A stretch of 64,000 bases of DNA, from positions 3,187 through 67,186 of the forward strand of contig PAZF01000006.1 of assembly GCA_002715505.1 (NCBI GenBank), written 5' to 3'. Numbering within the stretch: position 1 is the first letter of the stretch; each line of letters begins with the position of its first letter. Positions 1 to 64,000 of the stretch are shown here, piece by piece. The position numbers were made by a program, and so were the translations under genes. The notes beneath the pieces are model-generated. The model was not told where the DNA came from, ran no database searches, and saw only the letters and a list, made by a program, of their open reading frames with translations. The DNA is from Candidatus Pelagibacterales bacterium. Its GTDB lineage: Bacteria; Pseudomonadota; Alphaproteobacteria; TMED109.

Positions 1-426
1 GAATATGATATATCTATTAGTTCAACTTCTTTTTCTATGAAGCTTCCTAGTGTAATTTCACTTAAAAAATTCATTCCAATTAAAAAAAATATTCCCTTTA
101 CCAGGTTTAACCTTTTTTTAAGAGACGGTTTTAGATGCCAATATTGTAACATTAAATTTAAAGCTTCAGACTTAACATTTGACCATGTTATTTCAAGATC
201 CAAGGGGGGGCTATCCAATTGGGAAAATGTAGTTTCAGCATGTTTTAAGTGTAATAATAAAAAAGGAAGCTTCTCTTGTAAAGAAGCCAGAATGAATTTG
301 GTTAAAAACCCTAAAAAACCTACACAGTACGATTTAAAGGAAGCTGGAAAACTATTTCCTCCTAACTATTTGCATCATACATGGAATGATTTTTTATATT
401 GGGATACGGTACTAGACAAAAATTAA
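1..426 (+). CDS. HNH endonuclease family protein, 5' end outside the window
   Basis: The reading frame is open from base 1, so the gene starts upstream. The ATG at 37 is internal: the codons before it (EYDIS..SFS) match the stretch that normally precedes the 'MxLPSV' segment of this roughly 185-residue alphaproteobacterial family. Counting from that Met, the zinc-binding CxxC is C34/C37, the catalytic HNH histidine is near H50 in a TFDHVISRSKGG motif, and a second CxxC is C69/C72. The family is an HNH nuclease of unknown physiological role, usually chromosomal and not linked to phage. The call is firm at family level; the function is not known. Confidence 0.85.
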   Translation, partial: EYDISISSTSFSMKLPSVISLKKFIPIKKNIPFTRFNLFLRDGFRCQYCNIKFKASDLTFDHVISRSKGGLSNWENVVSACFKCNNKKGSFSCKEARMNLVKNPKKPTQYDLKEAGKLFPPNYLHHTWNDFLYWDTVLDKN

Positions 427-433
427 TTAATGA

Positions 434-1882
434 ATGTTTTCGTATTCAAAATATAATATTTTTTCTATTAATCGTGTTTTTTCATTTCTCTTCATAATTC
501 TAATTCTAAGAATTTACAGTAGTTATATATTAGATATTCCGTTGCATTTTGATGAAGCTCAATACTGGGGATGGTCTCAAAAACTTGATTGGGGATATTT
601 TTCAAAGCCTCCTATGCTAGCGTGGCTTATAAGATTAAATACCTCTTTTTGCGGAGAATCAGAATTTTGTATTAGAATATCTACTCCAATTCTATATTTT
701 CTTTCCTCTATATTTGTATTTCTATCTACAAAGCTTATTAGTCAAAATAATTTTTTAGCCGGATTCTCAGCTCTCGTTTTTACCTTGATACCAGGCATAA
801 CCTTTTCCTCATTAATAAGCACTACCGATGTTCCTTTAATTTTTTTTTCTTCAATATTTAGTTATCTTTTTTTAAAAATTTATAAAGATAGAAATACTTC
901 TTATATTTTTTTAATACTTTTAGGTTTAATTTTCGGACTAGGCACTCTAAGCAAGTACGCTATGTTTTATCTATTTATATCATTAGTAATAACAAGTTTT
1001 CTTTATATAAAAGTTAGAAAGAAATTTTATAATATAGGAGGATTATTATTTATTTTCTCTTTTTTAATTTTAATATTACCTCATCTTTATTGGAATTATA
1101 ATAATGGCTTTGTAACATTTAATCATACTGCCGATAATGCAAACTTCCAAAAAATTAATTTTAATGCAAAAGAGCTCTTATTATTTTTTTTAAGCCAATT
1201 TATTGTTTTTGGAATTTATCCTTTGTATTCGATCTTAGGTAATTCTATAAATATTAAAGCTTTAGATGAAGAAAAGAAAATATTGTTTATATTTTTTATG
1301 ACACCTTTAGTAATAGTATCTTTCATTGCTTTTTTCTCTAGGGCAAATGCAAATTGGGCAGTTGTTGGATACCCTTTTGGCTGTATATTATTAGCAAAGA
1401 TTTTAAATGAAAAAGAAAATATATCTAAAAAAATCTATGCGCTTTTCTCTCAAATAGTACTTAGCGTGGTAGTAATCACATTAATTTTTATAGGAAAGGT
1501 AAATAATGAATTTGATCCTTTTGCTAAGCAAAGATATGCTAAGCCTTTAGCAAAAAAGATTAGCAATGAGATTATTCATTTAAATAATATTGCCTTTATG
1601 TCAGATGATAGAGAGGACTTCGCATTAATGCTTTATTATTTGCAAGAATTTAAAGGTAAAAGGGCAAAATGGAATGGAGACACAAAAATTGACGATCATT
1701 ATGAACTTACTACTAATGTAAATAATCTAGTTGGATATAATTTGTTGTTTCTCACAAGAACAGCTCCTACTCCAGAAATGATAAACAGAAGTGACTCTCA
1801 TCAACTAATTAAATCTTTAACTTTCAAAAGTAGAAAAAAAATTAAATATTATAATTTATACTTATTAAACAATTGGAGATAA
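434..1882 (+). CDS. GT39-family membrane glycosyltransferase (ArnT/PMT-like)
   Basis: A 482-residue polytopic membrane protein with about ten hydrophobic segments. Residues 39-47 (FDEAQYWGW), then GYFSKPP near 54-60, form the luminal/periplasmic acidic loop typical of ArnT-like GT39 enzymes, which move a sugar from a polyprenyl-phosphate donor to lipid A or another envelope acceptor. It starts seven bases after the HNH gene; an out-of-frame ATG lies at 430. It converges on a LAB_N protein and a dolichol-phosphate-mannose-synthase-like GT2. Such trios usually work as donor synthase, flippase or partner, and transferase. The sugar and the acceptor cannot be read from the sequence. Confidence 0.8.
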   Translation: MFSYSKYNIFSINRVFSFLFIILILRIYSSYILDIPLHFDEAQYWGWSQKLDWGYFSKPPMLAWLIRLNTSFCGESEFCIRISTPILYFLSSIFVFLSTKLISQNNFLAGFSALVFTLIPGITFSSLISTTDVPLIFFSSIFSYLFLKIYKDRNTSYIFLILLGLIFGLGTLSKYAMFYLFISLVITSFLYIKVRKKFYNIGGLLFIFSFLILILPHLYWNYNNGFVTFNHTADNANFQKINFNAKELLLFFLSQFIVFGIYPLYSILGNSINIKALDEEKKILFIFFMTPLVIVSFIAFFSRANANWAVVGYPFGCILLAKILNEKENISKKIYALFSQIVLSVVVITLIFIGKVNNEFDPFAKQRYAKPLAKKISNEIIHLNNIAFMSDDREDFALMLYYLQEFKGKRAKWNGDTKIDDHYELTTNVNNLVGYNLLFLTRTAPTPEMINRSDSHQLIKSLTFKSRKKIKYYNLYLLNNWR

Positions 1883-1890
1883 CAAATTTT

Positions 1891-2232
1891 CTATTTAGTG
1901 AATATTAATTTTTTAGTTTTTTTAAGAAAATCTATTAAATTATTTTTAATTTTACTTTTAGAAACCTTAATTTTAGTTTGCTTATTAATGAAATAAAGAT
2001 TTCTTGCATAAATTAATAATCCTGCAGACTGCCCTAATATAAAAACAGGGTCTTTTCTATGAATTGCATAAGCTAGCAAAGTTATACCTCCTAGTATGCT
2101 AAAAAACCAAAAAGCTAATGGGATAATACTTTTTTTATTAATTTCACTATAAATCCATTGAACAATAAATCTAGCTGAAAAAAAAAGTTGTCCCAAAAAC
2201 CCTACTATAAGCCAAGATAAACTAATTTCCAT
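1891..2232 (-). CDS. Lipid A biosynthesis N-terminal domain (LAB_N) membrane protein
   Basis: A 113-residue protein with three hydrophobic helices and the LAB_N pattern: a GxxGQxxFxxRFxxQW stretch near residues 12-26 and a GQSAGLLIYxRN stretch near 87-98. This small domain occurs fused to some lipid-A enzymes or alone beside GT2 and GT39 genes. Here it lies ten bases downstream of the GT2 gene, and the C-terminal tail is lysine-rich. It probably assists a polyprenyl-phosphate-sugar pathway at the inner membrane. The biochemical role is inferred from family and context only. Confidence 0.8.
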   Translation of the reverse strand: MEISLSWLIVGFLGQLFFSARFIVQWIYSEINKKSIIPLAFWFFSILGGITLLAYAIHRKDPVFILGQSAGLLIYARNLYFINKQTKIKVSKSKIKNNLIDFLKKTKKLIFTK

Positions 2233-2242
2233 ATTTTCTCCT

Positions 2243-2992
2243 TTAATTTTTGTGTGTAGAGCTATAAATTTTTCTTATTAAGATAGAAGAATGTGTTCTT
2301 TTTCTCAACCAAATTACTCCAAATAAATCATAAATCCCTACCAATGCTCTCTGATAATTTGAATACTTTGAAACTCCGCTAGTTCTTTCTCTATGGCTTA
2401 CTTTAACAGATATTATCTTTCCTCCCATAGTTGAAAAAATAAAAGGTAAAAATCTATGAATATGATTAAAAAAAGGAACGAATAAAAAGTCACTTTTTTT
2501 AAATACTTTTAAAGCACACCCTGTATCTGGAACTTTGTCTTTCAAAATAATATTCCTAATTAGAAAAGCCAACCTTGATGCAATTATTCTTGAAAATTTG
2601 TCATTTCTTTTTTTTCTATCCCCTATCACTAAAAAAAAAGGGGTATTGCTATCATATTTTTTTAATAAATTTAGTATATCTGAAGGATCATTTTGGCCGT
2701 CTCCATCAATGGTAACTATATAGTCATGTTTAGCATTAGTAATTCCGGTAAGCAGGCTAGTACTTTGACCATAATTTCTCTCATGAAGAATTAGTTTTAG
2801 GTTGTGATACAATTTTATTTTTTTTCTTACAATTTCAGCTGTTTTGTCTGTAGACCCATCATCTACAACCAAAACTTCATATTTAATTTTATTATTAAGT
2901 TTTAATTTTAATTCCTCTAATAGTTCAATTATATTACTTTCCTCATTAAAAACAGGAATTACAACAGAAATACTTTTAATTATATTTTTCAT
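2243..2992 (-). CDS. Family 2 glycosyltransferase, dolichol-phosphate mannosyltransferase-like
   Basis: A 249-residue GT-A fold enzyme. VIPVFNEE is at residues 11-18, DDGSTD at 44-49 binds the nucleotide sugar, and DGDGQNDP at 97-104 carries the metal-binding DxD. It resembles DPM1/ArnC-type polyprenyl-phosphate glycosyltransferases but lacks their C-terminal two-helix membrane anchor; the small LAB_N protein just downstream may supply membrane attachment. It overlaps the 3' end of ccmI by 17 bp, so it is probably co-transcribed with the ccm operon. The sugar donor is unknown. Confidence 0.85.
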   Translation of the reverse strand: MKNIIKSISVVIPVFNEESNIIELLEELKLKLNNKIKYEVLVVDDGSTDKTAEIVRKKIKLYHNLKLILHERNYGQSTSLLTGITNAKHDYIVTIDGDGQNDPSDILNLLKKYDSNTPFFLVIGDRKKRNDKFSRIIASRLAFLIRNIILKDKVPDTGCALKVFKKSDFLFVPFFNHIHRFLPFIFSTMGGKIISVKVSHRERTSGVSKYSNYQRALVGIYDLFGVIWLRKRTHSSILIRKIYSSTHKN

Positions 2993-3671
2993 TTACTCTT
3001 TCCATTTCTAAAAGCTTATTCTTAACTTCATTATACTCCTGACTATTATGTTTTAATAGTCCTTTGAGGACTTTAAACATTTGCTTAGCTTTTAAAAAGT
3101 TTTTTTTTTCATACTCATTATTGCCTAAAACATATAGTGCTAAAAGGTTATTAGGTTCTACTAATAAAATATTATTTAATAATTCTAGAGTTTCCTCTGT
3201 ATGATTATCTTTTTCAATTATTACTCTTATTTGTGTTTCTGCTTTTAAAACTTCTACATTGGAAGGAGAAATATTTCTAGCCCTTTTGTATAATTTTAAA
3301 GCATCTTCTAGGTAGCCTAAAAGAAACTTAGTTTCAGCCAGTTTCAATATAACTTCTAAATTGTTAGGGTCCTTAATAATTTCTTGTTTTAGGTCCTCCA
3401 TAAACTTTTCAATAACAGCAATTTTATTTGCTTCTTGATTTAATATATTAGTTTTGAGTCCAAATTTATCTAACATGGACTCTCCTATCCAAAAATTTGA
3501 TAATTTAAAATAAAAAAAAGTTGATGAAAATGAAAGAATAACTATCGTAAGCATTAATTTAAACCAAATTCTATTTGAAGCTAAATCTAAATTAGATCGC
3601 ACAAAAGCATTAAAACTACAATACATAATAATTGATATTATAAAAAAAATGATTATTAAGTAACTTGTCAA
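2976..3671 (-). CDS. ccmI: Cytochrome c maturation protein CcmI (CycH), TPR protein
   Basis: A 231-residue protein with two N-terminal transmembrane helices (about residues 4-18 and 39-57), then a periplasmic TPR region (about 95-225) with repeats such as LGYLEDALKLYKRA. CcmI is the apocytochrome chaperone that presents the CxxCH peptide to the CcmF/CcmH heme-ligation complex. It is shorter than most alphaproteobacterial CcmI proteins, with few TPRs. Its ATG lies inside the end of ccmH (4-bp overlap), which completes the ccmA-to-ccmI order. Function is assigned from position and architecture. Confidence 0.82.
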   Translation of the reverse strand: MTSYLIIIFFIISIIMYCSFNAFVRSNLDLASNRIWFKLMLTIVILSFSSTFFYFKLSNFWIGESMLDKFGLKTNILNQEANKIAVIEKFMEDLKQEIIKDPNNLEVILKLAETKFLLGYLEDALKLYKRARNISPSNVEVLKAETQIRVIIEKDNHTEETLELLNNILLVEPNNLLALYVLGNNEYEKKNFLKAKQMFKVLKGLLKHNSQEYNEVKNKLLEMERVNEKYN

Positions 3672-4051
3672 TTTCTTCTTTTTTTAATACTAAGATTTCT
3701 ATATGCCAAAAGCCCAATAATAAACAAAGATAATATAGGAGCTAGCCATAAAATCAAATTGCTCTTATTAAGTTTAGGTTTAAATAAAATAAATTCTCCA
3801 TATCTATCAACTAAAAATGATTTTATATCATCTTTGCTTTTTCCCTCTAAATACATTGTTAAAATTAATTCTTTCAAGTCTTTTGCTATTTCAGAGTCAG
3901 ACTCCAATAATGATTGATTTTGACAGACTACACATCTAAGTTCTGCTGCCAGTTCCCTCATTTTTTTTTCTTGTAGAAGATTATTGTTACATAAACTAAA
4001 ATTAGGAATTAATAGCTGGAATATAATCAAAATTTTAATAAAAATTTTCAT
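3668..4051 (-). CDS. ccmH: Cytochrome c maturation protein CcmH (CcmL type)
   Basis: A 127-residue protein with a signal or anchor segment (residues 3-20), the redox motif LRCVVC (C40 and C43) followed by QNQSLLESDS, and a C-terminal transmembrane helix (about 100-119). CcmH reduces the apocytochrome thiols, together with CcmG, before heme attachment in the periplasm. The length and the LRCxxC motif are diagnostic of the short CcmH without a TPR extension; the TPR part is the separate ccmI downstream. Thirteen bases separate it from ccmG. Confidence 0.93.
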   Translation of the reverse strand: MKIFIKILIIFQLLIPNFSLCNNNLLQEKKMRELAAELRCVVCQNQSLLESDSEIAKDLKELILTMYLEGKSKDDIKSFLVDRYGEFILFKPKLNKSNLILWLAPILSLFIIGLLAYRNLSIKKRRN

Positions 4052-4064
4052 AGGTTATTATAAA

Positions 4065-4574
4065 CTATTTAAAAATCATTGGCGCTATATTTTGAAAATC
4101 TTCATTATTTATAGGGCCAACATGCTTATATATGACCTTATTTTCTTTGTTAACAAAAAAAGTTTCTGGGACACCGTAAAGCCCCAGGTGTATAGACTCT
4201 TTTCCAGAAAAGTCATAAAATATATTTTTATATGGATTCCCTAGCTCTTTTAAAAATTTTTTGATATTTTCCTCGCTATCTTTGTAAGCTATCCCTACTA
4301 TTTCATAATCCTTTGAAAAATTTGTAAGTACCTCATGCTCAATCCTGCAAGGCGCACACCATGAAGCAAAAATGTTAATTACTACAGGCCTATTTTCTAT
4401 ATATTCATTAATATTCTGATTATTTTTAAAACTATACATTTCAAGTTTAGGAAAGTTTTTTTGGATTAAAGCAGAGCTTATTGGCTCTAATTCTTTTTGA
4501 AATTTAATTTTGTTATATAAAAAAATTGAAACTATAAAGAATAAAATTAAAGGTGTATATTTTAAAAGCTTCAT
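4065..4574 (-). CDS. ccmG: Thiol:disulfide interchange protein CcmG/DsbE
   Basis: A membrane-anchored periplasmic thioredoxin of 169 residues. The helix at 7-20 is the anchor, and the active site is WCAPC with C73 and C76 in an FASWCAPCRIEHE context. It keeps the apocytochrome c or CcmH cysteines reduced. I place the start at the ATG at 4574, four bases after the ccmF stop. An in-frame ATG at 4616 would add a polar leader inside ccmF and spoil the signal-anchor. The GVPETF motif (cis-proline loop) is present near residue 139. Confidence 0.92.
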   Translation of the reverse strand: MKLLKYTPLILFFIVSIFLYNKIKFQKELEPISSALIQKNFPKLEMYSFKNNQNINEYIENRPVVINIFASWCAPCRIEHEVLTNFSKDYEIVGIAYKDSEENIKKFLKELGNPYKNIFYDFSGKESIHLGLYGVPETFFVNKENKVIYKHVGPINNEDFQNIAPMIFK

Positions 4575-4578
4575 AATA

Positions 4579-6543
4579 TTAATTTTTTGATTTTTTAAGA
4601 GAATGTAATCTACCATCTAATAAAGAAAGTAGCCCACCTAGTGCCATAATAACTGCCCCTAGCCATATAAATAATATATTAGGATTATAATATATTCTTA
4701 TAACCCTATATCCAGATCCCGTTGGTTGCTCCTGCCCCATCACAATGTATAAATGACTAGCAAGGTTTCTCTTAATAGCTGCCTCAGTTGAAGGCATACC
4801 CGTATCAAGATATAATCTTCTTTCTGCTTTCATCTCAAAAGCATTATCTTTACTTTTTACTAAAAATACACCAGTTTCTGAAATCCAATTTTCTTTTTTT
4901 TGTTTTTCTATATTATTAAACTTTATTGTATAATCAGAAACTCGAATCTCGCTTTTTATTTCATTAACTCCTTCATAATAAGTTTTCATTCCTTCTGAAA
5001 GAGAAATTCCTAAGATAAGAATTCCAACTCCCAAGTGCGCTAAATACATACCATAAGAAGATAGTCTAATTTTATTTAACTTATTTAATTTAATTGTAGA
5101 GTATGTGCTTTTATCATTAAGTTTATTTAAAATATCACTTACAATAGATATAAATAGCCAAATAGAAGCAGAAACTCCTAGGATAATTATTAAAGGACCT
5201 CCATATATCAAATAATAAATTGAGATTATAAAAATTAAAACCACTACAAACTTCCAAAACTTTTCATAGATATGTTCTATATTAGTTTTTTTCCAGTTTA
5301 AATTAATACTTATACCGCTTAGAAAAACAGCTGGTAATATTAAAGGCAAAAAAACTATTTTGAAATAAGGTGCTCCAACTGATATATCATTTCCAGAAAC
5401 AGCCTCAATTATTAATGGCCATAATGTTCCTAATAAAATAGTTGATGCAGACGCACATAAAAAAATATTATTTAATAGCAAACCTCCTTCCCGTGATGCT
5501 AAATAGATATTTTTTTTATCTTCTAATTTATCTAATTTTATTGCATATAACAGCAAGGATCCTGCGGTTATTATTACTAAAAAACTTAATATAAATATTC
5601 CTCTAGCTGGATCAGACGCAAATGCATGTACAGATGTTAATAAGCCCGATCTAACAATGAAAGTACCTAGCAAGGTTAATGAAAAAGATAGAATACACAA
5701 AAGAATAGTCCAGCTTTTTAGTCTATCTCTTTTTTCCGTCACCCTTACTGAATGCAATAGCGCTGTAGTTAAAAGCCAAGGCAATAGTGATACATTTTCT
5801 ACAGGATCCCAAAACCACCATCCTCCCCAACCTAATTCGTAATAAGCCCACCAAGAGCCCAAAGTTATTCCTAAAGTTAGGAATATCCAAGAAGTTAATA
5901 TCCAAGGCCTAACCAACTTTGCCCAGGATGCTGAAACTTTTCCTTGTAATAATGCAGCAATAGAATATGAAAAAGGAATTGTTAGACCAACATATCCTAA
6001 ATATAATAAGGGTGGGTGAAATGCTAAGCCAGGATCTTGTAAAACTGGATTTAGCCCTAGTCCTTCATCAGGAACTGGGAAAGTCCTTAAAAAAGGGTTT
6101 GATGTAAATATAGTAAAACCTATAAATCCTAAATTCACTATTGCTAATGTTACTAGAACCTTAAAAGAAAACTCTTTAGGAACTTTTTTTATCAGACTTA
6201 AAAAAACCAGTCCATATATGGAAAGGATAGATAACCACATCAAAAGGGATCCTTCGTGATTTCCCCAGCTTCCTGAAATTTTATATATTAAAGGTTTATT
6301 AGTATGACTATTGTTATAAACATTTAGTATGCTGAAATCTGATTGCACGTAATTTAGTATTAAAATAGAAAAAGAAAATACAATTAAAATAAAAGAGAAA
6401 AATGTTAGTCTTTTTATAGGCTCAAAAAGAGAATATCTGAAACTCAAAGTATTATAATCTACTGAAATAACTAATTGTAAAAAAAATAACAAGAAAGATA
6501 TTATCAAAAATATATGTGCTAGTTCAGATAACATCTTAATCAC
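4579..6543 (-). CDS. ccmF: Cytochrome c heme lyase CcmF
   Basis: A 654-residue polytopic protein, the normal CcmF length. The tryptophan-rich heme-handling motif WGGWWFWDPVEN is at residues 239-250, and HPPLLYLGYVG is near 176-186. CcmF takes heme from holo-CcmE and, with CcmH/CcmI, ligates it to apocytochrome c in the periplasm. The start could be the first ATG (overlapping ccmE by 8 bp) or the ATG three codons later. It sits mid-operon on the minus strand. Confidence 0.95.
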   Translation of the reverse strand: MIKMLSELAHIFLIISFLLFFLQLVISVDYNTLSFRYSLFEPIKRLTFFSFILIVFSFSILILNYVQSDFSILNVYNNSHTNKPLIYKISGSWGNHEGSLLMWLSILSIYGLVFLSLIKKVPKEFSFKVLVTLAIVNLGFIGFTIFTSNPFLRTFPVPDEGLGLNPVLQDPGLAFHPPLLYLGYVGLTIPFSYSIAALLQGKVSASWAKLVRPWILTSWIFLTLGITLGSWWAYYELGWGGWWFWDPVENVSLLPWLLTTALLHSVRVTEKRDRLKSWTILLCILSFSLTLLGTFIVRSGLLTSVHAFASDPARGIFILSFLVIITAGSLLLYAIKLDKLEDKKNIYLASREGGLLLNNIFLCASASTILLGTLWPLIIEAVSGNDISVGAPYFKIVFLPLILPAVFLSGISINLNWKKTNIEHIYEKFWKFVVVLIFIISIYYLIYGGPLIIILGVSASIWLFISIVSDILNKLNDKSTYSTIKLNKLNKIRLSSYGMYLAHLGVGILILGISLSEGMKTYYEGVNEIKSEIRVSDYTIKFNNIEKQKKENWISETGVFLVKSKDNAFEMKAERRLYLDTGMPSTEAAIKRNLASHLYIVMGQEQPTGSGYRVIRIYYNPNILFIWLGAVIMALGGLLSLLDGRLHSLKKSKN

Positions 6544-6955
6544 TTATTATTTTTTTTACTTCTGGTGGCATATAGTTTTCATCATGTTTAGCTAATACTT
6601 TTTCTGCATAAAATATTTTGTTATCCGTATCTATTTTTCCTTCTGCTACTACTCCTTGCCCTTCTCTAAATAAATCCGGCAATATTCCCTTATAATTCAC
6701 TTGAACGTTATTTTTATTATCTGTTACAGTAAAGCTAACAACTAGACCATCTTTTTCATAACTAATACTTTCATCTAAAACTAAACCCCCTATACGAATA
6801 AGGCGAGTATGGTCTATTTCTTTTACAAGAATTTCAGACGGCGAGTAAAAAAAAACTATTTTCTCCTCTAAAGCTTTAAGTATAAAAAATATAGCCAAAG
6901 CAATACCAGAACCAAAAATTATTAAAAAATATAGACGTTTAAATTTATAACTCAT
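6536..6955 (-). CDS. ccmE: Cytochrome c maturation heme chaperone CcmE
   Basis: A 139-residue protein with one N-terminal transmembrane anchor (about 8-28) and a periplasmic OB-fold. The heme-linking histidine is H124 in the signature LAKHDENYMPPE. It receives heme from CcmC/D, holds it covalently and hands it to CcmF. The start overlaps the end of the short ccmD by 11 bp. Everything expected for the family is intact. Confidence 0.95.
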   Translation of the reverse strand: MSYKFKRLYFLIIFGSGIALAIFFILKALEEKIVFFYSPSEILVKEIDHTRLIRIGGLVLDESISYEKDGLVVSFTVTDNKNNVQVNYKGILPDLFREGQGVVAEGKIDTDNKIFYAEKVLAKHDENYMPPEVKKIISD

Positions 6956-7103
6956 TTTTTTTTATTTTTTTAAGTATTTTATTTAATTTTATTTTTCGTA
7001 CAAGAACCAAAGAAAAAAATAAGGTTAAAGGAATAAAATATGAAATCCAAATGTAAAATCCATTTCCATCCATACTTATAAAATCTAAAATATTTTGTAT
7101 CAT
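6945..7103 (-). CDS. ccmD: Cytochrome c maturation protein CcmD, 52 residues
   Basis: This small reading frame fills the gap between ccmC and ccmE. It encodes 52 residues: a short N-terminal segment with an aromatic FYIWISYF patch, one transmembrane helix (about 15-35) and a very basic lysine-rich tail. That is the standard CcmD architecture (one helix, basic cytoplasmic C-terminus), and it lies exactly where ccmD belongs. CcmD is needed to release holo-CcmE from the CcmABC transporter complex. It starts one base after the ccmC stop and overlaps ccmE by 11 bp. Sequence conservation in CcmD is low, so position carries much of the call. Confidence 0.82.
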   Translation of the reverse strand: MIQNILDFISMDGNGFYIWISYFIPLTLFFSLVLVRKIKLNKILKKIKKNEL

Positions 7104-7104
7104 T

Positions 7105-7836
7105 TTAATTATTTTTTAAACTATCTCTAAAATTGATTAAGCTTTTTTCTTTAATATTTATTTCAACTGATACTAAAAGTATATAAATAAAAAGAAAGAA
7201 TAAACCTAATGCCATTAAAAATAAAGGCGCAAGCATTTCATTGCTTACAGAAATACCTCCTGTTCTTATAATGCTGGCTGGTTGATGCAAGGTATTCCAC
7301 CAATCTACTGAAAACTTTATTATTGGTAAGTTAAACCCGCCGACTAAAGATAAATAAGCAAATGTATAGTTCCCTTTGGATGAATTAGAAAAAGTATCTT
7401 TTATTAACTTAAGCCCTAAAAAAATAAAAAATAAAATTAAAAAAGATGTTAGTCTTGCGTCCCACACCCAATATGTTCCCCAAGTAGGTTTTCCCCATAA
7501 TGCCCCTGATATCAGAGCTGAAAAAGTGAATATTATTCCTATAGGAACACTTTCTTTAGCCAATATAAGAAAGAGAGGAAAGCGCCATATCAAAAAAAAC
7601 ACACTGCTAAGGAAAATAAAACCATAAGTCATCAAACTCATCCAGGCAGAAGGAACGTGAATATACATAATTCTTACTGTTTCTTTTTGCTGATAATCGG
7701 GAGGAGATAATAGCAAAGCAAATATTAACCCTATAAAAATAGTAAAAAAAGCAGCAATTCCTGATATTTTTTTAATGGGAATAGCTAATTTTAAAAATCT
7801 GACTGGATTAGCAAATTTATGAAAATATTTTATCAT
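7105..7836 (-). CDS. ccmC: Heme exporter protein CcmC
   Basis: 243 residues and six transmembrane segments. The WWD-family heme motif is at 114-131 (WGKPTWG..WVWDARLTS), with a conserved histidine near H60 (YIHVPSAW) and another in the NTLHQPASI loop. CcmC loads heme onto CcmE. I use the ATG at 7836, which overlaps the ccmB stop as TAATG; an in-frame ATG at 7911 would add 25 polar residues inside ccmB. The length then matches family members. Confidence 0.94.
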   Translation of the reverse strand: MIKYFHKFANPVRFLKLAIPIKKISGIAAFFTIFIGLIFALLLSPPDYQQKETVRIMYIHVPSAWMSLMTYGFIFLSSVFFLIWRFPLFLILAKESVPIGIIFTFSALISGALWGKPTWGTYWVWDARLTSFLILFFIFLGLKLIKDTFSNSSKGNYTFAYLSLVGGFNLPIIKFSVDWWNTLHQPASIIRTGGISVSNEMLAPLFLMALGLFFLFIYILLVSVEINIKEKSLINFRDSLKNN

Positions 7837-8498
7837 TATTCTAAGCTTTCTTTTAATATCTTTATAGTTATATAGGGTAAAAATATTATTCCAATACTTA
7901 AGATAGCACATAATAGATAATATTCAGAAAATGAACCTGAACTAAAGCTATTGACAGATAGTACGCCAAAAATAATTATTGGAAGAAAAAATGGAATGGT
8001 AAGAAAGACGAGTATTGGCCCTCTTGCTGCAGAACCTAAAGTTAAAGCAGAAATTGGCATTCCAATAAGACTAAATAATGGTGTGCCTATCAGAAGTGAA
8101 TAGAATAGTCCTAATATATTTTCATAAGAACCGCTTAAAAAAATTAGAAATAAAGGAGATAAAATAATAATAGGAAATCCAGTAAATAACCAATGACAGA
8201 TGAATTTGGTAAAAACAATAATAAAAAAAGGAATTCTATTGATATGGTACTGTAATAAGGTCCCATTTTTATAATCTTCTTTAAAGAGACTTTCTAAGGA
8301 TATCAAATTTGCAAATAATGCGCATATCCAGATAGAGGAAATTGATATTTTTTTTAATAAATCTTCAGACCCACCTAATGATAAAGGAAAAATTAATATA
8401 CATAATAAAAAGAACCCTAATGCAAACCAAGATTTATTAGTATTAAACAAATAGCCTTTAACTTCTCTAGACAATAGTAAAATAAACAACCTAGTCAA
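7836..8498 (-). CDS. ccmB: Heme exporter subunit CcmB
   Basis: A 220-residue membrane protein with six hydrophobic segments and the CcmB feature LFKEDYKNGTLLQY (about 70-83). It is the transmembrane partner of the CcmA ATPase in the CcmABCD complex, which releases holo-CcmE. It overlaps ccmA by 8 bp and ccmC by 1 bp, typical of tight translational coupling. Length and order agree with the family. Confidence 0.93.
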   Translation of the reverse strand: MTRLFILLLSREVKGYLFNTNKSWFALGFFLLCILIFPLSLGGSEDLLKKISISSIWICALFANLISLESLFKEDYKNGTLLQYHINRIPFFIIVFTKFICHWLFTGFPIIILSPLFLIFLSGSYENILGLFYSLLIGTPLFSLIGMPISALTLGSAARGPILVFLTIPFFLPIIIFGVLSVNSFSSGSFSEYYLLCAILSIGIIFLPYITIKILKESLE

Positions 8499-9090
8499 TT
8501 TTGACTCTCATTATATTTTTAACCTTCCTCAAATTTATAATTTGATGGGAAGTTGCTATTACCCCTCCACCTTTTTCAATATGTTTCGTGATTAGGTTTA
8601 TTATCAAAGATCTTGTTCTTTTATCTAACCCTGAAATTGGCTCATCTAATAACCATATTTGACTTTTTATCATCTGTAACCTTAAAAAGGAAAGTTTTTT
8701 TTTTTGACCAAAAGAGAGAAATTTAATAGGTATTTCTAAATATTTTCTAAGATCGAAAAAGTTAATGACATAGTTAAAATCTTTTTTGTAATTGTATATT
8801 TTTTTCCAAAAAGTTAAATATTCATAAATAGTATCTTCCTCGCATAGTGCATTCTTATGTCCTACGTATCCTATTTTATCGTTATATTTTTTATTTATCT
8901 TTATGAGTCCTTTATATTCTAATATCCCTGATATGCACATTAAGATAGAGGATTTTCCAGAGCCATTATTTCCATTAATTAAAACTACTCCTCCAGAACA
9001 TAACTTGAATGATACATTGTCAAAAATTAATTTGTAATTTCTTTCGCAGCTAAGATTTTTTACCTCTAATAAATATTCTTTGCTCATCAA
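8491..9090 (-). CDS. ccmA: Heme exporter ATP-binding protein CcmA
   Basis: A 199-residue ABC ATPase: Walker A GNNGSGKSS at 40-48, a degenerate signature LSFGQKKKLSFLR, and Walker B IWLLDEPISGLD. Small size and first place in the ccm operon identify CcmA. ATP hydrolysis drives holo-CcmE release from CcmC/D. It lies five bases after the PaaK-like gene of the upstream Liv cluster, so the ccm operon has no obvious space for its own promoter and may be read through from the transporter operon. Confidence 0.93.
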   Translation of the reverse strand: MMSKEYLLEVKNLSCERNYKLIFDNVSFKLCSGGVVLINGNNGSGKSSILMCISGILEYKGLIKINKKYNDKIGYVGHKNALCEEDTIYEYLTFWKKIYNYKKDFNYVINFFDLRKYLEIPIKFLSFGQKKKLSFLRLQMIKSQIWLLDEPISGLDKRTRSLIINLITKHIEKGGGVIATSHQIINLRKVKNIMRVKID

Positions 9091-9095
9091 AAATT

Positions 9096-10364
9096 CTAAT
9101 CTAGGACTCTTTTATCATCTATAACTAAGCCATCATTAAAAATCATCCCTTCTTTAATAAGAGATACATTAATACTGAGCTTAAAGTTTGTTTTGAAAAA
9201 TTCTGCTACTTTTTTTTTTAAATCATCATTTTCATAATTAGTTTCACAAATCAACTCTCCATCATCTAAGAAATCCTTTGTAGTAATAATAAACTTTACC
9301 TTAGAAATTTCTTTAAATTTTTTTCTTACTTCATTAAATTGATTAGGAGTTACAAATATACCTTTAAATTTAGTAGATTGTTCTGCTCTTCCCATCCATC
9401 CTTTAATTCTAAAATTTGTTCTTCCACAGGGACTTTGCTCTTGAATAATTTTTGATAAGTCTCCAGTTCCTAATCTAATAATTGGGTAATCATTACTAAT
9501 CTTGGTAATAACTATTTCTCCTACTTCACCTGGAGGAAGAGCTTCAATAGTACCTGGCCTTACTATTTCTAATATTATATCCTCTTCTACCATCATCCCC
9601 TCTATCAAATTATTTTCAGCATCCTTAGTCTCATAAGCAATACAGCCTGCTTCTGCAATACCATACATTTGCATCACATCTACTCCCTCATTTGCTAATA
9701 AACTTCTTAAAGAAGTTGGCAAAGGTTCTGCTCCTACCAATCCTTTTTTAAGGCTAGAAATGTTCATATTATTTTGCTTGGCTTTTTCTAAAATAATCTT
9801 TAAAAAAGAAGGAGTTCCTATATAAAACGAAGGTCTTAAGTTACTTATAGTTTCTATTTGAAGATCTGTGTTACCAATCCCGCCAGGAATTACAGTATTT
9901 CCTAAATTATTAGAAGCATTGTGCATCATTATGCCGGCTGGTCCCAAATGATAAGAAAAGGTATTATAGACAATATCTCCTTTTTTTAAGCCTGCTGCAA
10001 AGAGACTTCTCGACATATTCCAAAAATCATTATTATCACCTGGCTCATAAATAGGCCCTGGAGAAGCAAACATAAAAGGAAAATCACTGTGAGGCTTAGT
10101 TGTAAGATTGCCATAAGGAAAATTATTTTTTTGTAAATTAACTAGAGAGGATTTTTTAGTAATAGGTATAGAGCTCAAGTCATCTCTATTATTGATCTCT
10201 TCAATATTTACATTTTTGAGTATATTTTTCCATCCTTCGGAGTCGTTTATTATTTTCATAAGTTTTTTATTTAAATTTTCAAAAATTATTCTCTCTCTTG
10301 ACTCACGGTCCAATATTTCTCGTTGGTCGTAATAATTTCTTTTAGTTTTGTTATCTAAAGCCAA
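9096..10364 (-). CDS. PaaK-like AMP-dependent ligase family protein lacking the canonical P-loop
   Basis: 422 residues resembling phenylacetate-CoA ligases: a YGIAEAG adenylation motif (about 234-240), RLGTGDLS near 297-304, and the C-terminal GRAEQSTKFKGIFVTP hinge region. At the place of the usual TSGTTG phosphate loop it has SPGPIYEPG (101-109), so normal adenylate formation is uncertain. It starts with TTG at 10364, backed by an AGGAG ribosome site seven bases upstream; this start lies inside the end of livF. It is the last gene of a LivGHMKF plus acyl-CoA synthetase cluster and probably handles the imported acid. Confidence 0.75.
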   Translation of the reverse strand: MALDNKTKRNYYDQREILDRESRERIIFENLNKKLMKIINDSEGWKNILKNVNIEEINNRDDLSSIPITKKSSLVNLQKNNFPYGNLTTKPHSDFPFMFASPGPIYEPGDNNDFWNMSRSLFAAGLKKGDIVYNTFSYHLGPAGIMMHNASNNLGNTVIPGGIGNTDLQIETISNLRPSFYIGTPSFLKIILEKAKQNNMNISSLKKGLVGAEPLPTSLRSLLANEGVDVMQMYGIAEAGCIAYETKDAENNLIEGMMVEEDIILEIVRPGTIEALPPGEVGEIVITKISNDYPIIRLGTGDLSKIIQEQSPCGRTNFRIKGWMGRAEQSTKFKGIFVTPNQFNEVRKKFKEISKVKFIITTKDFLDDGELICETNYENDDLKKKVAEFFKTNFKLSINVSLIKEGMIFNDGLVIDDKRVLD

Positions 10365-11140
10365 CGTTTTCTCCTTTTATAGGATTTTAGGTTTTTAAAA
10401 GATTTTCTATCTCCTTTTCCTCCACCAAGATAAAATTCTTTTACATCTTCGTTTTTAGAAAGCTCTTTTGATCCCCCCTCAAGTACTATTTTTCCATTTT
10501 CCATGATATATGCTCTACTAGAAATATTTAAAGCAAGTCTTGCATTTTGTTCTACTAACAGAATAGTAATCCCTAAATCTTGATTTAGTTTTTTAATAAT
10601 ATTAAAAACTTCTTTTACTAAAAGAGGCGATAAACCCATAGATGGCTCATCCATAAGTATAATATTAGGCTTTGCCATTAATGCTCTTCCGATAGCTAAC
10701 ATTTGTTGCTCGCCACCAGATAAATATCCTGATAGACCTTTTCTTTCTTTTAGTCTAGGAAAATAACTCAAAACTTTTTCTATATCTTTAGAAATATTTC
10801 TCCTATCAACTCTAGTGTGAGCTCCCAATCGTAGATTTTCCTCGACTGTCATATCTGCGATACACCTTCTTCCTTCCATTACTTGAAAAAGTCCATTTTT
10901 TACTATATCTGAAGGATTGCTATCAGTAATTTCTTTATCTAAAAAAAAAATATTTCCTTTAGTAACTTCTCCGTCTTCATTTTTAAGCAATCCAGATATA
11001 GCTTTGAGTGTAGTAGATTTACCAGCACCGTTAGCTCCGAGTAAAGATACTATTTCTCCTTTTTTTACTTTAAGACTTAGACCTTTTATAACCAAAACTA
11101 CTTCATTATAAACTACTTCTATATTTTTAAGTTCTAACAT
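10355..11140 (-). CDS. livF: Branched-chain-type ABC transporter ATPase LivF
   Basis: 261 residues. Walker A GANGAGKST is at 35-43, the signature is LSGGEQQMLAIGRAL, and Walker B is IILMDEPSMGLSP. The pattern matches LivF of the HAAT importer family. It works with LivG, LivH and LivM in the inner membrane and the periplasmic binding protein encoded next upstream. The C-terminus has a lysine/arginine-rich extension of about 20 residues beyond the usual LivF end. The ligand is not necessarily an amino acid, given the two CoA-ligase-like genes in the cluster. Confidence 0.9.
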   Translation of the reverse strand: MLELKNIEVVYNEVVLVIKGLSLKVKKGEIVSLLGANGAGKSTTLKAISGLLKNEDGEVTKGNIFFLDKEITDSNPSDIVKNGLFQVMEGRRCIADMTVEENLRLGAHTRVDRRNISKDIEKVLSYFPRLKERKGLSGYLSGGEQQMLAIGRALMAKPNIILMDEPSMGLSPLLVKEVFNIIKKLNQDLGITILLVEQNARLALNISSRAYIMENGKIVLEGGSKELSKNEDVKEFYLGGGKGDRKSFKNLKSYKRRKRWL

Positions 11141-11152
11141 TATTAAATTTAA

Positions 11153-12436
11153 TTAATAACCTCTCCATTCAGGCCTTCTAGGTAAAGTAATTTGATCAGT
11201 TTTAATTAATTCAATTATTTTTTTACTCATTAAATCGTCAACATTTAGTTTTTCTGTAGTTCCATTAACCTTTACTTTATAAATAGGAACATCCATTAGT
11301 CCTCTATGGTCATCTTCCTTCCAAGTAGATGGAAGACATACTCCATCAAGTCCTTCTGGAACCCACTCTTCGTCTTTATACATAGCTTTTTTTATACCTT
11401 CCCCATTAAACTCACCATCATTCATTGCTTTTTCCATTGCCTCAGCTATATAAAACATCGTGCAAACAGCTGAGATATAATGAACAGATTTGTAGGAATT
11501 CTTTTTGCCGGAAAACTCTGAGACTTTTTTAATAAGTTTCATTCCTTCATTTTTATCTCCCCATACTGAATTAGTTCTGAGTGCAAATACTACACCGTCA
11601 GCAGCTTTACCAGACGCTTTTATCACTGGCTCATCAACTCCCCACACATTTGTCATAAATTGAGTTTCAACGCCAACAGTGTTACATGCCTTTAAAAGTG
11701 AAGTAGTGGAATTTGAAGAATTAGCAAGATAAGCATAGTTAGCTTTAACCTGCTTCAAAGTCAAACACTGTGCCGTGAAATCTCCAGGAGCTAAAGTATA
11801 ATTAATTACAGAAAGAACCTCAAAACCTAATTCCTCTGCATATTCTTGGCATGCCTTTTTTGGTGCATTAGGATATGGGTGATTGTCTCCCATATGAACG
11901 TATTTTGGCTTTTCACTCATGTTTTTTGATTTCCAGTCTTTAAGAGCCCATGTTAGCAAACCTCTGCAAGCATCAGAGTAAGAAGGTCCGTAAAAAAAAT
12001 TATATGGAGCAGCTTTAAAGGAGTTGGGAGCTTTTCCCGTTGGATCAGTAAGCTGTCCAGCATATGAGCCGGAATAGAATGGTATTTTATCTCTGGCAAT
12101 AGTCTCCATTAATGCCTCTGTATCTGCAGTACCCCAACCAATTACTGCTATAACCTTTAATCTAGACTTCCATCTTTTATAAGTTGCTACTGCTCTTGGT
12201 GCTTTATAACTGTAATCTACCGTATCTACTCTTATTTTATTTCCTTTGATACCACCATTTTTATTTATATATTTGATAGCATCAATGAAGCCCTGGCCAA
12301 AAGGCTTTCCTACACTAGAAGTTGCTCCCGTAAAATCTACTAAATGTCCAATAGGAATTTCTTTCGATGAGACGGTAGTTAATTTAAAAAGAAATATTAT
12401 TAAAAGAAAAAAAGATATGTTTTTATTTTTAATCAT
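11153..12436 (-). CDS. Periplasmic substrate-binding protein of the Liv-type transporter
   Basis: 427 residues with a signal peptide (hydrophobic 8-22, cleavage near the SSKE region) and a type-I periplasmic binding fold (Peripla_BP_6): GHLVDFTGATSSVGKPFGQG near 31-50, and SGSYAGQLTDPTGKAPNSF near 126-144. It is longer than LivK and belongs to the branch often linked to aromatic or other organic acids. It lies between livM and livF. Substrate is unknown from sequence. Confidence 0.87.
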   Translation of the reverse strand: MIKNKNISFFLLIIFLFKLTTVSSKEIPIGHLVDFTGATSSVGKPFGQGFIDAIKYINKNGGIKGNKIRVDTVDYSYKAPRAVATYKRWKSRLKVIAVIGWGTADTEALMETIARDKIPFYSGSYAGQLTDPTGKAPNSFKAAPYNFFYGPSYSDACRGLLTWALKDWKSKNMSEKPKYVHMGDNHPYPNAPKKACQEYAEELGFEVLSVINYTLAPGDFTAQCLTLKQVKANYAYLANSSNSTTSLLKACNTVGVETQFMTNVWGVDEPVIKASGKAADGVVFALRTNSVWGDKNEGMKLIKKVSEFSGKKNSYKSVHYISAVCTMFYIAEAMEKAMNDGEFNGEGIKKAMYKDEEWVPEGLDGVCLPSTWKEDDHRGLMDVPIYKVKVNGTTEKLNVDDLMSKKIIELIKTDQITLPRRPEWRGY

Positions 12437-12454
12437 TATTAATGACTCCCTAAG

Positions 12455-13528
12455 TTAATATGAAAATGGATATAGTTTAAACCATGCTCTAATTTGACCC
12501 CATCGATAGGCTAATCCATTGGGTTCAAAAATCAAGAATAATATAATTACAAGGCCAATAGATGCCTCCTTTATGAACGGAATAGCACTTGATAAAGAAA
12601 GAATTTGATCAATTGAAGTATCGGACAAAGATCTAGTTAAAAAATCCATGAGTTCAGGTAAAAGAACCATAAAGGCTGCACCCATTAAAGATCCTCTAAT
12701 TGATCCTAGACCTCCAATTATAATCATTGCAAGAAAAAAAATAGAAAGCTGGATATTGAACTCTTCTATAGATACAAAATTTAGATAGTGCCCATATAGT
12801 GCACCTCCTAAGCCAGCGAAAAAAGATGAGATGCCAAAAGATAATATTCTATACTTCATTAAATTTATTCCCATCATTTCTGCAGATAAATAATGATCTC
12901 TAACGGCTAAGAAAGCTCTCCCATCTCTTGTTCTCATCAGGTTAGTAACCATGATAAAACTTACTATTAACCAGAATAAAACAACGTAAAAATACTTTTC
13001 GTCCGTATCAAAATAAAAATTAAAAATTTTCATAGGCTCTGCTGAAGCTCCATCAACTCCTCCTGTAAACCACGCTGCTCTGGAAAAAAAATCCTCCATT
13101 ATAAATTGGGCTGCCAAGGTAGCTATTGCTAAATATAGCCCCTTTACTCTTGCAGCCGGTATCCCAAATATCAGTCCAACAAATGCTGTCATAGTAGCAG
13201 CCACTGGGATTGCCATCCAAACTGGAACTAGAAATTTATTACTTAACCATGCTGATGCAAATGCCCCGAAGCCAAAAAATACTGCATGTCCTACTGATAT
13301 TTGTCCTGTACACCCAACAAGAATATTTAATCCAAGGGCCGCTATCCCATAGAATCCTATATAAATTAAAAGTGAAATTATATAAGAGTCAAACAAGAAC
13401 GGTGAAATTAAGAGAAATAAAATTCCAATCAAAGTAAGGTAAAAACCTCCTTTATCTTCAAACATGCTCATGTCATTTGAATAAGAAGTTCTGTAATCAC
13501 CACATGGTCTAAATTTTTTTAAACTCAT
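12455..13528 (-). CDS. livM: Liv-type ABC transporter permease LivM
   Basis: 357 residues with about ten hydrophobic helices. It shows the LivM hallmarks LNILVGCTGQISVGHAVFFGFGAF (about 68-91) and GGLGSIRGSLMGAAF near 273-287. It has a hydrophilic N-terminal extension of about 28 residues before the first helix. It forms the membrane channel with LivH. It starts three bases after the livH stop. Confidence 0.91.
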   Translation of the reverse strand: MSLKKFRPCGDYRTSYSNDMSMFEDKGGFYLTLIGILFLLISPFLFDSYIISLLIYIGFYGIAALGLNILVGCTGQISVGHAVFFGFGAFASAWLSNKFLVPVWMAIPVAATMTAFVGLIFGIPAARVKGLYLAIATLAAQFIMEDFFSRAAWFTGGVDGASAEPMKIFNFYFDTDEKYFYVVLFWLIVSFIMVTNLMRTRDGRAFLAVRDHYLSAEMMGINLMKYRILSFGISSFFAGLGGALYGHYLNFVSIEEFNIQLSIFFLAMIIIGGLGSIRGSLMGAAFMVLLPELMDFLTRSLSDTSIDQILSLSSAIPFIKEASIGLVIILFLIFEPNGLAYRWGQIRAWFKLYPFSY

Positions 13529-13531
13529 AAC

Positions 13532-14425
13532 TTAGACTCTCTCAATATCCTTGGTACCAAAAAAACCATATGGTTTAATCATTAATATGATAAGCAGGGC
13601 ATAAAATGGAGCAATTCTCATCATATTACCTATATTTAAATACTGCACATCTAAATAATGGGCAAGATGTTCCAATAGGCCAATTACTAATCCACCTAAT
13701 ATTGCACCTAAGACAGAGTCAAGACCCCCTAATATAACAGCAGGAAATACTTTAATACCCATAAAAGCTATTCCTGAAGAAATTCCATTAACAATTCCAA
13801 AAACTATTCCAGCTACCGCCGAAACTACTGCAGATATTCCCCAAGCAGCAGAGAATACTTGTTTAACTGAAACACCTAAAGATTGTGCAGCTTGCTGATC
13901 AAAAGCTGTCGCACGCATTGCTAAACCCAATCTCGACTTTTTAAAAAAAATTGCAAAACTAATCATAATAAATAGACTAATTAAACCACTCATTATATAA
14001 ACAGTTTGTACTTGTAATCCTAGCAAATTCACACTCTCATTATTAAATATCCTAGGGAAAGGTTCTACAAAAACTCCAAACATCCAATTCATCATTGCTT
14101 GGAAAAAAATTGAAAGTCCAATTGTTACCATAATAATTGATATTATGGGCTCTCCTATAAGAGGTCTTAAAATTATCACTTGTATAAGTATTCCAAAAAT
14201 AGTCATAAAGACCAGTGTAAAAAGAAAAGCTAAATAAAAAGGAAGAGAGAATTTTGCTAGCAACCACCAGCAAGCCCATGCCCCAACCAATAGAAACTCT
14301 CCTTGAGCGAAGTTTACTACTAAACTAGATTTGTAGATTAGAACGAACGCCATAGCAACAACTCCATAAAGCAAACCTATAATAAAGCCGTTTACTAATA
14401 GTTGAATTAAAAAGTCTAGTTCCAT
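13532..14425 (-). CDS. livH: Liv-type ABC transporter permease LivH
   Basis: 297 residues, eight or so membrane helices. The motifs are NGFIIGLLYGVVAMAFVLIYK (12-32), NFAQGEFLLVGAW (38-50) and the EAA-like loop FKKSRLGLAMRATAFDQQAAQSLGV. It pairs with LivM. It begins four bases after the acyl-CoA synthetase gene. The fold and length are standard for LivH. Confidence 0.91.
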   Translation of the reverse strand: MELDFLIQLLVNGFIIGLLYGVVAMAFVLIYKSSLVVNFAQGEFLLVGAWACWWLLAKFSLPFYLAFLFTLVFMTIFGILIQVIILRPLIGEPIISIIMVTIGLSIFFQAMMNWMFGVFVEPFPRIFNNESVNLLGLQVQTVYIMSGLISLFIMISFAIFFKKSRLGLAMRATAFDQQAAQSLGVSVKQVFSAAWGISAVVSAVAGIVFGIVNGISSGIAFMGIKVFPAVILGGLDSVLGAILGGLVIGLLEHLAHYLDVQYLNIGNMMRIAPFYALLIILMIKPYGFFGTKDIERV

Positions 14426-14429
14426 TTCT

Positions 14430-16307
14430 TTACTCCATATTAATTATATTTAATTCTGTTTTGATTCTTTGTTTGCCACCATCTTGTAAATTTATTAGGG
14501 TATCTATTCTAATATTTTTCTTCTCACTATATATTGCCTCTACAATTTCATCATACTTATTTATAACATAATTTCTTCTCAGTTTTTTTGTTCTAGTTAA
14601 TTCATCATCATCCGCATCAAATTCTTTGTATAGAAGTACAAACTTTTTTATGATTTGTTTCTTTGGAACCGATTTATTTACTTTTTTTACTTCAGAAATT
14701 AACAATTCTTCTATATCAGGTTTAGAAGCTAAATCAGAATAGGTAGTAAATGCTACTCTTTTTAATTCTGCCCATTTAGATAGCACGGAGTACCTTATAC
14801 AAATTATAGAAGATAAATAAGGTTTATTTGAACCAATTACAGCTGCTTCTGCTATGAAAGGAGAAAATTTTAACTTATTTTCTAGATATTGTGGAGAATA
14901 TCTTACTTTTTCTGAGGTATAAGACAAATCTGAGACTCTATCTACTACAACTAAATGTTTTGATTTATCAAAATATCCTGCATCTCCTGTATGAAACCAT
15001 TTATTATTTGAAGTATTAGAATTAGCTACTTTTGTCCCAAAATATCCGTTCATACAATTTTTATTCATAACAATAATCTCTCCTAATCCTTCAGTATCAG
15101 GTTCAAAAATATCAACCTTGACTCCATTAAAAGGTATTCCTACAGACTCGTAGTTAACATCATTCTCCCTGTGTATTGTGTATGCTCCTAGTTGCTCTGT
15201 CTGTCCGTAAAGTTGTCTTAAAGGAATTCCCATATTAACAAAAAATTTAAATGTGTCTGGCCCTAATGCGGCACCGCCAGTTGCCGCAGATTTTAAAAAA
15301 GAAAACCCTATTTGGTCTTTTAGAGATCTAAATAGAAAATTTTCGCAGAGAACACTTACTATGAAACTATTGTTTTTACTTTTTAACATACTAAAAAAAT
15401 CAAACAACTTTCTCTTTATAAAAGAAGAATCCATTACTTTAGATCTTATATCTGCTGCTATTTGCTCCCAACTCCTGGGCCCTAAAAGTAAAAATGTTGG
15501 GCCAATTTCACGAAGATCATCAAACATCGTTTCTGGCTCCTCTACAAAGTTTACTTTCATTCTACTCAAACACCATTTGGAAATTGCAAATGTTTGTTCC
15601 ATTATCCAAGGCAAAGGTAAAACAGAAACGTATTCATCTGCACTACTTTTTGGATCTGCTTCAAGATAGTTTTTAGCATGATTTAGTAAATTTTTATGCG
15701 AAATCATTGCTAACTTAGGTTTAGAAGTAGTTCCTGATGTAGGGCAGAAAATACAAATATCATCTTCAGATAAATTGTTAAGTAAATCTGAGTATTTCTG
15801 ACTGTTTTTTTTTATTAAGGAATTTCCAATATCTAATAATTTCTTATATGATATAAGTCTTTTGTCATTGTACTTATTCATACCCTTTTCTTCATCATAA
15901 ATAATTAATTTAATTTGATTTTTGAGATTATTTAGGGAAAGTATCTTGTCTGCCTGTTCTTCATCTTCTACAAACACAACTTCACAGGAAGTCAAATCTA
16001 AAAGATATTCTATTTCACTTTCTAAAGCATCAGCATATAAACCTAAAGCTATTCCACCTAAAGATTGAGAAGCAATTTCTGCAATTACCCATCTAGGAGT
16101 ATTATTACCTATAATACCTATAGCGTTTTTAGCCTTTACTCCTTTATTATCAAGAGCAATAGCTACTCTTTCTATTTCTTTTGAAACTTCTAGCCAACTT
16201 TTAATTTTCCATATTCCAAACTTTTTTTCTCTCATTGCTATCTCGTCAGGATAGTTTTGAGAATTTGATTCTAAAACATGGGGTATTGTAAGAATATTAT
16301 TTTTCAT
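14430..16307 (-). CDS. Long-chain-type acyl-CoA synthetase (AMP-forming)
   Basis: A 625-residue ANL-superfamily adenylating enzyme with an intact P-loop PTSGTTSKPK (189-198), a YGQTEQLGAY adenylation motif and a WFHTGDAGYFD motif. It should activate a carboxylic acid to an acyl-CoA at the cytoplasmic face. It lies between livG and livH, so the likely substrate is what the transporter imports. The livG overlap is 4 bp. Similar clusters of Liv genes with an AMP-ligase occur in other Proteobacteria. The acid is not identifiable here. Confidence 0.87.
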   Translation of the reverse strand: MKNNILTIPHVLESNSQNYPDEIAMREKKFGIWKIKSWLEVSKEIERVAIALDNKGVKAKNAIGIIGNNTPRWVIAEIASQSLGGIALGLYADALESEIEYLLDLTSCEVVFVEDEEQADKILSLNNLKNQIKLIIYDEEKGMNKYNDKRLISYKKLLDIGNSLIKKNSQKYSDLLNNLSEDDICIFCPTSGTTSKPKLAMISHKNLLNHAKNYLEADPKSSADEYVSVLPLPWIMEQTFAISKWCLSRMKVNFVEEPETMFDDLREIGPTFLLLGPRSWEQIAADIRSKVMDSSFIKRKLFDFFSMLKSKNNSFIVSVLCENFLFRSLKDQIGFSFLKSAATGGAALGPDTFKFFVNMGIPLRQLYGQTEQLGAYTIHRENDVNYESVGIPFNGVKVDIFEPDTEGLGEIIVMNKNCMNGYFGTKVANSNTSNNKWFHTGDAGYFDKSKHLVVVDRVSDLSYTSEKVRYSPQYLENKLKFSPFIAEAAVIGSNKPYLSSIICIRYSVLSKWAELKRVAFTTYSDLASKPDIEELLISEVKKVNKSVPKKQIIKKFVLLYKEFDADDDELTRTKKLRRNYVINKYDEIVEAIYSEKKNIRIDTLINLQDGGKQRIKTELNIINME

Positions 16308-17068
16308 ATTTTGTCGTCCCCCAGATATGCTTGCTGAACTCTTGAGTTATTTATAATATCTTTTGGGACTCCTTCAGCAATTTTCTTTCCAAAATCAAGT
16401 ACTATTATTTTTTCTGAAATATCCATTACTACTCCCATATCGTGCTCTATCATTATTACCGTAATATTCCACTCTCTATTTAAATCAATTATAAATCTTG
16501 CCATATCCTCTTTTTCTTCTTGATTCATACCTGCCATAGGTTCATCTAATAAAATTAATTTAGGATTTATAGCTATTGCTCTTGCAAGTTCTACTCTTTT
16601 TCTTAATCCATAAGAAAGGGTTCCAGCAATTGATTTCCGAATATCACTAATTTCTAAAAAATCTAAAATTTTTTCTGCCTCTATTCGGTTATTTACCTCT
16701 TCTTTTTGTCCTCCCAGCAACCAATAAAATGCTCCCTTAATAAAATTATTTTTGAGTAAATGGTGCCTTCCAACAAATATATTTTCTAACACTGTCATAT
16801 GATCAAACAAGGCTAGATTCTGAAAGGTTCTTCCTATACCTAATGAAGCTCTTTTATTAGGATGAAGGGATGTTAGATTATTTCCCTCATAATATAGTTT
16901 GCCCAATGTAGGTTTATATCTACCAGAAATTATATTCAATAATGTAGTTTTTCCTGCACCATTAGGACCAATGATAGAAAATAACGTTTTGTTCTCTACT
17001 TTAAAGCTTACATCTGTAAGAGCCTTAATTCCTCCAAATTGAACAGAAATATTTTTTAGTTCTAACAT
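16304..17068 (-). CDS. livG: Branched-chain-type ABC transporter ATPase LivG
   Basis: 254 residues. Walker A GPNGAGKTT is at 34-42, the signature LSYGLRKRVELARAI replaces the usual LSGGQ-like form, and Walker B is LILLDEPMAGMN. A LivG-type insert (HHLLKNNFIKGAFYWLLGG) is present. It is the first gene of the Liv cluster and partners LivF. A gap of 17 bp separates it from the ThiE-like gene upstream, so the promoter is probably further upstream. Confidence 0.9.
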   Translation of the reverse strand: MLELKNISVQFGGIKALTDVSFKVENKTLFSIIGPNGAGKTTLLNIISGRYKPTLGKLYYEGNNLTSLHPNKRASLGIGRTFQNLALFDHMTVLENIFVGRHHLLKNNFIKGAFYWLLGGQKEEVNNRIEAEKILDFLEISDIRKSIAGTLSYGLRKRVELARAIAINPKLILLDEPMAGMNQEEKEDMARFIIDLNREWNITVIMIEHDMGVVMDISEKIIVLDFGKKIAEGVPKDIINNSRVQQAYLGDDKI

Positions 17069-17085
17069 ATTTTTAAAACAACTCT

Positions 17086-17694
17086 CTAACTAGAAAAAAA
17101 AATGCTAACTCCTCCTATATAAGAAATATTTTTTTTTCTTAATGTTCGTAAATTTTTTTTATTAACTCCCCCTAAAACTCCAATTTCACATTTTAGCAAT
17201 CTAGACAAAAATAACAACCTTGTTAATCCTATAGGTTTTTTTAAGACACTACTAGAAGTTTTAAAAACTGGTGAAATAAATACCCTTTTTACTTTTAAAT
17301 CAATTGTTCTTCGTATATCAGAAAATTTATGAAAAGAGCATGAATATGACAAAGAGCTATAAAGTCTTCCTTTTCTGTATTCCTGTGAGTAATGGACTCC
17401 ATCTGCCCCAACTGACATTGCTACTAGAGGACAGGACGAAATAAAAACTTTAAATCCTTTTGACCTGCATATTCTGGTAACTTGCTTGGCTTTATTATAA
17501 AGATTTTTTTTATTTTTTGATCTAACTACAACACCAACAAGTTTTGTACTGGAAATGCTTTTCAAAAAGGATGCATAATTTAATATTCTTTCTTCATCTA
17601 AGAAGATCCACAAATTAGGATCATAAAAAGTACTATTTTTAACGCAAATAGAATTTACTTGCTTTATTGTATAGTGTATATCTAATTTAGTCAT
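17086..17694 (-). CDS. Thiamine-phosphate-synthase-like (ThiE/TenI) protein
   Basis: 202 residues. The C-terminal half carries the ThiE/TenI barrel features: GADGVHYSQE (about 106-115), VFISPVFKTSSS (about 149-160), LGGVN (about 184-188) and IGGVSIF near the end. The N-terminal half is poorly conserved, and the Asn-Asp pair that binds the pyrimidine diphosphate in ThiE (LINDR) reads FISSC here. It may be a TenI-like or divergent ThiE enzyme and not a functional synthase. It diverges from yggS across only 16 bp, which leaves no room for a TPP riboswitch in the gap. Confidence 0.7.
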   Translation of the reverse strand: MTKLDIHYTIKQVNSICVKNSTFYDPNLWIFLDEERILNYASFLKSISSTKLVGVVVRSKNKKNLYNKAKQVTRICRSKGFKVFISSCPLVAMSVGADGVHYSQEYRKGRLYSSLSYSCSFHKFSDIRRTIDLKVKRVFISPVFKTSSSVLKKPIGLTRLLFLSRLLKCEIGVLGGVNKKNLRTLRKKNISYIGGVSIFFSS

Positions 17695-17710
17695 ACTTGT
17701 AGTTCTGAAA

Positions 17711-18370
17711 ATGTCAGTAATAAATAATTATAAAAAAATAATTGAAAACATAAAAGCTACTTGTAAAAAATATAACAAGAATTATGAAAATATAAACATT
17801 GTAGCGGTTTCTAAACAGCAAACTTTAGATAAAATTAAGTCTTTGTATAATTCTGGGCATAATTGTTTTGGAGAAAACAAACTCAATGAAGCTAATTCCA
17901 AATGGGAAACATTTGAGAAGGGAAAAGTTAAATTACATTTTATAGGAGCACTTCAGTCTAAAAAAATTAAAGAAATTATTAAAATATTTGATGTAATTGA
18001 AACTCTGGACACGGAAAGCTCTGCAAAAAAGATATCTCTGTTGAAAAGCAATAATATTAAAATTCCGAAAATTTTTATACAAATAAATATAGGAGAAGAG
18101 CCACAAAAAAGAGGAGTGGCACCTAGTGACTTTTCTGATTTTTACAACATGTGTAAAATAAAATATGGCTTAGAAATTTCTGGAGCTATGAGCATGCCTC
18201 CAATGCATCAAGACCCTAAAATCTACTTTAAAAATATGTTCTATATTTGTAAAAAAGAAAATATTGAAAATATAAGCATGGGAATGAGCAATGATTATCA
18301 AGAAGCTATAATACAGGGAGCTAATAATCTTAGAATTGGAAGTTCAATATTCGGGGAAAGAGGAAAGTGA
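17711..18370 (+). CDS. yggS: Pyridoxal-phosphate homeostasis protein (YggS/PLPBP)
   Basis: 219 residues of the single-domain alanine-racemase-like barrel. VAVSKQ (about 31-36) holds the PLP-binding lysine, and FGENKLNEANSKW (about 56-68), MSMGMSNDYQEAI (about 192-204) and RIGSSIFGER at the C-terminus are family signatures. It binds and buffers PLP in the cytosol. The stop overlaps the GTG start of the following response-regulator gene, so the two are translationally coupled. Confidence 0.95.
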   Translation: MSVINNYKKIIENIKATCKKYNKNYENINIVAVSKQQTLDKIKSLYNSGHNCFGENKLNEANSKWETFEKGKVKLHFIGALQSKKIKEIIKIFDVIETLDTESSAKKISLLKSNNIKIPKIFIQINIGEEPQKRGVAPSDFSDFYNMCKIKYGLEISGAMSMPPMHQDPKIYFKNMFYICKKENIENISMGMSNDYQEAIIQGANNLRIGSSIFGERGK

Positions 18371-19002
18371 AAATAATTTATTACTATGGCAAGGACACAA
18401 GCATATATGATTCTTTGCAGAACATCATAAGAATAAAAAATAAGTTTATACTTAAAAAAATAGATGTTTACAAAAACAAGAATCTTGAAAGCAATATTTT
18501 AATATTGGATGATAGCTTTAAAGGATTTTTAAATTTTATTAATCTTTTCTCAAAGAAAAGCAAAAATAATTTAATTATAACTACAAAAAAAGAAAATATA
18601 AGCCTGAGCTCTATTGAAGATTTAAGAATTTTTATCAAACCAATTAAAATATTAGATTTATATAAGGAAATTATTAAAAGAATTAAGAAAGATGAAGATG
18701 CTGTAAAAGTTACTCTTAATAAATCAAATCTTTCTCTAATTAATCCACATGGAAAGTCATTAAAATTAACTGAAAAAGAATTTAAATTAATTGAATTACT
18801 GCTTAATAACAAAGGTAAAGAATTAAATAAAAAGAATATTTTATTTGAAGTTTGGGGTCTAAAATCAGAAAAAGTCGGGTCTTTAGACACCAGAGTTCTT
18901 GAAACTTTAATATCAAGAATTAGAAGAAAAATTAGGTCTGTAAATATTAAAATAAGCATCACTAAAAATATAAATGGTTACGTCTTAAACAGTCAGGTCT
19001 AA
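18367..19002 (+). CDS. OmpR-type response regulator with a degenerate receiver
   Basis: 211 residues starting with GTG inside the yggS stop (4-bp overlap). The C-terminal 100 residues form a clear winged-helix DNA-binding domain (LKLTEKEFKLIELLL..LFEVWG..TRVLETLISRIRRKI..NGYVL). The N-terminal 110 residues look like a receiver: a possible phospho-acceptor Asp in LILDDS (about 48-53) and the KP motif in FIKPIK, but the two acidic residues after the first strand are replaced by YYYGKD. No histidine kinase is nearby. It may act without phosphorylation. Target genes are unknown. Confidence 0.78.
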   Translation: MKIIYYYGKDTSIYDSLQNIIRIKNKFILKKIDVYKNKNLESNILILDDSFKGFLNFINLFSKKSKNNLIITTKKENISLSSIEDLRIFIKPIKILDLYKEIIKRIKKDEDAVKVTLNKSNLSLINPHGKSLKLTEKEFKLIELLLNNKGKELNKKNILFEVWGLKSEKVGSLDTRVLETLISRIRRKIRSVNIKISITKNINGYVLNSQV

Positions 19003-19673
19003 TTACGATTGCTAGTTGGTAATTTTTTAATTACTCTTTTATAGGGACCTAAAAAACCTTTAGAACTTGCTCTCATAAACTCAGGAAATTTAAAAATATT
19101 CTCGTTAAAACTTATTAAATTATCCAACTTATTTATCTTCGATATATCTACTTTAATACTTAATTTTCCATTTTCGAATATTTCCCAACCCTTTAATTCT
19201 TCACTTGATTTATCAAAATAAACTTTGAGCTCGCTTCCCTCAAAGTTTTCAGATAATACTGAATAGTATAAATTTGTATTATTTTTTAATCTAGAAATTG
19301 AAAGTTTATTTTCAGAATTAAATTTTTCAGGATGCAATAGCGCTCCTAATATTCCTTTATCTAAAGGAAAATAGCTAGTTCTGTCATATTGTGCATCGTG
19401 AAAAATAAGCCAACTTCCGTCTGCCACCATTATAAAGTGATTAGGCGGTTCAAATTCTACTCTAGCAAACCCTTTCTGACCTATTACCATCCATCCTCTT
19501 GCAGAAGTTTTATTGCTATCTGTTTGAGTAAAAAAAATTTCTGCAGGAAAAGTAACATCTAATCTTTTTAAGAGATCATCGTGTATTTCTTGAGTATTTA
19601 CGTTGTTTAATAAAAATATATTTAACAAAATTAGATTAAATAAGAATTTTAAAATATGAAATTTAATCTTCAA
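18999..19673 (-). CDS. lolA: Outer-membrane lipoprotein carrier LolA-like protein
   Basis: 224 residues with a signal peptide (hydrophobic 8-24). The LolA-like beta-barrel pattern includes GWMVIGQKGFARVEFEPPNHFIMVADGSWLIFHD (about residues 61-94), which has the RVEFEPP/IVADG core of the family. It ferries lipoproteins across the periplasm from LolCDE to the outer membrane. In alphaproteobacteria lolA is commonly next to ftsK, as here (11-bp overlap). Its stop overlaps the stop of the convergent response regulator. Confidence 0.85.
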   Translation of the reverse strand: MKIKFHILKFLFNLILLNIFLLNNVNTQEIHDDLLKRLDVTFPAEIFFTQTDSNKTSARGWMVIGQKGFARVEFEPPNHFIMVADGSWLIFHDAQYDRTSYFPLDKGILGALLHPEKFNSENKLSISRLKNNTNLYYSVLSENFEGSELKVYFDKSSEELKGWEIFENGKLSIKVDISKINKLDNLISFNENIFKFPEFMRASSKGFLGPYKRVIKKLPTSNRN

Positions 19674-21807
19674 CTAAAACCTCTCTTCTTCCCATGGAAT
19701 TCGGGGAGCTTACTATACCTTTTTTTTCAAAAGAATCTACTATTCTAGCCGCTCTATTATAACCAATTGCAAAGTGTCTTTGTAAAAAACTAGTAGAAAT
19801 TTTTCTCTCTTTTTTTATTAAACTAAGCGCTTTTTCATAAAGAGGATCAAATTCCTCTTCATTTTTGAAATCTCCAGAATCTTCTTCTTCTCCTTCAGTT
19901 ATATAATGATGATAAGATGGTTCTCCTTGAGATTTTAAAAAGTTTGTTACTTTTAAAATCTCTCCGTCACTCACAAAAGGACCATGTACTCTTTCTGTGT
20001 ATCCACCTCCTGCCATAAATAACATATCTCCTTTCCCCAATAATTGCTCTGCTCCTTGCTCTCCTAAAATTGTTCTAGAGTCTATTTTAGAAGTAACTTG
20101 AAAGCTAATTCTATATGGTAAATTAGCTTTTATGGTTCCAGTTATAACATCAACGGATGGTCTTTGTGTTGCTAAGATTAGGTGAATGCCTGCTGCTCTT
20201 GCTTTCTGTGCTAAAGACTGTATAGAGACCTCAATATCTTTTCCTGATGTTAACATCAAATCTGCCATCTCATCTACAACTATAACTATGAAAGGTAAAG
20301 GCTCAATTTTTATTTCTTTATTCTGATAAATAGGTCTACCTGATGTGCTATCAAATCCAACTTGTACCTTTTTAACTAACTTTCCCTCTTTATATTCTTT
20401 TTTTGTTAAGACTTGATTGTAGCTTTCTATATTTCTCACACCTAGGTTTGCCATTTGCTTGTATCTTTCATTCATTTCTTTTACAGCCCACTTTAAGGCA
20501 AAAACAGCTTTTCTTGCATCTGTCACAACAGGATGAAGTAAGTGAGGTATTCCTTCATAAACAGATAGCTCTAGCATTTTTGGATCAATCAAAATAAATT
20601 TGCATTCAGAGTAAGAAAATTTATATAGCAAAGAAATAATCATTGCGTTAATAGAAACTGATTTTCCTGAACCTGTCGTACCAGCTACCAGTAAATGTGG
20701 CATTTTACTTAAATCAGCTGTGAGAGGTTTTCCTGAAATATCTTTTCCCAATGCCAAGGAAAGACCTGATGATTTTTCAAAAATATTGGCTGATAAAATT
20801 TCCTTTAGAAAAACTGTATCTATATTTTTATTAGGAAGCTCAATTCCTATAGCATTTTTTCCATATATTACTGAAACTCTAGCAGATTTTGCTGACATTG
20901 ATCTAGCTATATCATCAGATAAGCTAATCACTCTAGCAGATCTAGTTCCTGGAGCTGGTTCTAGTTCATATCTAGTTACTACAGGACCTTCTTTTGCATT
21001 AAGAATATCACCCTTTATTCCATAATCGTCTAATACTTTTTTTAAATCTCTAGCTTGAACACTCAAATTTGCATTTCTTTGACTTTTATACACAGGTGGA
21101 TCATCTAAAAAATCAAGGCCTGGATAAATAAAATTCTTTTTTTTATTTTTTATATCTTTTTCTTCTTGTGATCTGCTAATTATATTTTTTAAATTACCTT
21201 TTTTTTCTTTTATTTTTTTTCTGAAAATTAAAATAAATGGTTTTTTTATTATTATTAATGAGTATTTAAGAAATTTATAACTAAAAAAAAATACTCCTGT
21301 TTTATTTCTTGAAACCAAAAATAATAAAAGAAAAGAAAAAACACAAAAATTAAAATTTAAAATATAATTATCGTATTGCTTAAATTCATCTGCATAAACC
21401 ATAAGTTTTACTAAAATTGTTTTTCCAAATATGCCTGAATTTAAGCCTAAGTTTGAGAGCGACAAAGAAATCATAAAAATACAAACTATTACTCCAAAAA
21501 ATCGTAAAAAAGTTTTTAATATATTATATTTTTTTAAAATTGTAGGTCTTATTAAGAGAGTTACAAAAACTGAAATTAGCCAAGATGCATCACCATAAAT
21601 TACAAATAATATTGAGCTTAGATTTGCCCCATAATACCCTAAAATATTTGTGGGATTTTCATCATTTACTGTAAATATCGAAGGATCAAACTCATTATGA
21701 GATAATAAAGATAATCCAGATGTTATACCAAATAATAAAAAAAATAAGCATATTAATGCTTTAAATAAGGAGACTTTAAAATTAATATTTTTTAACTTTA
21801 AATACAT
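19663..21807 (-). CDS. ftsK: DNA translocase FtsK
   Basis: 714 residues. Four N-terminal transmembrane helices (about 12-32, 62-84, 103-124 and 152-166) precede a short lysine-rich linker. The RecA-like motor has Walker A GTTGSGKS at 376-383 and Walker B IVIVVDEMADLM, and the C-terminal winged-helix gamma domain (about 648-714) ends in GRREVLVED. It pumps the chromosome terminus through the septum and activates XerCD at dif. The linker is short compared with enterobacterial FtsK, as in many alphaproteobacteria. It overlaps the aminotransferase gene by 10 bp. Confidence 0.95.
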   Translation of the reverse strand: MYLKLKNINFKVSLFKALICLFFLLFGITSGLSLLSHNEFDPSIFTVNDENPTNILGYYGANLSSILFVIYGDASWLISVFVTLLIRPTILKKYNILKTFLRFFGVIVCIFMISLSLSNLGLNSGIFGKTILVKLMVYADEFKQYDNYILNFNFCVFSFLLLFLVSRNKTGVFFFSYKFLKYSLIIIKKPFILIFRKKIKEKKGNLKNIISRSQEEKDIKNKKKNFIYPGLDFLDDPPVYKSQRNANLSVQARDLKKVLDDYGIKGDILNAKEGPVVTRYELEPAPGTRSARVISLSDDIARSMSAKSARVSVIYGKNAIGIELPNKNIDTVFLKEILSANIFEKSSGLSLALGKDISGKPLTADLSKMPHLLVAGTTGSGKSVSINAMIISLLYKFSYSECKFILIDPKMLELSVYEGIPHLLHPVVTDARKAVFALKWAVKEMNERYKQMANLGVRNIESYNQVLTKKEYKEGKLVKKVQVGFDSTSGRPIYQNKEIKIEPLPFIVIVVDEMADLMLTSGKDIEVSIQSLAQKARAAGIHLILATQRPSVDVITGTIKANLPYRISFQVTSKIDSRTILGEQGAEQLLGKGDMLFMAGGGYTERVHGPFVSDGEILKVTNFLKSQGEPSYHHYITEGEEEDSGDFKNEEEFDPLYEKALSLIKKERKISTSFLQRHFAIGYNRAARIVDSFEKKGIVSSPNSMGRREVLVED

Positions 21808-22973
21808 TTTAATTGTGCATCAATTTTATTTATAGCCTCTTTACATTTAGAAATATTATGTACCAAAGAAACTCTTATAAAGCTTTTTCCTGGATTATTG
21901 TATTTACCTTTTGATAAATAAGCACCAGGCATTACTTTCAAGGAATGGTTTTTATACAAATCTTTTGCAAATCTCTCACCATTACCTACATTTAACCATA
22001 GGTAAAATCCTGCATCTGGTCTTTGATAACATGCATGCTTAGACAATACCTTGTCAGCATAATCAAATTTTATCTTGTACATATTTCTACTTTCCTCTAC
22101 GTGCTTTTCATCTCTCCATAATTTAGATGAAACTATTTGAATTGGTAGAGGGATTGTAGGCGCACTATAGCTTCTAAGTTTTTTAAATAGGCTAATAATA
22201 CTTTTATCTCCTGTTACAAAACCAGACCTTAAACCTGCAACACTTGATCTTTTTGAAAGAGAGTGAAAAATTAATATATTTTTCAATCCTTCTTTGGTGT
22301 TTTCACAAACTTGTATACCTCCTATAGGTTTTTTTTCTGTATATATATCAGTATAACATTCATCTAAAACCAAAATAGAGTTATGTCTTCGAATAATATT
22401 AATTAGATTTTTTAAATAGTCTTGACTGGCACATTTTCCTTGTGGATTCGAAGGATTACAGAAATAAATTAAAGAAGGCTTGTCTTTAACACAATTTTGA
22501 AGTTTTTCTAAATCAAATAAGTAGTTTTCTTTAGAAGATGTATTCAATAAAACTATGGGTAAGTTATTAAATAATGATGCCCCTAAATATACTTGATAGA
22601 ATGGATTAGGAATTATAATTTGTTTAGTTAATAAAACTAAAGATATAGAAAAAAGTCCCTCTCTAGTTCCCGAAAGGGGCATAATATTTTCATCTCCAAA
22701 AAAAGGCTTTTTCAAATTATAACGTATTTTTAACCAATTCAAATATGATTCCCTTAAGACCTGAATGCCGTTAATAGGCGGATATAAACCCCACTTGGTA
22801 TTTTCTTTGTATAAAATTTGTTTTACAAATGAAGGAAATTTATGATAAGGCTGCCCTATAGATAGGTCTAAACTTTTATTTTGATTATTAATTTTTTCTT
22901 TAGATAATAACTTTCTAAGTCTACTAAAAGGATATTCTGATATTTTTTCTATATTATTATTTAGATATCTCAT
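21798..22973 (-). CDS. Class I/II aminotransferase, DapC-like
   Basis: 391 residues, a PLP-dependent fold-type I enzyme. The N-terminus (YPFSRLRKLL..LDLSIGQPYHKFP) resembles N-succinyldiaminopimelate aminotransferases. PLP contacts are CNPSNPQG, the Asp in LVLDECYTDIY and the Schiff-base lysine in HSLSKRSSVAGLR; the terminal arginine contact is FIRVSLV. A role in lysine and peptidoglycan precursor synthesis would fit dapB elsewhere in this window, but aspartate or other substrates cannot be excluded. Confidence 0.82.
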   Translation of the reverse strand: MRYLNNNIEKISEYPFSRLRKLLSKEKINNQNKSLDLSIGQPYHKFPSFVKQILYKENTKWGLYPPINGIQVLRESYLNWLKIRYNLKKPFFGDENIMPLSGTREGLFSISLVLLTKQIIIPNPFYQVYLGASLFNNLPIVLLNTSSKENYLFDLEKLQNCVKDKPSLIYFCNPSNPQGKCASQDYLKNLINIIRRHNSILVLDECYTDIYTEKKPIGGIQVCENTKEGLKNILIFHSLSKRSSVAGLRSGFVTGDKSIISLFKKLRSYSAPTIPLPIQIVSSKLWRDEKHVEESRNMYKIKFDYADKVLSKHACYQRPDAGFYLWLNVGNGERFAKDLYKNHSLKVMPGAYLSKGKYNNPGKSFIRVSLVHNISKCKEAINKIDAQLKCI

Positions 22974-22978
22974 AAATT

Positions 22979-24340
22979 TTATCTTAATATACTTTCTAAT
23001 TTTTCAGCAATAACTAAAAGATTTTTTTCATTTTTTCTTTTAGAGAGGATTGAAATAGAAAGCCATTTTCTTCTTTTCAAAAATAGTGGTAAAGAAATAG
23101 CGCATAAATCAAATAAATTAGCCCCTCTGGTATTATCTAATATTAAATTGTTAATGTAGTGATAATCCTTTTTTCTTTTAAGAGAAATTAAATTTGGAGG
23201 AGCAAATGCTAAGGTTGGCAAAATAAAAAAATCATATTCATTTAATTTTTTTATAATATTATTTTTAAGTTCTGACAGTTTATTTCTTAGTATATTAATT
23301 GAGTTTGCTTTCATGCTTTTGCCAATTAAAAACCGATCTGCTACGTTAGAGTCTAAGTCATGTAAATTTTTTTTAATTTTTTCTTTCCAATATTGCCAAG
23401 CTTCATAATTTACTAAAGATCCGTGCATAGAAATCAAATCGTTAATTTTTTGGAATTCAGGTACTTTTATATTTTCTACCAAAATGCCTAATTTAGATAT
23501 TTTTAAATTTAGTTCTTCAATTTTTTTTTTACTTAGATCATCTAGAAAATTAAAGTTGTGATCCACAATATTTCCTATTTTAATTTTTTTCCTAGACTCA
23601 AATAGAAACATTTTTTTGCTGTCTGATAAAATATTGTAAAGTATTTGAGTATCTTTAACAGTTTTACATATACTTCCAACAGTATCAAAAGTAGTTGATA
23701 GAGGCAATACACCCCTTGTTGAAATTAGATCTGATGAAGGTTTAAATCCTACTAAACTATGCCATGAAGCTGGTATTCTTATAGAGCCAGCTGTGTCTGT
23801 TCCAATTGCTAGTGGAGATAGTCCTGAAAAAACTGCAGTAGCTGACCCTGTGCTAGATCCACCAGCAGCAAGGTTTTGACCTTTAAACATTAAATTTTTA
23901 GGTAATTTACATGAGCTATTTAAACCTAAACCTCCAAATGCAAATTCTACTGTTCTTGTTTTAGCTAAAGAAATTAATCCATACTTCTTTGCATTTATTA
24001 CTACTTTTGCATTTTTAACCTGCTTTGTTTTACGAAGTCTTTCAACAAGCTTTGATCCTGCAAAAGCAGGAGACCCTTCAATATCTATTAAGTCCTTCCA
24101 AACAATTGGAATTCCGTCAAAGAAGCTTAGCCGTTCATTTTTTTTTTGTCTTTTCCATGCTAATTGAGCTTCCTTAAAAGCTTCTTTTTTTAAAACTTTT
24201 ACAAAAGATAGTTTTTCATTTTTTCTAGCATTTTTGACATTTCTTAGAAAATATTCCAGTAAAATGACAGGATCTATTTTTTTTCTTTCTAAAAGAGTGC
24301 CTAGATAAAATGCTGAATATTTTTTTAAATTATTATTCAT
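22979..24340 (-). CDS. Amidase signature family hydrolase
   Basis: 453 residues with the amidase signature. The catalytic lysine is in GIPIVWKDLIDIEG (about 86-99), the glycine/serine-rich motif is AAGGSSTGSATAV (about 158-170) with the cis-serine, and the nucleophile serine is in IGTDTAGSIRIPA. The enzyme hydrolyses an amide; the substrate is unknown, and GatA is unlikely because gatB and gatC are not here. It lies five bases downstream of nothing else on this strand: it is the first gene of the amidase-aminotransferase-ftsK-lolA unit and diverges from the UbiH gene across 33 bp. Confidence 0.85.
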   Translation of the reverse strand: MNNNLKKYSAFYLGTLLERKKIDPVILLEYFLRNVKNARKNEKLSFVKVLKKEAFKEAQLAWKRQKKNERLSFFDGIPIVWKDLIDIEGSPAFAGSKLVERLRKTKQVKNAKVVINAKKYGLISLAKTRTVEFAFGGLGLNSSCKLPKNLMFKGQNLAAGGSSTGSATAVFSGLSPLAIGTDTAGSIRIPASWHSLVGFKPSSDLISTRGVLPLSTTFDTVGSICKTVKDTQILYNILSDSKKMFLFESRKKIKIGNIVDHNFNFLDDLSKKKIEELNLKISKLGILVENIKVPEFQKINDLISMHGSLVNYEAWQYWKEKIKKNLHDLDSNVADRFLIGKSMKANSINILRNKLSELKNNIIKKLNEYDFFILPTLAFAPPNLISLKRKKDYHYINNLILDNTRGANLFDLCAISLPLFLKRRKWLSISILSKRKNEKNLLVIAEKLESILR

Positions 24341-24363
24341 AGTTAATTTATATTACAATTCTA

Positions 24364-24369
24364 TATAAT
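24364..24369 (+). promoter_or_regulatory. Possible -10 element for the UbiH-type gene
   Basis: A perfect TATAAT lies four bases before the ATG of the UbiH-type gene. If used, transcription would start at about the start codon and give a leaderless mRNA. No good ribosome-binding site is seen in the 33-bp gap. No clear -35 hexamer was identified, and in AT-rich DNA such hexamers occur by chance. Confidence 0.3.
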
Positions 24370-24373
24370 TAAT

Positions 24374-25579
24374 ATGAAAAAAAACTTTGACATTGCTATA
24401 ATTGGAAGTGGCCTAACTGGATTAACCACATCATTAGCCTTATCATCATTGAATTATAAGATAGCTTTAATTGATCCTAAATCGCTTATATTTAAAAAAA
24501 ATATGTATTCAGACAATAGAACTACTGCCATATCTAGTGGTTCTGTTGATTTTTATAAAAAAATTGGTGTTTGGAAGGAACTAAATAAGTATGCGTGTCC
24601 TATAAGAAAAATTCTAGTGGAAGAAGTTACATCAGAAAACAGATCTTCATTTGGATCAGCTAATAAAAAAGAATCTCCCATGGGTTTTATGATAGAAAAT
24701 CAATATTTATTAAAAATACTATTGGCACTAACAAAAAAAAATAAAAAAATTGTTAAATATGACTATAAACTTTTAGACTACAATAGAACTAAAGAAAAAG
24801 TAATTGTTACTCTTGAAAATAATGTTAGCGTTCATAGCAAGTTAATAATTGGTGCAGATGGTAGGAACTCATTTCTTCGAAAATTAGCTAATATAGAAGT
24901 AAAATATAAAAACTATAATCAAAAAGCTTTTACATTTAATGTTAAACATGAAAAACCTCATAATAATTTGGCCATTGAGAAGTTTCTAGAAGAAGGCCCT
25001 TTAGCAATGTTACCTATTGTAGGTAATAAAAAAAACAATTACTCTTCTGTAGTTTGGTCATGTAATTACCCTAATTACTTTACATTTCTAGACAAAGGAG
25101 AAAAGAAAGTTGAAACCTTAATCCAAAATTACTTTGAAAAAATTTACGGAAAAATTAAAATAGTCTCTAGAATAAAAACCTGGGACTTATCCTTAACCCA
25201 CGCTAAGAAATATACTGACCATAGACTTTTACTCTTAGGAGATTCCGCTCATTCAATTCATCCCTTGGCAGGGCAGGGATTTAATCTAACTCTAAGAGGG
25301 GTACAAAAACTGTATACGTATGCCGCAGAGGAAAGTAATTTTAATAAAGATCTAGGAAAGAAAAAATATTTGTTAAAATACTCAAAAAGGCATTTCTTAG
25401 ATGCAACTCTGCTGATACTAGTAACAGATAGGCTTAACTTCTTATTTTCAAACTCAAACTTCATACTAAGAAAATTTAGAAGAAAAGGACTATATCTTTT
25501 TAGTAAAAGTAATTTTACAAACAAATTATTTAAAAATTATGCAACTAAGGGAGCTTTGTTTTCTCTAAAGAACTTTTAA
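24374..25579 (+). CDS. FAD-dependent hydroxylase, UbiH/UbiF/COQ6 family
   Basis: 401 residues. The GSGLTG dinucleotide-binding loop is at 11-16, [13 protein letters not shown] (the DG motif) near 158-170, and [24 protein letters not shown] (about 285-308) is the FAD ribityl-binding signature of ubiquinone hydroxylases. It should hydroxylate the quinone ring during ubiquinone synthesis, at the membrane. Which ring position (UbiH, UbiF, UbiI or UbiL) cannot be decided from sequence. Its 3' end overlaps the convergent trm112-like gene by 15 bp. Confidence 0.9.
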
Positions 25580-25753
25580 CTTTCTTGCTTCTTCTATTAA
25601 TAAAACAGGAATTCCATCTTTTATAGGGAAAGCTAATTTAGCTTTTTTACTTATCAACTCATTATTTTTTTTATCATATGTAAGTTTTTCTTTTGATACA
25701 GGACAAACTATTATTTCCAGCAAGCTTTGATCGAAAAAGTTATTATCATCCAT
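25565..25753 (-). CDS. Trm112-family small protein (YcaR-like)
   Basis: A 62-residue Trm112/DUF343 protein with [16 protein letters not shown] (about 11-26) and [18 protein letters not shown] (about 40-57), which are the family signatures. Only one of the cysteines of zinc-binding members remains, so metal binding is doubtful. Bacterial members are small, mostly uncharacterised proteins; the eukaryotic homologue activates methyltransferases. It lies eight bases after the Lon-N gene, as is common in alphaproteobacteria. Confidence 0.88.
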
Positions 25754-25761
25754 ATTATTTT

Positions 25762-26412
25762 TTAATTAATTGTTTCATTTTCATTTTCATTGCCTTCTAA
25801 AGATTGCATTCTCAGGAGGGAAATTAAAGTAGCAACTCTATCTTCTATTGAAGCTGCTTCTAATATTGCCTGTTTCTCTACTACTTTAAATGCACAAATT
25901 TGTGGTATAGAAGATAATATTTGTTCATTAGAAATTTTGGTTATTTCATCTAAATCAACATTTATATTGTTTTTTTCAAAGTATTTTTTAAGTTCTAACA
26001 AAAGTTCATTTAGATCTAGGAGGTCATAGTTGTTTTGTAAGTCTTTGTAAAAAGGTCTCCAATCTGGAATTATCCTTCTAAATCCATTAGAAAGCTCTAA
26101 TTCTTTTTTTAATTTAAATCTTGAGATTCCCGCTAATTCAATTAAAAACCTGCTATCATTAGTCTCTGTAAAAGATACTATTTTTCCTGCACATCCTACA
26201 GGGTATAAATCCTTTGATCTCTTATTTTCACCAGGTATTGGTTGTATCATTCCAATCATTCTATGGCTGCCTAACACGGATTCTATCATAGCAATATATC
26301 TAGGCTCAAAAATATTCAGTGGCAATGTTCCAAATGGAAACACAACTGCTCCAGGAAGTGGAAAAATAGGAATATCAGAAGGTAAATTAGATTCAGTAAA
26401 GTTAGTTATCAT
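25762..26412 (-). CDS. Lon N-terminal (LON substrate-binding) domain protein
   Basis: 216 residues consisting of the Lon N-terminal domain alone: [26 protein letters not shown] (about residues 14-39), then GMIQP and [24 protein letters not shown]. There is no AAA+ or protease domain, so it is not Lon itself; its function is unknown. I chose the ATG at 26412, seven bases after the thioredoxin stop. An in-frame ATG at 26457 would lie inside the thioredoxin gene and add 15 poorly conserved residues. Confidence 0.87.
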
Positions 26413-26419
26413 TTGTTTT

Positions 26420-27316
26420 TTATTTATAAAGCAAATTAAGTAGTTTGCTTCTTCCACTAATAGTAAAATTATTATTATTCCCTAAAAAAGAAAAAAGGCT
26501 AAGCAACTCATTTTTTGCCATCCCATCTCTCCAACCATTATTTTTCTCAATTATAGACAAATACATATCTATGGATTCTGGATAGTTTTTTTCTAGTAAA
26601 AAATTTCTAGCTAACTGTAGCTTATTATCAAGTTCATTTTTATTATCTGAATTAGCCTTTGTGTCTTTCGTTAGCTCCATGATTTTAGAAAAAAAGTTTT
26701 TTGCTTCTATTAAGTCCTTTACATCATTAGTTTCCTTTATATCATCCTCTAATTGATTTATCAAATCTTCTAATTCTTCATATTTGTTTATTTCAAGCAA
26801 ACACTTTCCTAAACCACTCATAGCTTTTCCCATTTCTGTTTTAGGTAAATCTGATGCAATTAGTTCTGAAAAAACCTCCATGGCCTTTTCAATCTCCTTC
26901 TTTTCTAAAAGACCCTCAGCTAGTTCAAGTTTTTTATTAACTTCCTCAATCAATTTAGAAGACATTGATGAAGAAGCTACAACTTCGTCGAAAAAAACTT
27001 TAATATCTTCTGGACTTTTTAGACCAGTAAAACCATTTATAGGCTGTCCTTCATAAAATGCCATAACAGTCGGAATCGATTGGATGTTAAGCTGTTGAGC
27101 TAATTGTTGATTTTCATCTATATTTACTTTTACTAACTTAGCTTTTCCTTGATATTGATTAACTAATTGTTCTAGAATAGGAGTTATTTGCTTACATGGC
27201 TCACACCAAGGAGCCCAAAAATCCACTACAACTGCGCAATCTTTAGATTCTTTGATCACTTTATCCATAAAAGCTGGAGTATCTACATCTTCAATTAAAT
27301 TTTCCATCATATTCAT
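26420..27316 (-). CDS. Thioredoxin-TPR chaperone, CnoX/YbbN-like
   Basis: 298 residues. An N-terminal thioredoxin domain (about 8-110) has active site WCEPCK, a variant of WCGPCK in a VVDFWAPWCEPCKQITP context. A helical TPR-like region (about 118-298) follows, as in CnoX/YbbN. CnoX proteins protect unfolded proteins under oxidative stress and pass them to GroEL or DnaK. It is the first gene of a three-gene unit with the Lon-N and Trm112-like proteins, preceded by a 306-bp non-coding gap. Confidence 0.88.
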   Translation of the reverse strand: MNMMENLIEDVDTPAFMDKVIKESKDCAVVVDFWAPWCEPCKQITPILEQLVNQYQGKAKLVKVNIDENQQLAQQLNIQSIPTVMAFYEGQPINGFTGLKSPEDIKVFFDEVVASSSMSSKLIEEVNKKLELAEGLLEKKEIEKAMEVFSELIASDLPKTEMGKAMSGLGKCLLEINKYEELEDLINQLEDDIKETNDVKDLIEAKNFFSKIMELTKDTKANSDNKNELDNKLQLARNFLLEKNYPESIDMYLSIIEKNNGWRDGMAKNELLSLFSFLGNNNNFTISGRSKLLNLLYK

Positions 27317-27444
27317 ATTTTAATTTTTGCCTTAAGATTAATGTCGTATTCGATTATGCATTTTCTTCACAGAAATAATTATTTTTATTATATGTTACTT
27401 TTATAAAAATTAAAGAATATTAGTATTTTCTTTAGATAATTATT

Positions 27445-27469
27445 TCTTTCAAAGTTTCACTTTGAAAGA
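27445..27469. repeat. Perfect 10-bp inverted repeat with a 5-base loop
   Basis: Arms TCTTTCAAAG and CTTTGAAAGA match over all ten positions, with loop TTTCA. On the plus strand it is followed by TTCTCTTTT, which gives it the look of a weak intrinsic terminator for a plus-strand transcript, although no plus-strand gene precedes it. It could also be an operator for either divergent unit. The palindrome is certain; its role is not known. Confidence 0.6.
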
Positions 27470-27582
27470 TTCTCTTTTAAGTTCTTATAACTTGCTTATT
27501 ATTTATTTAAATATCTATACAAAATTTTATTATGGCCTAATAATATTTTTATAATAATATAATAAACTAAAACATTTAGTTA

Positions 27583-27611
27583 TTTACTAAAAAGTTTATT
27601 ATATTTATATT
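27583..27611 (+). promoter_or_regulatory. Probable promoter of tRNA-Gly
   Basis: A -35-like TTTACT at 27583-27588 and a -10-like TATATT at 27606-27611 are separated by exactly 17 bases. This predicts a start a few bases before the mature tRNA 5' end at 27623. The match is decent but the region is AT-rich. Confidence 0.45.
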
Positions 27612-27622
27612 AGTTTTTATTA

Positions 27623-27697
27623 GCGGGTGTAGCTCAGGGGTAGAGCACAACCTTGCCAAGGTTGGGGTCGAGGGTTCGAATCCCTTCGCCCGCTCCA
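27623..27697 (+). tRNA. tRNA-Gly (anticodon GCC)
   Basis: A full cloverleaf can be traced. The 7-bp acceptor stem is GCGGGTG/CGCCCGC, the D-arm contains AGCTCAGGGGTAGAGC, and the anticodon stem-loop is CAACCTTGCCAAGGTTG with GCC at the anticodon position. The T-arm is GAGGGTTCGAATCCCTTC, the discriminator base is T and the CCA end is encoded. It reads GGC/GGU glycine codons. The M48 lipoprotein gene starts four bases after the CCA, so the tRNA is probably cut from a tRNA-mRNA precursor. Confidence 0.97.
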
Positions 27698-27701
27698 ATA
27701 T

Positions 27702-28745
27702 ATGATGAGAATTTATTTATTTTTACCAAGTTTAATTATTGTCCTAGTTTTTTCTGGTTGCTCAGTGAAAAGTATAAAAAGCTCATTTCAATTACCTGAG
27801 ATTAGTCTAGAGGATGAAAAGGAAGAAATTTTCTTACAAAAAGAATTGTTGCTCAATGAAATGATTTCTTCTTCAAAAATTCTACATCAAATCTCTTGGC
27901 CTATACTTAAGAATAATAGAGACATATGCTATCAAGATGGATCTTATTCTTTCGGAGTATTGTTTGCTACACAGACAGATCTACCAAAAAAAGATTTAAA
28001 ATATTTTAAAAAAATATTTAATAAGAACATTAAATCTTTTTATTTTAAAAAATATCAAGTAGATAGCTTTCCTGTTGTTGTATCTATCTCTCAAGACAGT
28101 CCTGCATATCAATCTAATTTGTTAGAGGGAGATATAGTTTTAAAGATAAGTGATTTAAATGTAAAAAATTTTAGAAGCAAATTAAAAAAGTCAATAAGAA
28201 GATCCTCCAAATTGAAGCTCACAATTTTGAGAAATGAAGAAATAATACGAAAAGAAATTAATGGAGTAAAAATATGCAATTATAATATTCAAGCTATTCC
28301 ATCTCCTGCTCCTAATGCCTATGCTGATGGTGAGAAAGTATTTATTACATTAGCAGCAATTAAGCTAGCGAGAACAAATGACGAATTAGCCTTTCTAATA
28401 GGTCATGAATTGGCTCATAATATATTTCACTACAAATATATAAAAGGAAGTGAAGCTAATAGTCTTGCAATAAACTATAATGATGCCCCTAAATTAAAAA
28501 ATTTTAATAGCTTTTTTTTGTATAGTTCGCAAGCAAAGGAAATTGAGGCAGATTTGAAAGGAGTTGAAATAGCCTACAAGGGTGGCTACTCTTTAGACAA
28601 TGTAAATGATTATTGGAGAAGACTATCTGTGTTTAACCCAAATATGATATCTTCTTCTTCCTCCGTATATAAAAGTAATGCTCTAAGAGCAATCATGATA
28701 TCAAAAACCCTAAAAAAACTTAAAAATGAAGATGACAGAAAATAA
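27702..28745 (+). CDS. M48-family metallopeptidase lipoprotein with PDZ-like region
   Basis: 347 residues. A lipoprotein signal peptide has cysteine C20 in VFSGCS. A PDZ-like segment (about 122-175: PVVVSISQDSPAYQSNLLEGD) precedes an M48 peptidase domain with the zinc motif HELAH at 235-239 and a downstream EIEADLKG glutamate/aspartate ligand. It is probably an envelope-quality-control protease at a membrane facing the periplasm. Either of two adjacent ATG codons (27702, 27705) may be the start. It directly follows tRNA-Gly, with no room for a separate promoter. Confidence 0.87.
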   Translation: MMRIYLFLPSLIIVLVFSGCSVKSIKSSFQLPEISLEDEKEEIFLQKELLLNEMISSSKILHQISWPILKNNRDICYQDGSYSFGVLFATQTDLPKKDLKYFKKIFNKNIKSFYFKKYQVDSFPVVVSISQDSPAYQSNLLEGDIVLKISDLNVKNFRSKLKKSIRRSSKLKLTILRNEEIIRKEINGVKICNYNIQAIPSPAPNAYADGEKVFITLAAIKLARTNDELAFLIGHELAHNIFHYKYIKGSEANSLAINYNDAPKLKNFNSFFLYSSQAKEIEADLKGVEIAYKGGYSLDNVNDYWRRLSVFNPNMISSSSSVYKSNALRAIMISKTLKKLKNEDDRK

Positions 28746-29454
28746 AAAAAGAAATCTCTATTACTACTTATTTGATTGGGCAAATTCCCCTTTCTCTACT
28801 ATTGTTATAACTTTTGTATTCTCCTCTTATTTTACTAATACTATTGCCCAAAATAAAATTATTGGTACATCTTTATGGGGATGGAGTATTGCTCTTTCAG
28901 GTATAGTTATAGCATTATTGTGTCCTTACCTAGGATATATGGCAGATAAGAATAAAAGCCTTTCTAGGAAATTCCTTATACTTTCTACTTTAACAGTAGT
29001 TATATGTTCTTTTTCCCTATGGTTTGCTGAAGAAAATATAAATATATTTTTATTTCTAGGAATTATAATAATAGCAAATATTTTTTTTGAAATTGGTCAA
29101 ACCTTTTACAACTCTCAACTCATAAATTTTAGAGGGAGAAAGAAATATGGAGAATTTTCTGGAAAAGCTTGGGCCTTTGGGTACTTAGGTGGGATTTTTT
29201 GTTTAATAATAATACTGATTTTATTTTTAATTCCAGATTTTTCTATTTTTAAACTTGATCAAGAAGATTACGAAAATATAAGAATTTGCGGCCCTTTAGT
29301 AGGGTTATGGTTTTTAATTTTCAGCTTTCCTTTTTTATTAAATTGTAAAAATGACAAAAGTTCATCAAATAGAAGCTATCTTTTTTCAAGTTTTCTTAAA
29401 AATTTAAAGATTTTAAGTAAAGATAGAAATAAGTTAACTTTTTTAAATTTCTAG
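28726..29454 (+). CDS. UMF1-family MFS transporter, N-terminal part (frameshifted)
   Basis: 242 codons that match the first part of UMF1/Atg22-like major-facilitator permeases (YYLFDWANSPFSTIVITFVF near the start, then LGYMADK). The frame ends at a TAG at 29452. The remaining part of the protein continues in the +1 frame from 29456. Removing one A from the AAA at 29445-29447 restores an uninterrupted T-F-L-I-S-R-M-L-Y-T-D-G junction, close to the usual family sequence here. So this is one gene split by a single extra base, or an assembly error. The transported substrate is unknown. The start overlaps the M48 gene. Confidence 0.75.
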   Translation: MKMTENKKRNLYYYLFDWANSPFSTIVITFVFSSYFTNTIAQNKIIGTSLWGWSIALSGIVIALLCPYLGYMADKNKSLSRKFLILSTLTVVICSFSLWFAEENINIFLFLGIIIIANIFFEIGQTFYNSQLINFRGRKKYGEFSGKAWAFGYLGGIFCLIIILILFLIPDFSIFKLDQEDYENIRICGPLVGLWFLIFSFPFLLNCKNDKSSSNRSYLFSSFLKNLKILSKDRNKLTFLNF

Positions 29455-29455
29455 A

Positions 29456-29965
29456 ATGCTCTATACAGATGGCCTCATCACTTTATTTAGCTTTGGAGGT
29501 ATATATGCTACTGGTACGTTTGATTTTAATTTTAATGAAATAATTATTTTTGGTGTTGTAATAAATATCACTGCTGCTTTAGGAGCATATGTTTTTGGTT
29601 TTTTAGAAGATAAGATTGGTATAAAAAAAGTAATAATTATTTCTTTAACTTTTCTTATATTGCTGTGTTTGCTAATCTTATTTGTCAAAAGTAAAGTTTA
29701 TTTCTGGATTTTTGGTTCCGCGCTAGGCTTGTTCATAGGATCAATTCAATCTAGCAGCAGAACCGCATTAATTGGCTTATCTAATTCAAATAACATTAAT
29801 TCATTGTTTGGTGTTTATGCTACTTCTGGTAAAATAACTAACTTTCTTGGTCCGTTTTTAGTAGCAACATTTACGTCAATTTTTTCTAGTCAAAAAGCTG
29901 GAATGGCAACAATTCTAATTTTTCTTATATTGGGTTTGCTGCTATTTTCAAAAGTTAAATTATAA
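29456..29965 (+). CDS. UMF1-family MFS transporter, C-terminal part (frameshifted)
   Basis: 169 codons with about five transmembrane helices, including YTDGLITLFSFGGIYATGTF at the start and LFGVYATSGKITNFLGPFL further on; both are UMF1 family features of the second half. It is the continuation of the reading frame that stops at 29454. The ATG at 29456 is an internal methionine of the intact protein (S-R-M-L-Y), not a real start. Together the two parts give about 412 residues, a normal family length. Confidence 0.72.
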   Translation: MLYTDGLITLFSFGGIYATGTFDFNFNEIIIFGVVINITAALGAYVFGFLEDKIGIKKVIIISLTFLILLCLLILFVKSKVYFWIFGSALGLFIGSIQSSSRTALIGLSNSNNINSLFGVYATSGKITNFLGPFLVATFTSIFSSQKAGMATILIFLILGLLLFSKVKL

Positions 29966-29977
29966 ATTAAATTTTTT

Positions 29978-29994
29978 GTAGATAAGTGATCTAC
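29978..29994. repeat. Short inverted repeat between UMF1 and the DUF2244 gene
   Basis: Arms GTAGAT and ATCTAC enclose AAGTG. A run of AT dinucleotides, not T, follows on the plus strand, so a terminator role is doubtful. Confidence 0.35.
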
Positions 29995-30014
29995 ATATAT
30001 ATATATATATTTAT

Positions 30015-30500
30015 ATGCTTAATAGAAAAACAAAATACTTTTTAAACCTTAAGATTTATCCAAATAAATCATTAACTTTTCTTTCTTTAATTGTGTTTTT
30101 TTTAGTTTTTTTTCTAACTACTGCATTTGCCTCTTTATACTTCGTTTTTATAGGAGCATGGCCAGTTTCATTATTTTTATTAATTGACTTTATTCTAGTA
30201 TATTATGCATTTAGTAAATACAAAGTTAAATCAAGAATGTATGACAGAATTATTTTAAAAAATAAGCTTCTCGTAATAAACGTAAATAAAGATGGAGAGA
30301 AGATTAAAAAGGAAATAGAGCCTACATGGCTAAGATTAAAAATATATTCTGACAGAAGAAAGCAATACTTGAGTATAATTTCTAAAGGGAAATCGGTAAA
30401 AGTAGGAGAGTTTCTAAACGTCAAAGAGTTGTCCGATTTAGCAAAAATTATTAAAGAAGCTCTAATTAAAAGAGAGCAACACCTAACGTTTAACAGCTAA
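30015..30500 (+). CDS. DUF2244-family membrane protein
   Basis: 161 residues: two transmembrane helices (about 23-45 and 48-66) separated by the family's short GAWPVSLF turn, then a basic, mostly beta-stranded cytosolic part with VGEFLNVKELSDLAKIIKEAL near the end. This is the DUF2244 pattern, often found near cytochrome-oxidase genes, though not here. Function is unknown. No good ribosome site is visible before the ATG, which follows an AT-repeat. The 3' end overlaps dapB by 18 bp. Confidence 0.75.
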   Translation: MLNRKTKYFLNLKIYPNKSLTFLSLIVFFLVFFLTTAFASLYFVFIGAWPVSLFLLIDFILVYYAFSKYKVKSRMYDRIILKNKLLVINVNKDGEKIKKEIEPTWLRLKIYSDRRKQYLSIISKGKSVKVGEFLNVKELSDLAKIIKEALIKREQHLTFNS

Positions 30501-31259
30501 ATAGTCTTTCATCTTATAATAACCAGCTTTTTGCCTGCACAACCATTTTGATATTTCTACTGCGCCATTGGCGAATATGTCTCTAGAAGTAGACAAATGC
30601 TTTATTATTATTCTTTCTCCTTTGCCAGAAAATATAACGCTATGCTCGCCAGTAGAGTCTCCCGCTCTTATTGCATTAACATTTATATTTTTCTTTATAT
30701 TTTTCTTTTTTAGTTTTTCATTTATTTCATCTTTTATTGAAAGCGCTGTTCCTGAGGGAACATCTCTTTTATTTTTATGATGGATATCAGTAATATCTAT
30801 ATCAAATTCATTTCCCAAACTTTCAGCCATTTCACCAGCTATTTCTTTTAAAAGGTTTGCCCCTATACTCATGTTAGGAGACCATAAAATTGGAATATTC
30901 TTAGATAGTCTTTTCATCAAATTTAAAGTATCAGATGATAAACCTGTGCTTCCTGATAAAAATGCAACTTTATTTTTACTAGCTTCTTTTAAAAACTTGA
31001 TTGTTGCCTTTTCTAAACCAAACTCTATAACTACATCTAGGTCTTTAAAAAAGTCCTTTATATTATCTGTTACTAATATATTAATAGGCTTGCTTCCTAG
31101 TATAACGCCAATATCTTTTCCTAAAAGTTTATGGTTAGAAAACTCACTTCCTGCAACCAGCGATGTTTTGGGATCGTTAATAATAATACTTGCTATTGCT
31201 TTTCCCATCTTCCCTGCAACACCAACAATCCCAACTTTTATAGGTCTATTTTTTTTCAT
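30483..31259 (-). CDS. dapB: 4-hydroxy-tetrahydrodipicolinate reductase
   Basis: 258 residues. The NAD(P)-binding GIVGVAGKMG lies at 10-19, and the catalytic signature is DIHHKNKRDVPSGTAL (about 157-172) with the paired histidines, lysine and PSGTA. It reduces the DapA product on the way to diaminopimelate and lysine. It is the last gene of the heat-shock operon, six bases downstream of dnaJ; dapB next to dnaJ is a common alphaproteobacterial arrangement. Confidence 0.95.
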   Translation of the reverse strand: MKKNRPIKVGIVGVAGKMGKAIASIIINDPKTSLVAGSEFSNHKLLGKDIGVILGSKPINILVTDNIKDFFKDLDVVIEFGLEKATIKFLKEASKNKVAFLSGSTGLSSDTLNLMKRLSKNIPILWSPNMSIGANLLKEIAGEMAESLGNEFDIDITDIHHKNKRDVPSGTALSIKDEINEKLKKKNIKKNINVNAIRAGDSTGEHSVIFSGKGERIIIKHLSTSRDIFANGAVEISKWLCRQKAGYYKMKDYLAVKR

Positions 31260-31265
31260 CTTAAT

Positions 31266-32378
31266 TTAATAATCATTTAAAAAATTTTTATATTTTTTTA
31301 CCCTAGGGTTATTGTTTTCTTCTAAACTTTCATAAAATTCGGCAATAAGTTTTTTTTGCTTATTAGATAAATTAACTGGTGTCTCAATATCAGCTTCCAC
31401 ATATAGGTCACCATAACTCCTAGTTTGCAATACTGGCATACCTTTTCCTTTTAACCTAAACCTTTTTCCATTTTGTGTGCCAGGAGATATACTTATTCTT
31501 ATTTTTTTTCCATTAGGCGAAGGAACTTCTATACTTCCTCCATTAGCAGCTGTATAAATATCTAAAGGTACGTTTAAAAATAAATTCTCACCTTCTCTAT
31601 TAAAAATATTACTATTAACCATATTTACATATATGTACAAGTCTCCTGGAGGTCCAGCGTTTCTTCCTGCTTCTCCTTCGCCAGATATTCTAATCCTAGT
31701 TCCTTCGTCAACTCCCGGAGGAATCTTGACTGATAAAGACTTTTCTTTATTTATTAACCCTGAACCATTACACTTCTTACAAGGATTAGTTATGGTTCTG
31801 CCAGTTCCTGAACAGGAACTACATGTTCTTTCTATGGTGAAGAACCCTTGACTTGATCTTACTTTTCCTGTTCCCTGGCAGGTTGGACATGAGGATATGC
31901 TAGCTTCACCTCCAGAAGAGCCAGTTCCACTGCAAAGATCGCATTTAGAAGGTGCTCTAATTTTAATAGTTTTTTTTATTCCAGAATAAGCTTCCGATAG
32001 ACTTACACCCAAATTATATCTTAAATCTCCCCCTCTATTATTAGAAGTAGTGTTAGATCTTCTAGATCCTCCTGTAAACTCGCTAAATAAATCCTCAAAA
32101 ATATCTGAAAATCCACCGGCCTGAAACCCAGAAAATCCACTAGCTCCGGAGCCTCCTCCTTCAAACGCAGCATGGCCGTAATTATCATATGCTGCTCTTT
32201 TTTCTTTATCTTTTAAAACTTCATAAGCTTGGCTCGCCTCTTTAAACTTTTCTGCAGCCTCTTTATTGTCTGGATTTCTATCTGGATGATATTTCATAGC
32301 CAGATCTCTATATGCTCTTTTGAGAGATGCGTCATCCGCATTTTTATTTACACCTAAAATTTCATAGTAATCTCTCAT
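31266..32378 (-). CDS. dnaJ: Chaperone DnaJ (Hsp40)
   Basis: 370 residues. The J domain holds HPD at 31-33. A Gly/Phe-rich linker (about 73-105) comes next, then the zinc finger with four CxxCxGxG repeats (about 143-210) and the C-terminal substrate-binding domains. It stimulates the DnaK ATPase and delivers unfolded clients. The gap to dnaK is 18 bp. Confidence 0.97.
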
Positions 32379-32396
32379 TTTAAAAGATATTCTGGA

Positions 32397-34352
32397 TTAA
32401 CTACTTTTTTTTTCAGAGTCTTCTTCGACTTCTTCAAAGTCAGCATCAACTACATTTTCATCTTTTGTATCTTTAGAGTTTTTTTCAGAAGCTTCGCTGT
32501 CTGCTTTAGATTTTTGACCCTCCTCTGCTTGCTGGTTTTGAGGGTTTTGCTTATACATAATTTCTCCTAACTTCATCGCAGCCGTGTTTAGTTCTTCCAA
32601 TTTAGTTTTAATATCAGTGGCTTCTGCATTTTCATTTTTAAGAGTCTCTTTTAAGTCCTCGATTGCCTTTTCTATATTTTCTTTATCTTTTACTTCAAGC
32701 TTATCGCCATGCTCTTTTAAGCTTTTCTCCGTAGAATAAACCATGCTGTCTGCCTGATTTCTAGTTTCTACTGCCTCTTTCTTTGACTTATCTTCTTCAG
32801 CATGAGTCTGTGCTTCATTAACCATTTTGTCTATGTCTGCATCTGACAAACCTCCTGAAGCCTGTATTTGAATTTGTTGTTCTTTTCCAGTTCCTTTGTC
32901 TTTAGCTGAAACGTTTACTATTCCATTAGCATCTATGTCAAAAGTAACTTCGATTTGTGGAACACCTCTTGGAGCAGGTGGTATACCTACTAAATCAAAC
33001 TGGCCTAAAGCTTTATTATCTTTAGCCATTTCCCTCTCTCCTTGAAAAACTCTTATAGTTACTGCAGGTTGATTATCGTCAGCTGTAGAAAAAGTTTGGC
33101 TTTTTCTCGTTGGAATGGTGGTGTTTCTATCTATTAATCTGGTAAATACACCTCCCAATGTTTCTATACCAAGGGAAAGTGGAGTTACATCCAATAGTAG
33201 AACATCTTTTACATCTCCAGATAAAACAGCGCCTTGTATTGCCGCCCCAATTCCCACAACTTCATCAGGATTTACACCTTTATTAGGATCTTTTCCAAAA
33301 AACTCTTTAACAGTTTGAATAATTTTTGGCATTCTTGTCATGCCACCGACCAAAACTACTTCATCTATTTCATTAGCACTTATTCCTGCATCTTTTAATG
33401 CGGCTCTACAAGGATCAATAGTTCTTTTAACTAAATCATCAACTAATTTCTCCAAATCTGCTCTTGTCATTTTCAAAGTAAGATGCTTAGGGCCAGAAGC
33501 GTCAGCAGTTATAAAAGGTAAATTTATGTCGGTTGTACTAGAGCTAGAAAGCTCAATTTTTGCCTTTTCAGCTGCTTCTTTAAGTCTTTGTAATGCTAAT
33601 TTATCATTTTTTAAATCTATACCATTTTCTTTTTTAAAAGCATCTGCCAAAAACTCTACAATTCTTGTATCAAAGTCCTCTCCTCCTAAAAATGTATCAC
33701 CATTGGTAGCCTTTACCTCAAAAACCCCATCACCTATTTCCAATATAGAAACATCAAAAGTTCCTCCACCTAAATCATAGACTGCAATGGTTCCAGTTTT
33801 TTTCTTATCTAATCCATATGCAAGTGCCGCAGCAGTCGGTTCATTTATAATTCTTAAAACCTCAAGACCTGCAATTTTTCCTGCGTCTTTTGTAGCCTGT
33901 CTTTGTGCATCATTAAAATAAGCAGGCACTGTAATTACAGCTTTATCAACTTTAGCACCAATGTGTTTCTCCGCCGTTTCTTTCATTTTTTGCAGAACAT
34001 ATGCTGATATCTGACTGGGGGCATATTTTTTCCCGTTTGCCTCAACCCATGCATCATTATTATCAGCTTTAACTATATTATAAGGAGCAGTTTTAATTTC
34101 TTTTTGAACTTTTTCATCCTTAAAAGTTCTGCCTATTAATCTTTTAATTGCATATAAAGTATTCGTAGGATTAGTGACAGCCTGTCTTTTAGCTGGTTGT
34201 CCTATCAAAGTTTCTCCTTCGCTAGAAAATGCAACCATTGAAGGTGTGGTTCTAGTTCCTTCACTGTTTTCAATTACTTGTGCGCTAGATCCTTCCATTA
34301 CTGCTACACAAGAATTTGTAGTACCAAGATCTATTCCAATTACTTTACTCAT
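32397..34352 (-). CDS. dnaK: Chaperone DnaK (Hsp70)
   Basis: 651 residues. The nucleotide-binding domain starts [16 protein letters not shown], has the phosphate-2 motif [11 protein letters not shown] and [11 protein letters not shown], then the linker [16 protein letters not shown]. The substrate-binding domain and lid end in an acidic tail ([12 protein letters not shown]). A strong AAAGGAG ribosome site sits before the ATG. It is the main heat-shock chaperone and works with DnaJ and GrpE of the same operon. No CIRCE element precedes it. Confidence 0.98.
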
Positions 34353-34413
34353 AATTAAGCTCCTTTATTATCAACTAATTACATATGGGTTTTAATAATG
34401 TAAATTACAAGGC

Positions 34414-35391
34414 CTAAACTAAAATCTCCGATGCCTCAATAATTTGGTCAAGTTTTTCAAGATAAATTTTATTTTCTAATTCGATTTTGCTAGATAATTC
34501 AAAAACAGAACTAATGATTACTATTTTAGTTTCTAACACTTTTATTCTATACCAAATCTTATTTTGTATAATATTGCTTTCCTCTGATAGTTTCTCTTTT
34601 GCTAAAAAATAAAATAAGTAATCATTATTTTCAGATTTTTTTAATTTTGCATCAGTAATAGATACTTCTCTGGTAATTTCTTCAATTAGCTTTTCAACAA
34701 CTTTATCTTTATTTTCAGACTTACTACTTTTTAGGTTTATATCAAATTTTTCTATAAGAAAATGGAAATTCTTATTTAAGTTCATATAAATCTTTGCAAA
34801 GTTTTTATTATCTGAAAAATCTGCAATCCACTTCGTAGGTATTTTAAGATTAAAGATATTCCAAAACTTATAGTTTTTGTACTTAGCGCTTGCTAGCTTG
34901 TATTCTAAACTAGCTAAATCGTCATAAAGAGTTTTAGAAAAGTTAAATTTAATTGCATCAATAATGCTTGGAATTCTTTTTAAAATTGGCTTTACAAGCC
35001 CATCTGCTTCATTATTGTCAGGCCATGTTAGAGAAATTCTTAGCAATCGAAAAGATCTAGGTTTCAAATAATGGAGGATTTTCCATATGACTAATTTTTC
35101 ATTTTCTACTTTTACTTCATAGTTTAATTTAAAAAAATTTTCATCTCTTATTATAACATTAGTATTAATATTTAAATTATCGCATAAGAACTCTTTAATC
35201 TTCTCGATTTTATTAAGCTTAGGATTTTCAAAACATTCTAAATTTATTCCGAGGGCAGGATATTTGTCTTTTGAAAAAGTTACTTCTAATGTTTTCAAAC
35301 TTTTTTTAGTGATGTTAGCTTCCTCTGGGAAAAACATCGTAACTGTTTTATTTAGAAGATCGATTTTTTTTTTTTTATCAGTCAAGTTCAT
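34414..35391 (-). CDS. Unknown protein with two related domains, between grpE and dnaK
   Basis: 325 residues, no signal peptide and no membrane helix, lysine-rich. I do not recognise the family. It looks internally duplicated. Residues about 14-151 and 175-323 share one order of elements: a short strand, a long strand pair, a helix, a strand pair containing W(K/Y)(I/R) and then an RLLRISLTW or KIVIISSVFEL strand, then a helix ending in IIDAI or IIEAS. This order resembles the PsbP/DcrB-like alpha-beta fold, but that is inference. It overlaps grpE by 14 bp and is co-oriented with dnaK, so it is probably a heat-shock-operon member. Confidence 0.7.
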   Translation of the reverse strand: MNLTDKKKKIDLLNKTVTMFFPEEANITKKSLKTLEVTFSKDKYPALGINLECFENPKLNKIEKIKEFLCDNLNINTNVIIRDENFFKLNYEVKVENEKLVIWKILHYLKPRSFRLLRISLTWPDNNEADGLVKPILKRIPSIIDAIKFNFSKTLYDDLASLEYKLASAKYKNYKFWNIFNLKIPTKWIADFSDNKNFAKIYMNLNKNFHFLIEKFDINLKSSKSENKDKVVEKLIEEITREVSITDAKLKKSENNDYLFYFLAKEKLSEESNIIQNKIWYRIKVLETKIVIISSVFELSSKIELENKIYLEKLDQIIEASEILV

Positions 35392-36055
35392 CTTTTTGAG
35401 GTTTTTCTACAGTCTCCTCTTCTAGTTCATTTTTTTCCTCTGATTTTTCGCTTTTTTGAGATATGCCAACCATTGCAGGTCTCAATAATCTGTCATGAAA
35501 TGTATAACCGTCTTGAACAATTTCACAAACAACTCCTGGTTCATACTCCTCTGTAGGTTTTTCAAACATTGCTTGATGAAGGTTTGCGTCAAAAGGATTA
35601 CCTAAAGCATCTATTTTTTTTACGTTAAATTTGTCTAAAATATTGGTAATATCTTTTTGTATTAGCTCAAAACCTTCCAAAGTTTTCTTTTCAGTAGTTT
35701 CTAAAACACTATTTATTGCTCTTTCAAAATTATCTACAACATTGACAAGCTCTCTTGCTAAAGGTTGGACTCCATATTTAATAATATCGACCCTAGTTTT
35801 TTCAGATTGTTTTCTAATATTCTCATTTTCCGCAAGGACTCTGAGAAGCTTATCTTTAGTTTCGGCTAACTCGCTCTTTAGTTCCTTTAGAGGATCCTTG
35901 AGTTCCTCGCTTTCTTTTTCTTCATCATTTGCTTGATTATTTTCAGACTCTTTTTTTTCTTCAATTGATTTTATTTCATTTTCAGAAGCAACTTTATCAT
36001 CTGTCTGATTATCTTTAATGTTATTTAGGTCAGATTCTTTTTTTTCTTCATTCAT
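35378..36055 (-). CDS. grpE: Nucleotide exchange factor GrpE
   Basis: 225 residues. A long acidic, low-complexity N-terminal region (about 1-60) precedes the coiled-coil helix (ELAETKDKLLRVLAENENIRKQ, about residues 62-83) and the C-terminal beta-wing, with NPFDANLHQAMFEKP (about 153-167) and VCEIVQDGYTFHDRLLRPAMV (about 174-194), the GrpE signature. It speeds ADP release from DnaK. It lies 48 bp after hrcA. Confidence 0.96.
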   Translation of the reverse strand: MNEEKKESDLNNIKDNQTDDKVASENEIKSIEEKKESENNQANDEEKESEELKDPLKELKSELAETKDKLLRVLAENENIRKQSEKTRVDIIKYGVQPLARELVNVVDNFERAINSVLETTEKKTLEGFELIQKDITNILDKFNVKKIDALGNPFDANLHQAMFEKPTEEYEPGVVCEIVQDGYTFHDRLLRPAMVGISQKSEKSEEKNELEEETVEKPQKDELD

Positions 36056-36103
36056 AATTTATCCTTTTAATTATAAATAGGGTTTAATAATTTAACTACA
36101 AGA

Positions 36104-37171
36104 TCAACTCAAAAATTTATTTAAAACTTTTGCGGTAAAATCCACCATCGGAATAATTCTAGCATAATTGAGTCTAGATGGCCCAATTACTCCAATAGCA
36201 CCAAGAGTATTAGGTTTTATAGATTTTCCTGAACGTTTTAAAGGAGCTATTATCATAGAACAACCTGCTAGATTAAAAACCTTAGTATTAGATCCTATAA
36301 AAACGTGAACACCCATTCCTTTGAGGGTATATTGTAGAATATTTATAAAGTTTTTTTTATCTTGAATCTCATTTAATAAAGTGTCTAATCTTTTAATGTC
36401 TTCTTTTTGTTCCATTTTTCCATAAAATAGATCTCTTCTATTTATTAAAAAATGAGAATCTCCTTTATCTACACTTTTGACAGCAATACCTGCTGATACC
36501 AATTGCTCAGATAATTTTTCCACTTCTGTATTTTTTAATGTTAACTCTTCTTTAATTGTATTTTTAACTTCAAATAAAGTTTTACCATAAGTTTTAGAGT
36601 TTATATAATTTGATGCTTCTATCAAAGCAGAGCTGGTAAAACCCCCCGGTAATTCAACTAATCTATTTTCTACCAGTCCATTAACATCTATTGTTATAAC
36701 TAATGCGCGATGGTCGTCCATAGACACAAATTCAATATGTTTTAATGGCCTATCAATGTTATTAGGTGCAAATACTAAAGATGTACAGTTAGACAAACCA
36801 GATAATTCCTTGGAAGAATGGTCTAAAACTTCCATTATAGTTTTCCCAGCTACAGAGCATTTTGCTTGGATGCTATCTCTCTCTTCAGAAGTTAAGTCTC
36901 CTATTTCTAAAATACCATCAACAAAAAACTTTAGTCCTTTATCAGTAGGTATTCTTCCAGAAGATGTGTGAGGAGAATAAAGAAGCCCTCTTTCTTCAAG
37001 ATTGGACATAATAAGCCTTACTGTTGAAGGCGAAAGCATGGAATTTAAACTTTCTGATATCACTTTTGAAGAAACAGGTGTTCCTGTATTCAAGTAGGAG
37101 TCAACTATTTCACTTAAAATTATTCGGGCTCTATCGCCAACGTCATTAATATTTTCTAATTTACTATTCAT
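36104..37171 (-). CDS. hrcA: Heat-inducible transcription repressor HrcA
   Basis: 355 residues: an N-terminal winged helix (LNSMLSPSTVRLIMSNLEERGLLYSPHTSSGRIPTDKGLKFFVD, about 47-90), the GAF-like core, and a C-terminal IGVIGPSRLNYARIIPMVDF motif (about 326-345). HrcA represses heat-shock genes by binding CIRCE (TTAGCACTC-N9-GAGTGCTAA). No CIRCE copy is seen before hrcA, grpE or dnaK here, so its target may be groESL elsewhere. It diverges from rph across 53 bp. Confidence 0.95.
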   Translation of the reverse strand: MNSKLENINDVGDRARIILSEIVDSYLNTGTPVSSKVISESLNSMLSPSTVRLIMSNLEERGLLYSPHTSSGRIPTDKGLKFFVDGILEIGDLTSEERDSIQAKCSVAGKTIMEVLDHSSKELSGLSNCTSLVFAPNNIDRPLKHIEFVSMDDHRALVITIDVNGLVENRLVELPGGFTSSALIEASNYINSKTYGKTLFEVKNTIKEELTLKNTEVEKLSEQLVSAGIAVKSVDKGDSHFLINRRDLFYGKMEQKEDIKRLDTLLNEIQDKKNFINILQYTLKGMGVHVFIGSNTKVFNLAGCSMIIAPLKRSGKSIKPNTLGAIGVIGPSRLNYARIIPMVDFTAKVLNKFLS

Positions 37172-37224
37172 ACCATTATTTTTAATATAATATTCTTATT
37201 TTTATAACGAAAGTAAAATTTTAT

Positions 37225-37938
37225 ATGAGAAAAAAAAGAAAAAATCTAGATTTAAGATCCATTAAAATATCAAAAGACTTTATGGAACATGCTTTAGCCT
37301 CTTGTTTAATAGAACAAGGAAAAACAAGAGTCATATGCAGTGTTACTTTAGAAGAGTCTGTCCCAAGATGGTTAAAAGGAAAAGGAAGAGGCTGGGTTAC
37401 AGCAGAATACTCTATGCTCCCTACTGCTACACATACTAGAACCGATAGAGAGGCAATAAAAGGACGTTTGTCTGGAAGAACTCAAGAAATTCAAAGGTTA
37501 ATAGGACGTAGCATTAGAAACGTATTCAGCTTAGAATTATTAGGAGAAAGAGTTTTAAAAATTGATTGTGACGTAATTTCTGCTGATGGAGGAACTAGGA
37601 CTGCATCGATTAATGGGGCATGGGTTGCTACACGAATTGCTGTTAATAAATTATTAAAGAACGGAATTATAAAAAGTAATCCTATGAAAAAAGGAGTTTC
37701 TGCAATTTCTTGTGGAATAATAGCAGGAACAGTTTTATTAGATCTTGATTATTCAGAAGACTCAAATGCAGATGCAGATGCTAATTTTGTTTTTAATAGT
37801 GAAGGTAAGATTATTGAAATTCAATGTACTGGAGAAAAGGAAGCAATAAGTAATAGTCAGTTCTCAGAAATGTTTAAAGCATCTAAATTGTCATGCTCTA
37901 AAATATATAAAACTCAACTTTCTTGTATCAATGGGTAA
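37225..37938 (+). CDS. rph: Ribonuclease PH
   Basis: 237 residues, normal RNase PH length. Motifs are EYSMLPTATHTRTDREAIKGRLSGRTQEIQRLIGRSIR (about residues 70-107) and the phosphate/active-site region DCDVISADGGTRTASINGAWVA (about 114-135). It is a phosphorolytic 3'-5' exonuclease that trims tRNA 3' ends. It pairs head-to-head with hrcA, as is usual in alphaproteobacteria, and overlaps rdgB by 8 bp. Confidence 0.97.
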   Translation: MRKKRKNLDLRSIKISKDFMEHALASCLIEQGKTRVICSVTLEESVPRWLKGKGRGWVTAEYSMLPTATHTRTDREAIKGRLSGRTQEIQRLIGRSIRNVFSLELLGERVLKIDCDVISADGGTRTASINGAWVATRIAVNKLLKNGIIKSNPMKKGVSAISCGIIAGTVLLDLDYSEDSNADADANFVFNSEGKIIEIQCTGEKEAISNSQFSEMFKASKLSCSKIYKTQLSCING

Positions 37939-38536
37939 AAATATTAAAATAATACTTGCAACCCATAATAAAAAAAAAGTAATTGAATTTAATAAGATCT
38001 TTAAGCTTTACAATATAACGTTCTTACCATTGACAATATTTACTCAAAAGCAACCTAAGGAAACAGGGAAAAGCTTTCGAGAAAATGCGATTATAAAAGC
38101 AAAAAATGCAGGAAAAGTGTCCGGCTGGAAACTTCCCTGTCTAGCCGATGATAGCGGGCTTAGTATAAAAATTTTATCAAATCAACCTGGTATTTATTCA
38201 GCACGCTGGGCAGAAAAAAAAGATTACTCTCAAGTATTTAAAATTATTTACGATAAAATTAAAGATAAAGGCGCAATAATGGAAGGTCAACGTGCTTTTT
38301 TTACATGTTGTTTGGCTTTATTATACTCTCCAACCAAAATTTATATATTTAAAGGTATATTGGAAGGAAATTTAACATATCCTCCGAGAGGGCGTTTTGG
38401 ATTCGGGTATGATCCGATTTTTATACCTAATGGTAATAAAAAAACTCTAGCAGAAATAAGTAGTAATGAAAAAAATAAAATTAGCCATAGAAGATTGGCA
38501 ATTTCTAAACTAATTGAGCACGCAATTGATAAATAA
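37931..38536 (+). CDS. rdgB: XTP/dITP diphosphatase (Ham1/RdgB)
   Basis: 201 residues. The N-terminal ILATHNKKKVIEF (about 8-20) binds the nucleotide, LADDSGLSI (about 75-83) holds the catalytic acidic residues, PGIYSARWA follows, and GRFGFGYDPIFIP plus SHRRLA close the family pattern. It removes non-canonical purine triphosphates. It lies between rph and hemW in one operon. Confidence 0.96.
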   Translation: MGKNIKIILATHNKKKVIEFNKIFKLYNITFLPLTIFTQKQPKETGKSFRENAIIKAKNAGKVSGWKLPCLADDSGLSIKILSNQPGIYSARWAEKKDYSQVFKIIYDKIKDKGAIMEGQRAFFTCCLALLYSPTKIYIFKGILEGNLTYPPRGRFGFGYDPIFIPNGNKKTLAEISSNEKNKISHRRLAISKLIEHAIDK

Positions 38537-39635
38537 TATTAGTATTTATATTCACTGGCCATGGTGTAAAAATATTTGCAATTATTGCGATTTCTATAAG
38601 TTTAAGAGTCCGAAGAATATGAATTATAAAAAAATTTTTGATTCTTACACAAGAGATTTAAAAATATTAGAAAAATATACTTACAATAAAAAAGTAATAT
38701 CCTTAAATATAGGAGGAGGTAGCCCTTCTGTAATTCCAAAACTACTATTGCAAAAATTAATAAAATATATTTTTAAGCATTATAATTTAAAAAAACAATG
38801 TGAAATAAGTATTGAGGCGAATCCTCAGGACCTAAATAAAAAAAAGTTAATGGAATACAAAAGTATAGGAATTAATAGAATTAGCATTGGAGTTCAATCG
38901 TTCAACAATAATGACTTGTTATTATTAAATAAAAATTTTAGCAAAAAAAAAGCAATTAATACAATATTTAATGCAGCAAAATATTTTAATAATATCGGTA
39001 TAGATTTGATATTCGGTATTCCAGGTTCTAGCAGGGAGGCTTTTGAGAAACAACTTTATTTTTGCAGGGAACTTCCTATAAAACACATATCTCTCTATGA
39101 ATTTGATTTAATAAATAAATTACAACAAGCGGACTATCTAGAAGACTGTAGTTTTTATGATAAAAAAAAAGAGATATTAGAGGAGAGAAATTTTATACAA
39201 TACGAAACTAGCAGTTATTCTATTTCAGGTTATCAATCTAGCTATATTAAATCGGTATTTGGAATGAAAAACTACATAGGAATAGGGCCCTCTGCTCATA
39301 GCAGAATAGCTGGCAACACTAGCGTAATTAAAATAAAAAATACTAATAACTTAGAAAGTTGGCTGGAAAAAAGTAAAAATAATTTTAGAGAAAGAATAAT
39401 GAGTCAACAAAAGAAAATTGAGGAATTATTGATTCTGGGGCTTAGTAGTTCTGAAGGTGTAAGAATAAAAGATTTAGAAGCTGTTACAAAAAATAATGTA
39501 GGTAAGTATATTAATTTTGAAAATATTAAAAATCTAAAGAAGAAGAATTTAATTTTAGAAAAAAAAGGAAGAGTTTGTCTTAGCACTAGAGGAATGCTAG
39601 TCATTAATAACATTGTTTCAAATATTTTAAATTAA
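38514..39635 (+). CDS. hemW: Radical-SAM heme chaperone HemW (HemN-like)
   Basis: 373 residues from a TTG at 38514; a TTG at 38526 is equally possible. Both sit inside rdgB, and no ATG is available upstream of the conserved core. The radical-SAM cluster motif is CxxxCxxC (CKNICNYC) in YIHWPWCKNICNYCDF, followed by LNIGGGSPS and the IGVQSFN and GIDLIFGIPG stretches. The HNxxY-like tail of coproporphyrinogen oxidases is reduced. HemW inserts heme into respiratory proteins, and the rph-rdgB-hemW order is standard. The 3' end overlaps lpoA by 4 bp. Confidence 0.93.
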   Translation: MSTQLINNISIYIHWPWCKNICNYCDFYKFKSPKNMNYKKIFDSYTRDLKILEKYTYNKKVISLNIGGGSPSVIPKLLLQKLIKYIFKHYNLKKQCEISIEANPQDLNKKKLMEYKSIGINRISIGVQSFNNNDLLLLNKNFSKKKAINTIFNAAKYFNNIGIDLIFGIPGSSREAFEKQLYFCRELPIKHISLYEFDLINKLQQADYLEDCSFYDKKKEILEERNFIQYETSSYSISGYQSSYIKSVFGMKNYIGIGPSAHSRIAGNTSVIKIKNTNNLESWLEKSKNNFRERIMSQQKKIEELLILGLSSSEGVRIKDLEAVTKNNVGKYINFENIKNLKKKNLILEKKGRVCLSTRGMLVINNIVSNILN

Positions 39636-41182
39636 TATCTAAAAAATTCAGGCGCATTCTTGAAAGTTTTAAATTTAGCCTTTTTAATAGTTTTTATCTG
39701 AAAGGTTCTTTCTACTGTTCCGTCTAATTTTAATCTAAATAGGCCTCTAAGACCTAAATAACCATTTTCACTTAATAAATATTTCATATTAATATCACCT
39801 TTTTCTTTTAAAGTAGCACTGAGTAGAGATAATATATCATAAGCCACCATAGCTACTTTAGGCATTTCTGTTCCGTAAGCTATAGAATAGATTTTAGAAA
39901 CTTCCTGTTGTAAATTTTCCGATGTTGCTGAGAAATACCCTCCATTAAGGGCCGGTTCCTGTAATATACTTTCATCCTCCCAAGAAGAAGTACCTACATA
40001 CGAAACCTTTTTAGGGTCTACACTGCTGTATTGTAATTGTGAAGCTAAAATAGTTAAAGTTTGACCAGACGCTCCTATAAAAATACTGTCAAGAGGCTTA
40101 TCTATAGCTACTGTAGATATCAATTCTCCAACATCATTATCTAGATAATTATTTTCTTCTTCTTCTTTTAAAGATTCTTCGTACTTTTGAAAACCTTTAG
40201 ATATATTTTTAGCTGCTTTTTCTTGGCTTTGAATAGTTTCTTTAAAAAACTCTACCCTAGTTGGGGTAATATTTTTTCTTTCTAATATTTTTTGAACCGT
40301 ATCATAGAGAAGATAACCATAAGAATTATCTGGCAATAGGAAGCCAATCTTCTTTTTATCCTTAGAAATTAGAAAATCTAATATTGTCTTAGTTTGTTGT
40401 TGAGGATTTATACCAAAAATCCAAACACCCTCTTTCGCTAAGTTAGTATTATTTGTAAGTGCGAAGAGTTTAATATTTTCTTGAGAAGCAAAGCTTTCTA
40501 TTGAAGCTAAAGATCTAGAATAAAGTGGTCCGATAAATAAATTAACATTATCTTCTATTAAATTAGAAAATATTTTCTGAGTTTTTTTAGGGTTTGCTTC
40601 TGTGTCTTTTATAATTAGATGTATGTTTTCATTGCCTGCCTGGAATAAAGCTAATTCCAAAGCATTAATAATTAAATTTCCTATTTCTTTATTTTCTCCT
40701 GTCAAAGGCAATAAAACACCTATTTTAATATATGGAGATGAAGTTTTTTTATATACTTCAATTTCTCTAATCATCTTTTGATTAGATTTTAAATCATCCT
40801 TTTTTTCTATTTTTTTTAAAAGTTTTGACTGAGAAACTTTTTCTTCTTCATTATTTATATTTTTTTTCTCGTCAGTTTTCTCAGCAGTTATTTTTTTTGA
40901 ATCTTTTTTATTTTCTTCTTTTTTAGATATAAGAATTTCACTATTTTTTTTTTCAACTTTTTTAATTGTATTCTCTGATCTATTTGTGTTTTTTACTGTG
41001 CTAATTTTCTCCTCAGGTTTGTTAACAGGAGCTTCGTCTAAAGTAATATTTGATAAAAATTTTTTAGCTTCATTAATAATATCAAAGGCTTCCTTGTCAT
41101 TAACGCTACAAGAAGTTATAACAATAGATATTAATAAGCAAAATGCCTTACTAATTTTAAATATATTATTTAATTTTAACAT
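39632..41182 (-). CDS. Penicillin-binding protein activator LpoA-like lipoprotein
   Basis: 516 residues. The lipoprotein signal is MLKLNNIF..LLISIVITSC with the acylated cysteine in ITSC. A lysine/glutamate-rich low-complexity stretch of about 100 residues separates it from a type-I periplasmic-binding-like domain (IGVLLPLTGENKEIGNLIINALELAL; DTEANPKKT; FIGPLYSRSL). LpoA proteins activate the peptidoglycan synthase PBP1A from the outer membrane. An in-frame ATG at 41251 would put a longer leader before the signal peptide, so I use 41182. This start shares a CATG with the divergent rsmI start. Confidence 0.85.
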   Translation of the reverse strand: MLKLNNIFKISKAFCLLISIVITSCSVNDKEAFDIINEAKKFLSNITLDEAPVNKPEEKISTVKNTNRSENTIKKVEKKNSEILISKKEENKKDSKKITAEKTDEKKNINNEEEKVSQSKLLKKIEKKDDLKSNQKMIREIEVYKKTSSPYIKIGVLLPLTGENKEIGNLIINALELALFQAGNENIHLIIKDTEANPKKTQKIFSNLIEDNVNLFIGPLYSRSLASIESFASQENIKLFALTNNTNLAKEGVWIFGINPQQQTKTILDFLISKDKKKIGFLLPDNSYGYLLYDTVQKILERKNITPTRVEFFKETIQSQEKAAKNISKGFQKYEESLKEEEENNYLDNDVGELISTVAIDKPLDSIFIGASGQTLTILASQLQYSSVDPKKVSYVGTSSWEDESILQEPALNGGYFSATSENLQQEVSKIYSIAYGTEMPKVAMVAYDILSLLSATLKEKGDINMKYLLSENGYLGLRGLFRLKLDGTVERTFQIKTIKKAKFKTFKNAPEFFRY

Positions 41183-42062
41183 GAACACTAATAAGCTTTT
41201 AACAGATTTAACCAATAATAAAAAGATAGAAGTTAATGGTGGTTTACACATTGTATCTACTCCTATAGGAAATAGATACGATATAACTTTTAGGGCTTTT
41301 TACATTCTCAGCAAGTCTGAAGTTATAGTTTGTGAAGATACTAGAGTAACTAAACGATTATTTAGTCTATTAAATATAAATATCATAAAAAAGAAATGGA
41401 TATCATATAATGATCATAATGCTTCATCAAAAATTAACTTTATTAAAAATGAATTAACTAAAAATAAAGTGGTAGCCTTGGTTTCAGATGCAGGAACCCC
41501 TTTGCTCTCAGACCCTGGTTATAAATTAGTACAGGAAGTTATTAAAAGTAAATTCCAAATTTTTCCTATTCCTGGACCTAGTGCAATTACTACAGCACTT
41601 ACTATATCTGGCGCGAAAACAGACAGTTTTTTATTTCTAGGCTTCCTATCAAAAAACAAAAATAAGTACCTACAAACTCTTCAAAAATATTCTGACCTAA
41701 AAGTTACTTTAATCATATTTGAAACAACTAAAAGGTTGAAATATTTAATTAGCAATATTTTTATTGAATACAAAAAGGCAAAAATAATGGTGACCAGAGA
41801 ACTTACTAAAGTACATGAAGAAGTCATACATGTTGACATTACTAACTTTGAAAAATATATTAAAAGCGACTTTAATTTTAAAGGAGAGATTACCATAGTC
41901 TTAGAGTTGAATAATGATAAGAAAGAAAAAATTTTTTCTAATAGTTATTTGCTCAAAGAATTAGAAAAACTTAAACCATCTCAAGTAGCTTCTATGTTAG
42001 CAAAAAGTTCTAATCAAAGCAGAGATGAAATTTATAAAAGATGCATCGCTTTAATAAAATAA
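41181..42062 (+). CDS. rsmI: 16S rRNA 2'-O-ribose C1402 methyltransferase RsmI
   Basis: 293 residues. The signature GLHIVSTPIGNRYDITFRAFYIL (about 21-43), VCEDTRVTKRL and VSDAGTPLLSDPG (about 98-110) identifies the tetrapyrrole-methylase fold RsmI. It methylates C1402 of 16S rRNA with SAM. The frame is open upstream to 40986, but those codons are antisense to lpoA and not conserved in kind; the first Met before the core is at 41181. The ATG overlaps the lpoA ATG on the other strand. Confidence 0.95.
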   Translation: MNTNKLLTDLTNNKKIEVNGGLHIVSTPIGNRYDITFRAFYILSKSEVIVCEDTRVTKRLFSLLNINIIKKKWISYNDHNASSKINFIKNELTKNKVVALVSDAGTPLLSDPGYKLVQEVIKSKFQIFPIPGPSAITTALTISGAKTDSFLFLGFLSKNKNKYLQTLQKYSDLKVTLIIFETTKRLKYLISNIFIEYKKAKIMVTRELTKVHEEVIHVDITNFEKYIKSDFNFKGEITIVLELNNDKKEKIFSNSYLLKELEKLKPSQVASMLAKSSNQSRDEIYKRCIALIK

Positions 42063-42063
42063 C

Positions 42064-42678
42064 ATGAACAAAATAAAATTATTTATTACTAGACTAATTA
42101 TTATTTTAATTTCTTTTACAAATATTTCTTGCACTCAGGTGTTAATAGGTGGGGCTGCATCAGGTGGAATAATTCTTGTTCAAGAGAGATCTCCAGAACA
42201 AGCTGCAAAAGATATAGTCATCAAAACTAAAATAGAAGAGTCATTTTTCTCTACTGATTATGATGGAATATTTTCTAAAATTAAAGTAATTGTTTTTGAA
42301 GGAAAAGTTCTTTTAGTTGGAACCGTAAAAAATAATAAGGCAAAAGAAACTGCAAACTCACTAGCCTGGAAAGTATCAAATGTTGAAGAAGTCGCAAACT
42401 ATATTGTTGTTGGTAAAGAAAATGTAATAGATTTTTTAAAAGATACAAGAATTAGTATAGAATTTAAAGCTAAATTATTAACTGATAAAGAAATTTCAGA
42501 AGTAAATTACTCCAGTACTACTGAAAACAGAATTATTTATATAATTGGTGTTTCTCAAAATGAAAAAGAGCTTGAAAAAGTCTTGTATCATGCATCTAAT
42601 ATAGCAGGAGTTAAAAAAATAGTTAATTTAGTAGTAGATAAAAATTCGCCCAAAAGAAAAAAGTTTTTAAATGAATAA
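42064..42678 (+). CDS. BON-domain envelope protein (YraP/DolP-like)
   Basis: 204 residues. The N-terminal signal segment ends near ISC with a weak lipobox (Asn at -3). Two BON domains follow (about 50-118 with the FEGKVLLVGTV core, and about 125-195 with RIIYIIGVSQNEKE). DolP-like proteins support outer-membrane integrity. The order lpoA-rsmI-(yraN)-BON is conserved in Proteobacteria; here yraN is absent and BON starts one base after rsmI. It overlaps gshB by 8 bp. Confidence 0.87.
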   Translation: MNKIKLFITRLIIILISFTNISCTQVLIGGAASGGIILVQERSPEQAAKDIVIKTKIEESFFSTDYDGIFSKIKVIVFEGKVLLVGTVKNNKAKETANSLAWKVSNVEEVANYIVVGKENVIDFLKDTRISIEFKAKLLTDKEISEVNYSSTTENRIIYIIGVSQNEKELEKVLYHASNIAGVKKIVNLVVDKNSPKRKKFLNE

Positions 42679-43618
42679 CTTGAAAGTTGCTGTTCAAATG
42701 GATGCCCCGGAACTTCTTGATAGGAATGCAGATAGTACTATTGCAATAATAGAAGAAGCCCTTAAAAGAAAATATAAAGTGCATATATATTCGGTCGATG
42801 ATCTATCCTTGAAGGATAATGATCCTATTGCGCTTTGCAAGGAAGTAAAAAGTCTGGATATTAAAAATAAAGATTTTTTGAAACTTACTGCAGCAAAAAA
42901 AAAGCATTTATCCACTTTCAATGTAATATTAATAAGGCAAGATCCTCCGTATAACATGAAATATCTTACTGCTACTTATATTTTGGAAAAACTATCACTT
43001 AGAACAAGAGTTTTAAACGATCCGTTGTCTATAAGAAACTCTCCTGAAAAGCTTTTAGTAACAAACTTTTACAAACTTATGCCTCCTACCCTCATAACAA
43101 AGAATAAGAGTGAGATAAATGATTTTTTAAAAGTATACAAAAATTGTATAATAAAACCTCTGTACGGAAATGGTGGAAAAAACGTGTTTTTTTGTTCGCG
43201 CAACGACCCAAATACAAATGTTATAATAGAAAAGTTTTTAGAAGATAATGAGCACTTTATTATACAAAAATTTATTAAGAATGTATCAAAAGGAGATAAA
43301 AGAATACTTTTAATTGATGGGAGCCCGGTAGGTGCTATTAATAGGCTGCCAGGAAAAAGAGAGATAAGAGCAAATATACACATAGGCGGGAAAGCAGAAA
43401 AAACTAATTTAACAAAAAAAGATTTAAGTATTTGTAGTAAAATCAAAAATACTCTGAGAGATAGAAATCTTTTTTTTGCCGGCATTGATGTAATAGATAA
43501 TTATATAACAGAAATTAATGTTACATCCCCAACATGCATAAGAGAAATTAATTACTTCAATAAAGATAATATAGCGAAAAAGTTCTGGGATAGTTTTGAA
43601 AAAAAATATTTACATTAA
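42671..43618 (+). CDS. gshB: Glutathione synthetase
   Basis: 315 residues, prokaryotic GshB length. The N-terminus KVAVQMDAPELLDRNADST (about 5-23) is typical. ATP-grasp features include KPLYGNGGKNVFFC (about 157-170), RILLIDGSPVGAINRLPGKREIRANIHIGGK (about 213-243) and the terminal NVTSPTCIREI. It joins gamma-glutamylcysteine and glycine. It follows the BON gene in the operon; its end overlaps the HIT gene by 4 bp. Confidence 0.95.
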   Translation: MNNLKVAVQMDAPELLDRNADSTIAIIEEALKRKYKVHIYSVDDLSLKDNDPIALCKEVKSLDIKNKDFLKLTAAKKKHLSTFNVILIRQDPPYNMKYLTATYILEKLSLRTRVLNDPLSIRNSPEKLLVTNFYKLMPPTLITKNKSEINDFLKVYKNCIIKPLYGNGGKNVFFCSRNDPNTNVIIEKFLEDNEHFIIQKFIKNVSKGDKRILLIDGSPVGAINRLPGKREIRANIHIGGKAEKTNLTKKDLSICSKIKNTLRDRNLFFAGIDVIDNYITEINVTSPTCIREINYFNKDNIAKKFWDSFEKKYLH

Positions 43619-43974
43619 TTATTTGTCATTCTTCCTATATCTTGGCCTGCTAATAAATGGAAGTGTAAGTGGGGGACTTCCTGCCTTCCGTCTATTCCAT
43701 GGTTAGTAATTATTCTACAACCACTTTTTTCAATCTTATAAATGTTTATTAATCTTTCAAAAGCAGAAAAAATAGACTCTTTTTCTTTGCTTGAGGAATT
43801 TTTAGAAAATTCATAAATATCTGAATATTGATTTTTTGGTATAATTAATACATGTATTTTTGCTTTAGGGAATATATCTTTAAAACACAAGACATGTTCA
43901 TTTTCATAAACTTTCTCTGCGTTTGCTTCTCCCTTAAGTATTTTCGCAAATATGTTGTTTTTATCATAACTCAT
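43615..43974 (-). CDS. HIT-family nucleotide-binding protein (HinT-like)
   Basis: 119 residues. IFAKILKGEANAEKVYENEHVLCFKDIFPKAKIH is typical of HinT, and the histidine triad is HLHFHLL (about 101-107). The family hydrolyses nucleoside phosphoramidates such as AMP-lysine. It is the last gene of the his series, six bases after hisE, an arrangement seen in other alphaproteobacteria. Confidence 0.93.
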   Translation of the reverse strand: MSYDKNNIFAKILKGEANAEKVYENEHVLCFKDIFPKAKIHVLIIPKNQYSDIYEFSKNSSSKEKESIFSAFERLINIYKIEKSGCRIITNHGIDGRQEVPHLHFHLLAGQDIGRMTNN

Positions 43975-43980
43975 TTAAAT

Positions 43981-44286
43981 TCACTTTTTTCTTCTTTCTA
44001 GTTCTTGAGCTATATCATAAAGAGTTATGTCTAACTTATTCCACATTACTAAAAGATGGTAAATAAGATCAGCACTTTCATATATAGTTCTTTCTTTATT
44101 TTTTAAAGTAGCCTCTATTAAAACTTCGTTTGACTCTTCTCCTACCTTTTGAATTACTTTCTTTAGATCTCCTTTAAGAAGTCTTTCTGTGTAACTAATA
44201 TTAGTGTTATTCATTTTTTTATTAGTTATCAATTCTTCTAAGTAGTTTAATATACTGCTAATATCATTTTTTTTTTCTATACTCAT
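43981..44286 (-). CDS. hisE: Phosphoribosyl-ATP pyrophosphatase
   Basis: 101 residues with the MazG-like HisE core KVIQKVGEESNEVLIEAT (about 38-55) and ESADLIYHLLVMW (about 69-81). It catalyses the second step of histidine synthesis. hisI is not fused and not in the window, so the next step is encoded elsewhere. It is three bases after hisF. Confidence 0.94.
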   Translation of the reverse strand: MSIEKKNDISSILNYLEELITNKKMNNTNISYTERLLKGDLKKVIQKVGEESNEVLIEATLKNKERTIYESADLIYHLLVMWNKLDITLYDIAQELERRKK

Positions 44287-44289
44287 TGT

Positions 44290-45060
44290 TCATATCCTAA
44301 CTGGTAGACCTTTATTTTTTAGTTCTTTTTTAACATCATGTATCTTGAATTTTCCAAAGTGAAAAACTGATGCAGCTAAAAGGCCAGACGCTCCACCTTC
44401 TTGAAAACCATCTATAAAATCTTTAATACATCCTACCCCCCCTGATGCTATTATTGGAACTGAAACACTAGAGCTAATTTTTTTTGTTAAATTTATATCA
44501 AATCCTTTTTTAGTTCCATCTCTATCCATAGAAGTTATCAACAATTCTCCAGCACCCAAACTAACGGCTCTTTTAGCCCAATCAACGGCATCTATATTAG
44601 TAGGCACCCTTCCGCCATGAGAAAATACCTCATAACCGCTTTTAATACTACTATTTTTAGAAATTTTTGCGTCAATAGCAACAACAATACATTGATTCCC
44701 AAAATTATTTGCACCTTTTGTAATAAGCTTTGGATTTTTAATAGCAGCAGAATTAATAGAAACTTTATCAGCCCCTGCAAATAATAAACTTCTTATATCT
44801 TTTACACTTTTTACTCCTCCTCCTACAGTAAGAGGCATAAAACAGTTTTTTGCAGTTTTGTTAACTATATCCAGCAATAGCTCTCTATTTTCTACACTAG
44901 CTGTGATATCTAAAAAACAAAGTTCATCTGCTCCTTGACGGTCATAAATTTTTGCTTGCTCCACAGGATCACCTGCATCAATTAGATCAATAAAGTTTAT
45001 TCCTTTAACTACTCTTCCATTTTTTACATCTAAGCATGGAATTATTCTTAATTTTAACAT
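44290..45060 (-). CDS. hisF: Imidazole glycerol phosphate synthase subunit HisF
   Basis: 256 residues, a half-barrel duplicate. It begins [16 protein letters not shown] (about 5-20), with the catalytic aspartates in CLDV and in [12 protein letters not shown]. It makes imidazole glycerol phosphate and AICAR with ammonia delivered by HisH, encoded in the same operon. It overlaps hisA by 7 bp. Confidence 0.97.
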
Positions 45061-45776
45061 ATTTTCTCTATGTCGAAAATATTTTCTAAAGGTATTTTTT
45101 TATCATAGATTGCTTTTCCTACAATAACTCCAGCAACCTTTGCTTTTTTAAGATTTATTAAATCATTTAAAGAAGAAACCCCTCCAGAAGCAATTAGGGG
45201 TACTTTAATAATATTTTTATAATAGTTTATTTTTTCTATATTAGGTCCTTGAAGCAATCCATCCTTGTCTATATCAGTATATATTACACTTTCCACTCCT
45301 AGGTCTGAAAATTTTTTAAAATAGTAATCTGCTTCAATGTTTTTAATTACTTTAGTCCAACCCTTCACAGCAATTTTTTCTTTTAATAAATCTAAACCTA
45401 CTGATATTTTTTTAGGAAAATACCTTATTGCTTCTTCTACAAGTGTTTTGTTTTCTATGGCTGCTGTTCCAATTATAACCCTATCAACCCCTAAATTAAC
45501 CCATTTTTCAATAATTTTTAAAGACCTTATTCCACCTCCTAATTGAACCTTACATTTAGAGTAACGCAAAATTTCATTTATAGGATCCTGGTTTTGATTT
45601 TTTCCTAACAAAGCTCCATCTAAATCAACTACATGAACCCACTCAGCTCCATTTTTTTGAAACTCATTAACTTGATCTTTAACAGAATTTTTGTAAACAG
45701 TTTTCTTTTCAAAGTTTCCTTTTTGCAACCTTACAATTTTACCTTTAGAAAGGTCTATTGCTGGATAAACTATCAT
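45054..45776 (-). CDS. hisA: ProFAR isomerase HisA
   Basis: 240 residues. [20 protein letters not shown] at the N-terminus has the catalytic Asp, [14 protein letters not shown] (about 164-177) the second acid, and IASGGVSS the phosphate loop. It isomerises ProFAR to PRFAR in histidine synthesis. The 5' end abuts the stop of the GNAT gene. Confidence 0.96.
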
Positions 45777-46294
45777 TATTCGCCTAAATACTTGTAAAAG
45801 TATTTTCCAGAAACCATTTCAGTATTTGCAAGTCTATGATAAGCAGGTAATTCTCCCCATTGCTTATAGCCAATTTGTTCATAAAGTTTAATGGCACTTT
45901 TTTGAGTTTCTCTAACATCCAATAAAACATGTGAAAAGTTTTTCAGTTTGCATTCTTTTTCTGCTTCCTCTATTAAAAGCCTTGCTAAACCGTGTCCTCT
46001 TGCCCAAGTTGCAACAAAATGTGTATCTATAAAAACTCTAAAAATAGAGGCTTCATTTGTAGAAGAAAAGGTAACAACTTGAAGGGAACCTGCTATTAAA
46101 CCTTTATATCTTCCCAGAAATAACCATCTGTTAGGGACAAGAAGTACTCCCTTCCAATAATCCTTAACCTTGTTTTTAGGCGGAGGGTTGACCCAACCAA
46201 ACCCTATGCCTTCTTTGATTGCGTCCATAGTTGCAGCAGTTAGTTCATCAAGCTCCCCTCTTTTAAAAGTAGTAGTTTTTTCAACAGTTATCAT
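45776..46294 (-). CDS. GNAT-family N-acetyltransferase inside the his operon
   Basis: 172 residues. The GNAT acetyl-CoA-binding motif A is VATWARGHGLARLLIEEAEKEC (about residues 97-118, with the R/Q-x-x-G-x-G/A loop as ARGHGLA), and motif B is KLYEQIGYKQWG. It acetylates an unknown amine. The start at 46294 overlaps the hisH stop as TAATG; the ATG at 46306 lies deeper in hisH. The place between hisH and hisA suggests co-regulation with histidine synthesis but not a known step. Confidence 0.83.
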   Translation of the reverse strand: MITVEKTTTFKRGELDELTAATMDAIKEGIGFGWVNPPPKNKVKDYWKGVLLVPNRWLFLGRYKGLIAGSLQVVTFSSTNEASIFRVFIDTHFVATWARGHGLARLLIEEAEKECKLKNFSHVLLDVRETQKSAIKLYEQIGYKQWGELPAYHRLANTEMVSGKYFYKYLGE

Positions 46295-46938
46295 TAAGGA
46301 TTCCAATCTAAAAAATTATTTATTAGCTTTTGCCCATGTTCTTGACTTTTTTCTGGATGAAACTGAACTCCAATTATATTTTCTTTGCATACTGCGGCAA
46401 CAATTTCTTTTCCATAGTTTACAGTAGCAATAATATCATTTTTATTCTTGCATATCATTTCATAGCTGTGAACAAAATAAAAATCACCAGTTAATAAAGA
46501 ATTGAAAGATTTTTTATAATCACTGTTTACTAGTCTGATTTCATTCCATCCCATATGTGGAATCTTAATTGACTTATTTTTAACAGAAATCTTTTTTACT
46601 TGACTTTCAAAATATCCCAAACCTAAGCTTTCAATTCTTTCAAAACTTTTCTCTGCCATTAATTGCATTCCTATACAAATTCCTAAAAAGGGCTTTTTTT
46701 TTTGGTACACAAAATCATTTAAGGCTTCTTGCATGCCATCTATGCTTGCCAATTGATTTTTACAATTTGAAAAATCTCCTACTCCTGGCAAAATAATTTT
46801 GTCTGAACTTTCTACTAGCTTTGGGTTATTGCTGATATATAAATTTATTTTTTTTTTTCTATCTTTAGAAGCTTTTAGAAAAGCATTATATAAGGAAGCC
46901 AGGTTTCCAGAATTATAATTAACTATTAATACATTCAT
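46294..46938 (-). CDS. hisH: Imidazole glycerol phosphate synthase glutaminase HisH
   Basis: 214 residues, class I glutamine amidotransferase. The nucleophile cysteine is in KPFLGICIGMQLMAE (about 81-95), and the His-Glu pair is in GVQFHPEKSQEHG near the C-terminus. It supplies ammonia to HisF. It overlaps hisB and the GNAT gene by one base each. Confidence 0.96.
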   Translation of the reverse strand: MNVLIVNYNSGNLASLYNAFLKASKDRKKKINLYISNNPKLVESSDKIILPGVGDFSNCKNQLASIDGMQEALNDFVYQKKKPFLGICIGMQLMAEKSFERIESLGLGYFESQVKKISVKNKSIKIPHMGWNEIRLVNSDYKKSFNSLLTGDFYFVHSYEMICKNKNDIIATVNYGKEIVAAVCKENIIGVQFHPEKSQEHGQKLINNFLDWNP

Positions 46939-47543
46939 TATTCGCCATCATTAATAAGTTTTCCTTTAGTTGAAGGAACTTTATTTTTTAATTTTTCAGA
47001 AATTTTAATAGCATTTTTTATTGATAGAGCTAATGCTTTATAGCAGGACTCTATTATATGATGGTTGTTTACACCATAAATATTCTCAACATGTAAATTA
47101 GCCCCTAAAGACTGGGATAAAGCTTGAAAAAATTCTTTAAATAATTCCAAATCCATATCACCCAGCTTTGTTTGAGTAAAAAAGACTTTCCAAACTAAAA
47201 AAGGCCTACCTGATAAGTCTATCACTACTCTTGTTAAGGTTTCATCCATGGGAGCGTATGAGCTAGCAAATCTATTTATTCCTTTTCTGTCTGACAATGC
47301 TTCTGATAAAGCTTTTCCTATTACATATCCTATGTCTTCTGTAGTATGATGTGAATCTATGTGAAGATCTCCCTTAGCTTTTAGAAAAATGTCACAAGCG
47401 CTATGTTTGGATAATTGCTCAATCATGTGGTCTAGAAATCCTATACCAGTAGAAATTTTGTACTCTCCAGTTCCATCTAGATTTATCTTACACTCAATAT
47501 CTGTCTCTTTTGTTTTTCTTTTTATCTCAGCCACTCTTTTCAT
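46938..47543 (-). CDS. hisB: Imidazoleglycerol-phosphate dehydratase
   Basis: 201 residues, monofunctional HisB. The metal-binding histidine motifs are [19 protein letters not shown] (about 34-52), [10 protein letters not shown] (about 63-72) and [14 protein letters not shown] (about 155-168). There is no phosphatase domain, as is normal outside Enterobacteria. It overlaps the Smr gene by 4 bp. Confidence 0.97.
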
Positions 47544-48082
47544 TTTATGGTATCCTTTTTTCTTAACAAAATATATCTTGCACCATCACCACCATCCCTT
47601 TGGATAGCATAGCTGTGTGCTAAAATAAGAGAGGAATAGTAGGATTCATTTAGCCAATTAGGAACAAGCTCTCTTAAAATACTCTTAGATCCTAAAACTG
47701 TTTTTCTTTTTCCTGTGACTACTAAAATACATCTCTTTTCCTGATTAATGCAAGCTTTTATGAAATTATCTAATATTTTTTTAGCTTCAACTCTGTTGAA
47801 ACCATGAAGATCAAGAGTAGCCTCTGGTCTTATTAAGCCTCTTTCAAATTTTAATTTCATTCTTTTATTTACTTGGAGTTTTTCGACAGTCTGATGTTCA
47901 TTTTGAAGTTTCTCTACCTCAGGCTTGTTTAAATTTAGAGAATTCTTATTTGATTTTGATTTTTTAATTACATTGATGCTTTTTTCAGTCATATCTTCTG
48001 AAATATAGTTTTTGAGTTTTATGTCTTCTTTAGTTACTGCCTTCCACAATTCTAATTCTCTTTTATTAAGCCTTCTGTTCAT
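47540..48082 (-). CDS. Smr-domain protein (endonuclease MutS2-type domain)
   Basis: 180 residues. The charged N-terminal half is not conserved. The C-terminal Smr domain has the LDLHGF motif (about 96-101) and the VVTGKR loop (about 121-126); in typical members the latter reads TGKG. The domain can nick DNA or cleave RNA. In alphaproteobacteria an Smr gene usually follows mltA; here lldD stands between them. Confidence 0.88.
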
Positions 48083-48084
48083 AT

Positions 48085-49224
48085 TTAATGCTCTACTATA
48101 TTTTTTAAACTAAGATTATTGATATTTGTTTCTCCACATAGAGCTAATGTTATATCCATTTCTTTTTCAAATATTCTAATAGCGTCTATAACGCCTTCAT
48201 ATCCTTTGGCCCCTAATCCGTATAGATATGGTCTTCCAATGAAAATAGCCCTTGCTCCCAATGCTTTAGCTTTTATAACATCAGCTCCGTACCTAAAACC
48301 TCCATCTACATATACCTCTAATTTTGCCCCAACAAGTTTAGAGATTTTATTTAGCTCTAATATAGATGATGGCGCTCCATCTAGCTGTCTTCCTCCATGG
48401 TTAGAAACAATAATAGCATCCGCTCCGATGTCTAAACTTTTTTGAGCATCTTCTAAGTCTAATATTCCTTTTAAAATAGTTGGTCCTCCCCATAACTTCA
48501 TTATCCATTTTACGTAATCCCATGTTAACTCTTGATCAAACTGTTCATTAGTCCATGATGCAATAGAAGCCAAATCTTTAACACCTTTAACATGCCCTAA
48601 AATATTTCCAAATGTTTTATTTTTATTAGCTAACATTCTTAAGCACCATTCTGGCTTTTTAATTAATTGTAACAATTGGTTAAACCCTAACTTAGGTGGT
48701 GCAGAAAGTCCATTTCTGATGTCATTGTGTCTTTGTGCTAAAAGAGGAAGATCCATAGTTATAACTAAAGCGCTACATTTTGCTTTTTTCGCCCTAAGAA
48801 TTAAGTTTTTCACAAACTCCTTATCTTTCATAACATATAATTGAAACCAAAAAGGACTATTAGAATTCTCGGCTACTTGCTCTATAGAACATATACTCAT
48901 AGTTGATAAAATATAAGGTATATTCATTTCATTTGCTGCTTTTGCTGCTAAAATCTCTCCCTTGGGATACATCATACCTCCCATTCCTACTGGAGACAGC
49001 CCTAAAGGCAAGTTATAATCTATACCTAAAATTTGGGTGGCCAGTGCTCTATTTTTAATATTTACACCAACTCTTTGCTTAAGTTTAATTTTTTTCAAAT
49101 CTTCTTCATTATCTTTATAAGTTCCTCCCGAGTAAGAACCAGTATCGATATAATCATAAAACATCTTGGGCAGTTTATTTCTAGCTAAATGTTTTAAATC
49201 ATTTATTTCTAAAATTTTTCTCAA
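48085..49224 (-). CDS. FMN-dependent alpha-hydroxy-acid dehydrogenase (LldD-like)
   Basis: 379 residues. FMN barrel motifs are LGLSPVGMGGMMYPKGE, FWFQLYVMKD, VITMDLPLLAQRHNDIRNG and the catalytic SNHGGRQLDGAPSS (about 273-286) with the active-site His and Arg. It oxidises an L-2-hydroxy acid such as lactate or glycolate, feeding the quinone pool. Lactate is likely but not certain. The start overlaps the mltA end by 26 bp. It separates mltA from smr, which are adjacent in many relatives, so it may be an insertion in a conserved operon. Confidence 0.88.
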   Translation of the reverse strand: MRKILEINDLKHLARNKLPKMFYDYIDTGSYSGGTYKDNEEDLKKIKLKQRVGVNIKNRALATQILGIDYNLPLGLSPVGMGGMMYPKGEILAAKAANEMNIPYILSTMSICSIEQVAENSNSPFWFQLYVMKDKEFVKNLILRAKKAKCSALVITMDLPLLAQRHNDIRNGLSAPPKLGFNQLLQLIKKPEWCLRMLANKNKTFGNILGHVKGVKDLASIASWTNEQFDQELTWDYVKWIMKLWGGPTILKGILDLEDAQKSLDIGADAIIVSNHGGRQLDGAPSSILELNKISKLVGAKLEVYVDGGFRYGADVIKAKALGARAIFIGRPYLYGLGAKGYEGVIDAIRIFEKEMDITLALCGETNINNLSLKNIVEH

Positions 49225-50255
49225 ATATTTCTCCTGTTAACTTATTTTCTATAGGAATTAGCTTCCTAGTAAATATTTTCCTATTTAAGCCTGCCGCTTT
49301 TTCTTCAGCCACAGAACCATAACCTGTAAATAAATCTATTCTACTTTTTCCTTTTATTGCAATTCCTTCGTCATGGGCTATTCCCAAAAATACATCTTTT
49401 TTATTATCAATGCTTTCGATTATAATAGCTTCACCTTTTTTAATAAATCGTTTATCTGTAGCAATGCTTATATTAGGAACCAGGTTAATTCCACTGCTCC
49501 CCTTTATATTTCCTGAGTATTTCTCAAAAAAAATATATCTTTCATTCATATTCATGAATTTTCTAGCCAAGCTCTTATTCTTATATAACCATGTTTTTAT
49601 TTTATACATATCTATATTTTTTTTATTCAAATGGCCTTTCTCTATTAAAGCTTTTCCTAATGACGTATAATTTCTATTATTGCTGCCAGCAAATCTTACT
49701 TTAATAACTTTGCCATTTTCTAATTCCAATCGTCCTGATCCTTGAATATGGAGAAAAAACGCTTCAATTTCATTTTCTATCCATGCTATCTCCAATTTAT
49801 TGTTTTTAAGATAACCTTGATTTATCTTCTTTCTAGACGCATTTCTATCTAATTTTTTATCGCTGTGAATGGGGTTTTTATAAATAGGATAAGATCCTTT
49901 CTTGGGATAGCTAAAGGCTTTTACAGAAGGCTCATAATATCCTGTTAAAACGCCATAAGAATTTTTAGATTTTTTTTGTTTAATATATTTAACTTGAAAA
50001 TTACTATAGAAGTCTTTTTTAAATTTTTTATATTCTTTTTTACTGTATTTTTTACAAACATTTTCGTATGGATGGACTATTTTTTTTTGTTTAAACTCAA
50101 CACAATCTCTGAAAATTATTTTAATAGTCTTATTTAATTCTTTTTTATTATCTTTGAAAAAGTACTGTAATTTTTCTGCTGTGTAAGAATTTTTATCATA
50201 ATAGGAGCAATTAGTTAAAAAAAAACATTAAGAAAAAAAAATTGTAAAATTTCAT
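49199..50255 (-). CDS. mltA: Lytic murein transglycosylase MltA, frameshifted in a T9 run
   Basis: The start is the ATG at 50255, sharing ATGA with the upstream Tim44-like stop. The first 13 codons encode a hydrophobic signal (MKFYNFFFLMFFF) and then meet a TAA after nine Ts (50217-50225, complement A9). One T fewer would continue as L-T-N-C-S-Y-Y-D, a lipobox, and open into the full MltA frame down to 49199. Downstream are GVLTGYYEPSVKAF, FFLHIQGSGRLEL, AHDEGIAIKGKSRIDLFTGYG (with the catalytic Asp) and RKIFTRKLIP. It cleaves peptidoglycan from the outer membrane. The gene is phase-shifted, rescued by slippage, or misassembled. Confidence 0.82.
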
Positions 50256-50815
50256 TCTGTTGTGACCTCAGCTAGCACCCAATTAGGATTATTGCTTTCA
50301 ATAATTTTTTCAAATGTCCAGATATCTTTTACATTTAGAGTCTCTGTCTTTTTTTCAAATAAACTTCTCTGGGAAGACTCGAAAAGAACCTTTATTTTAG
50401 CAATTTTCTTTATTACTTCTATTTTTATTACAGACGCTTTTAATTCGGTAATCTGAAATGATTTCAAATTATTACCACCCAGACTTGTTTCTCCTTGGAA
50501 AGCGTCAAACACTTTGGGACTAAGCAAGTTTCTTGCTTCATTGATATTATTTTCTTTGTATGAAGATACAATTATCTTGAAAGCTTTTTTTGCTCCTTTT
50601 AAGAAAGATTCCTCACTAAAACTTTTATCATTCATTAATATTTTCTGATCATCATAATTAACATTTTTGTCAAGATTATCTAGCTGGTTGGAAATCTTTG
50701 CTTTTTTTTCTGTATCTGCTTTTCCCTCTATGTGTGTTTTTTTTCCTAACAGCTTATAGAGATTAGCTCCTAAAACGCCAGCAATAATGGCAAATATAAT
50801 TATATCAATATACAG
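50252..50815 (-). CDS. Tim44-domain protein (TimA), unusual start codon
   Basis: The frame is open from 50881 and contains no ATG, GTG or TTG before an internal ATG at 50635. The best start is CTG at 50815, after an AGGTG four bases upstream; it gives Met-Y-I-D-I-I-I-F-A-I-I-A-G, the usual N-terminal helix of alphaproteobacterial Tim44-like proteins, and then a KLLGKKT segment. The remaining domain (FLKGAKKAFKIIVSSY..NEARNLLSPKVFDAF..W) is a Tim44/Mba1-type fold. Total is 187 residues. It is probably a membrane-anchored periplasm- or cytosol-facing protein in inner-membrane biogenesis; the exact role is unsettled. Confidence 0.75.
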   Translation of the reverse strand: MYIDIIIFAIIAGVLGANLYKLLGKKTHIEGKADTEKKAKISNQLDNLDKNVNYDDQKILMNDKSFSEESFLKGAKKAFKIIVSSYKENNINEARNLLSPKVFDAFQGETSLGGNNLKSFQITELKASVIKIEVIKKIAKIKVLFESSQRSLFEKKTETLNVKDIWTFEKIIESNNPNWVLAEVTTE

Positions 50816-50899
50816 AGTGCACCTATTTTTTTTTAATATATATACATCTATAATTTTTTTATGCGATAAAGTAAATATAAATTATTTAAATTTTATAAT

Positions 50900-51568
50900 T
50901 TACCAATGATTATTTTTTAATAAACTTATAATTTTTTTGTGCTTTAAAGCCTCTTCTTCACTTGGGGCAACAGTTTTCTTTGAATATAGACAATTTTTTG
51001 TGTTTTCTAGGTTTCTTTCAATTATCTTGTTTTCGAACTCGAGATTTATGCCTTGTTGCCTTCCTCCATTCATCTCTAAGAAAACATCTGCTAACAGCTC
51101 AGCATCTAATAATGCGCCGTGTTTCTTTCTTTTAGTTAAATCTAAACTGTATCTTCTGCACAAAGCATCAAGATTATTAGCTGCGCCAGGAAAAATTTTT
51201 CTAGCTAACAAAAGAGTATCAATAACCTTGAAATTCTTTAAATTTTCTTTTGAACAAAGCTCTAATTCATAGTTTAGAAAACCTAAATCAAATTTCGCGT
51301 TGTGGATTACTAGCTCTCCTCCATCTAAAAAGTTTAAAAATTTATCAACAATTTCTATAAATAGTGGTTTATTTGCCAAGAAATCATTAGTTAAACCATG
51401 AATTTTCAATGCATCTTCTGGCATGTTCCTATTTGGGTTTATATATTCTTGGAAATACCTTCCAGTAGGATAATTATTATCTAATTCTATACAGCCTATC
51501 TCTACAATTTTATGTCCTAGTTTTGGGTCTAACCCTGTTGTTTCTATATCTAATGCTATTCTTTTCAT
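50900..51568 (-). CDS. dnaQ: DNA polymerase III epsilon subunit (3'-5' exonuclease)
   Basis: 222 residues. The DEDDh exonuclease motifs are ALDIETTGLDP (about 4-14), VIHNAKFDLGFL (about 93-104) and HGALLDAELLADVF (about 154-167). It proofreads for the replicative polymerase. In many alphaproteobacteria secB lies beside dnaQ; it is absent here and the next gene is timA. It overlaps coaE by 4 bp. Confidence 0.95.
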   Translation of the reverse strand: MKRIALDIETTGLDPKLGHKIVEIGCIELDNNYPTGRYFQEYINPNRNMPEDALKIHGLTNDFLANKPLFIEIVDKFLNFLDGGELVIHNAKFDLGFLNYELELCSKENLKNFKVIDTLLLARKIFPGAANNLDALCRRYSLDLTKRKKHGALLDAELLADVFLEMNGGRQQGINLEFENKIIERNLENTKNCLYSKKTVAPSEEEALKHKKIISLLKNNHW

Positions 51569-52194
51569 TTTTTAAAATTTGAAATAACCTTATTATTTGA
51601 TCTTTTCTTAAAATAAATGCTTTTATTTAAAATATCAATTACTGTATTATAAATGTATCTTTTTCCTCTGTCAGAGTAAACTACTATATCTGCTAGTTTT
51701 TTTTTCTTTTTGTCAGTTAGTTGTTGTCTTTTTGTTAGTACTAATCTTCTTTTGTTCCAACCTTCTCTTTTTAAGACTCTAATTTTTTGGATCTTTTCTG
51801 AACAGGTTACCACAAGAGTTTTATCATATTTCCTTTTGTTATCTTTCTCAAAAAGCAACGGAACATCTAGTACTACTAATCTTTTTCTATTCCTAAACTG
51901 TCTTCTTATCCAAGAATATCTGCTTTTGTTAAGAAATTTATAAATTATTTTTTCTAGCAGCAGTAGTTTTTTTTTGTCTTCAAATACTATGCTAGCTAAT
52001 TCTTCCTTTAAAAGTCGGTCGCCTTTAAATGCTAATGGAAATTGCTCTTGAATTAATTTTAAAACTACAGGCTTTTTATATAATAAACTAACTTCATAAT
52101 CACTATCAAAGACCGGAACTTTTTGTCTTTTAAAAAAGCTGCTAGTTTCGGTTTTACCTGTGCCTACTGATCCTGTTATCCCGATTACAATCAT
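51565..52194 (-). CDS. coaE: Dephospho-CoA kinase
   Basis: 209 residues. The P-loop is GITGSVGTGKTETS (about 5-18), followed by PVFDSDYEVS and LVVLDVPLLFE (about 106-116) of the CoaE family. It phosphorylates dephospho-CoA in the last step of CoA synthesis. The C-terminal tail is very basic. It overlaps aroE by 4 bp. Confidence 0.93.
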   Translation of the reverse strand: MIVIGITGSVGTGKTETSSFFKRQKVPVFDSDYEVSLLYKKPVVLKLIQEQFPLAFKGDRLLKEELASIVFEDKKKLLLLEKIIYKFLNKSRYSWIRRQFRNRKRLVVLDVPLLFEKDNKRKYDKTLVVTCSEKIQKIRVLKREGWNKRRLVLTKRQQLTDKKKKKLADIVVYSDRGKRYIYNTVIDILNKSIYFKKRSNNKVISNFKK

Positions 52195-53018
52195 GTAGTT
52201 TTTATTTTGCTTTTAATTTTTTTAATTAAATAATTATTAATTTTTGGCTTTATATTAAACCAAACTTTAAAGCTTTCTTGGGCTTGCCCTATAAACATCG
52301 GTAAGCCAGTTACATAATCTAACTTATTTTTTTTTGCTTCTTTTATTAAGCCGGTTTCTGTAGGGTTATATACTATGTCATAAATTTTAGTATTTTTATC
52401 AACTTCTTTTAAAGATATAGGGACGTCCGGATAGCCTATCATTCCCAGACTTGTAGAATTAACTATAATACCAGCGTCTCTTATAACATCCTTTTGTTTC
52501 CAGTTTTTAACTATAACATTATTATATTTTTCTGCCATTTTCTCTGCTTTACTTTTTGTTCTGTTTATTATGAAGATTTCATTAAATCCTTCTTTTATTA
52601 AGCTGTATATAATTGCTTCACAAGCGCCTCCAGCTCCATATATAACGGCTGGTTTTTTTGTGTTTATGTTATTTAGTTCTCTTAATCCTGAAGAAAAACC
52701 TTCTACATCAGTATTGTATCCTTCTAGTGTTCCATTGTTGTTTTTAATAGTATTAACTGCTTGAAGTTTAGATGATATCTTATCTAACTTATCTAAATAA
52801 TTAATAATTTTTTTTTTATATGGGATCGTTACATTTAATCCTTTGATATTTAAACCTTTGATTGATTTATCTATATTTTTAATGCTATCTAACTGAAATT
52901 TGGAGTAGTGATAGTCTAATTTATTTTTTTTTATCCAATAATTATGTAAAATAGGGGACATAGATTGTTTTAATGGATTGCCTATAATTCCTAATAAGCT
53001 GTAATAATATTTTTTCAT
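52191..53018 (-). CDS. aroE: Shikimate 5-dehydrogenase
   Basis: 275 residues. LLGIIGNPLKQSMSPILHNYW (about 8-28) is the shikimate-binding signature, GLNVTIPYKK (about 60-69) has the catalytic lysine, VIYGAGGACEAIIYSL (about 124-139) binds NADP, and GLPMFIGQAQESFKVW closes it. It reduces 3-dehydroshikimate. It overlaps ppsR by 4 bp. Confidence 0.95.
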   Translation of the reverse strand: MKKYYYSLLGIIGNPLKQSMSPILHNYWIKKNKLDYHYSKFQLDSIKNIDKSIKGLNIKGLNVTIPYKKKIINYLDKLDKISSKLQAVNTIKNNNGTLEGYNTDVEGFSSGLRELNNINTKKPAVIYGAGGACEAIIYSLIKEGFNEIFIINRTKSKAEKMAEKYNNVIVKNWKQKDVIRDAGIIVNSTSLGMIGYPDVPISLKEVDKNTKIYDIVYNPTETGLIKEAKKNKLDYVTGLPMFIGQAQESFKVWFNIKPKINNYLIKKIKSKIKTT

Positions 53019-53845
53019 TTAATATTCTTTTCCCTATAAATCTTTAAGTACTCTAAGGCTGTAGCGGCTATTTCTTCAATAGATTTTTTAGTGACATCAA
53101 TTGTGGACCAATTATTTTTTGTACAAATTTTTCTTGCTTCTTGAATTTCTTTTTTTAATAAGTCTATATCTATATAATTAGTAGCTTTGTTTTCTTTTAG
53201 AGACTGTAGTCTGGAAGCTCTTATTTGTTTTAGTCTTTCAGGACTTGCGAATAATCCAATAATTAAAGTCTTTCTGCTAATGTTAGTAAAGTCAATATTT
53301 TGATTCAATACATAAGGAATGTTTGCTACTCTATATCCTTTGTTAGCTAAGTAAATAGATGTTGGGGTCTTAGAAGTCCTAGAAACACCAAAAAAAATTA
53401 TATCTGCTTTTTCTAACTCTTTATTACCCTGTCCGTCATCATTTGCTATAGCATATTGTAAAGACTCAATTCTATCAAAATAGTCCTCTGACAATGAATG
53501 CTGTTTTCCAGGAACTTGGCTTATGACAGGCTGTATTTCATAGAATTTTTTAATCTTGTTTATAGTGTTATCTAGCACATTATGTGCGCTTACTTTTATT
53601 GAGTTACATTGATCAATAAGATAGTTTTCTAATTTTAAATTAATCATTGTATATAAAACTATCCCTCTTTTATCTTTGATAATATCAATTATATTATCTA
53701 TTTGTTTTTCTGATCTTATTAATGCCCATTTATTTTCTAAAAAGTTAATATCCTCAAATCTAGCATAAATCGATCTGGCCACCGTCGACACTGTTTCTCC
53801 AGTAGAGTCAGATATTAGATAAATATGTTGATTAACTGTGGGCAT
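53015..53845 (-). CDS. ppsR: Pyruvate,phosphate dikinase regulatory protein (DUF299/PPSR)
   Basis: 276 residues. YLISDSTGETVSTVARSI (about 9-26) and the P-loop-like FFGVSRTSKTPTSIYLANKGYRVANIPYV (about residues 150-178) are DUF299 signatures. Members are bifunctional kinase/phosphotransferases of PPDK or PEP synthase. This is the RP001/CC0001 counterpart, which marks the left side of oriC in alphaproteobacteria. It is the first gene of the leftward operon. Confidence 0.94.
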   Translation of the reverse strand: MPTVNQHIYLISDSTGETVSTVARSIYARFEDINFLENKWALIRSEKQIDNIIDIIKDKRGIVLYTMINLKLENYLIDQCNSIKVSAHNVLDNTINKIKKFYEIQPVISQVPGKQHSLSEDYFDRIESLQYAIANDDGQGNKELEKADIIFFGVSRTSKTPTSIYLANKGYRVANIPYVLNQNIDFTNISRKTLIIGLFASPERLKQIRASRLQSLKENKATNYIDIDLLKKEIQEARKICTKNNWSTIDVTKKSIEEIAATALEYLKIYREKNIK

Positions 53846-54100
53846 CTTATTAATAACTTAAAGTAATTTAAATTTTATTTATTATTTTATGAAAATTACT
53901 TATTTATTCATAGATTTAATTTATTTTTATTTGTTATCATAAACTGTGTATAACTTTAGTAGATTTGTAGAGATTGATAGTTTTTTAGTGTTTTTATAAG
54001 ATTATAAGGTAATTTTCTTGTTGATAATTATGTTGATTAAATTTAATCCTTGTTATTATATTCATTACAACAACAACTATATACTTTATATATATATATT
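53846..54100. other. oriC: Candidate chromosomal replication origin (oriC)
   Basis: 255 bp, extremely AT-rich, between ppsR and hemE; this is the origin location in Caulobacter and Rickettsia. It holds DnaA-box-like nonamers: TGTGTATAA at 53945-53953 (complement TTATACACA, an exact TTATNCACA) and TGTTGATAA at 54019-54027 (complement TTATCAACA, one mismatch). Weaker TTATCATAA and TGTTGATTA forms lie nearby. Genes on both sides mostly run away from it. No clear CtrA site (TTAA-N7-TTAA) was found. Experimental or skew data would be needed for proof. Confidence 0.72.
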
Positions 54101-55120
54101 ATGAGTAGTAACATTAAAAACATTTTTGATTTTAATACGGTGCCTATTTGGTTTATGAGACAGGCAGGTAGATATATGTATGAGTATAATGATATAAAAA
54201 AAAACTTTAATAGTTTTTTTAAAATGTGTAGAGATACCGATGCAGTTAAAGAAATTACTCTATTGCCTGTAAAAAAATTTGGTTTTGATGCCGGTATCAT
54301 ATTTTCAGACATTTTAATAATTTTAGAATGTTTAGACGTTAAAGTAGAATTTATACCAAATAAAGGGCCCTTAGTAGACAATAAAAATTTAAATAAAATA
54401 TTCCTAGAAAAAAATTATAATATAAATTATGAAGGACTAAAGCCTGTATACAAAAGTATTAGAAAAACTAAAAATTCATTGACTGAAATAAATAAACCAC
54501 TTATAGGATTTGCTGGAGCTCCTTGGACTGTAGCTGCATATTATCTAGAAAGTACTTTAACTAAGGATTTAACTATAGCTAGAAAAGTAGCTTATGAAAA
54601 ACCAGAGTTAATGCATAATATTATTGATACTCTCTCTGAGATAATTATAGAGCATCTTTCAAATCAAATAAATGCCGGTGTAGATATTGTGCAAATATTT
54701 GATACACACTCTAATATTCTAGATTATCTTGCTCTAGAGGCCTATTCTATAGAACCTATCAGAAAAATCTGCAAGGAAATTAAAAAAAGATATCCTAAAG
54801 TTCCAATATCTTATTTCTCCAAAAATATAAATTTAAATTTTAACGATTTTTTTGATCATATCGACATAATAAGCTTTAATTCTTCTGTTAGAATGAGAGA
54901 TTACATAGGTAAACTTCCGAAAGAACTAGTTTTCCAAGGCAATTTAGACCCTATTAAATTATTAGTAGGAGGTAAAGAAATGGAAAAAGCTATTTTAGAA
55001 ATTTTAAAAGATATGCAAGGAAAAGACTTTATATTTAATTTAGGCCATGGAATATTGCCTAAGACGCCTAGAGAAAATGTAATAAAATGCATAAAGTTAG
55101 TTAAAGAATCTAAAGGGTAG
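54101..55120 (+). CDS. hemE: Uroporphyrinogen decarboxylase
   Basis: 339 residues. The substrate-binding N-terminal motif PIWFMRQAGRYMYEY (about 14-28) and GFAGAPWTVAAYYLE (about 132-146) mark HemE. It decarboxylates uroporphyrinogen III in the cytosol. I use the ATG at 54101, directly after a TATATATATT stretch; the frame is open to 54050 but those codons are low-complexity and precede the conserved start. hemE is the right flank of oriC. The 3' end overlaps hemJ by 11 bp. Confidence 0.95.
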   Translation: MSSNIKNIFDFNTVPIWFMRQAGRYMYEYNDIKKNFNSFFKMCRDTDAVKEITLLPVKKFGFDAGIIFSDILIILECLDVKVEFIPNKGPLVDNKNLNKIFLEKNYNINYEGLKPVYKSIRKTKNSLTEINKPLIGFAGAPWTVAAYYLESTLTKDLTIARKVAYEKPELMHNIIDTLSEIIIEHLSNQINAGVDIVQIFDTHSNILDYLALEAYSIEPIRKICKEIKKRYPKVPISYFSKNINLNFNDFFDHIDIISFNSSVRMRDYIGKLPKELVFQGNLDPIKLLVGGKEMEKAILEILKDMQGKDFIFNLGHGILPKTPRENVIKCIKLVKESKG

Positions 55121-55541
55121 GCTTAAAAACAACTAATAAAACTACAAATATTAATATCACAGTTGGTATTTCATTTATAATTCTGTAAAAAAAAGAAGAT
55201 TTAGTATTAGAATTATTAATAAAGTTTTTTCTACAAATTGACAAAAAACCATGAAAAGCAGATAAAATTATAACCAATATTAGTTTAAGTATAAACCATA
55301 ATGAAAATATATTAGAATTCAAATTATAAAATGCCAATGCTATTCCAAATATCCAGGTGGATATCATAGCAGGGTTCATAATTAACTTTAACAATCTCTT
55401 TTCCATTAATGAAAATTTTTTGTATATTTTAGTATTAAAATTTTCCTCAGAATGATACACAAAAAGTCTAGGCAAGTATAAAAGACCAGCCATCCAAGCA
55501 ACAAATGATATAATGTGCGCTGATTTTAAGAATAAGTACAT
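55110..55541 (-). CDS. hemJ: Protoporphyrinogen IX oxidase HemJ
   Basis: 143 residues and four transmembrane helices. The N-terminal YLFLKSAHIISFVAWMAGLLYLPRLFVYH (about residues 2-30) contains the conserved histidine and the AWMAGLxYLPRLFVYH signature, and LKLIMNPAMISTW is in the middle. This is the HemJ/UPF0093 enzyme that uses quinone to oxidise protoporphyrinogen. It is co-transcribed with hemH and lies opposite hemE, so three heme genes border the origin. Confidence 0.94.
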   Translation of the reverse strand: MYLFLKSAHIISFVAWMAGLLYLPRLFVYHSEENFNTKIYKKFSLMEKRLLKLIMNPAMISTWIFGIALAFYNLNSNIFSLWFILKLILVIILSAFHGFLSICRKNFINNSNTKSSFFYRIINEIPTVILIFVVLLVVFKPTL

Positions 55542-55548
55542 GAAAATA

Positions 55549-56562
55549 TTATAAGAATTTTGAAACTAATTTATATAATAAATCTATGTGATCTTTTCTA
55601 TCATTTAAGCAAGGAACATAATTAAATTCTTTTCCTCCGTTTTCTAAAAATATGCTCTTAGCTTCCATTTCAATTTCTTCCAAAGTTTCAATGCAATCAG
55701 AAGCAAATCCAGGACACAAAATTAGGACCCTTTTTTTTCCCTTTGAAGGAAGCCCTCTTAGAGTTTCATCGGTATAAGGCATCAACCATTCTTGTGGACC
55801 AAATCTAGACTGAAAAGTTGTTAGAAAAGGAATCTTAATATCCATGTTTTCTTTAACAAGCCTGGTTGTTTTTTGGCAATAACAGTGATATGGGTCACCA
55901 TCTAAAAAGTATTTCTTGGGTATTCCATGATAAGAAAAAACTATTATATCAGGTTGAAAAGACAATTTATTTAATGCTTCATTAATACAGTTAGCTAGAG
56001 CTTTAATGTAATAAGGGTTTGATTCATAATGAGGTATTATTTGTATACTAGGTTGCCAACGCATGCTTAAAAGTGTTCTATAGACTTCATCACAAACTGA
56101 TGCAGTAGTAGGGGCAGCATATTGAGGATATAGAGGTAATATTATTATGTTTTCGCATCCTTTATACTTTAAATTAAGAATTTTTTCTTTTATGCTAGGA
56201 TTTCCATATCGCATTGCATAATCTACTAAAACATTCTTTTTAGTTAACTTTTTTTTTAGTTTATCTTTTTGAACCTGAGTGTAATATTTTAATGGTGAAA
56301 TATTTAGTTCTTTCATCCATATTTTTTTGTAGTTTTTTGCTGTCTTATGGGGTCTAAAAGTTAAAATAATCAAGTTTAGAATTAAGAACCATAAAGCCTT
56401 ATTAGTTTCTATAACTCTTCTGTCGTTTAAAAACTCTTTTAAGTATTTTCTAATGTCTTTCCATCTATAGCTATCAGGAGTTCCTAAATTCACAATTAGA
56501 ACCCCAGTTTTACCATATAGAACTTTTGGATGGGTAGAACTGTTTTTATTTAAAGCGTGCAT
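55549..56562 (-). CDS. hemH: Ferrochelatase
   Basis: 337 residues. GVLIVNLGTPDS (about 20-31) and the catalytic histidine in DIIVFSYHGIPKKYF (about 209-223) are present, followed by TFQSRFGPQEWL and FCPGFASDCIETLEEI (reads LCPGFASDC here). It inserts iron into protoporphyrin IX. It sits seven bases upstream of hemJ and diverges from rho across 105 bp. Confidence 0.95.
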   Translation of the reverse strand: MHALNKNSSTHPKVLYGKTGVLIVNLGTPDSYRWKDIRKYLKEFLNDRRVIETNKALWFLILNLIILTFRPHKTAKNYKKIWMKELNISPLKYYTQVQKDKLKKKLTKKNVLVDYAMRYGNPSIKEKILNLKYKGCENIIILPLYPQYAAPTTASVCDEVYRTLLSMRWQPSIQIIPHYESNPYYIKALANCINEALNKLSFQPDIIVFSYHGIPKKYFLDGDPYHCYCQKTTRLVKENMDIKIPFLTTFQSRFGPQEWLMPYTDETLRGLPSKGKKRVLILCPGFASDCIETLEEIEMEAKSIFLENGGKEFNYVPCLNDRKDHIDLLYKLVSKFL

Positions 56563-56608
56563 ATGATATAATTTAATAAATTTATTTATTAGTAAAGTTT
56601 TAAGTTTA

Positions 56609-56635
56609 TTGACTTTAAAATAAATTTATTATAAT
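56609..56635 (+). promoter_or_regulatory. Candidate rho promoter
   Basis: TTGACT at 56609-56614 and TATAAT at 56630-56635 are near-consensus -35 and -10 hexamers with a short 15-base spacer. It would give a leader of about 26 bases before the rho ATG at 56668. The spacer is two short of optimal, so this is likely but not certain. Confidence 0.45.
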
Positions 56636-56667
56636 TTAAGTGATCTTTATATTCTTTCTTAATTAGC

Positions 56668-57936
56668 ATGCATTTACAACAACTAAAAAAAAAGAAGACA
56701 CATGAATTGTTAGACTTGGCAACAGAGCACGAAATTGAAAATGCGGCTAACATGAGAAGACAAGATATAATGTTCAGTATTTTAAAGTCGGTTGCTGACA
56801 AAGGAACATCAATACATGGAGATGGCGTAATAGACATTCTACAAGACGGCTTTGGGTTTCTGAGAGCCCCAGAGTCAAACTATCTACCAGGTCCTGACGA
56901 CATTTATGTCAGCCCTAGTCAGATTAGAAAGTTTGGGCTCAGAAACGGTGATACAGTAGAGGGAGAAATCAGACAGCCTAAAGATAGTGAAAGATATTTT
57001 GCTTTAATAAAGGTAAATAAAATAAACTTTGAAGTACCAGAAAAAATTAGGGTCAAAAGTAATTTTGATAACTTAACACCGCTATATCCGGATTCGAGAA
57101 TAGCAATGGAAATGGACTCTTCAGATCCAGAATCAAAGAAGAAAAACATGTCTCCTAGAATTATGGAGTTGGTCTCTCCTATTGGAAAAGGACAAAGAGC
57201 ACTTATTGTTTCGCCGCCAAGAACTGGGAAGACAGTTCTTCTTCAAAGCATTGCACATTCTATAGAACAAAACCATGAAGAAGTATACTTAATCGTTTTA
57301 CTTATAGATGAGAGACCTGAAGAGGTTACTGATATGCAAAGAACAGTAAAAGGAGAGGTAGTTTCATCAACGTTTGATGAGCCAGCCAGCCGACACGTTC
57401 AAGTTGCTGAAATGGTTATACAAAAGGCTAAAAGACTGGTGGAGAGTGGAAGAGATGTTGTAATTTTATTAGATTCAATTACAAGGCTAGCAAGGGCCTA
57501 TAATACTGTCGTTCCTTCTTCTGGAAAGGTATTAACAGGAGGTGTTGATGCTAATGCCTTACAAAGGCCTAAAAGATTTTTTGGTGCGGCGAGAAATATA
57601 GAGGAAGGTGGAAGTTTAACCATAATTGCTACTGCTTTAATAGAGACGGGATCCAGAATGGATGAAGTAATTTTTGAAGAATTTAAGGGTACAGGAAATG
57701 CGGAAATAGTTTTAGACAGAAAGTTAGCAGATAAAAGAACTTTTCCGGCAATTGATATTGCTAAATCTGGGACTAGAAAAGAAGAACTTCTTGTGGATAA
57801 AGGGATTTTATCAAAGATGTGGGTATTGAGAAAAATTCTATCCCCGATGGGAACCACAGATGCCATGGAATTTCTTCTAGAAAAACTTAAGTCTTCTAAA
57901 AACAACAATGATTTTTTTGACGCTATGAATCAATGA
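56668..57936 (+). CDS. rho: Transcription termination factor Rho
   Basis: 422 residues. The N-terminal helix bundle precedes the cold-shock-like RNA-binding domain ([27 protein letters not shown], about residues 57-83). The RecA-like motor has Walker [10 protein letters not shown] (about 180-188), Walker [17 protein letters not shown] (the Q-loop follows in [27 protein letters not shown]). It ends transcripts lacking intrinsic terminators, which fits a genome whose convergent genes overlap. The 3' end overlaps the quinone reductase gene by 7 bp. Confidence 0.98.
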
Positions 57937-58913
57937 TCGTTTTTTAAAACAATTGATCCTTTTGTTTCTCGGTTTTCTAAAGCTTTATGAACATTAACGA
58001 TATCTGATAAAAGGTATTCATTTCCTATGTTAGCACTTATAGAATTTGATTTTAACATTTCAAAAACTCTTTTAGCGCTTTTATGCATATCCGACGCTTT
58101 GGAGTTGTAAGTCATTAAAGTTGGCCTAGTAAGAAAAAGGCTTCCTTTGCTAGCTAGCAGGGAAGGATCAATAGGAGGGGCATTTCCAGAAGAATTACCA
58201 AAAATAACCAGCATTCCTAATGGAGCTAAACAATCTAAACTTTTTAAAGCAGTTGCTTTCCCTACACCATCATATACTACGTTTACACCTTCTCCATTTG
58301 TAATATCCATAACGGCATCTACAAAGTTTGTATCATTATATAAAATTACTTCATCACAGCCATTATTTTTTGCAATTTCGGCTTTTTCTCGATTTCCTGC
58401 AGTCCCTATAATTTTAGCACCCTTATTTTTAATCCATTGTGTAGCAATTTGTCCAACGCCGCCTGCTATAGCGTGAAATAAAACAGTATGTTTATTATTT
58501 AGAGGAAAGGTTCTTTCAGCTAAATATTCAACCGTCATTCCTTTTAACATTAAAGCAGCAGCAGTTTTATCATCTACATAATCAGGTAACTTTATACACT
58601 TACTTTCGGGTATATTTCTAATATCAGAATAACTTCCGGGAGGGCCTAACGCGTAAACTACCTTATCTCCTTTTTTTAGTAATTTAGTTTCTTCACCTGT
58701 ATCAATTACTTCTCCAGCTCCCTCCATACCAATAGTTGCGGGCAGAGGAAGAGGATAGAGCCCAGAACGGTGATAGGTATCAATGTAATTTAGACCAACA
58801 TATGAATGTTTTACCGTTACGAAACCTTGGGAGGGAGAGTCAATATTTAAATTTTCCCATTTCATATTTTCAGCAGGCCCAGGATTTCTAATTATTATAG
58901 TTTTAGACTTCAT
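57930..58913 (-). CDS. NADPH:quinone oxidoreductase (QorA/zeta-crystallin-like)
   Basis: 327 residues, zinc-free medium-chain reductase. [30 protein letters not shown] (about 41-70) and the nucleotide-binding [25 protein letters not shown] (about 150-174) are typical of quinone reductases. It reduces quinones in the cytosol with NADPH, and the donor specificity is unproven. It is a single-gene unit converging on rho and starting next to a 399-bp non-coding gap. Confidence 0.9.
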
Positions 58914-59046
58914 TTCAGCATTATATAAAATTAATTAAGTTAATCAAACAACTAATCTATTTTTATAATTTTTAAAAATTAACAATCCTAACAAAAGTAA
59001 AAAGTATTATTTTATGTAAGAATAAAAATATAAATATACTTTTTAT

Positions 59047-59291
59047 TAAAAGCCGCTAAAAGAACAAATGTTCTTATTAAATTTTAAAGATAATAACTAA
59101 TAGGTTACGTGTAACAAAAAAAGCTGTAAAAAGATAAGGAGTTCTTATATCTTATTCAGATATTCTGAATATTTATAATATGCACTATATAATCATAAGT
59201 ATCTTGCAAAGCGAAGGATAATTTAATTTCAATCTATTTTTGAATAAACAATATTAATTTAAACCCAGCTAATTTAAGTGGCTTTTTTTTT
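59047..59291 (+). ncRNA. Candidate structured ncRNA with pairing ends and terminator
   Basis: Plus-strand interpretation of the 58914-59312 gap. A -10-like TATACT at 59035-59040 predicts a start near 59047. The 5' segment 59048-59057 (AAAAGCCGCT) pairs with the 3' segment 59277-59286 (AGTGGCTTTT) over ten positions including one G-T. A nine-T run (59283-59291) overlaps the end of this helix like an intrinsic terminator. Between the ends lie several short hairpins. It does not match the tmRNA, 6S, RNase P or SRP RNA signatures I know. No compensatory-change data are available, so it remains a prediction. Confidence 0.4.
59267..59291 (+). terminator. Possible intrinsic terminator before the nitroreductase gene
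   Basis: A weak local stem, AGCTA (59267-59271) with TGGCT (59279-59283), leads directly into nine Ts. The same TGGCT can instead pair with 59048-59057 in a longer helix. Either way the T-run suits a plus-strand transcript ending here, upstream of the nitroreductase ATG at 59313. Confidence 0.35.
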
Positions 59292-59312
59292 AAAATAACA
59301 TATATATTACGT

Positions 59313-59909
59313 ATGTTTTATGATAGTAATAAAAAGTATTTAATAGATTTTTTTAAGAAAAGAAGATCCATTGTAGCAAAAAAAATGCTAGTTGGTAAAG
59401 TTTTGAAAAAAGACTTAAATTCAATTTTAGAAATAGGTGCCAGAGTACCGGATCATGGCGCGCTAAATCCGTGGAAAATAAAAGTAATTCAAGGAAGAAT
59501 TAGAAAATACTTAGACGAGGAAATAATACTAAAAGAATTTAAAAAAAATAATAAAAAAGCTTCAGAAAAGGAACTTCACATAGAAAGCTATAGAATGCAA
59601 AGAGCAAGTACTATATTAGCAGTGCTATCTACTCCAATAAATCATAAAAAGATACCAAAATGGGAACAGTATCTTTCTGCTGGAGCAGTTTGCACCAATT
59701 TATTGTATGCTGCACAAGGTATGGGGTATGCTGCACAATGGCTAACCGAATGGTACGCATATAATAAAAAATTATTAAAATTTTTGGGAGGAAATCCTAA
59801 GAATGACAAGATAGCAGGGTTTATCTATATTGGAAAAAAAACTTCAGATCCCAAAGAAAGAAAAAGGCCAAATCTTAATGAAGTTGTAAATTTTATAAAT
59901 CAAGGATAG
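59313..59909 (+). CDS. Nitroreductase family protein (YdjA-like)
   Basis: 198 residues, FMN-binding nitroreductase fold. FFKKRRSIVAKKM (about 13-25, FMN phosphate contacts), GARVPDHGALNPWKIKVI (about 49-66), LSAGAVCTNLLYAAQGMGYAAQWLTEW (about residues 129-155) and GFIYIGK (about 173-179) are the YdjA-type pattern. The substrate is unknown. The gene follows the candidate terminator by about 20 bases, so its promoter may lie very close to the ATG. A 68-bp gap separates it from mnmE. Confidence 0.88.
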   Translation: MFYDSNKKYLIDFFKKRRSIVAKKMLVGKVLKKDLNSILEIGARVPDHGALNPWKIKVIQGRIRKYLDEEIILKEFKKNNKKASEKELHIESYRMQRASTILAVLSTPINHKKIPKWEQYLSAGAVCTNLLYAAQGMGYAAQWLTEWYAYNKKLLKFLGGNPKNDKIAGFIYIGKKTSDPKERKRPNLNEVVNFINQG

Positions 59910-59977
59910 TGACCAAATTATAGAAATTGAAATAAAAGAACATAAGATGATAAAAAAGCTATTAATAAGCAATTAAA

Positions 59978-61309
59978 ATGTGTGATACGATATTTGCGCC
60001 TATTACCAATATAGGCCCTTCAGCGATAACAGTATTTAGATTTTCTGGAAAAGAAAGTGGAAAGATTCTAAAGTTATTAATCAAAGAAAAAAAGCTTCCT
60101 TTGGAGAGAAAACTAGTACTTAAAAATATATACGTTCCTTATAAAAAACAAATTCTAGACAAAAGCTTAATATGTTGGATGCCAAATCCCAATAGCTATA
60201 CAGGAGAAGATAGCTTTGAACTGCATTCTCATGGAGGTATAGCAACTAGCCAAGCTTTTTTTTCAGTGCTTTCTAAAATAAAAGGGTTAAGGGTAGCAGA
60301 GGCAGGAGAGTTTTCTAAAAGAGCATTAATTAATGGTAAAATTGATTTAATAAAAGCAGAAGCTATTAATGAAATAATTATATCGGAGACAGAAAAACAA
60401 AGAAATCTATCAATTAAACAACTCAATAGAGGGCTTTCAATCCCGATAAACTTATGGAAAGAACAAATAGTTAATACACTCGCTAAAATTGAGGCTATAA
60501 TTGATTTTTCTGATGAAGATGGAGTTCCAGAACAGCTTAATATAAAACGAGACTTAGAAAATATTTTTAACCAAATAAAAAAGGTTCTTAAAGAAGGAAA
60601 AAAATACGACCTAATTAAGCATGGCACAAAAATTACATTTACAGGGCCACCTAATTCTGGAAAATCTAGTTTGTTTAACTGTATTATTAAAAAAGAAAAA
60701 TCCATAGTTACAAAAATCCCAGGCACAACTAGAGATGTGATAGAAAACAAATTTAATTTAAAGGGATATCCAGTAATATTTTTCGATACTGCCGGAATTA
60801 GGAATACTAAAAGTGCTATTGAGAAAGAAGGAATAAAAAAAGCTTTAACAGCAATAGAGAAAGCTGACATTGTATTAAAAATTATAGATATCACGAGAAC
60901 AAAAAAGGAAAGTAAAAATCAAAGAAAAGAAAATGAATGGCAAATTTACAATAAAATAGACAAAATAAAAGTAAATAAGCCGAATAAATCCACAGAAAAA
61001 GAAAACTCTTTTTATGTTTCTGCAAAAACTGGTAAAGGGGTTAGTGATCTGCTAAAAAAAATACACGACCACATACTAAAAAATACAAAAGTAATAGAAA
61101 AAGCGAACTTTTTTTATACTAACGCAAGACAAAAGAATGATTTGAAAAAAGCTTTATCAAATATTAGTTTGGCAATTGAAGCAAAGGACGAAGAAATTAT
61201 AGCTGAATACCTTAGGGCAACTATTTATAATTTAGAGAGAATTTTAGGAAAGGTAGACGTAGAAGATGTTTTAGGAAATATTTTTTCTAATTTTTGTATA
61301 GGTAAATAA
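59978..61309 (+). CDS. mnmE: tRNA uridine-5-carboxymethylaminomethyl GTPase MnmE
   Basis: 443 residues. The N-terminal folate-binding domain has DTIFAPIT and YTGEDSFELHSHGG. The GTPase has G1 GPPNSGKS (223-230), the G2 TKIPGTTRDV region and G3 DTAGIR. The G4 NKID (about 323-326) is present, and the protein ends in the CIGK motif needed for catalysis. With MnmG it modifies wobble uridine 34 of tRNAs. A parS site begins right at its stop codon. Confidence 0.96.
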   Translation: MCDTIFAPITNIGPSAITVFRFSGKESGKILKLLIKEKKLPLERKLVLKNIYVPYKKQILDKSLICWMPNPNSYTGEDSFELHSHGGIATSQAFFSVLSKIKGLRVAEAGEFSKRALINGKIDLIKAEAINEIIISETEKQRNLSIKQLNRGLSIPINLWKEQIVNTLAKIEAIIDFSDEDGVPEQLNIKRDLENIFNQIKKVLKEGKKYDLIKHGTKITFTGPPNSGKSSLFNCIIKKEKSIVTKIPGTTRDVIENKFNLKGYPVIFFDTAGIRNTKSAIEKEGIKKALTAIEKADIVLKIIDITRTKKESKNQRKENEWQIYNKIDKIKVNKPNKSTEKENSFYVSAKTGKGVSDLLKKIHDHILKNTKVIEKANFFYTNARQKNDLKKALSNISLAIEAKDEEIIAEYLRATIYNLERILGKVDVEDVLGNIFSNFCIGK

Positions 61310-61325
61310 AGTTTCACGTGAAACA
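61310..61325. promoter_or_regulatory. parS: parS site 1
   Basis: The 16-mer AGTTTCACGTGAAACA contains the perfect 14-bp palindrome GTTTCACGTGAAAC and matches the ParB consensus TGTTTCACGTGAAACA except at the first base. It starts right after the mnmE stop codon. ParB nucleates here to segregate the origin region. parA begins about 2.6 kb downstream. Confidence 0.92.
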
Positions 61326-61389
61326 ATTAATTCAAAGACATTTTTCAACTCCAACTTTATTCTTAAATAAACCTGTTTAATATGATGTA

Positions 61390-61405
61390 AGTTTCACGTG
61401 AAACA
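61390..61405. promoter_or_regulatory. parS: parS site 2
   Basis: A second AGTTTCACGTGAAACA, identical to site 1 over all 16 bases, lies 80 bp away (same phase, about 7.6 helical turns). It is flanked by ATGATGT (61382-61388) and ACATCAT (61403-61409), which are inverted copies of each other. It sits 61 bp before the mnmG start. Confidence 0.92.
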
Positions 61406-61466
61406 TCATGCGTTTCTTAGCGCTTGTATTAATGGAATAAAAAAGTAATATTGCATTGTAGGAAAA

Positions 61467-63326
61467 ATGAAAAAAAATTATGACATAATTGTTATAGGCG
61501 GAGGTCACGCTGGCGTGGAGGCTGCTAGCGTTGCTTCTAGGATGGGAGCTAAAGTTGCTTTGATAACAGCTGACTCTTCTAAAGTAGGTGAAATGTCATG
61601 TAATCCTGCTATAGGAGGTATAGGAAAAGGACATATAGTAAAAGAGATAGACGCTATGGGTGGAATAATGTCTACAGCAGCTGATAAAGCAAGCATACAA
61701 TATAAAGTTTTAAATAGTAGTAAGGGTCCAGCTGTCAGGGGGCCAAGGTGTCAGGCTGATAGAGAGTTATATAAAAATGCAATAAACTCTGATTTGAGAG
61801 CTTGTTCTAATATTTCTATTTATTCACATATGGTGAGTTCATTGGTAATTATTAAAAATAAAGTTGAAGGAGTTATTCTTGAGCGAAAAAAAACAATAAA
61901 CGCTGGTTCCGTAATACTAACAACAGGTACTTTTTTGAACGGAATTATTCATTTAGGAGAAAATAGGTTTTCAGCTGGACGAGTTAATGAGAAAGCCTCA
62001 AATGATTTAGCGAAATTTCTTATTTCTCTAAATCTTCCTATGGATAGATTAAAAACTGGAACTCCTCCAAGAATATCAAAAAAATCTATAGACTATAATA
62101 TTTTGGATCAAGATACAGGAGATGTAAATCCTGATTATTTTTCTACAGAGACTACTAAGTCCTATAATAAACAACTTCCCTGTTATGTAACATGGACTAA
62201 TAGCAAAACCCATTCTTATATAAAAAACTCTCTTGAGAAAAGTCCTTTGTATAATGGAGCCATTTCCTCTAGAGGACCTAGATACTGCCCGTCTATTGAG
62301 GATAAAGTTTTGAGGTTTCATGACAAAGAAAAGCATAGAATAATGTTGGAACCAGAAGGACTAAATAGCGAAGTAGTTTACCCTAATGGAATTTCGACAA
62401 GCCTTCCTCTAGAAGAACAAAATAATATGTTAAGATCTATCAAAGGTCTTAAAAATGCAAAGATTATTCAACCAGGATATGCAATAGAGTATGATCATAT
62501 TGATCCTAGGTCTTTAAAACACTCCTTAGAAAGTAAGAGAATTAAAGGTCTTTTTTTTGCAGGACAAATAAATGGAACGACTGGATATGAAGAAGCTGCC
62601 GGCCAAGGACTGTTGGCAGGCATTAATGCAACATTGTATCTAAGTCGAAAAACTTTTTCACTCAGTAGGGCGGAAAGTTATATAGGTGTAATGATAGATG
62701 ATTTAGTAACTAGGGGAGCTCCAGAACCTTATAGAATGTTCACTTCGAGAGCGGAATATAGACTCTACTTGAGATCTGATAATGCAGATCTGAGATTATC
62801 AGACAAAGCTATTAGACTAGACATCTTGCAGGGAAATAGAAAAGATATATTTTTAAAATATAAAAATGATATTGAATTTTATAGACAATATTTATCCCGT
62901 ATTATCTTAGACCCAATAGAGGCAGATAGTTTAGAAATAACTTTAACTAGAGATGGAAAAAAAAGAAAGCTGTATGATCTTATAGGCTTTAATAACCTAA
63001 ATATAGATAAATTAAAGAAACACTATCCTAGATTTAAAAACATTAAATCCAAAGTTCTTAACCAGCTAATCATAGAATCTAGATATGACATTCATATTAA
63101 AAAGCAGATAGATAGTTTAAAGGCATATAAAAAGGACTTAAATGTTAAAATACCGACTAAAATTAATTATAAAGAAATAGGAGGATTATCAAGGGAATGT
63201 TGCCTTGCTTTAGAAAAGGTAAGGCCAACAAATCTTGCTTCAGCTTCCAGAATTCCGGGTATTACACCTGCTGCTTTGACGTCTGTTTTGCTACACACTA
63301 AAAAGAAAAGGCTCAAAAGTGCTTAA
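61467..63326 (+). CDS. mnmG: tRNA uridine-5-carboxymethylaminomethyl enzyme MnmG (GidA)
   Basis: 619 residues. The FAD-binding [10 protein letters not shown] is at 11-20, followed by [26 protein letters not shown] (about 42-67), a stretch typical of Mnm[21 protein letters not shown] and [13 protein letters not shown] follow, and the C-terminal helical domain for MnmE and tRNA binding closes it. It forms the modification complex with MnmE. It overlaps rsmG by 8 bp. Confidence 0.97.
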
Positions 63327-63927
63327 AACTTTAGGAAGTATTTGTAAAATAAATAGAAATCAAAAGAAATTACTTCAAAAATATGTTACTTCTATAAAAA
63401 AGTATCAAAATAATGTAAATTTAATTGGGAGAAGCACTTTTTCTAATATTTGGGTAAGACATATTATTGACTCAATGCAGATATTTTATTACTTACCTAA
63501 AGAAAATAAAAATAAACTATTAATTGACGTGGGAACAGGCGCAGGTTTTCCAGGAATTGTATTGGCTATAATGGGAAGAAAAGATATTTTACTGTGTGAA
63601 AAAAGTTATAAAAAAGCAATTTTTCTTAAAGAGGTTACAAAAGAATGTTTTATAGATATAAAAATTTATAATTGTAAAATAGAAGAGATATTAAAGAAAA
63701 ACGTAGCTGTAATAGTGTCGAGAGCATACGCATCAGTCAAAAAACTAATATTAAGCGTTTATCATTTAATTTCATCAGAAACAACTTTAGTAATTCATAA
63801 GGGAAAAAAATACATGGATGAAATTGAAGAGGCGAAAAAAATATTTATTTTCTCTGTAAAAAAATTTAAAAGCATCACAAGTAATGAAGGAGTTATTTTA
63901 AAAATAGAAAATATCAAGAAAAAATAA
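63319..63927 (+). CDS. rsmG: 16S rRNA m7G527 methyltransferase RsmG (GidB)
   Basis: 202 residues from a GTG at 63319 inside the mnmG end. [23 protein letters not shown] (about residues 33-55) and the SAM-binding [17 protein letters not shown] (about 72-88) mark RsmG, followed by [11 protein letters not shown] (about 134-144). It methylates G527 of 16S rRNA. It precedes parA by one base, as in the standard mnmG-rsmG-parA-parB string. Confidence 0.95.
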
Positions 63928-63928
63928 A

Positions 63929-64000
63929 ATGAAAAATAAAATAAAAATTATGTCAGTAGTTAATCAAAAAGGAGGCGTAGGAAAAACAACAACAACTGTT
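63929..64000 (+). CDS. parA: Chromosome partition ATPase ParA, 5' part only
   Basis: The first 24 codons are visible: a short basic start, then IMSVVNQKGGVGKTTTTV. The deviant Walker A KGGVGKTTT of ParA/Soj proteins is complete. The gene runs off the window end; parB should follow. ParA drives ParB-parS complexes apart; two parS sites are about 2.6 kb upstream. Confidence 0.9.
   Translation, partial: MKNKIKIMSVVNQKGGVGKTTTTV

Follow-up and report, generated by a model that had tools for sequence, protein, structure and literature searches.

The 64,000-nt stretch of DNA analysed here, referred to as the window, carries the gene order hrcA-grpE-X-dnaK-dnaJ-dapB, with rph divergent from hrcA (Table 1). 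The coordinates of the reading frames (grpE ends at 35378) agree with the initial annotation, which described X as a 325-residue reading frame overlapping grpE by 14 bp and followed by dnaK, and its description of the product as soluble is matched by the lack of any membrane-length hydrophobic stretch in X (highest 19-residue hydropathy mean, 1.17). No signal peptide was evident in X by eye, and no paralogues of X were found in its own genome. The start of X (window 35340-35391) is a run of A bases encoding KKKK, the kind of homopolymer that easily gives rise to frameshift errors, and relatives from the same genus have approximately five extra residues at their N-terminal start.

Table 1. Positions in the window of gene X, its predicted domains, the neighboring heat-shock genes and the candidate promoters.
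Feature	Position	Strand	Description and evidence
hrcA	36104..37171	minus	PF01628, E 2.9e-44
Putative RpoH-like promoter ahead of grpE-X	36075..36102	minus	CTTG-N16-CCCTATTT, right behind the hrcA stop
grpE	35378..36055	minus	PF01025, E 2.8e-49; 14 bp shared with X
Gene X	34414..35391	minus	325-aa soluble protein, two tandem domains of predicted PsbP/Mog1/DcrB fold; ORF, homologues at the same place, AF2 model (pLDDT 83.9)
N-terminal domain of X (residues 6-150)	34942..35376	minus	Strands, then a terminal helix; AF2 secondary structure
C-terminal domain of X (residues 167-325)	34417..34893	minus	AF2; same domain stands alone in f52 genomes
Putative RpoH-like promoter between X and dnaK	34383..34411	minus	CTTG-N18-CCCATAT, starting 3 bp past the X stop
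dnaK	32397..34352	minus	ORF translation; start 61 bp past the end of X
dnaJ	31266..32378	minus	ORF translation; J-domain and zinc-finger repeats by eye

Profile searches detected X in 23 of the 28 genomes of its own order (GTDB TMED109), including all ten of those at least 90% complete, and in all 23 genomes grpE lies directly before X and dnaK directly after it. In all 20 loci that were read from the order, the start of X either overlaps the grpE stop or lies within approximately 25 bp of it. Carriers include high-GC members of 2.5-3.8 Mb and, among the named matches, MarineAlpha9_Bin3 and TMED109; some X-bearing MAGs of the order are presumably sponge-associated. Among the five genomes without X, three assemblies lack dnaK (their weak matches in the dnaK search are, we assume, MreB), a fourth has a dnaK truncated by the end of a contig, and the fifth, G008 (L045, 59% complete), has adjacent grpE and dnaK without X and without an RpoH-like site. 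G008 is assigned to the same family, with a DnaK of just 70% identity, and could be divergent or wrongly placed. A further X locus, on a contig of a MAG titled Thermoanaerobaculia (L062, JAJDZH010000337.1), closely matches the alphaproteobacterial genus g7, and this contig is probably a binning error.

Gene X is a real gene. A chance reading frame or a mis-called gene was ruled out by the conservation of X across 23 of the 28 genomes and by dN/dS ratios of 0.04 to 0.24, below 1 in all eight pairs compared, which indicate purifying selection, and a recent mobile insertion was ruled out since both the gene and its place are common to the order. X diverges faster than its neighbors, its identity within the genus being 52-56%, versus 95-97% for DnaK (first 478 residues; three same-genus genomes); this is unusual for a core co-chaperone and counts against the accessory role proposed below.

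X is not a one-off insertion but belongs to a family found in several alphaproteobacterial families, reaching well beyond the TMED109 lineage. In a sample of 385 genomes across the class, a two-domain profile (A1) gave nine matches and a C-domain profile (A7) gave 14, each count including the five from the order itself, and in a phylum-wide sample X was found by profile A2 in one of 398 genomes, that of the window. In two other families, and in part of a third family, f52, related proteins with one or two domains are encoded immediately ahead of dnaK. In f118 (L101) an X fragment cut by the contig start is located directly upstream of dnaK, and in f65 (L100) the order is hrcA-grpE-small protein-DUF1848-like gene-X-dnaK-dnaJ. 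In family f52, which is probably Azospirillaceae by our assumption, X proteins have one domain in some genomes (frames of about 160-240 aa) and two in others; the order containing its member G201 carries X in 67 of 82 genomes and in 8 of 13 genera, with no detectable X in five f52 genera. In f52, dnaK followed X on the same strand in 12 of the 15 regions covered over 8.5-9.2 kb and, within 1.5 kb, in 22 of 31 loci taken from 31 of the 67 carriers. The nine misses were eight genomes of g163, presumably Niveispirillum, and G840, in which dnaK is 3.7 kb away.

Several features of these distant loci were recorded. In g163, X lies away from dnaK (L098 of G201, 3164-5632; L099 of G833), and in the annotated region, L098, an X with a long acidic C-terminal tail is found between an AlkB-like 2OG-Fe(II) oxygenase gene and a fur-family gene. 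Between grpE and X, f65 and f52 genomes repeatedly carry a DUF1848 gene in the opposite orientation (L087, 3033-3905; L100, 5328-6272; L089-L091), the Pfam assignment having been made for the L087 copy. Several f52 genomes encode, close to X and dnaK, a protein of approximately 90 residues whose start resembles MxDRRxxLALAIKSCLDSL (L091, 4572-4868; similar in L085 and L086); its L091 copy had no Pfam match. Matches in f114, f127, f93 and f78 were weak and away from dnaK, and were left out of the X family.

The conserved genomic link to dnaK expected of a co-chaperone gene was found, with exceptions in g163 of f52 and in one genome of the order. The main rival to the client-holding proposal developed below is that X performs an unrelated cytosolic task, such as binding a lipid, a cofactor or an envelope precursor, and has been kept beside grpE and dnaK through vertical descent, being heat-induced by proximity. 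This explanation, which we regard as possible if somewhat doubtful, would fit the fast evolution of X, the g163 arrangement in which X, away from dnaK, adjoins an alkB-like gene and a gene of the fur family, the five f52 genera without X, and the presence of other genes, for example DUF1848, between grpE and X in f52 and f65. It fits less well with co-location kept in four families across large changes in genome size and GC, and with the overlap or close spacing of X and grpE in every locus read in the order. Conversely, the fact that X is not universal, as seen in G008, in the five f52 genera and in the g163 location away from dnaK, counts against an accessory role for X with DnaK.

The regions on both sides of grpE-X contain candidate heat-shock promoters. 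The pattern CTTG-N16-18-C[CT][ACT]AT was found between X and dnaK in all 23 X-bearing genomes of the order and also in L101 and L100, while reversed controls for these 25 loci gave no match. The same pattern was absent ahead of dnaK in the 26 f52 loci searched; GTTGCA...CCTATAT was seen by eye ahead of dnaK in many f52 loci and was left uncounted. The 1.7-Mb genome contains only two matches to the strict form, CTTGN17-18CCCATAT, one ahead of dnaK and the other ahead of an Hsp20 gene, and the reversed control contains none. Because the shorter pattern CTTGN17-18CCCAT was no rarer in the window than expected by chance (one match versus 0.44 expected), it is the strict form, together with conservation, that carries the weight. 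The X-dnaK site resembles the Rhizobium etli RpoH motif, given as cTTGaa-N16-CgATaT in the part of the published study consulted (PMC4167512).

Behind the hrcA stop, CTTGTA was present in all 15 low-GC relatives with a readable hrcA-grpE junction, and a looser full promoter pattern was present in 12 of these 15, compared with 0 of 18 reversed sequences. No such promoter was found there in three genomes of g7, a high-GC genus, that have hrcA 1.7-2.4 kb away. The putative promoter upstream of grpE is a loose match, and this was counted against the accessory reading. Most likely, X is the second gene of a grpE-X unit that has its own similar promoter, and dnaK-dnaJ form a separate heat-shock unit. 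Given the RpoH-like promoter lying between X and dnaK, the neighbor expressed together with X is probably grpE and not dnaK.

No model in Pfam, NCBIfam, PADLOC or PHROGs describes X. Neither DUF1795 (PF08786) nor the PsbP profile (PF01789) was among the matches at E values up to 1 when 19 full members, 22 C domains and six distant members were searched. The weak Pfam and NCBIfam matches, to IPT, DUF5605 (E 0.0059), 4HBT_3 (E 0.0022) and NF011298 (E 0.00083, in two of 19 members), were judged to be due to chance because they differed between members and fell below the cut-offs where cut-offs were shown. The only match in a PDB sequence search, Sonic hedgehog (E 1.6), and the weak PHROGs matches (E 0.037 or worse) were also taken as chance; PADLOC returned zero matches. 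Of 35 pattern matches in viral_contigs, none was confirmed as a viral relative of X, and no plasmid relatives were found for one f52 member. In the parts of open-access PMC papers that the literature search reached, no paper on such a gene between grpE and dnaK was found. X is a new, unnamed family whose fold is known; the family, its tandem cytosolic form and its Hsp70 setting are new to the open-access PMC literature searched.

The adjacency of hrcA, grpE and X, with RpoH-like promoters on both sides, would be consistent with a regulatory role, in which X holds RpoH or HrcA beside the genes under its control. Family-profile searches found no DNA-binding domain and no sigma-binding family in X, and such regulation of the heat-shock response is considered very unlikely.

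The two halves of X had been described as repeating the same order of elements, and this was confirmed both by the presence of the named motifs, IWKILHYLKPRSFRLLRISL in the N half and IWYRIKVLETKIVIISS in the C half, with half-ending helices SIIDAIKF and QIIEASEI, and by profile scores above those of shuffled controls. With profiles from 19 family members, hhalign aligned the N half to the C half over 129 co-linear columns (score 33.9, probability 61, P 8e-5), whereas 200 shuffles of the C-half columns gave a mean score of 12.1 and a maximum of 20.0, and reversed halves gave 13.8 and 14.2. A wider set of two-domain members raised the probability to 80 and the score to 38.3 (the highest of 100 shuffled scores was 19.3). 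When the N domain was aligned with A7, a broader alignment of C domains, the probability was 91 (P 8.9e-7). These profile comparisons indicate that the two halves are homologous and that the duplication is beyond chance. The residues invariant in the alignment of the 19 members (F39, Y44, P45, L47, P57, R112, R115, F149, D157, W177, P185, W188 and W280) are known as alignment positions and as such do not show a binding site, which was also counted against the accessory reading.

AF2 models were built with 12 sequences for the window protein (pLDDT 83.9, pTM 0.76) and for its MarineAlpha9 orthologue (pLDDT 88.4, pTM 0.79), which are approximately 20% identical, and both models contain two alpha-beta domains. 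The fold was placed by Foldseek and VIA-align; for the second model, mainly the C domain was covered among the matches listed. Compared with PsbP, Mog1, DcrB and EagT6/SciW, the C domains of both models gave Z scores of about 9 to 12.7. The C domain of the window model matched 3lyd (Z 12.0), cyanobacterial PsbP 2xb3 (Z 11.2), EagT6 6xrf (Z 10.7, 113 aligned, rmsd 2.8), Mog1 1jhs (Z 10.0) and DcrB 6e8a (Z 9.2), and the MarineAlpha9 model matched 2xb3 (Z 12.7), Mog1 1eq6 (Z 11.2) and DcrB 6e8a (Z 10.5). The N domain of the window model matched BT_1490 3hlz (Z 11.4, 131 aligned, rmsd 3.4) and Tsi3 4luq (Z 9.2, 118 aligned, rmsd 3.6). Foldseek results for the second model were weaker, with three matches at E 0.001 or better, one of them PsbP; its matches to polyketide cyclases and KICSTOR had rmsd values above 13 and were set aside. 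The models of two orthologues and their structural matches thus favor, at the level of prediction, the PsbP/DcrB-like two-domain protein guessed in the initial annotation, and support assignment of both C domains and of the N domain of the window model to the PsbP/Mog1/DcrB/Eag/Tsi3 fold.

Mog1 releases nucleotide from Ran, and its place among the structural matches, together with the tight coupling of X to grpE, raises the alternative that X modulates the nucleotide cycle of DnaK, or GrpE directly, and is not a client binder. Mog1 is, however, only one among many equal matches and DnaK is already served by GrpE, which makes such a modulator improbable.

The heat-shock setting, the neighbor link to dnaK and the helix-gripping fold of Eag and TplEi point to an accessory that holds clients or modulates DnaK/GrpE. 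We tentatively favor, at rather less than an even chance, a cytosolic accessory of DnaK and GrpE that grips exposed hydrophobic segments of clients. According to this proposal, grpE and X would share a transcript started at an RpoH-like promoter of their own after hrcA, and X would rise with GrpE under heat. The two domains of X might act as a built-in dimer that, much as Eag chaperones and TplEi hold their partners, grips hydrophobic or helical stretches exposed by proteins as they unfold, and X could hand these clients to DnaK or alter their release by GrpE and DnaK; the grip and the hand-over are the least certain steps. The earlier suggestion that X may act with Hsp70 or protect under heat draws its support from context, namely the conserved place, the heat-shock-type promoters and purifying selection. 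Against an accessory role, the PsbP-type fold serves many unrelated tasks.

The DnaK-DnaJ-GrpE cycle is usually regarded as complete with these three proteins. A constrained extra protein at grpE, present order-wide and beside dnaK elsewhere, suggests that some alphaproteobacteria need an added step, and the tie of its fold to holders of hydrophobic helices makes the idea directly testable in Azospirillum-like strains. In the broadest form of the proposal, which we consider unlikely as a whole, X would represent a kind of Hsp70 partner not described before: a holdase or adaptor of the cytosol, with one or two PsbP/Eag-fold domains, that is heat-induced with GrpE and delivers clients, perhaps segments of membrane helices, to DnaK in a number of alphaproteobacterial families. 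In this form of the proposal, the place of X would also serve as an uncommon gene-order marker linking MarineAlpha9/TMED109, a contested AT-rich lineage, with Rhodospirillales-like bacteria and not with Rickettsiales. Published trees, as far as described in the portion of the source available (PMC8879329), place MarineAlpha9/TMED109 near Rickettsiales, with compositional bias suspected, and the common gene and place of X may help to settle this branching.

Comparison with known systems sets X apart from each of them. X shares a gene cluster and a similar promoter type with GrpE, DnaJ and HrcA; no sequence relation to them was seen, and X adds to these three proteins, all of which are encoded in the window, and replaces none. 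PsbP is an exported single-domain photosystem protein. PsbP/CyanoP is among the strongest C-domain matches (2xb3, 141 aligned), but X has two domains, no evident signal peptide and only 6-8% identity with 2xb3. The TplEi immunity protein is periplasmic. TplEi/Tli4, a type VI secretion (T6SS) immunity protein, is two-domain like X and matches it in both domains (5h7z, Z 8.7 for the N domain; 5h7y, Z 9.7 and 11.3 for the C domains), but confers immunity to a phospholipase effector, and for comparison with Tsi3 and TplEi no toxin or cognate T6SS effector gene was found beside X in the loci annotated. In the section of the structural report consulted, a hydrophobic groove in one of the TplEi domains accommodates a helical peptide (PMC5611513). 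DcrB shares the Mog1/PsbP fold, and so does one domain of the two-domain protein PA1624, whose second domain, in the part of the report available (PMC7716261), is OmpA-like with no repeat; unlike X, both are periplasmic. Eag chaperones (DUF1795, EagT6/SciW) resemble X in C-domain fold, in being cytosolic and in using a pair of such domains, as a dimer in Eag and in tandem in X. They differ in that an effector gene adjoins Eag, whereas X adjoins hrcA, grpE, dnaK and dnaJ and no gene for a transmembrane-domain effector was seen. According to the excerpt of the published work consulted (PMC7773334), Eag chaperones form a domain-swapped dimer shaped like a claw, within which transmembrane helices are gripped, and the tandem domains in the models of X would be compatible with such a claw-shaped pair with a hydrophobic palm.
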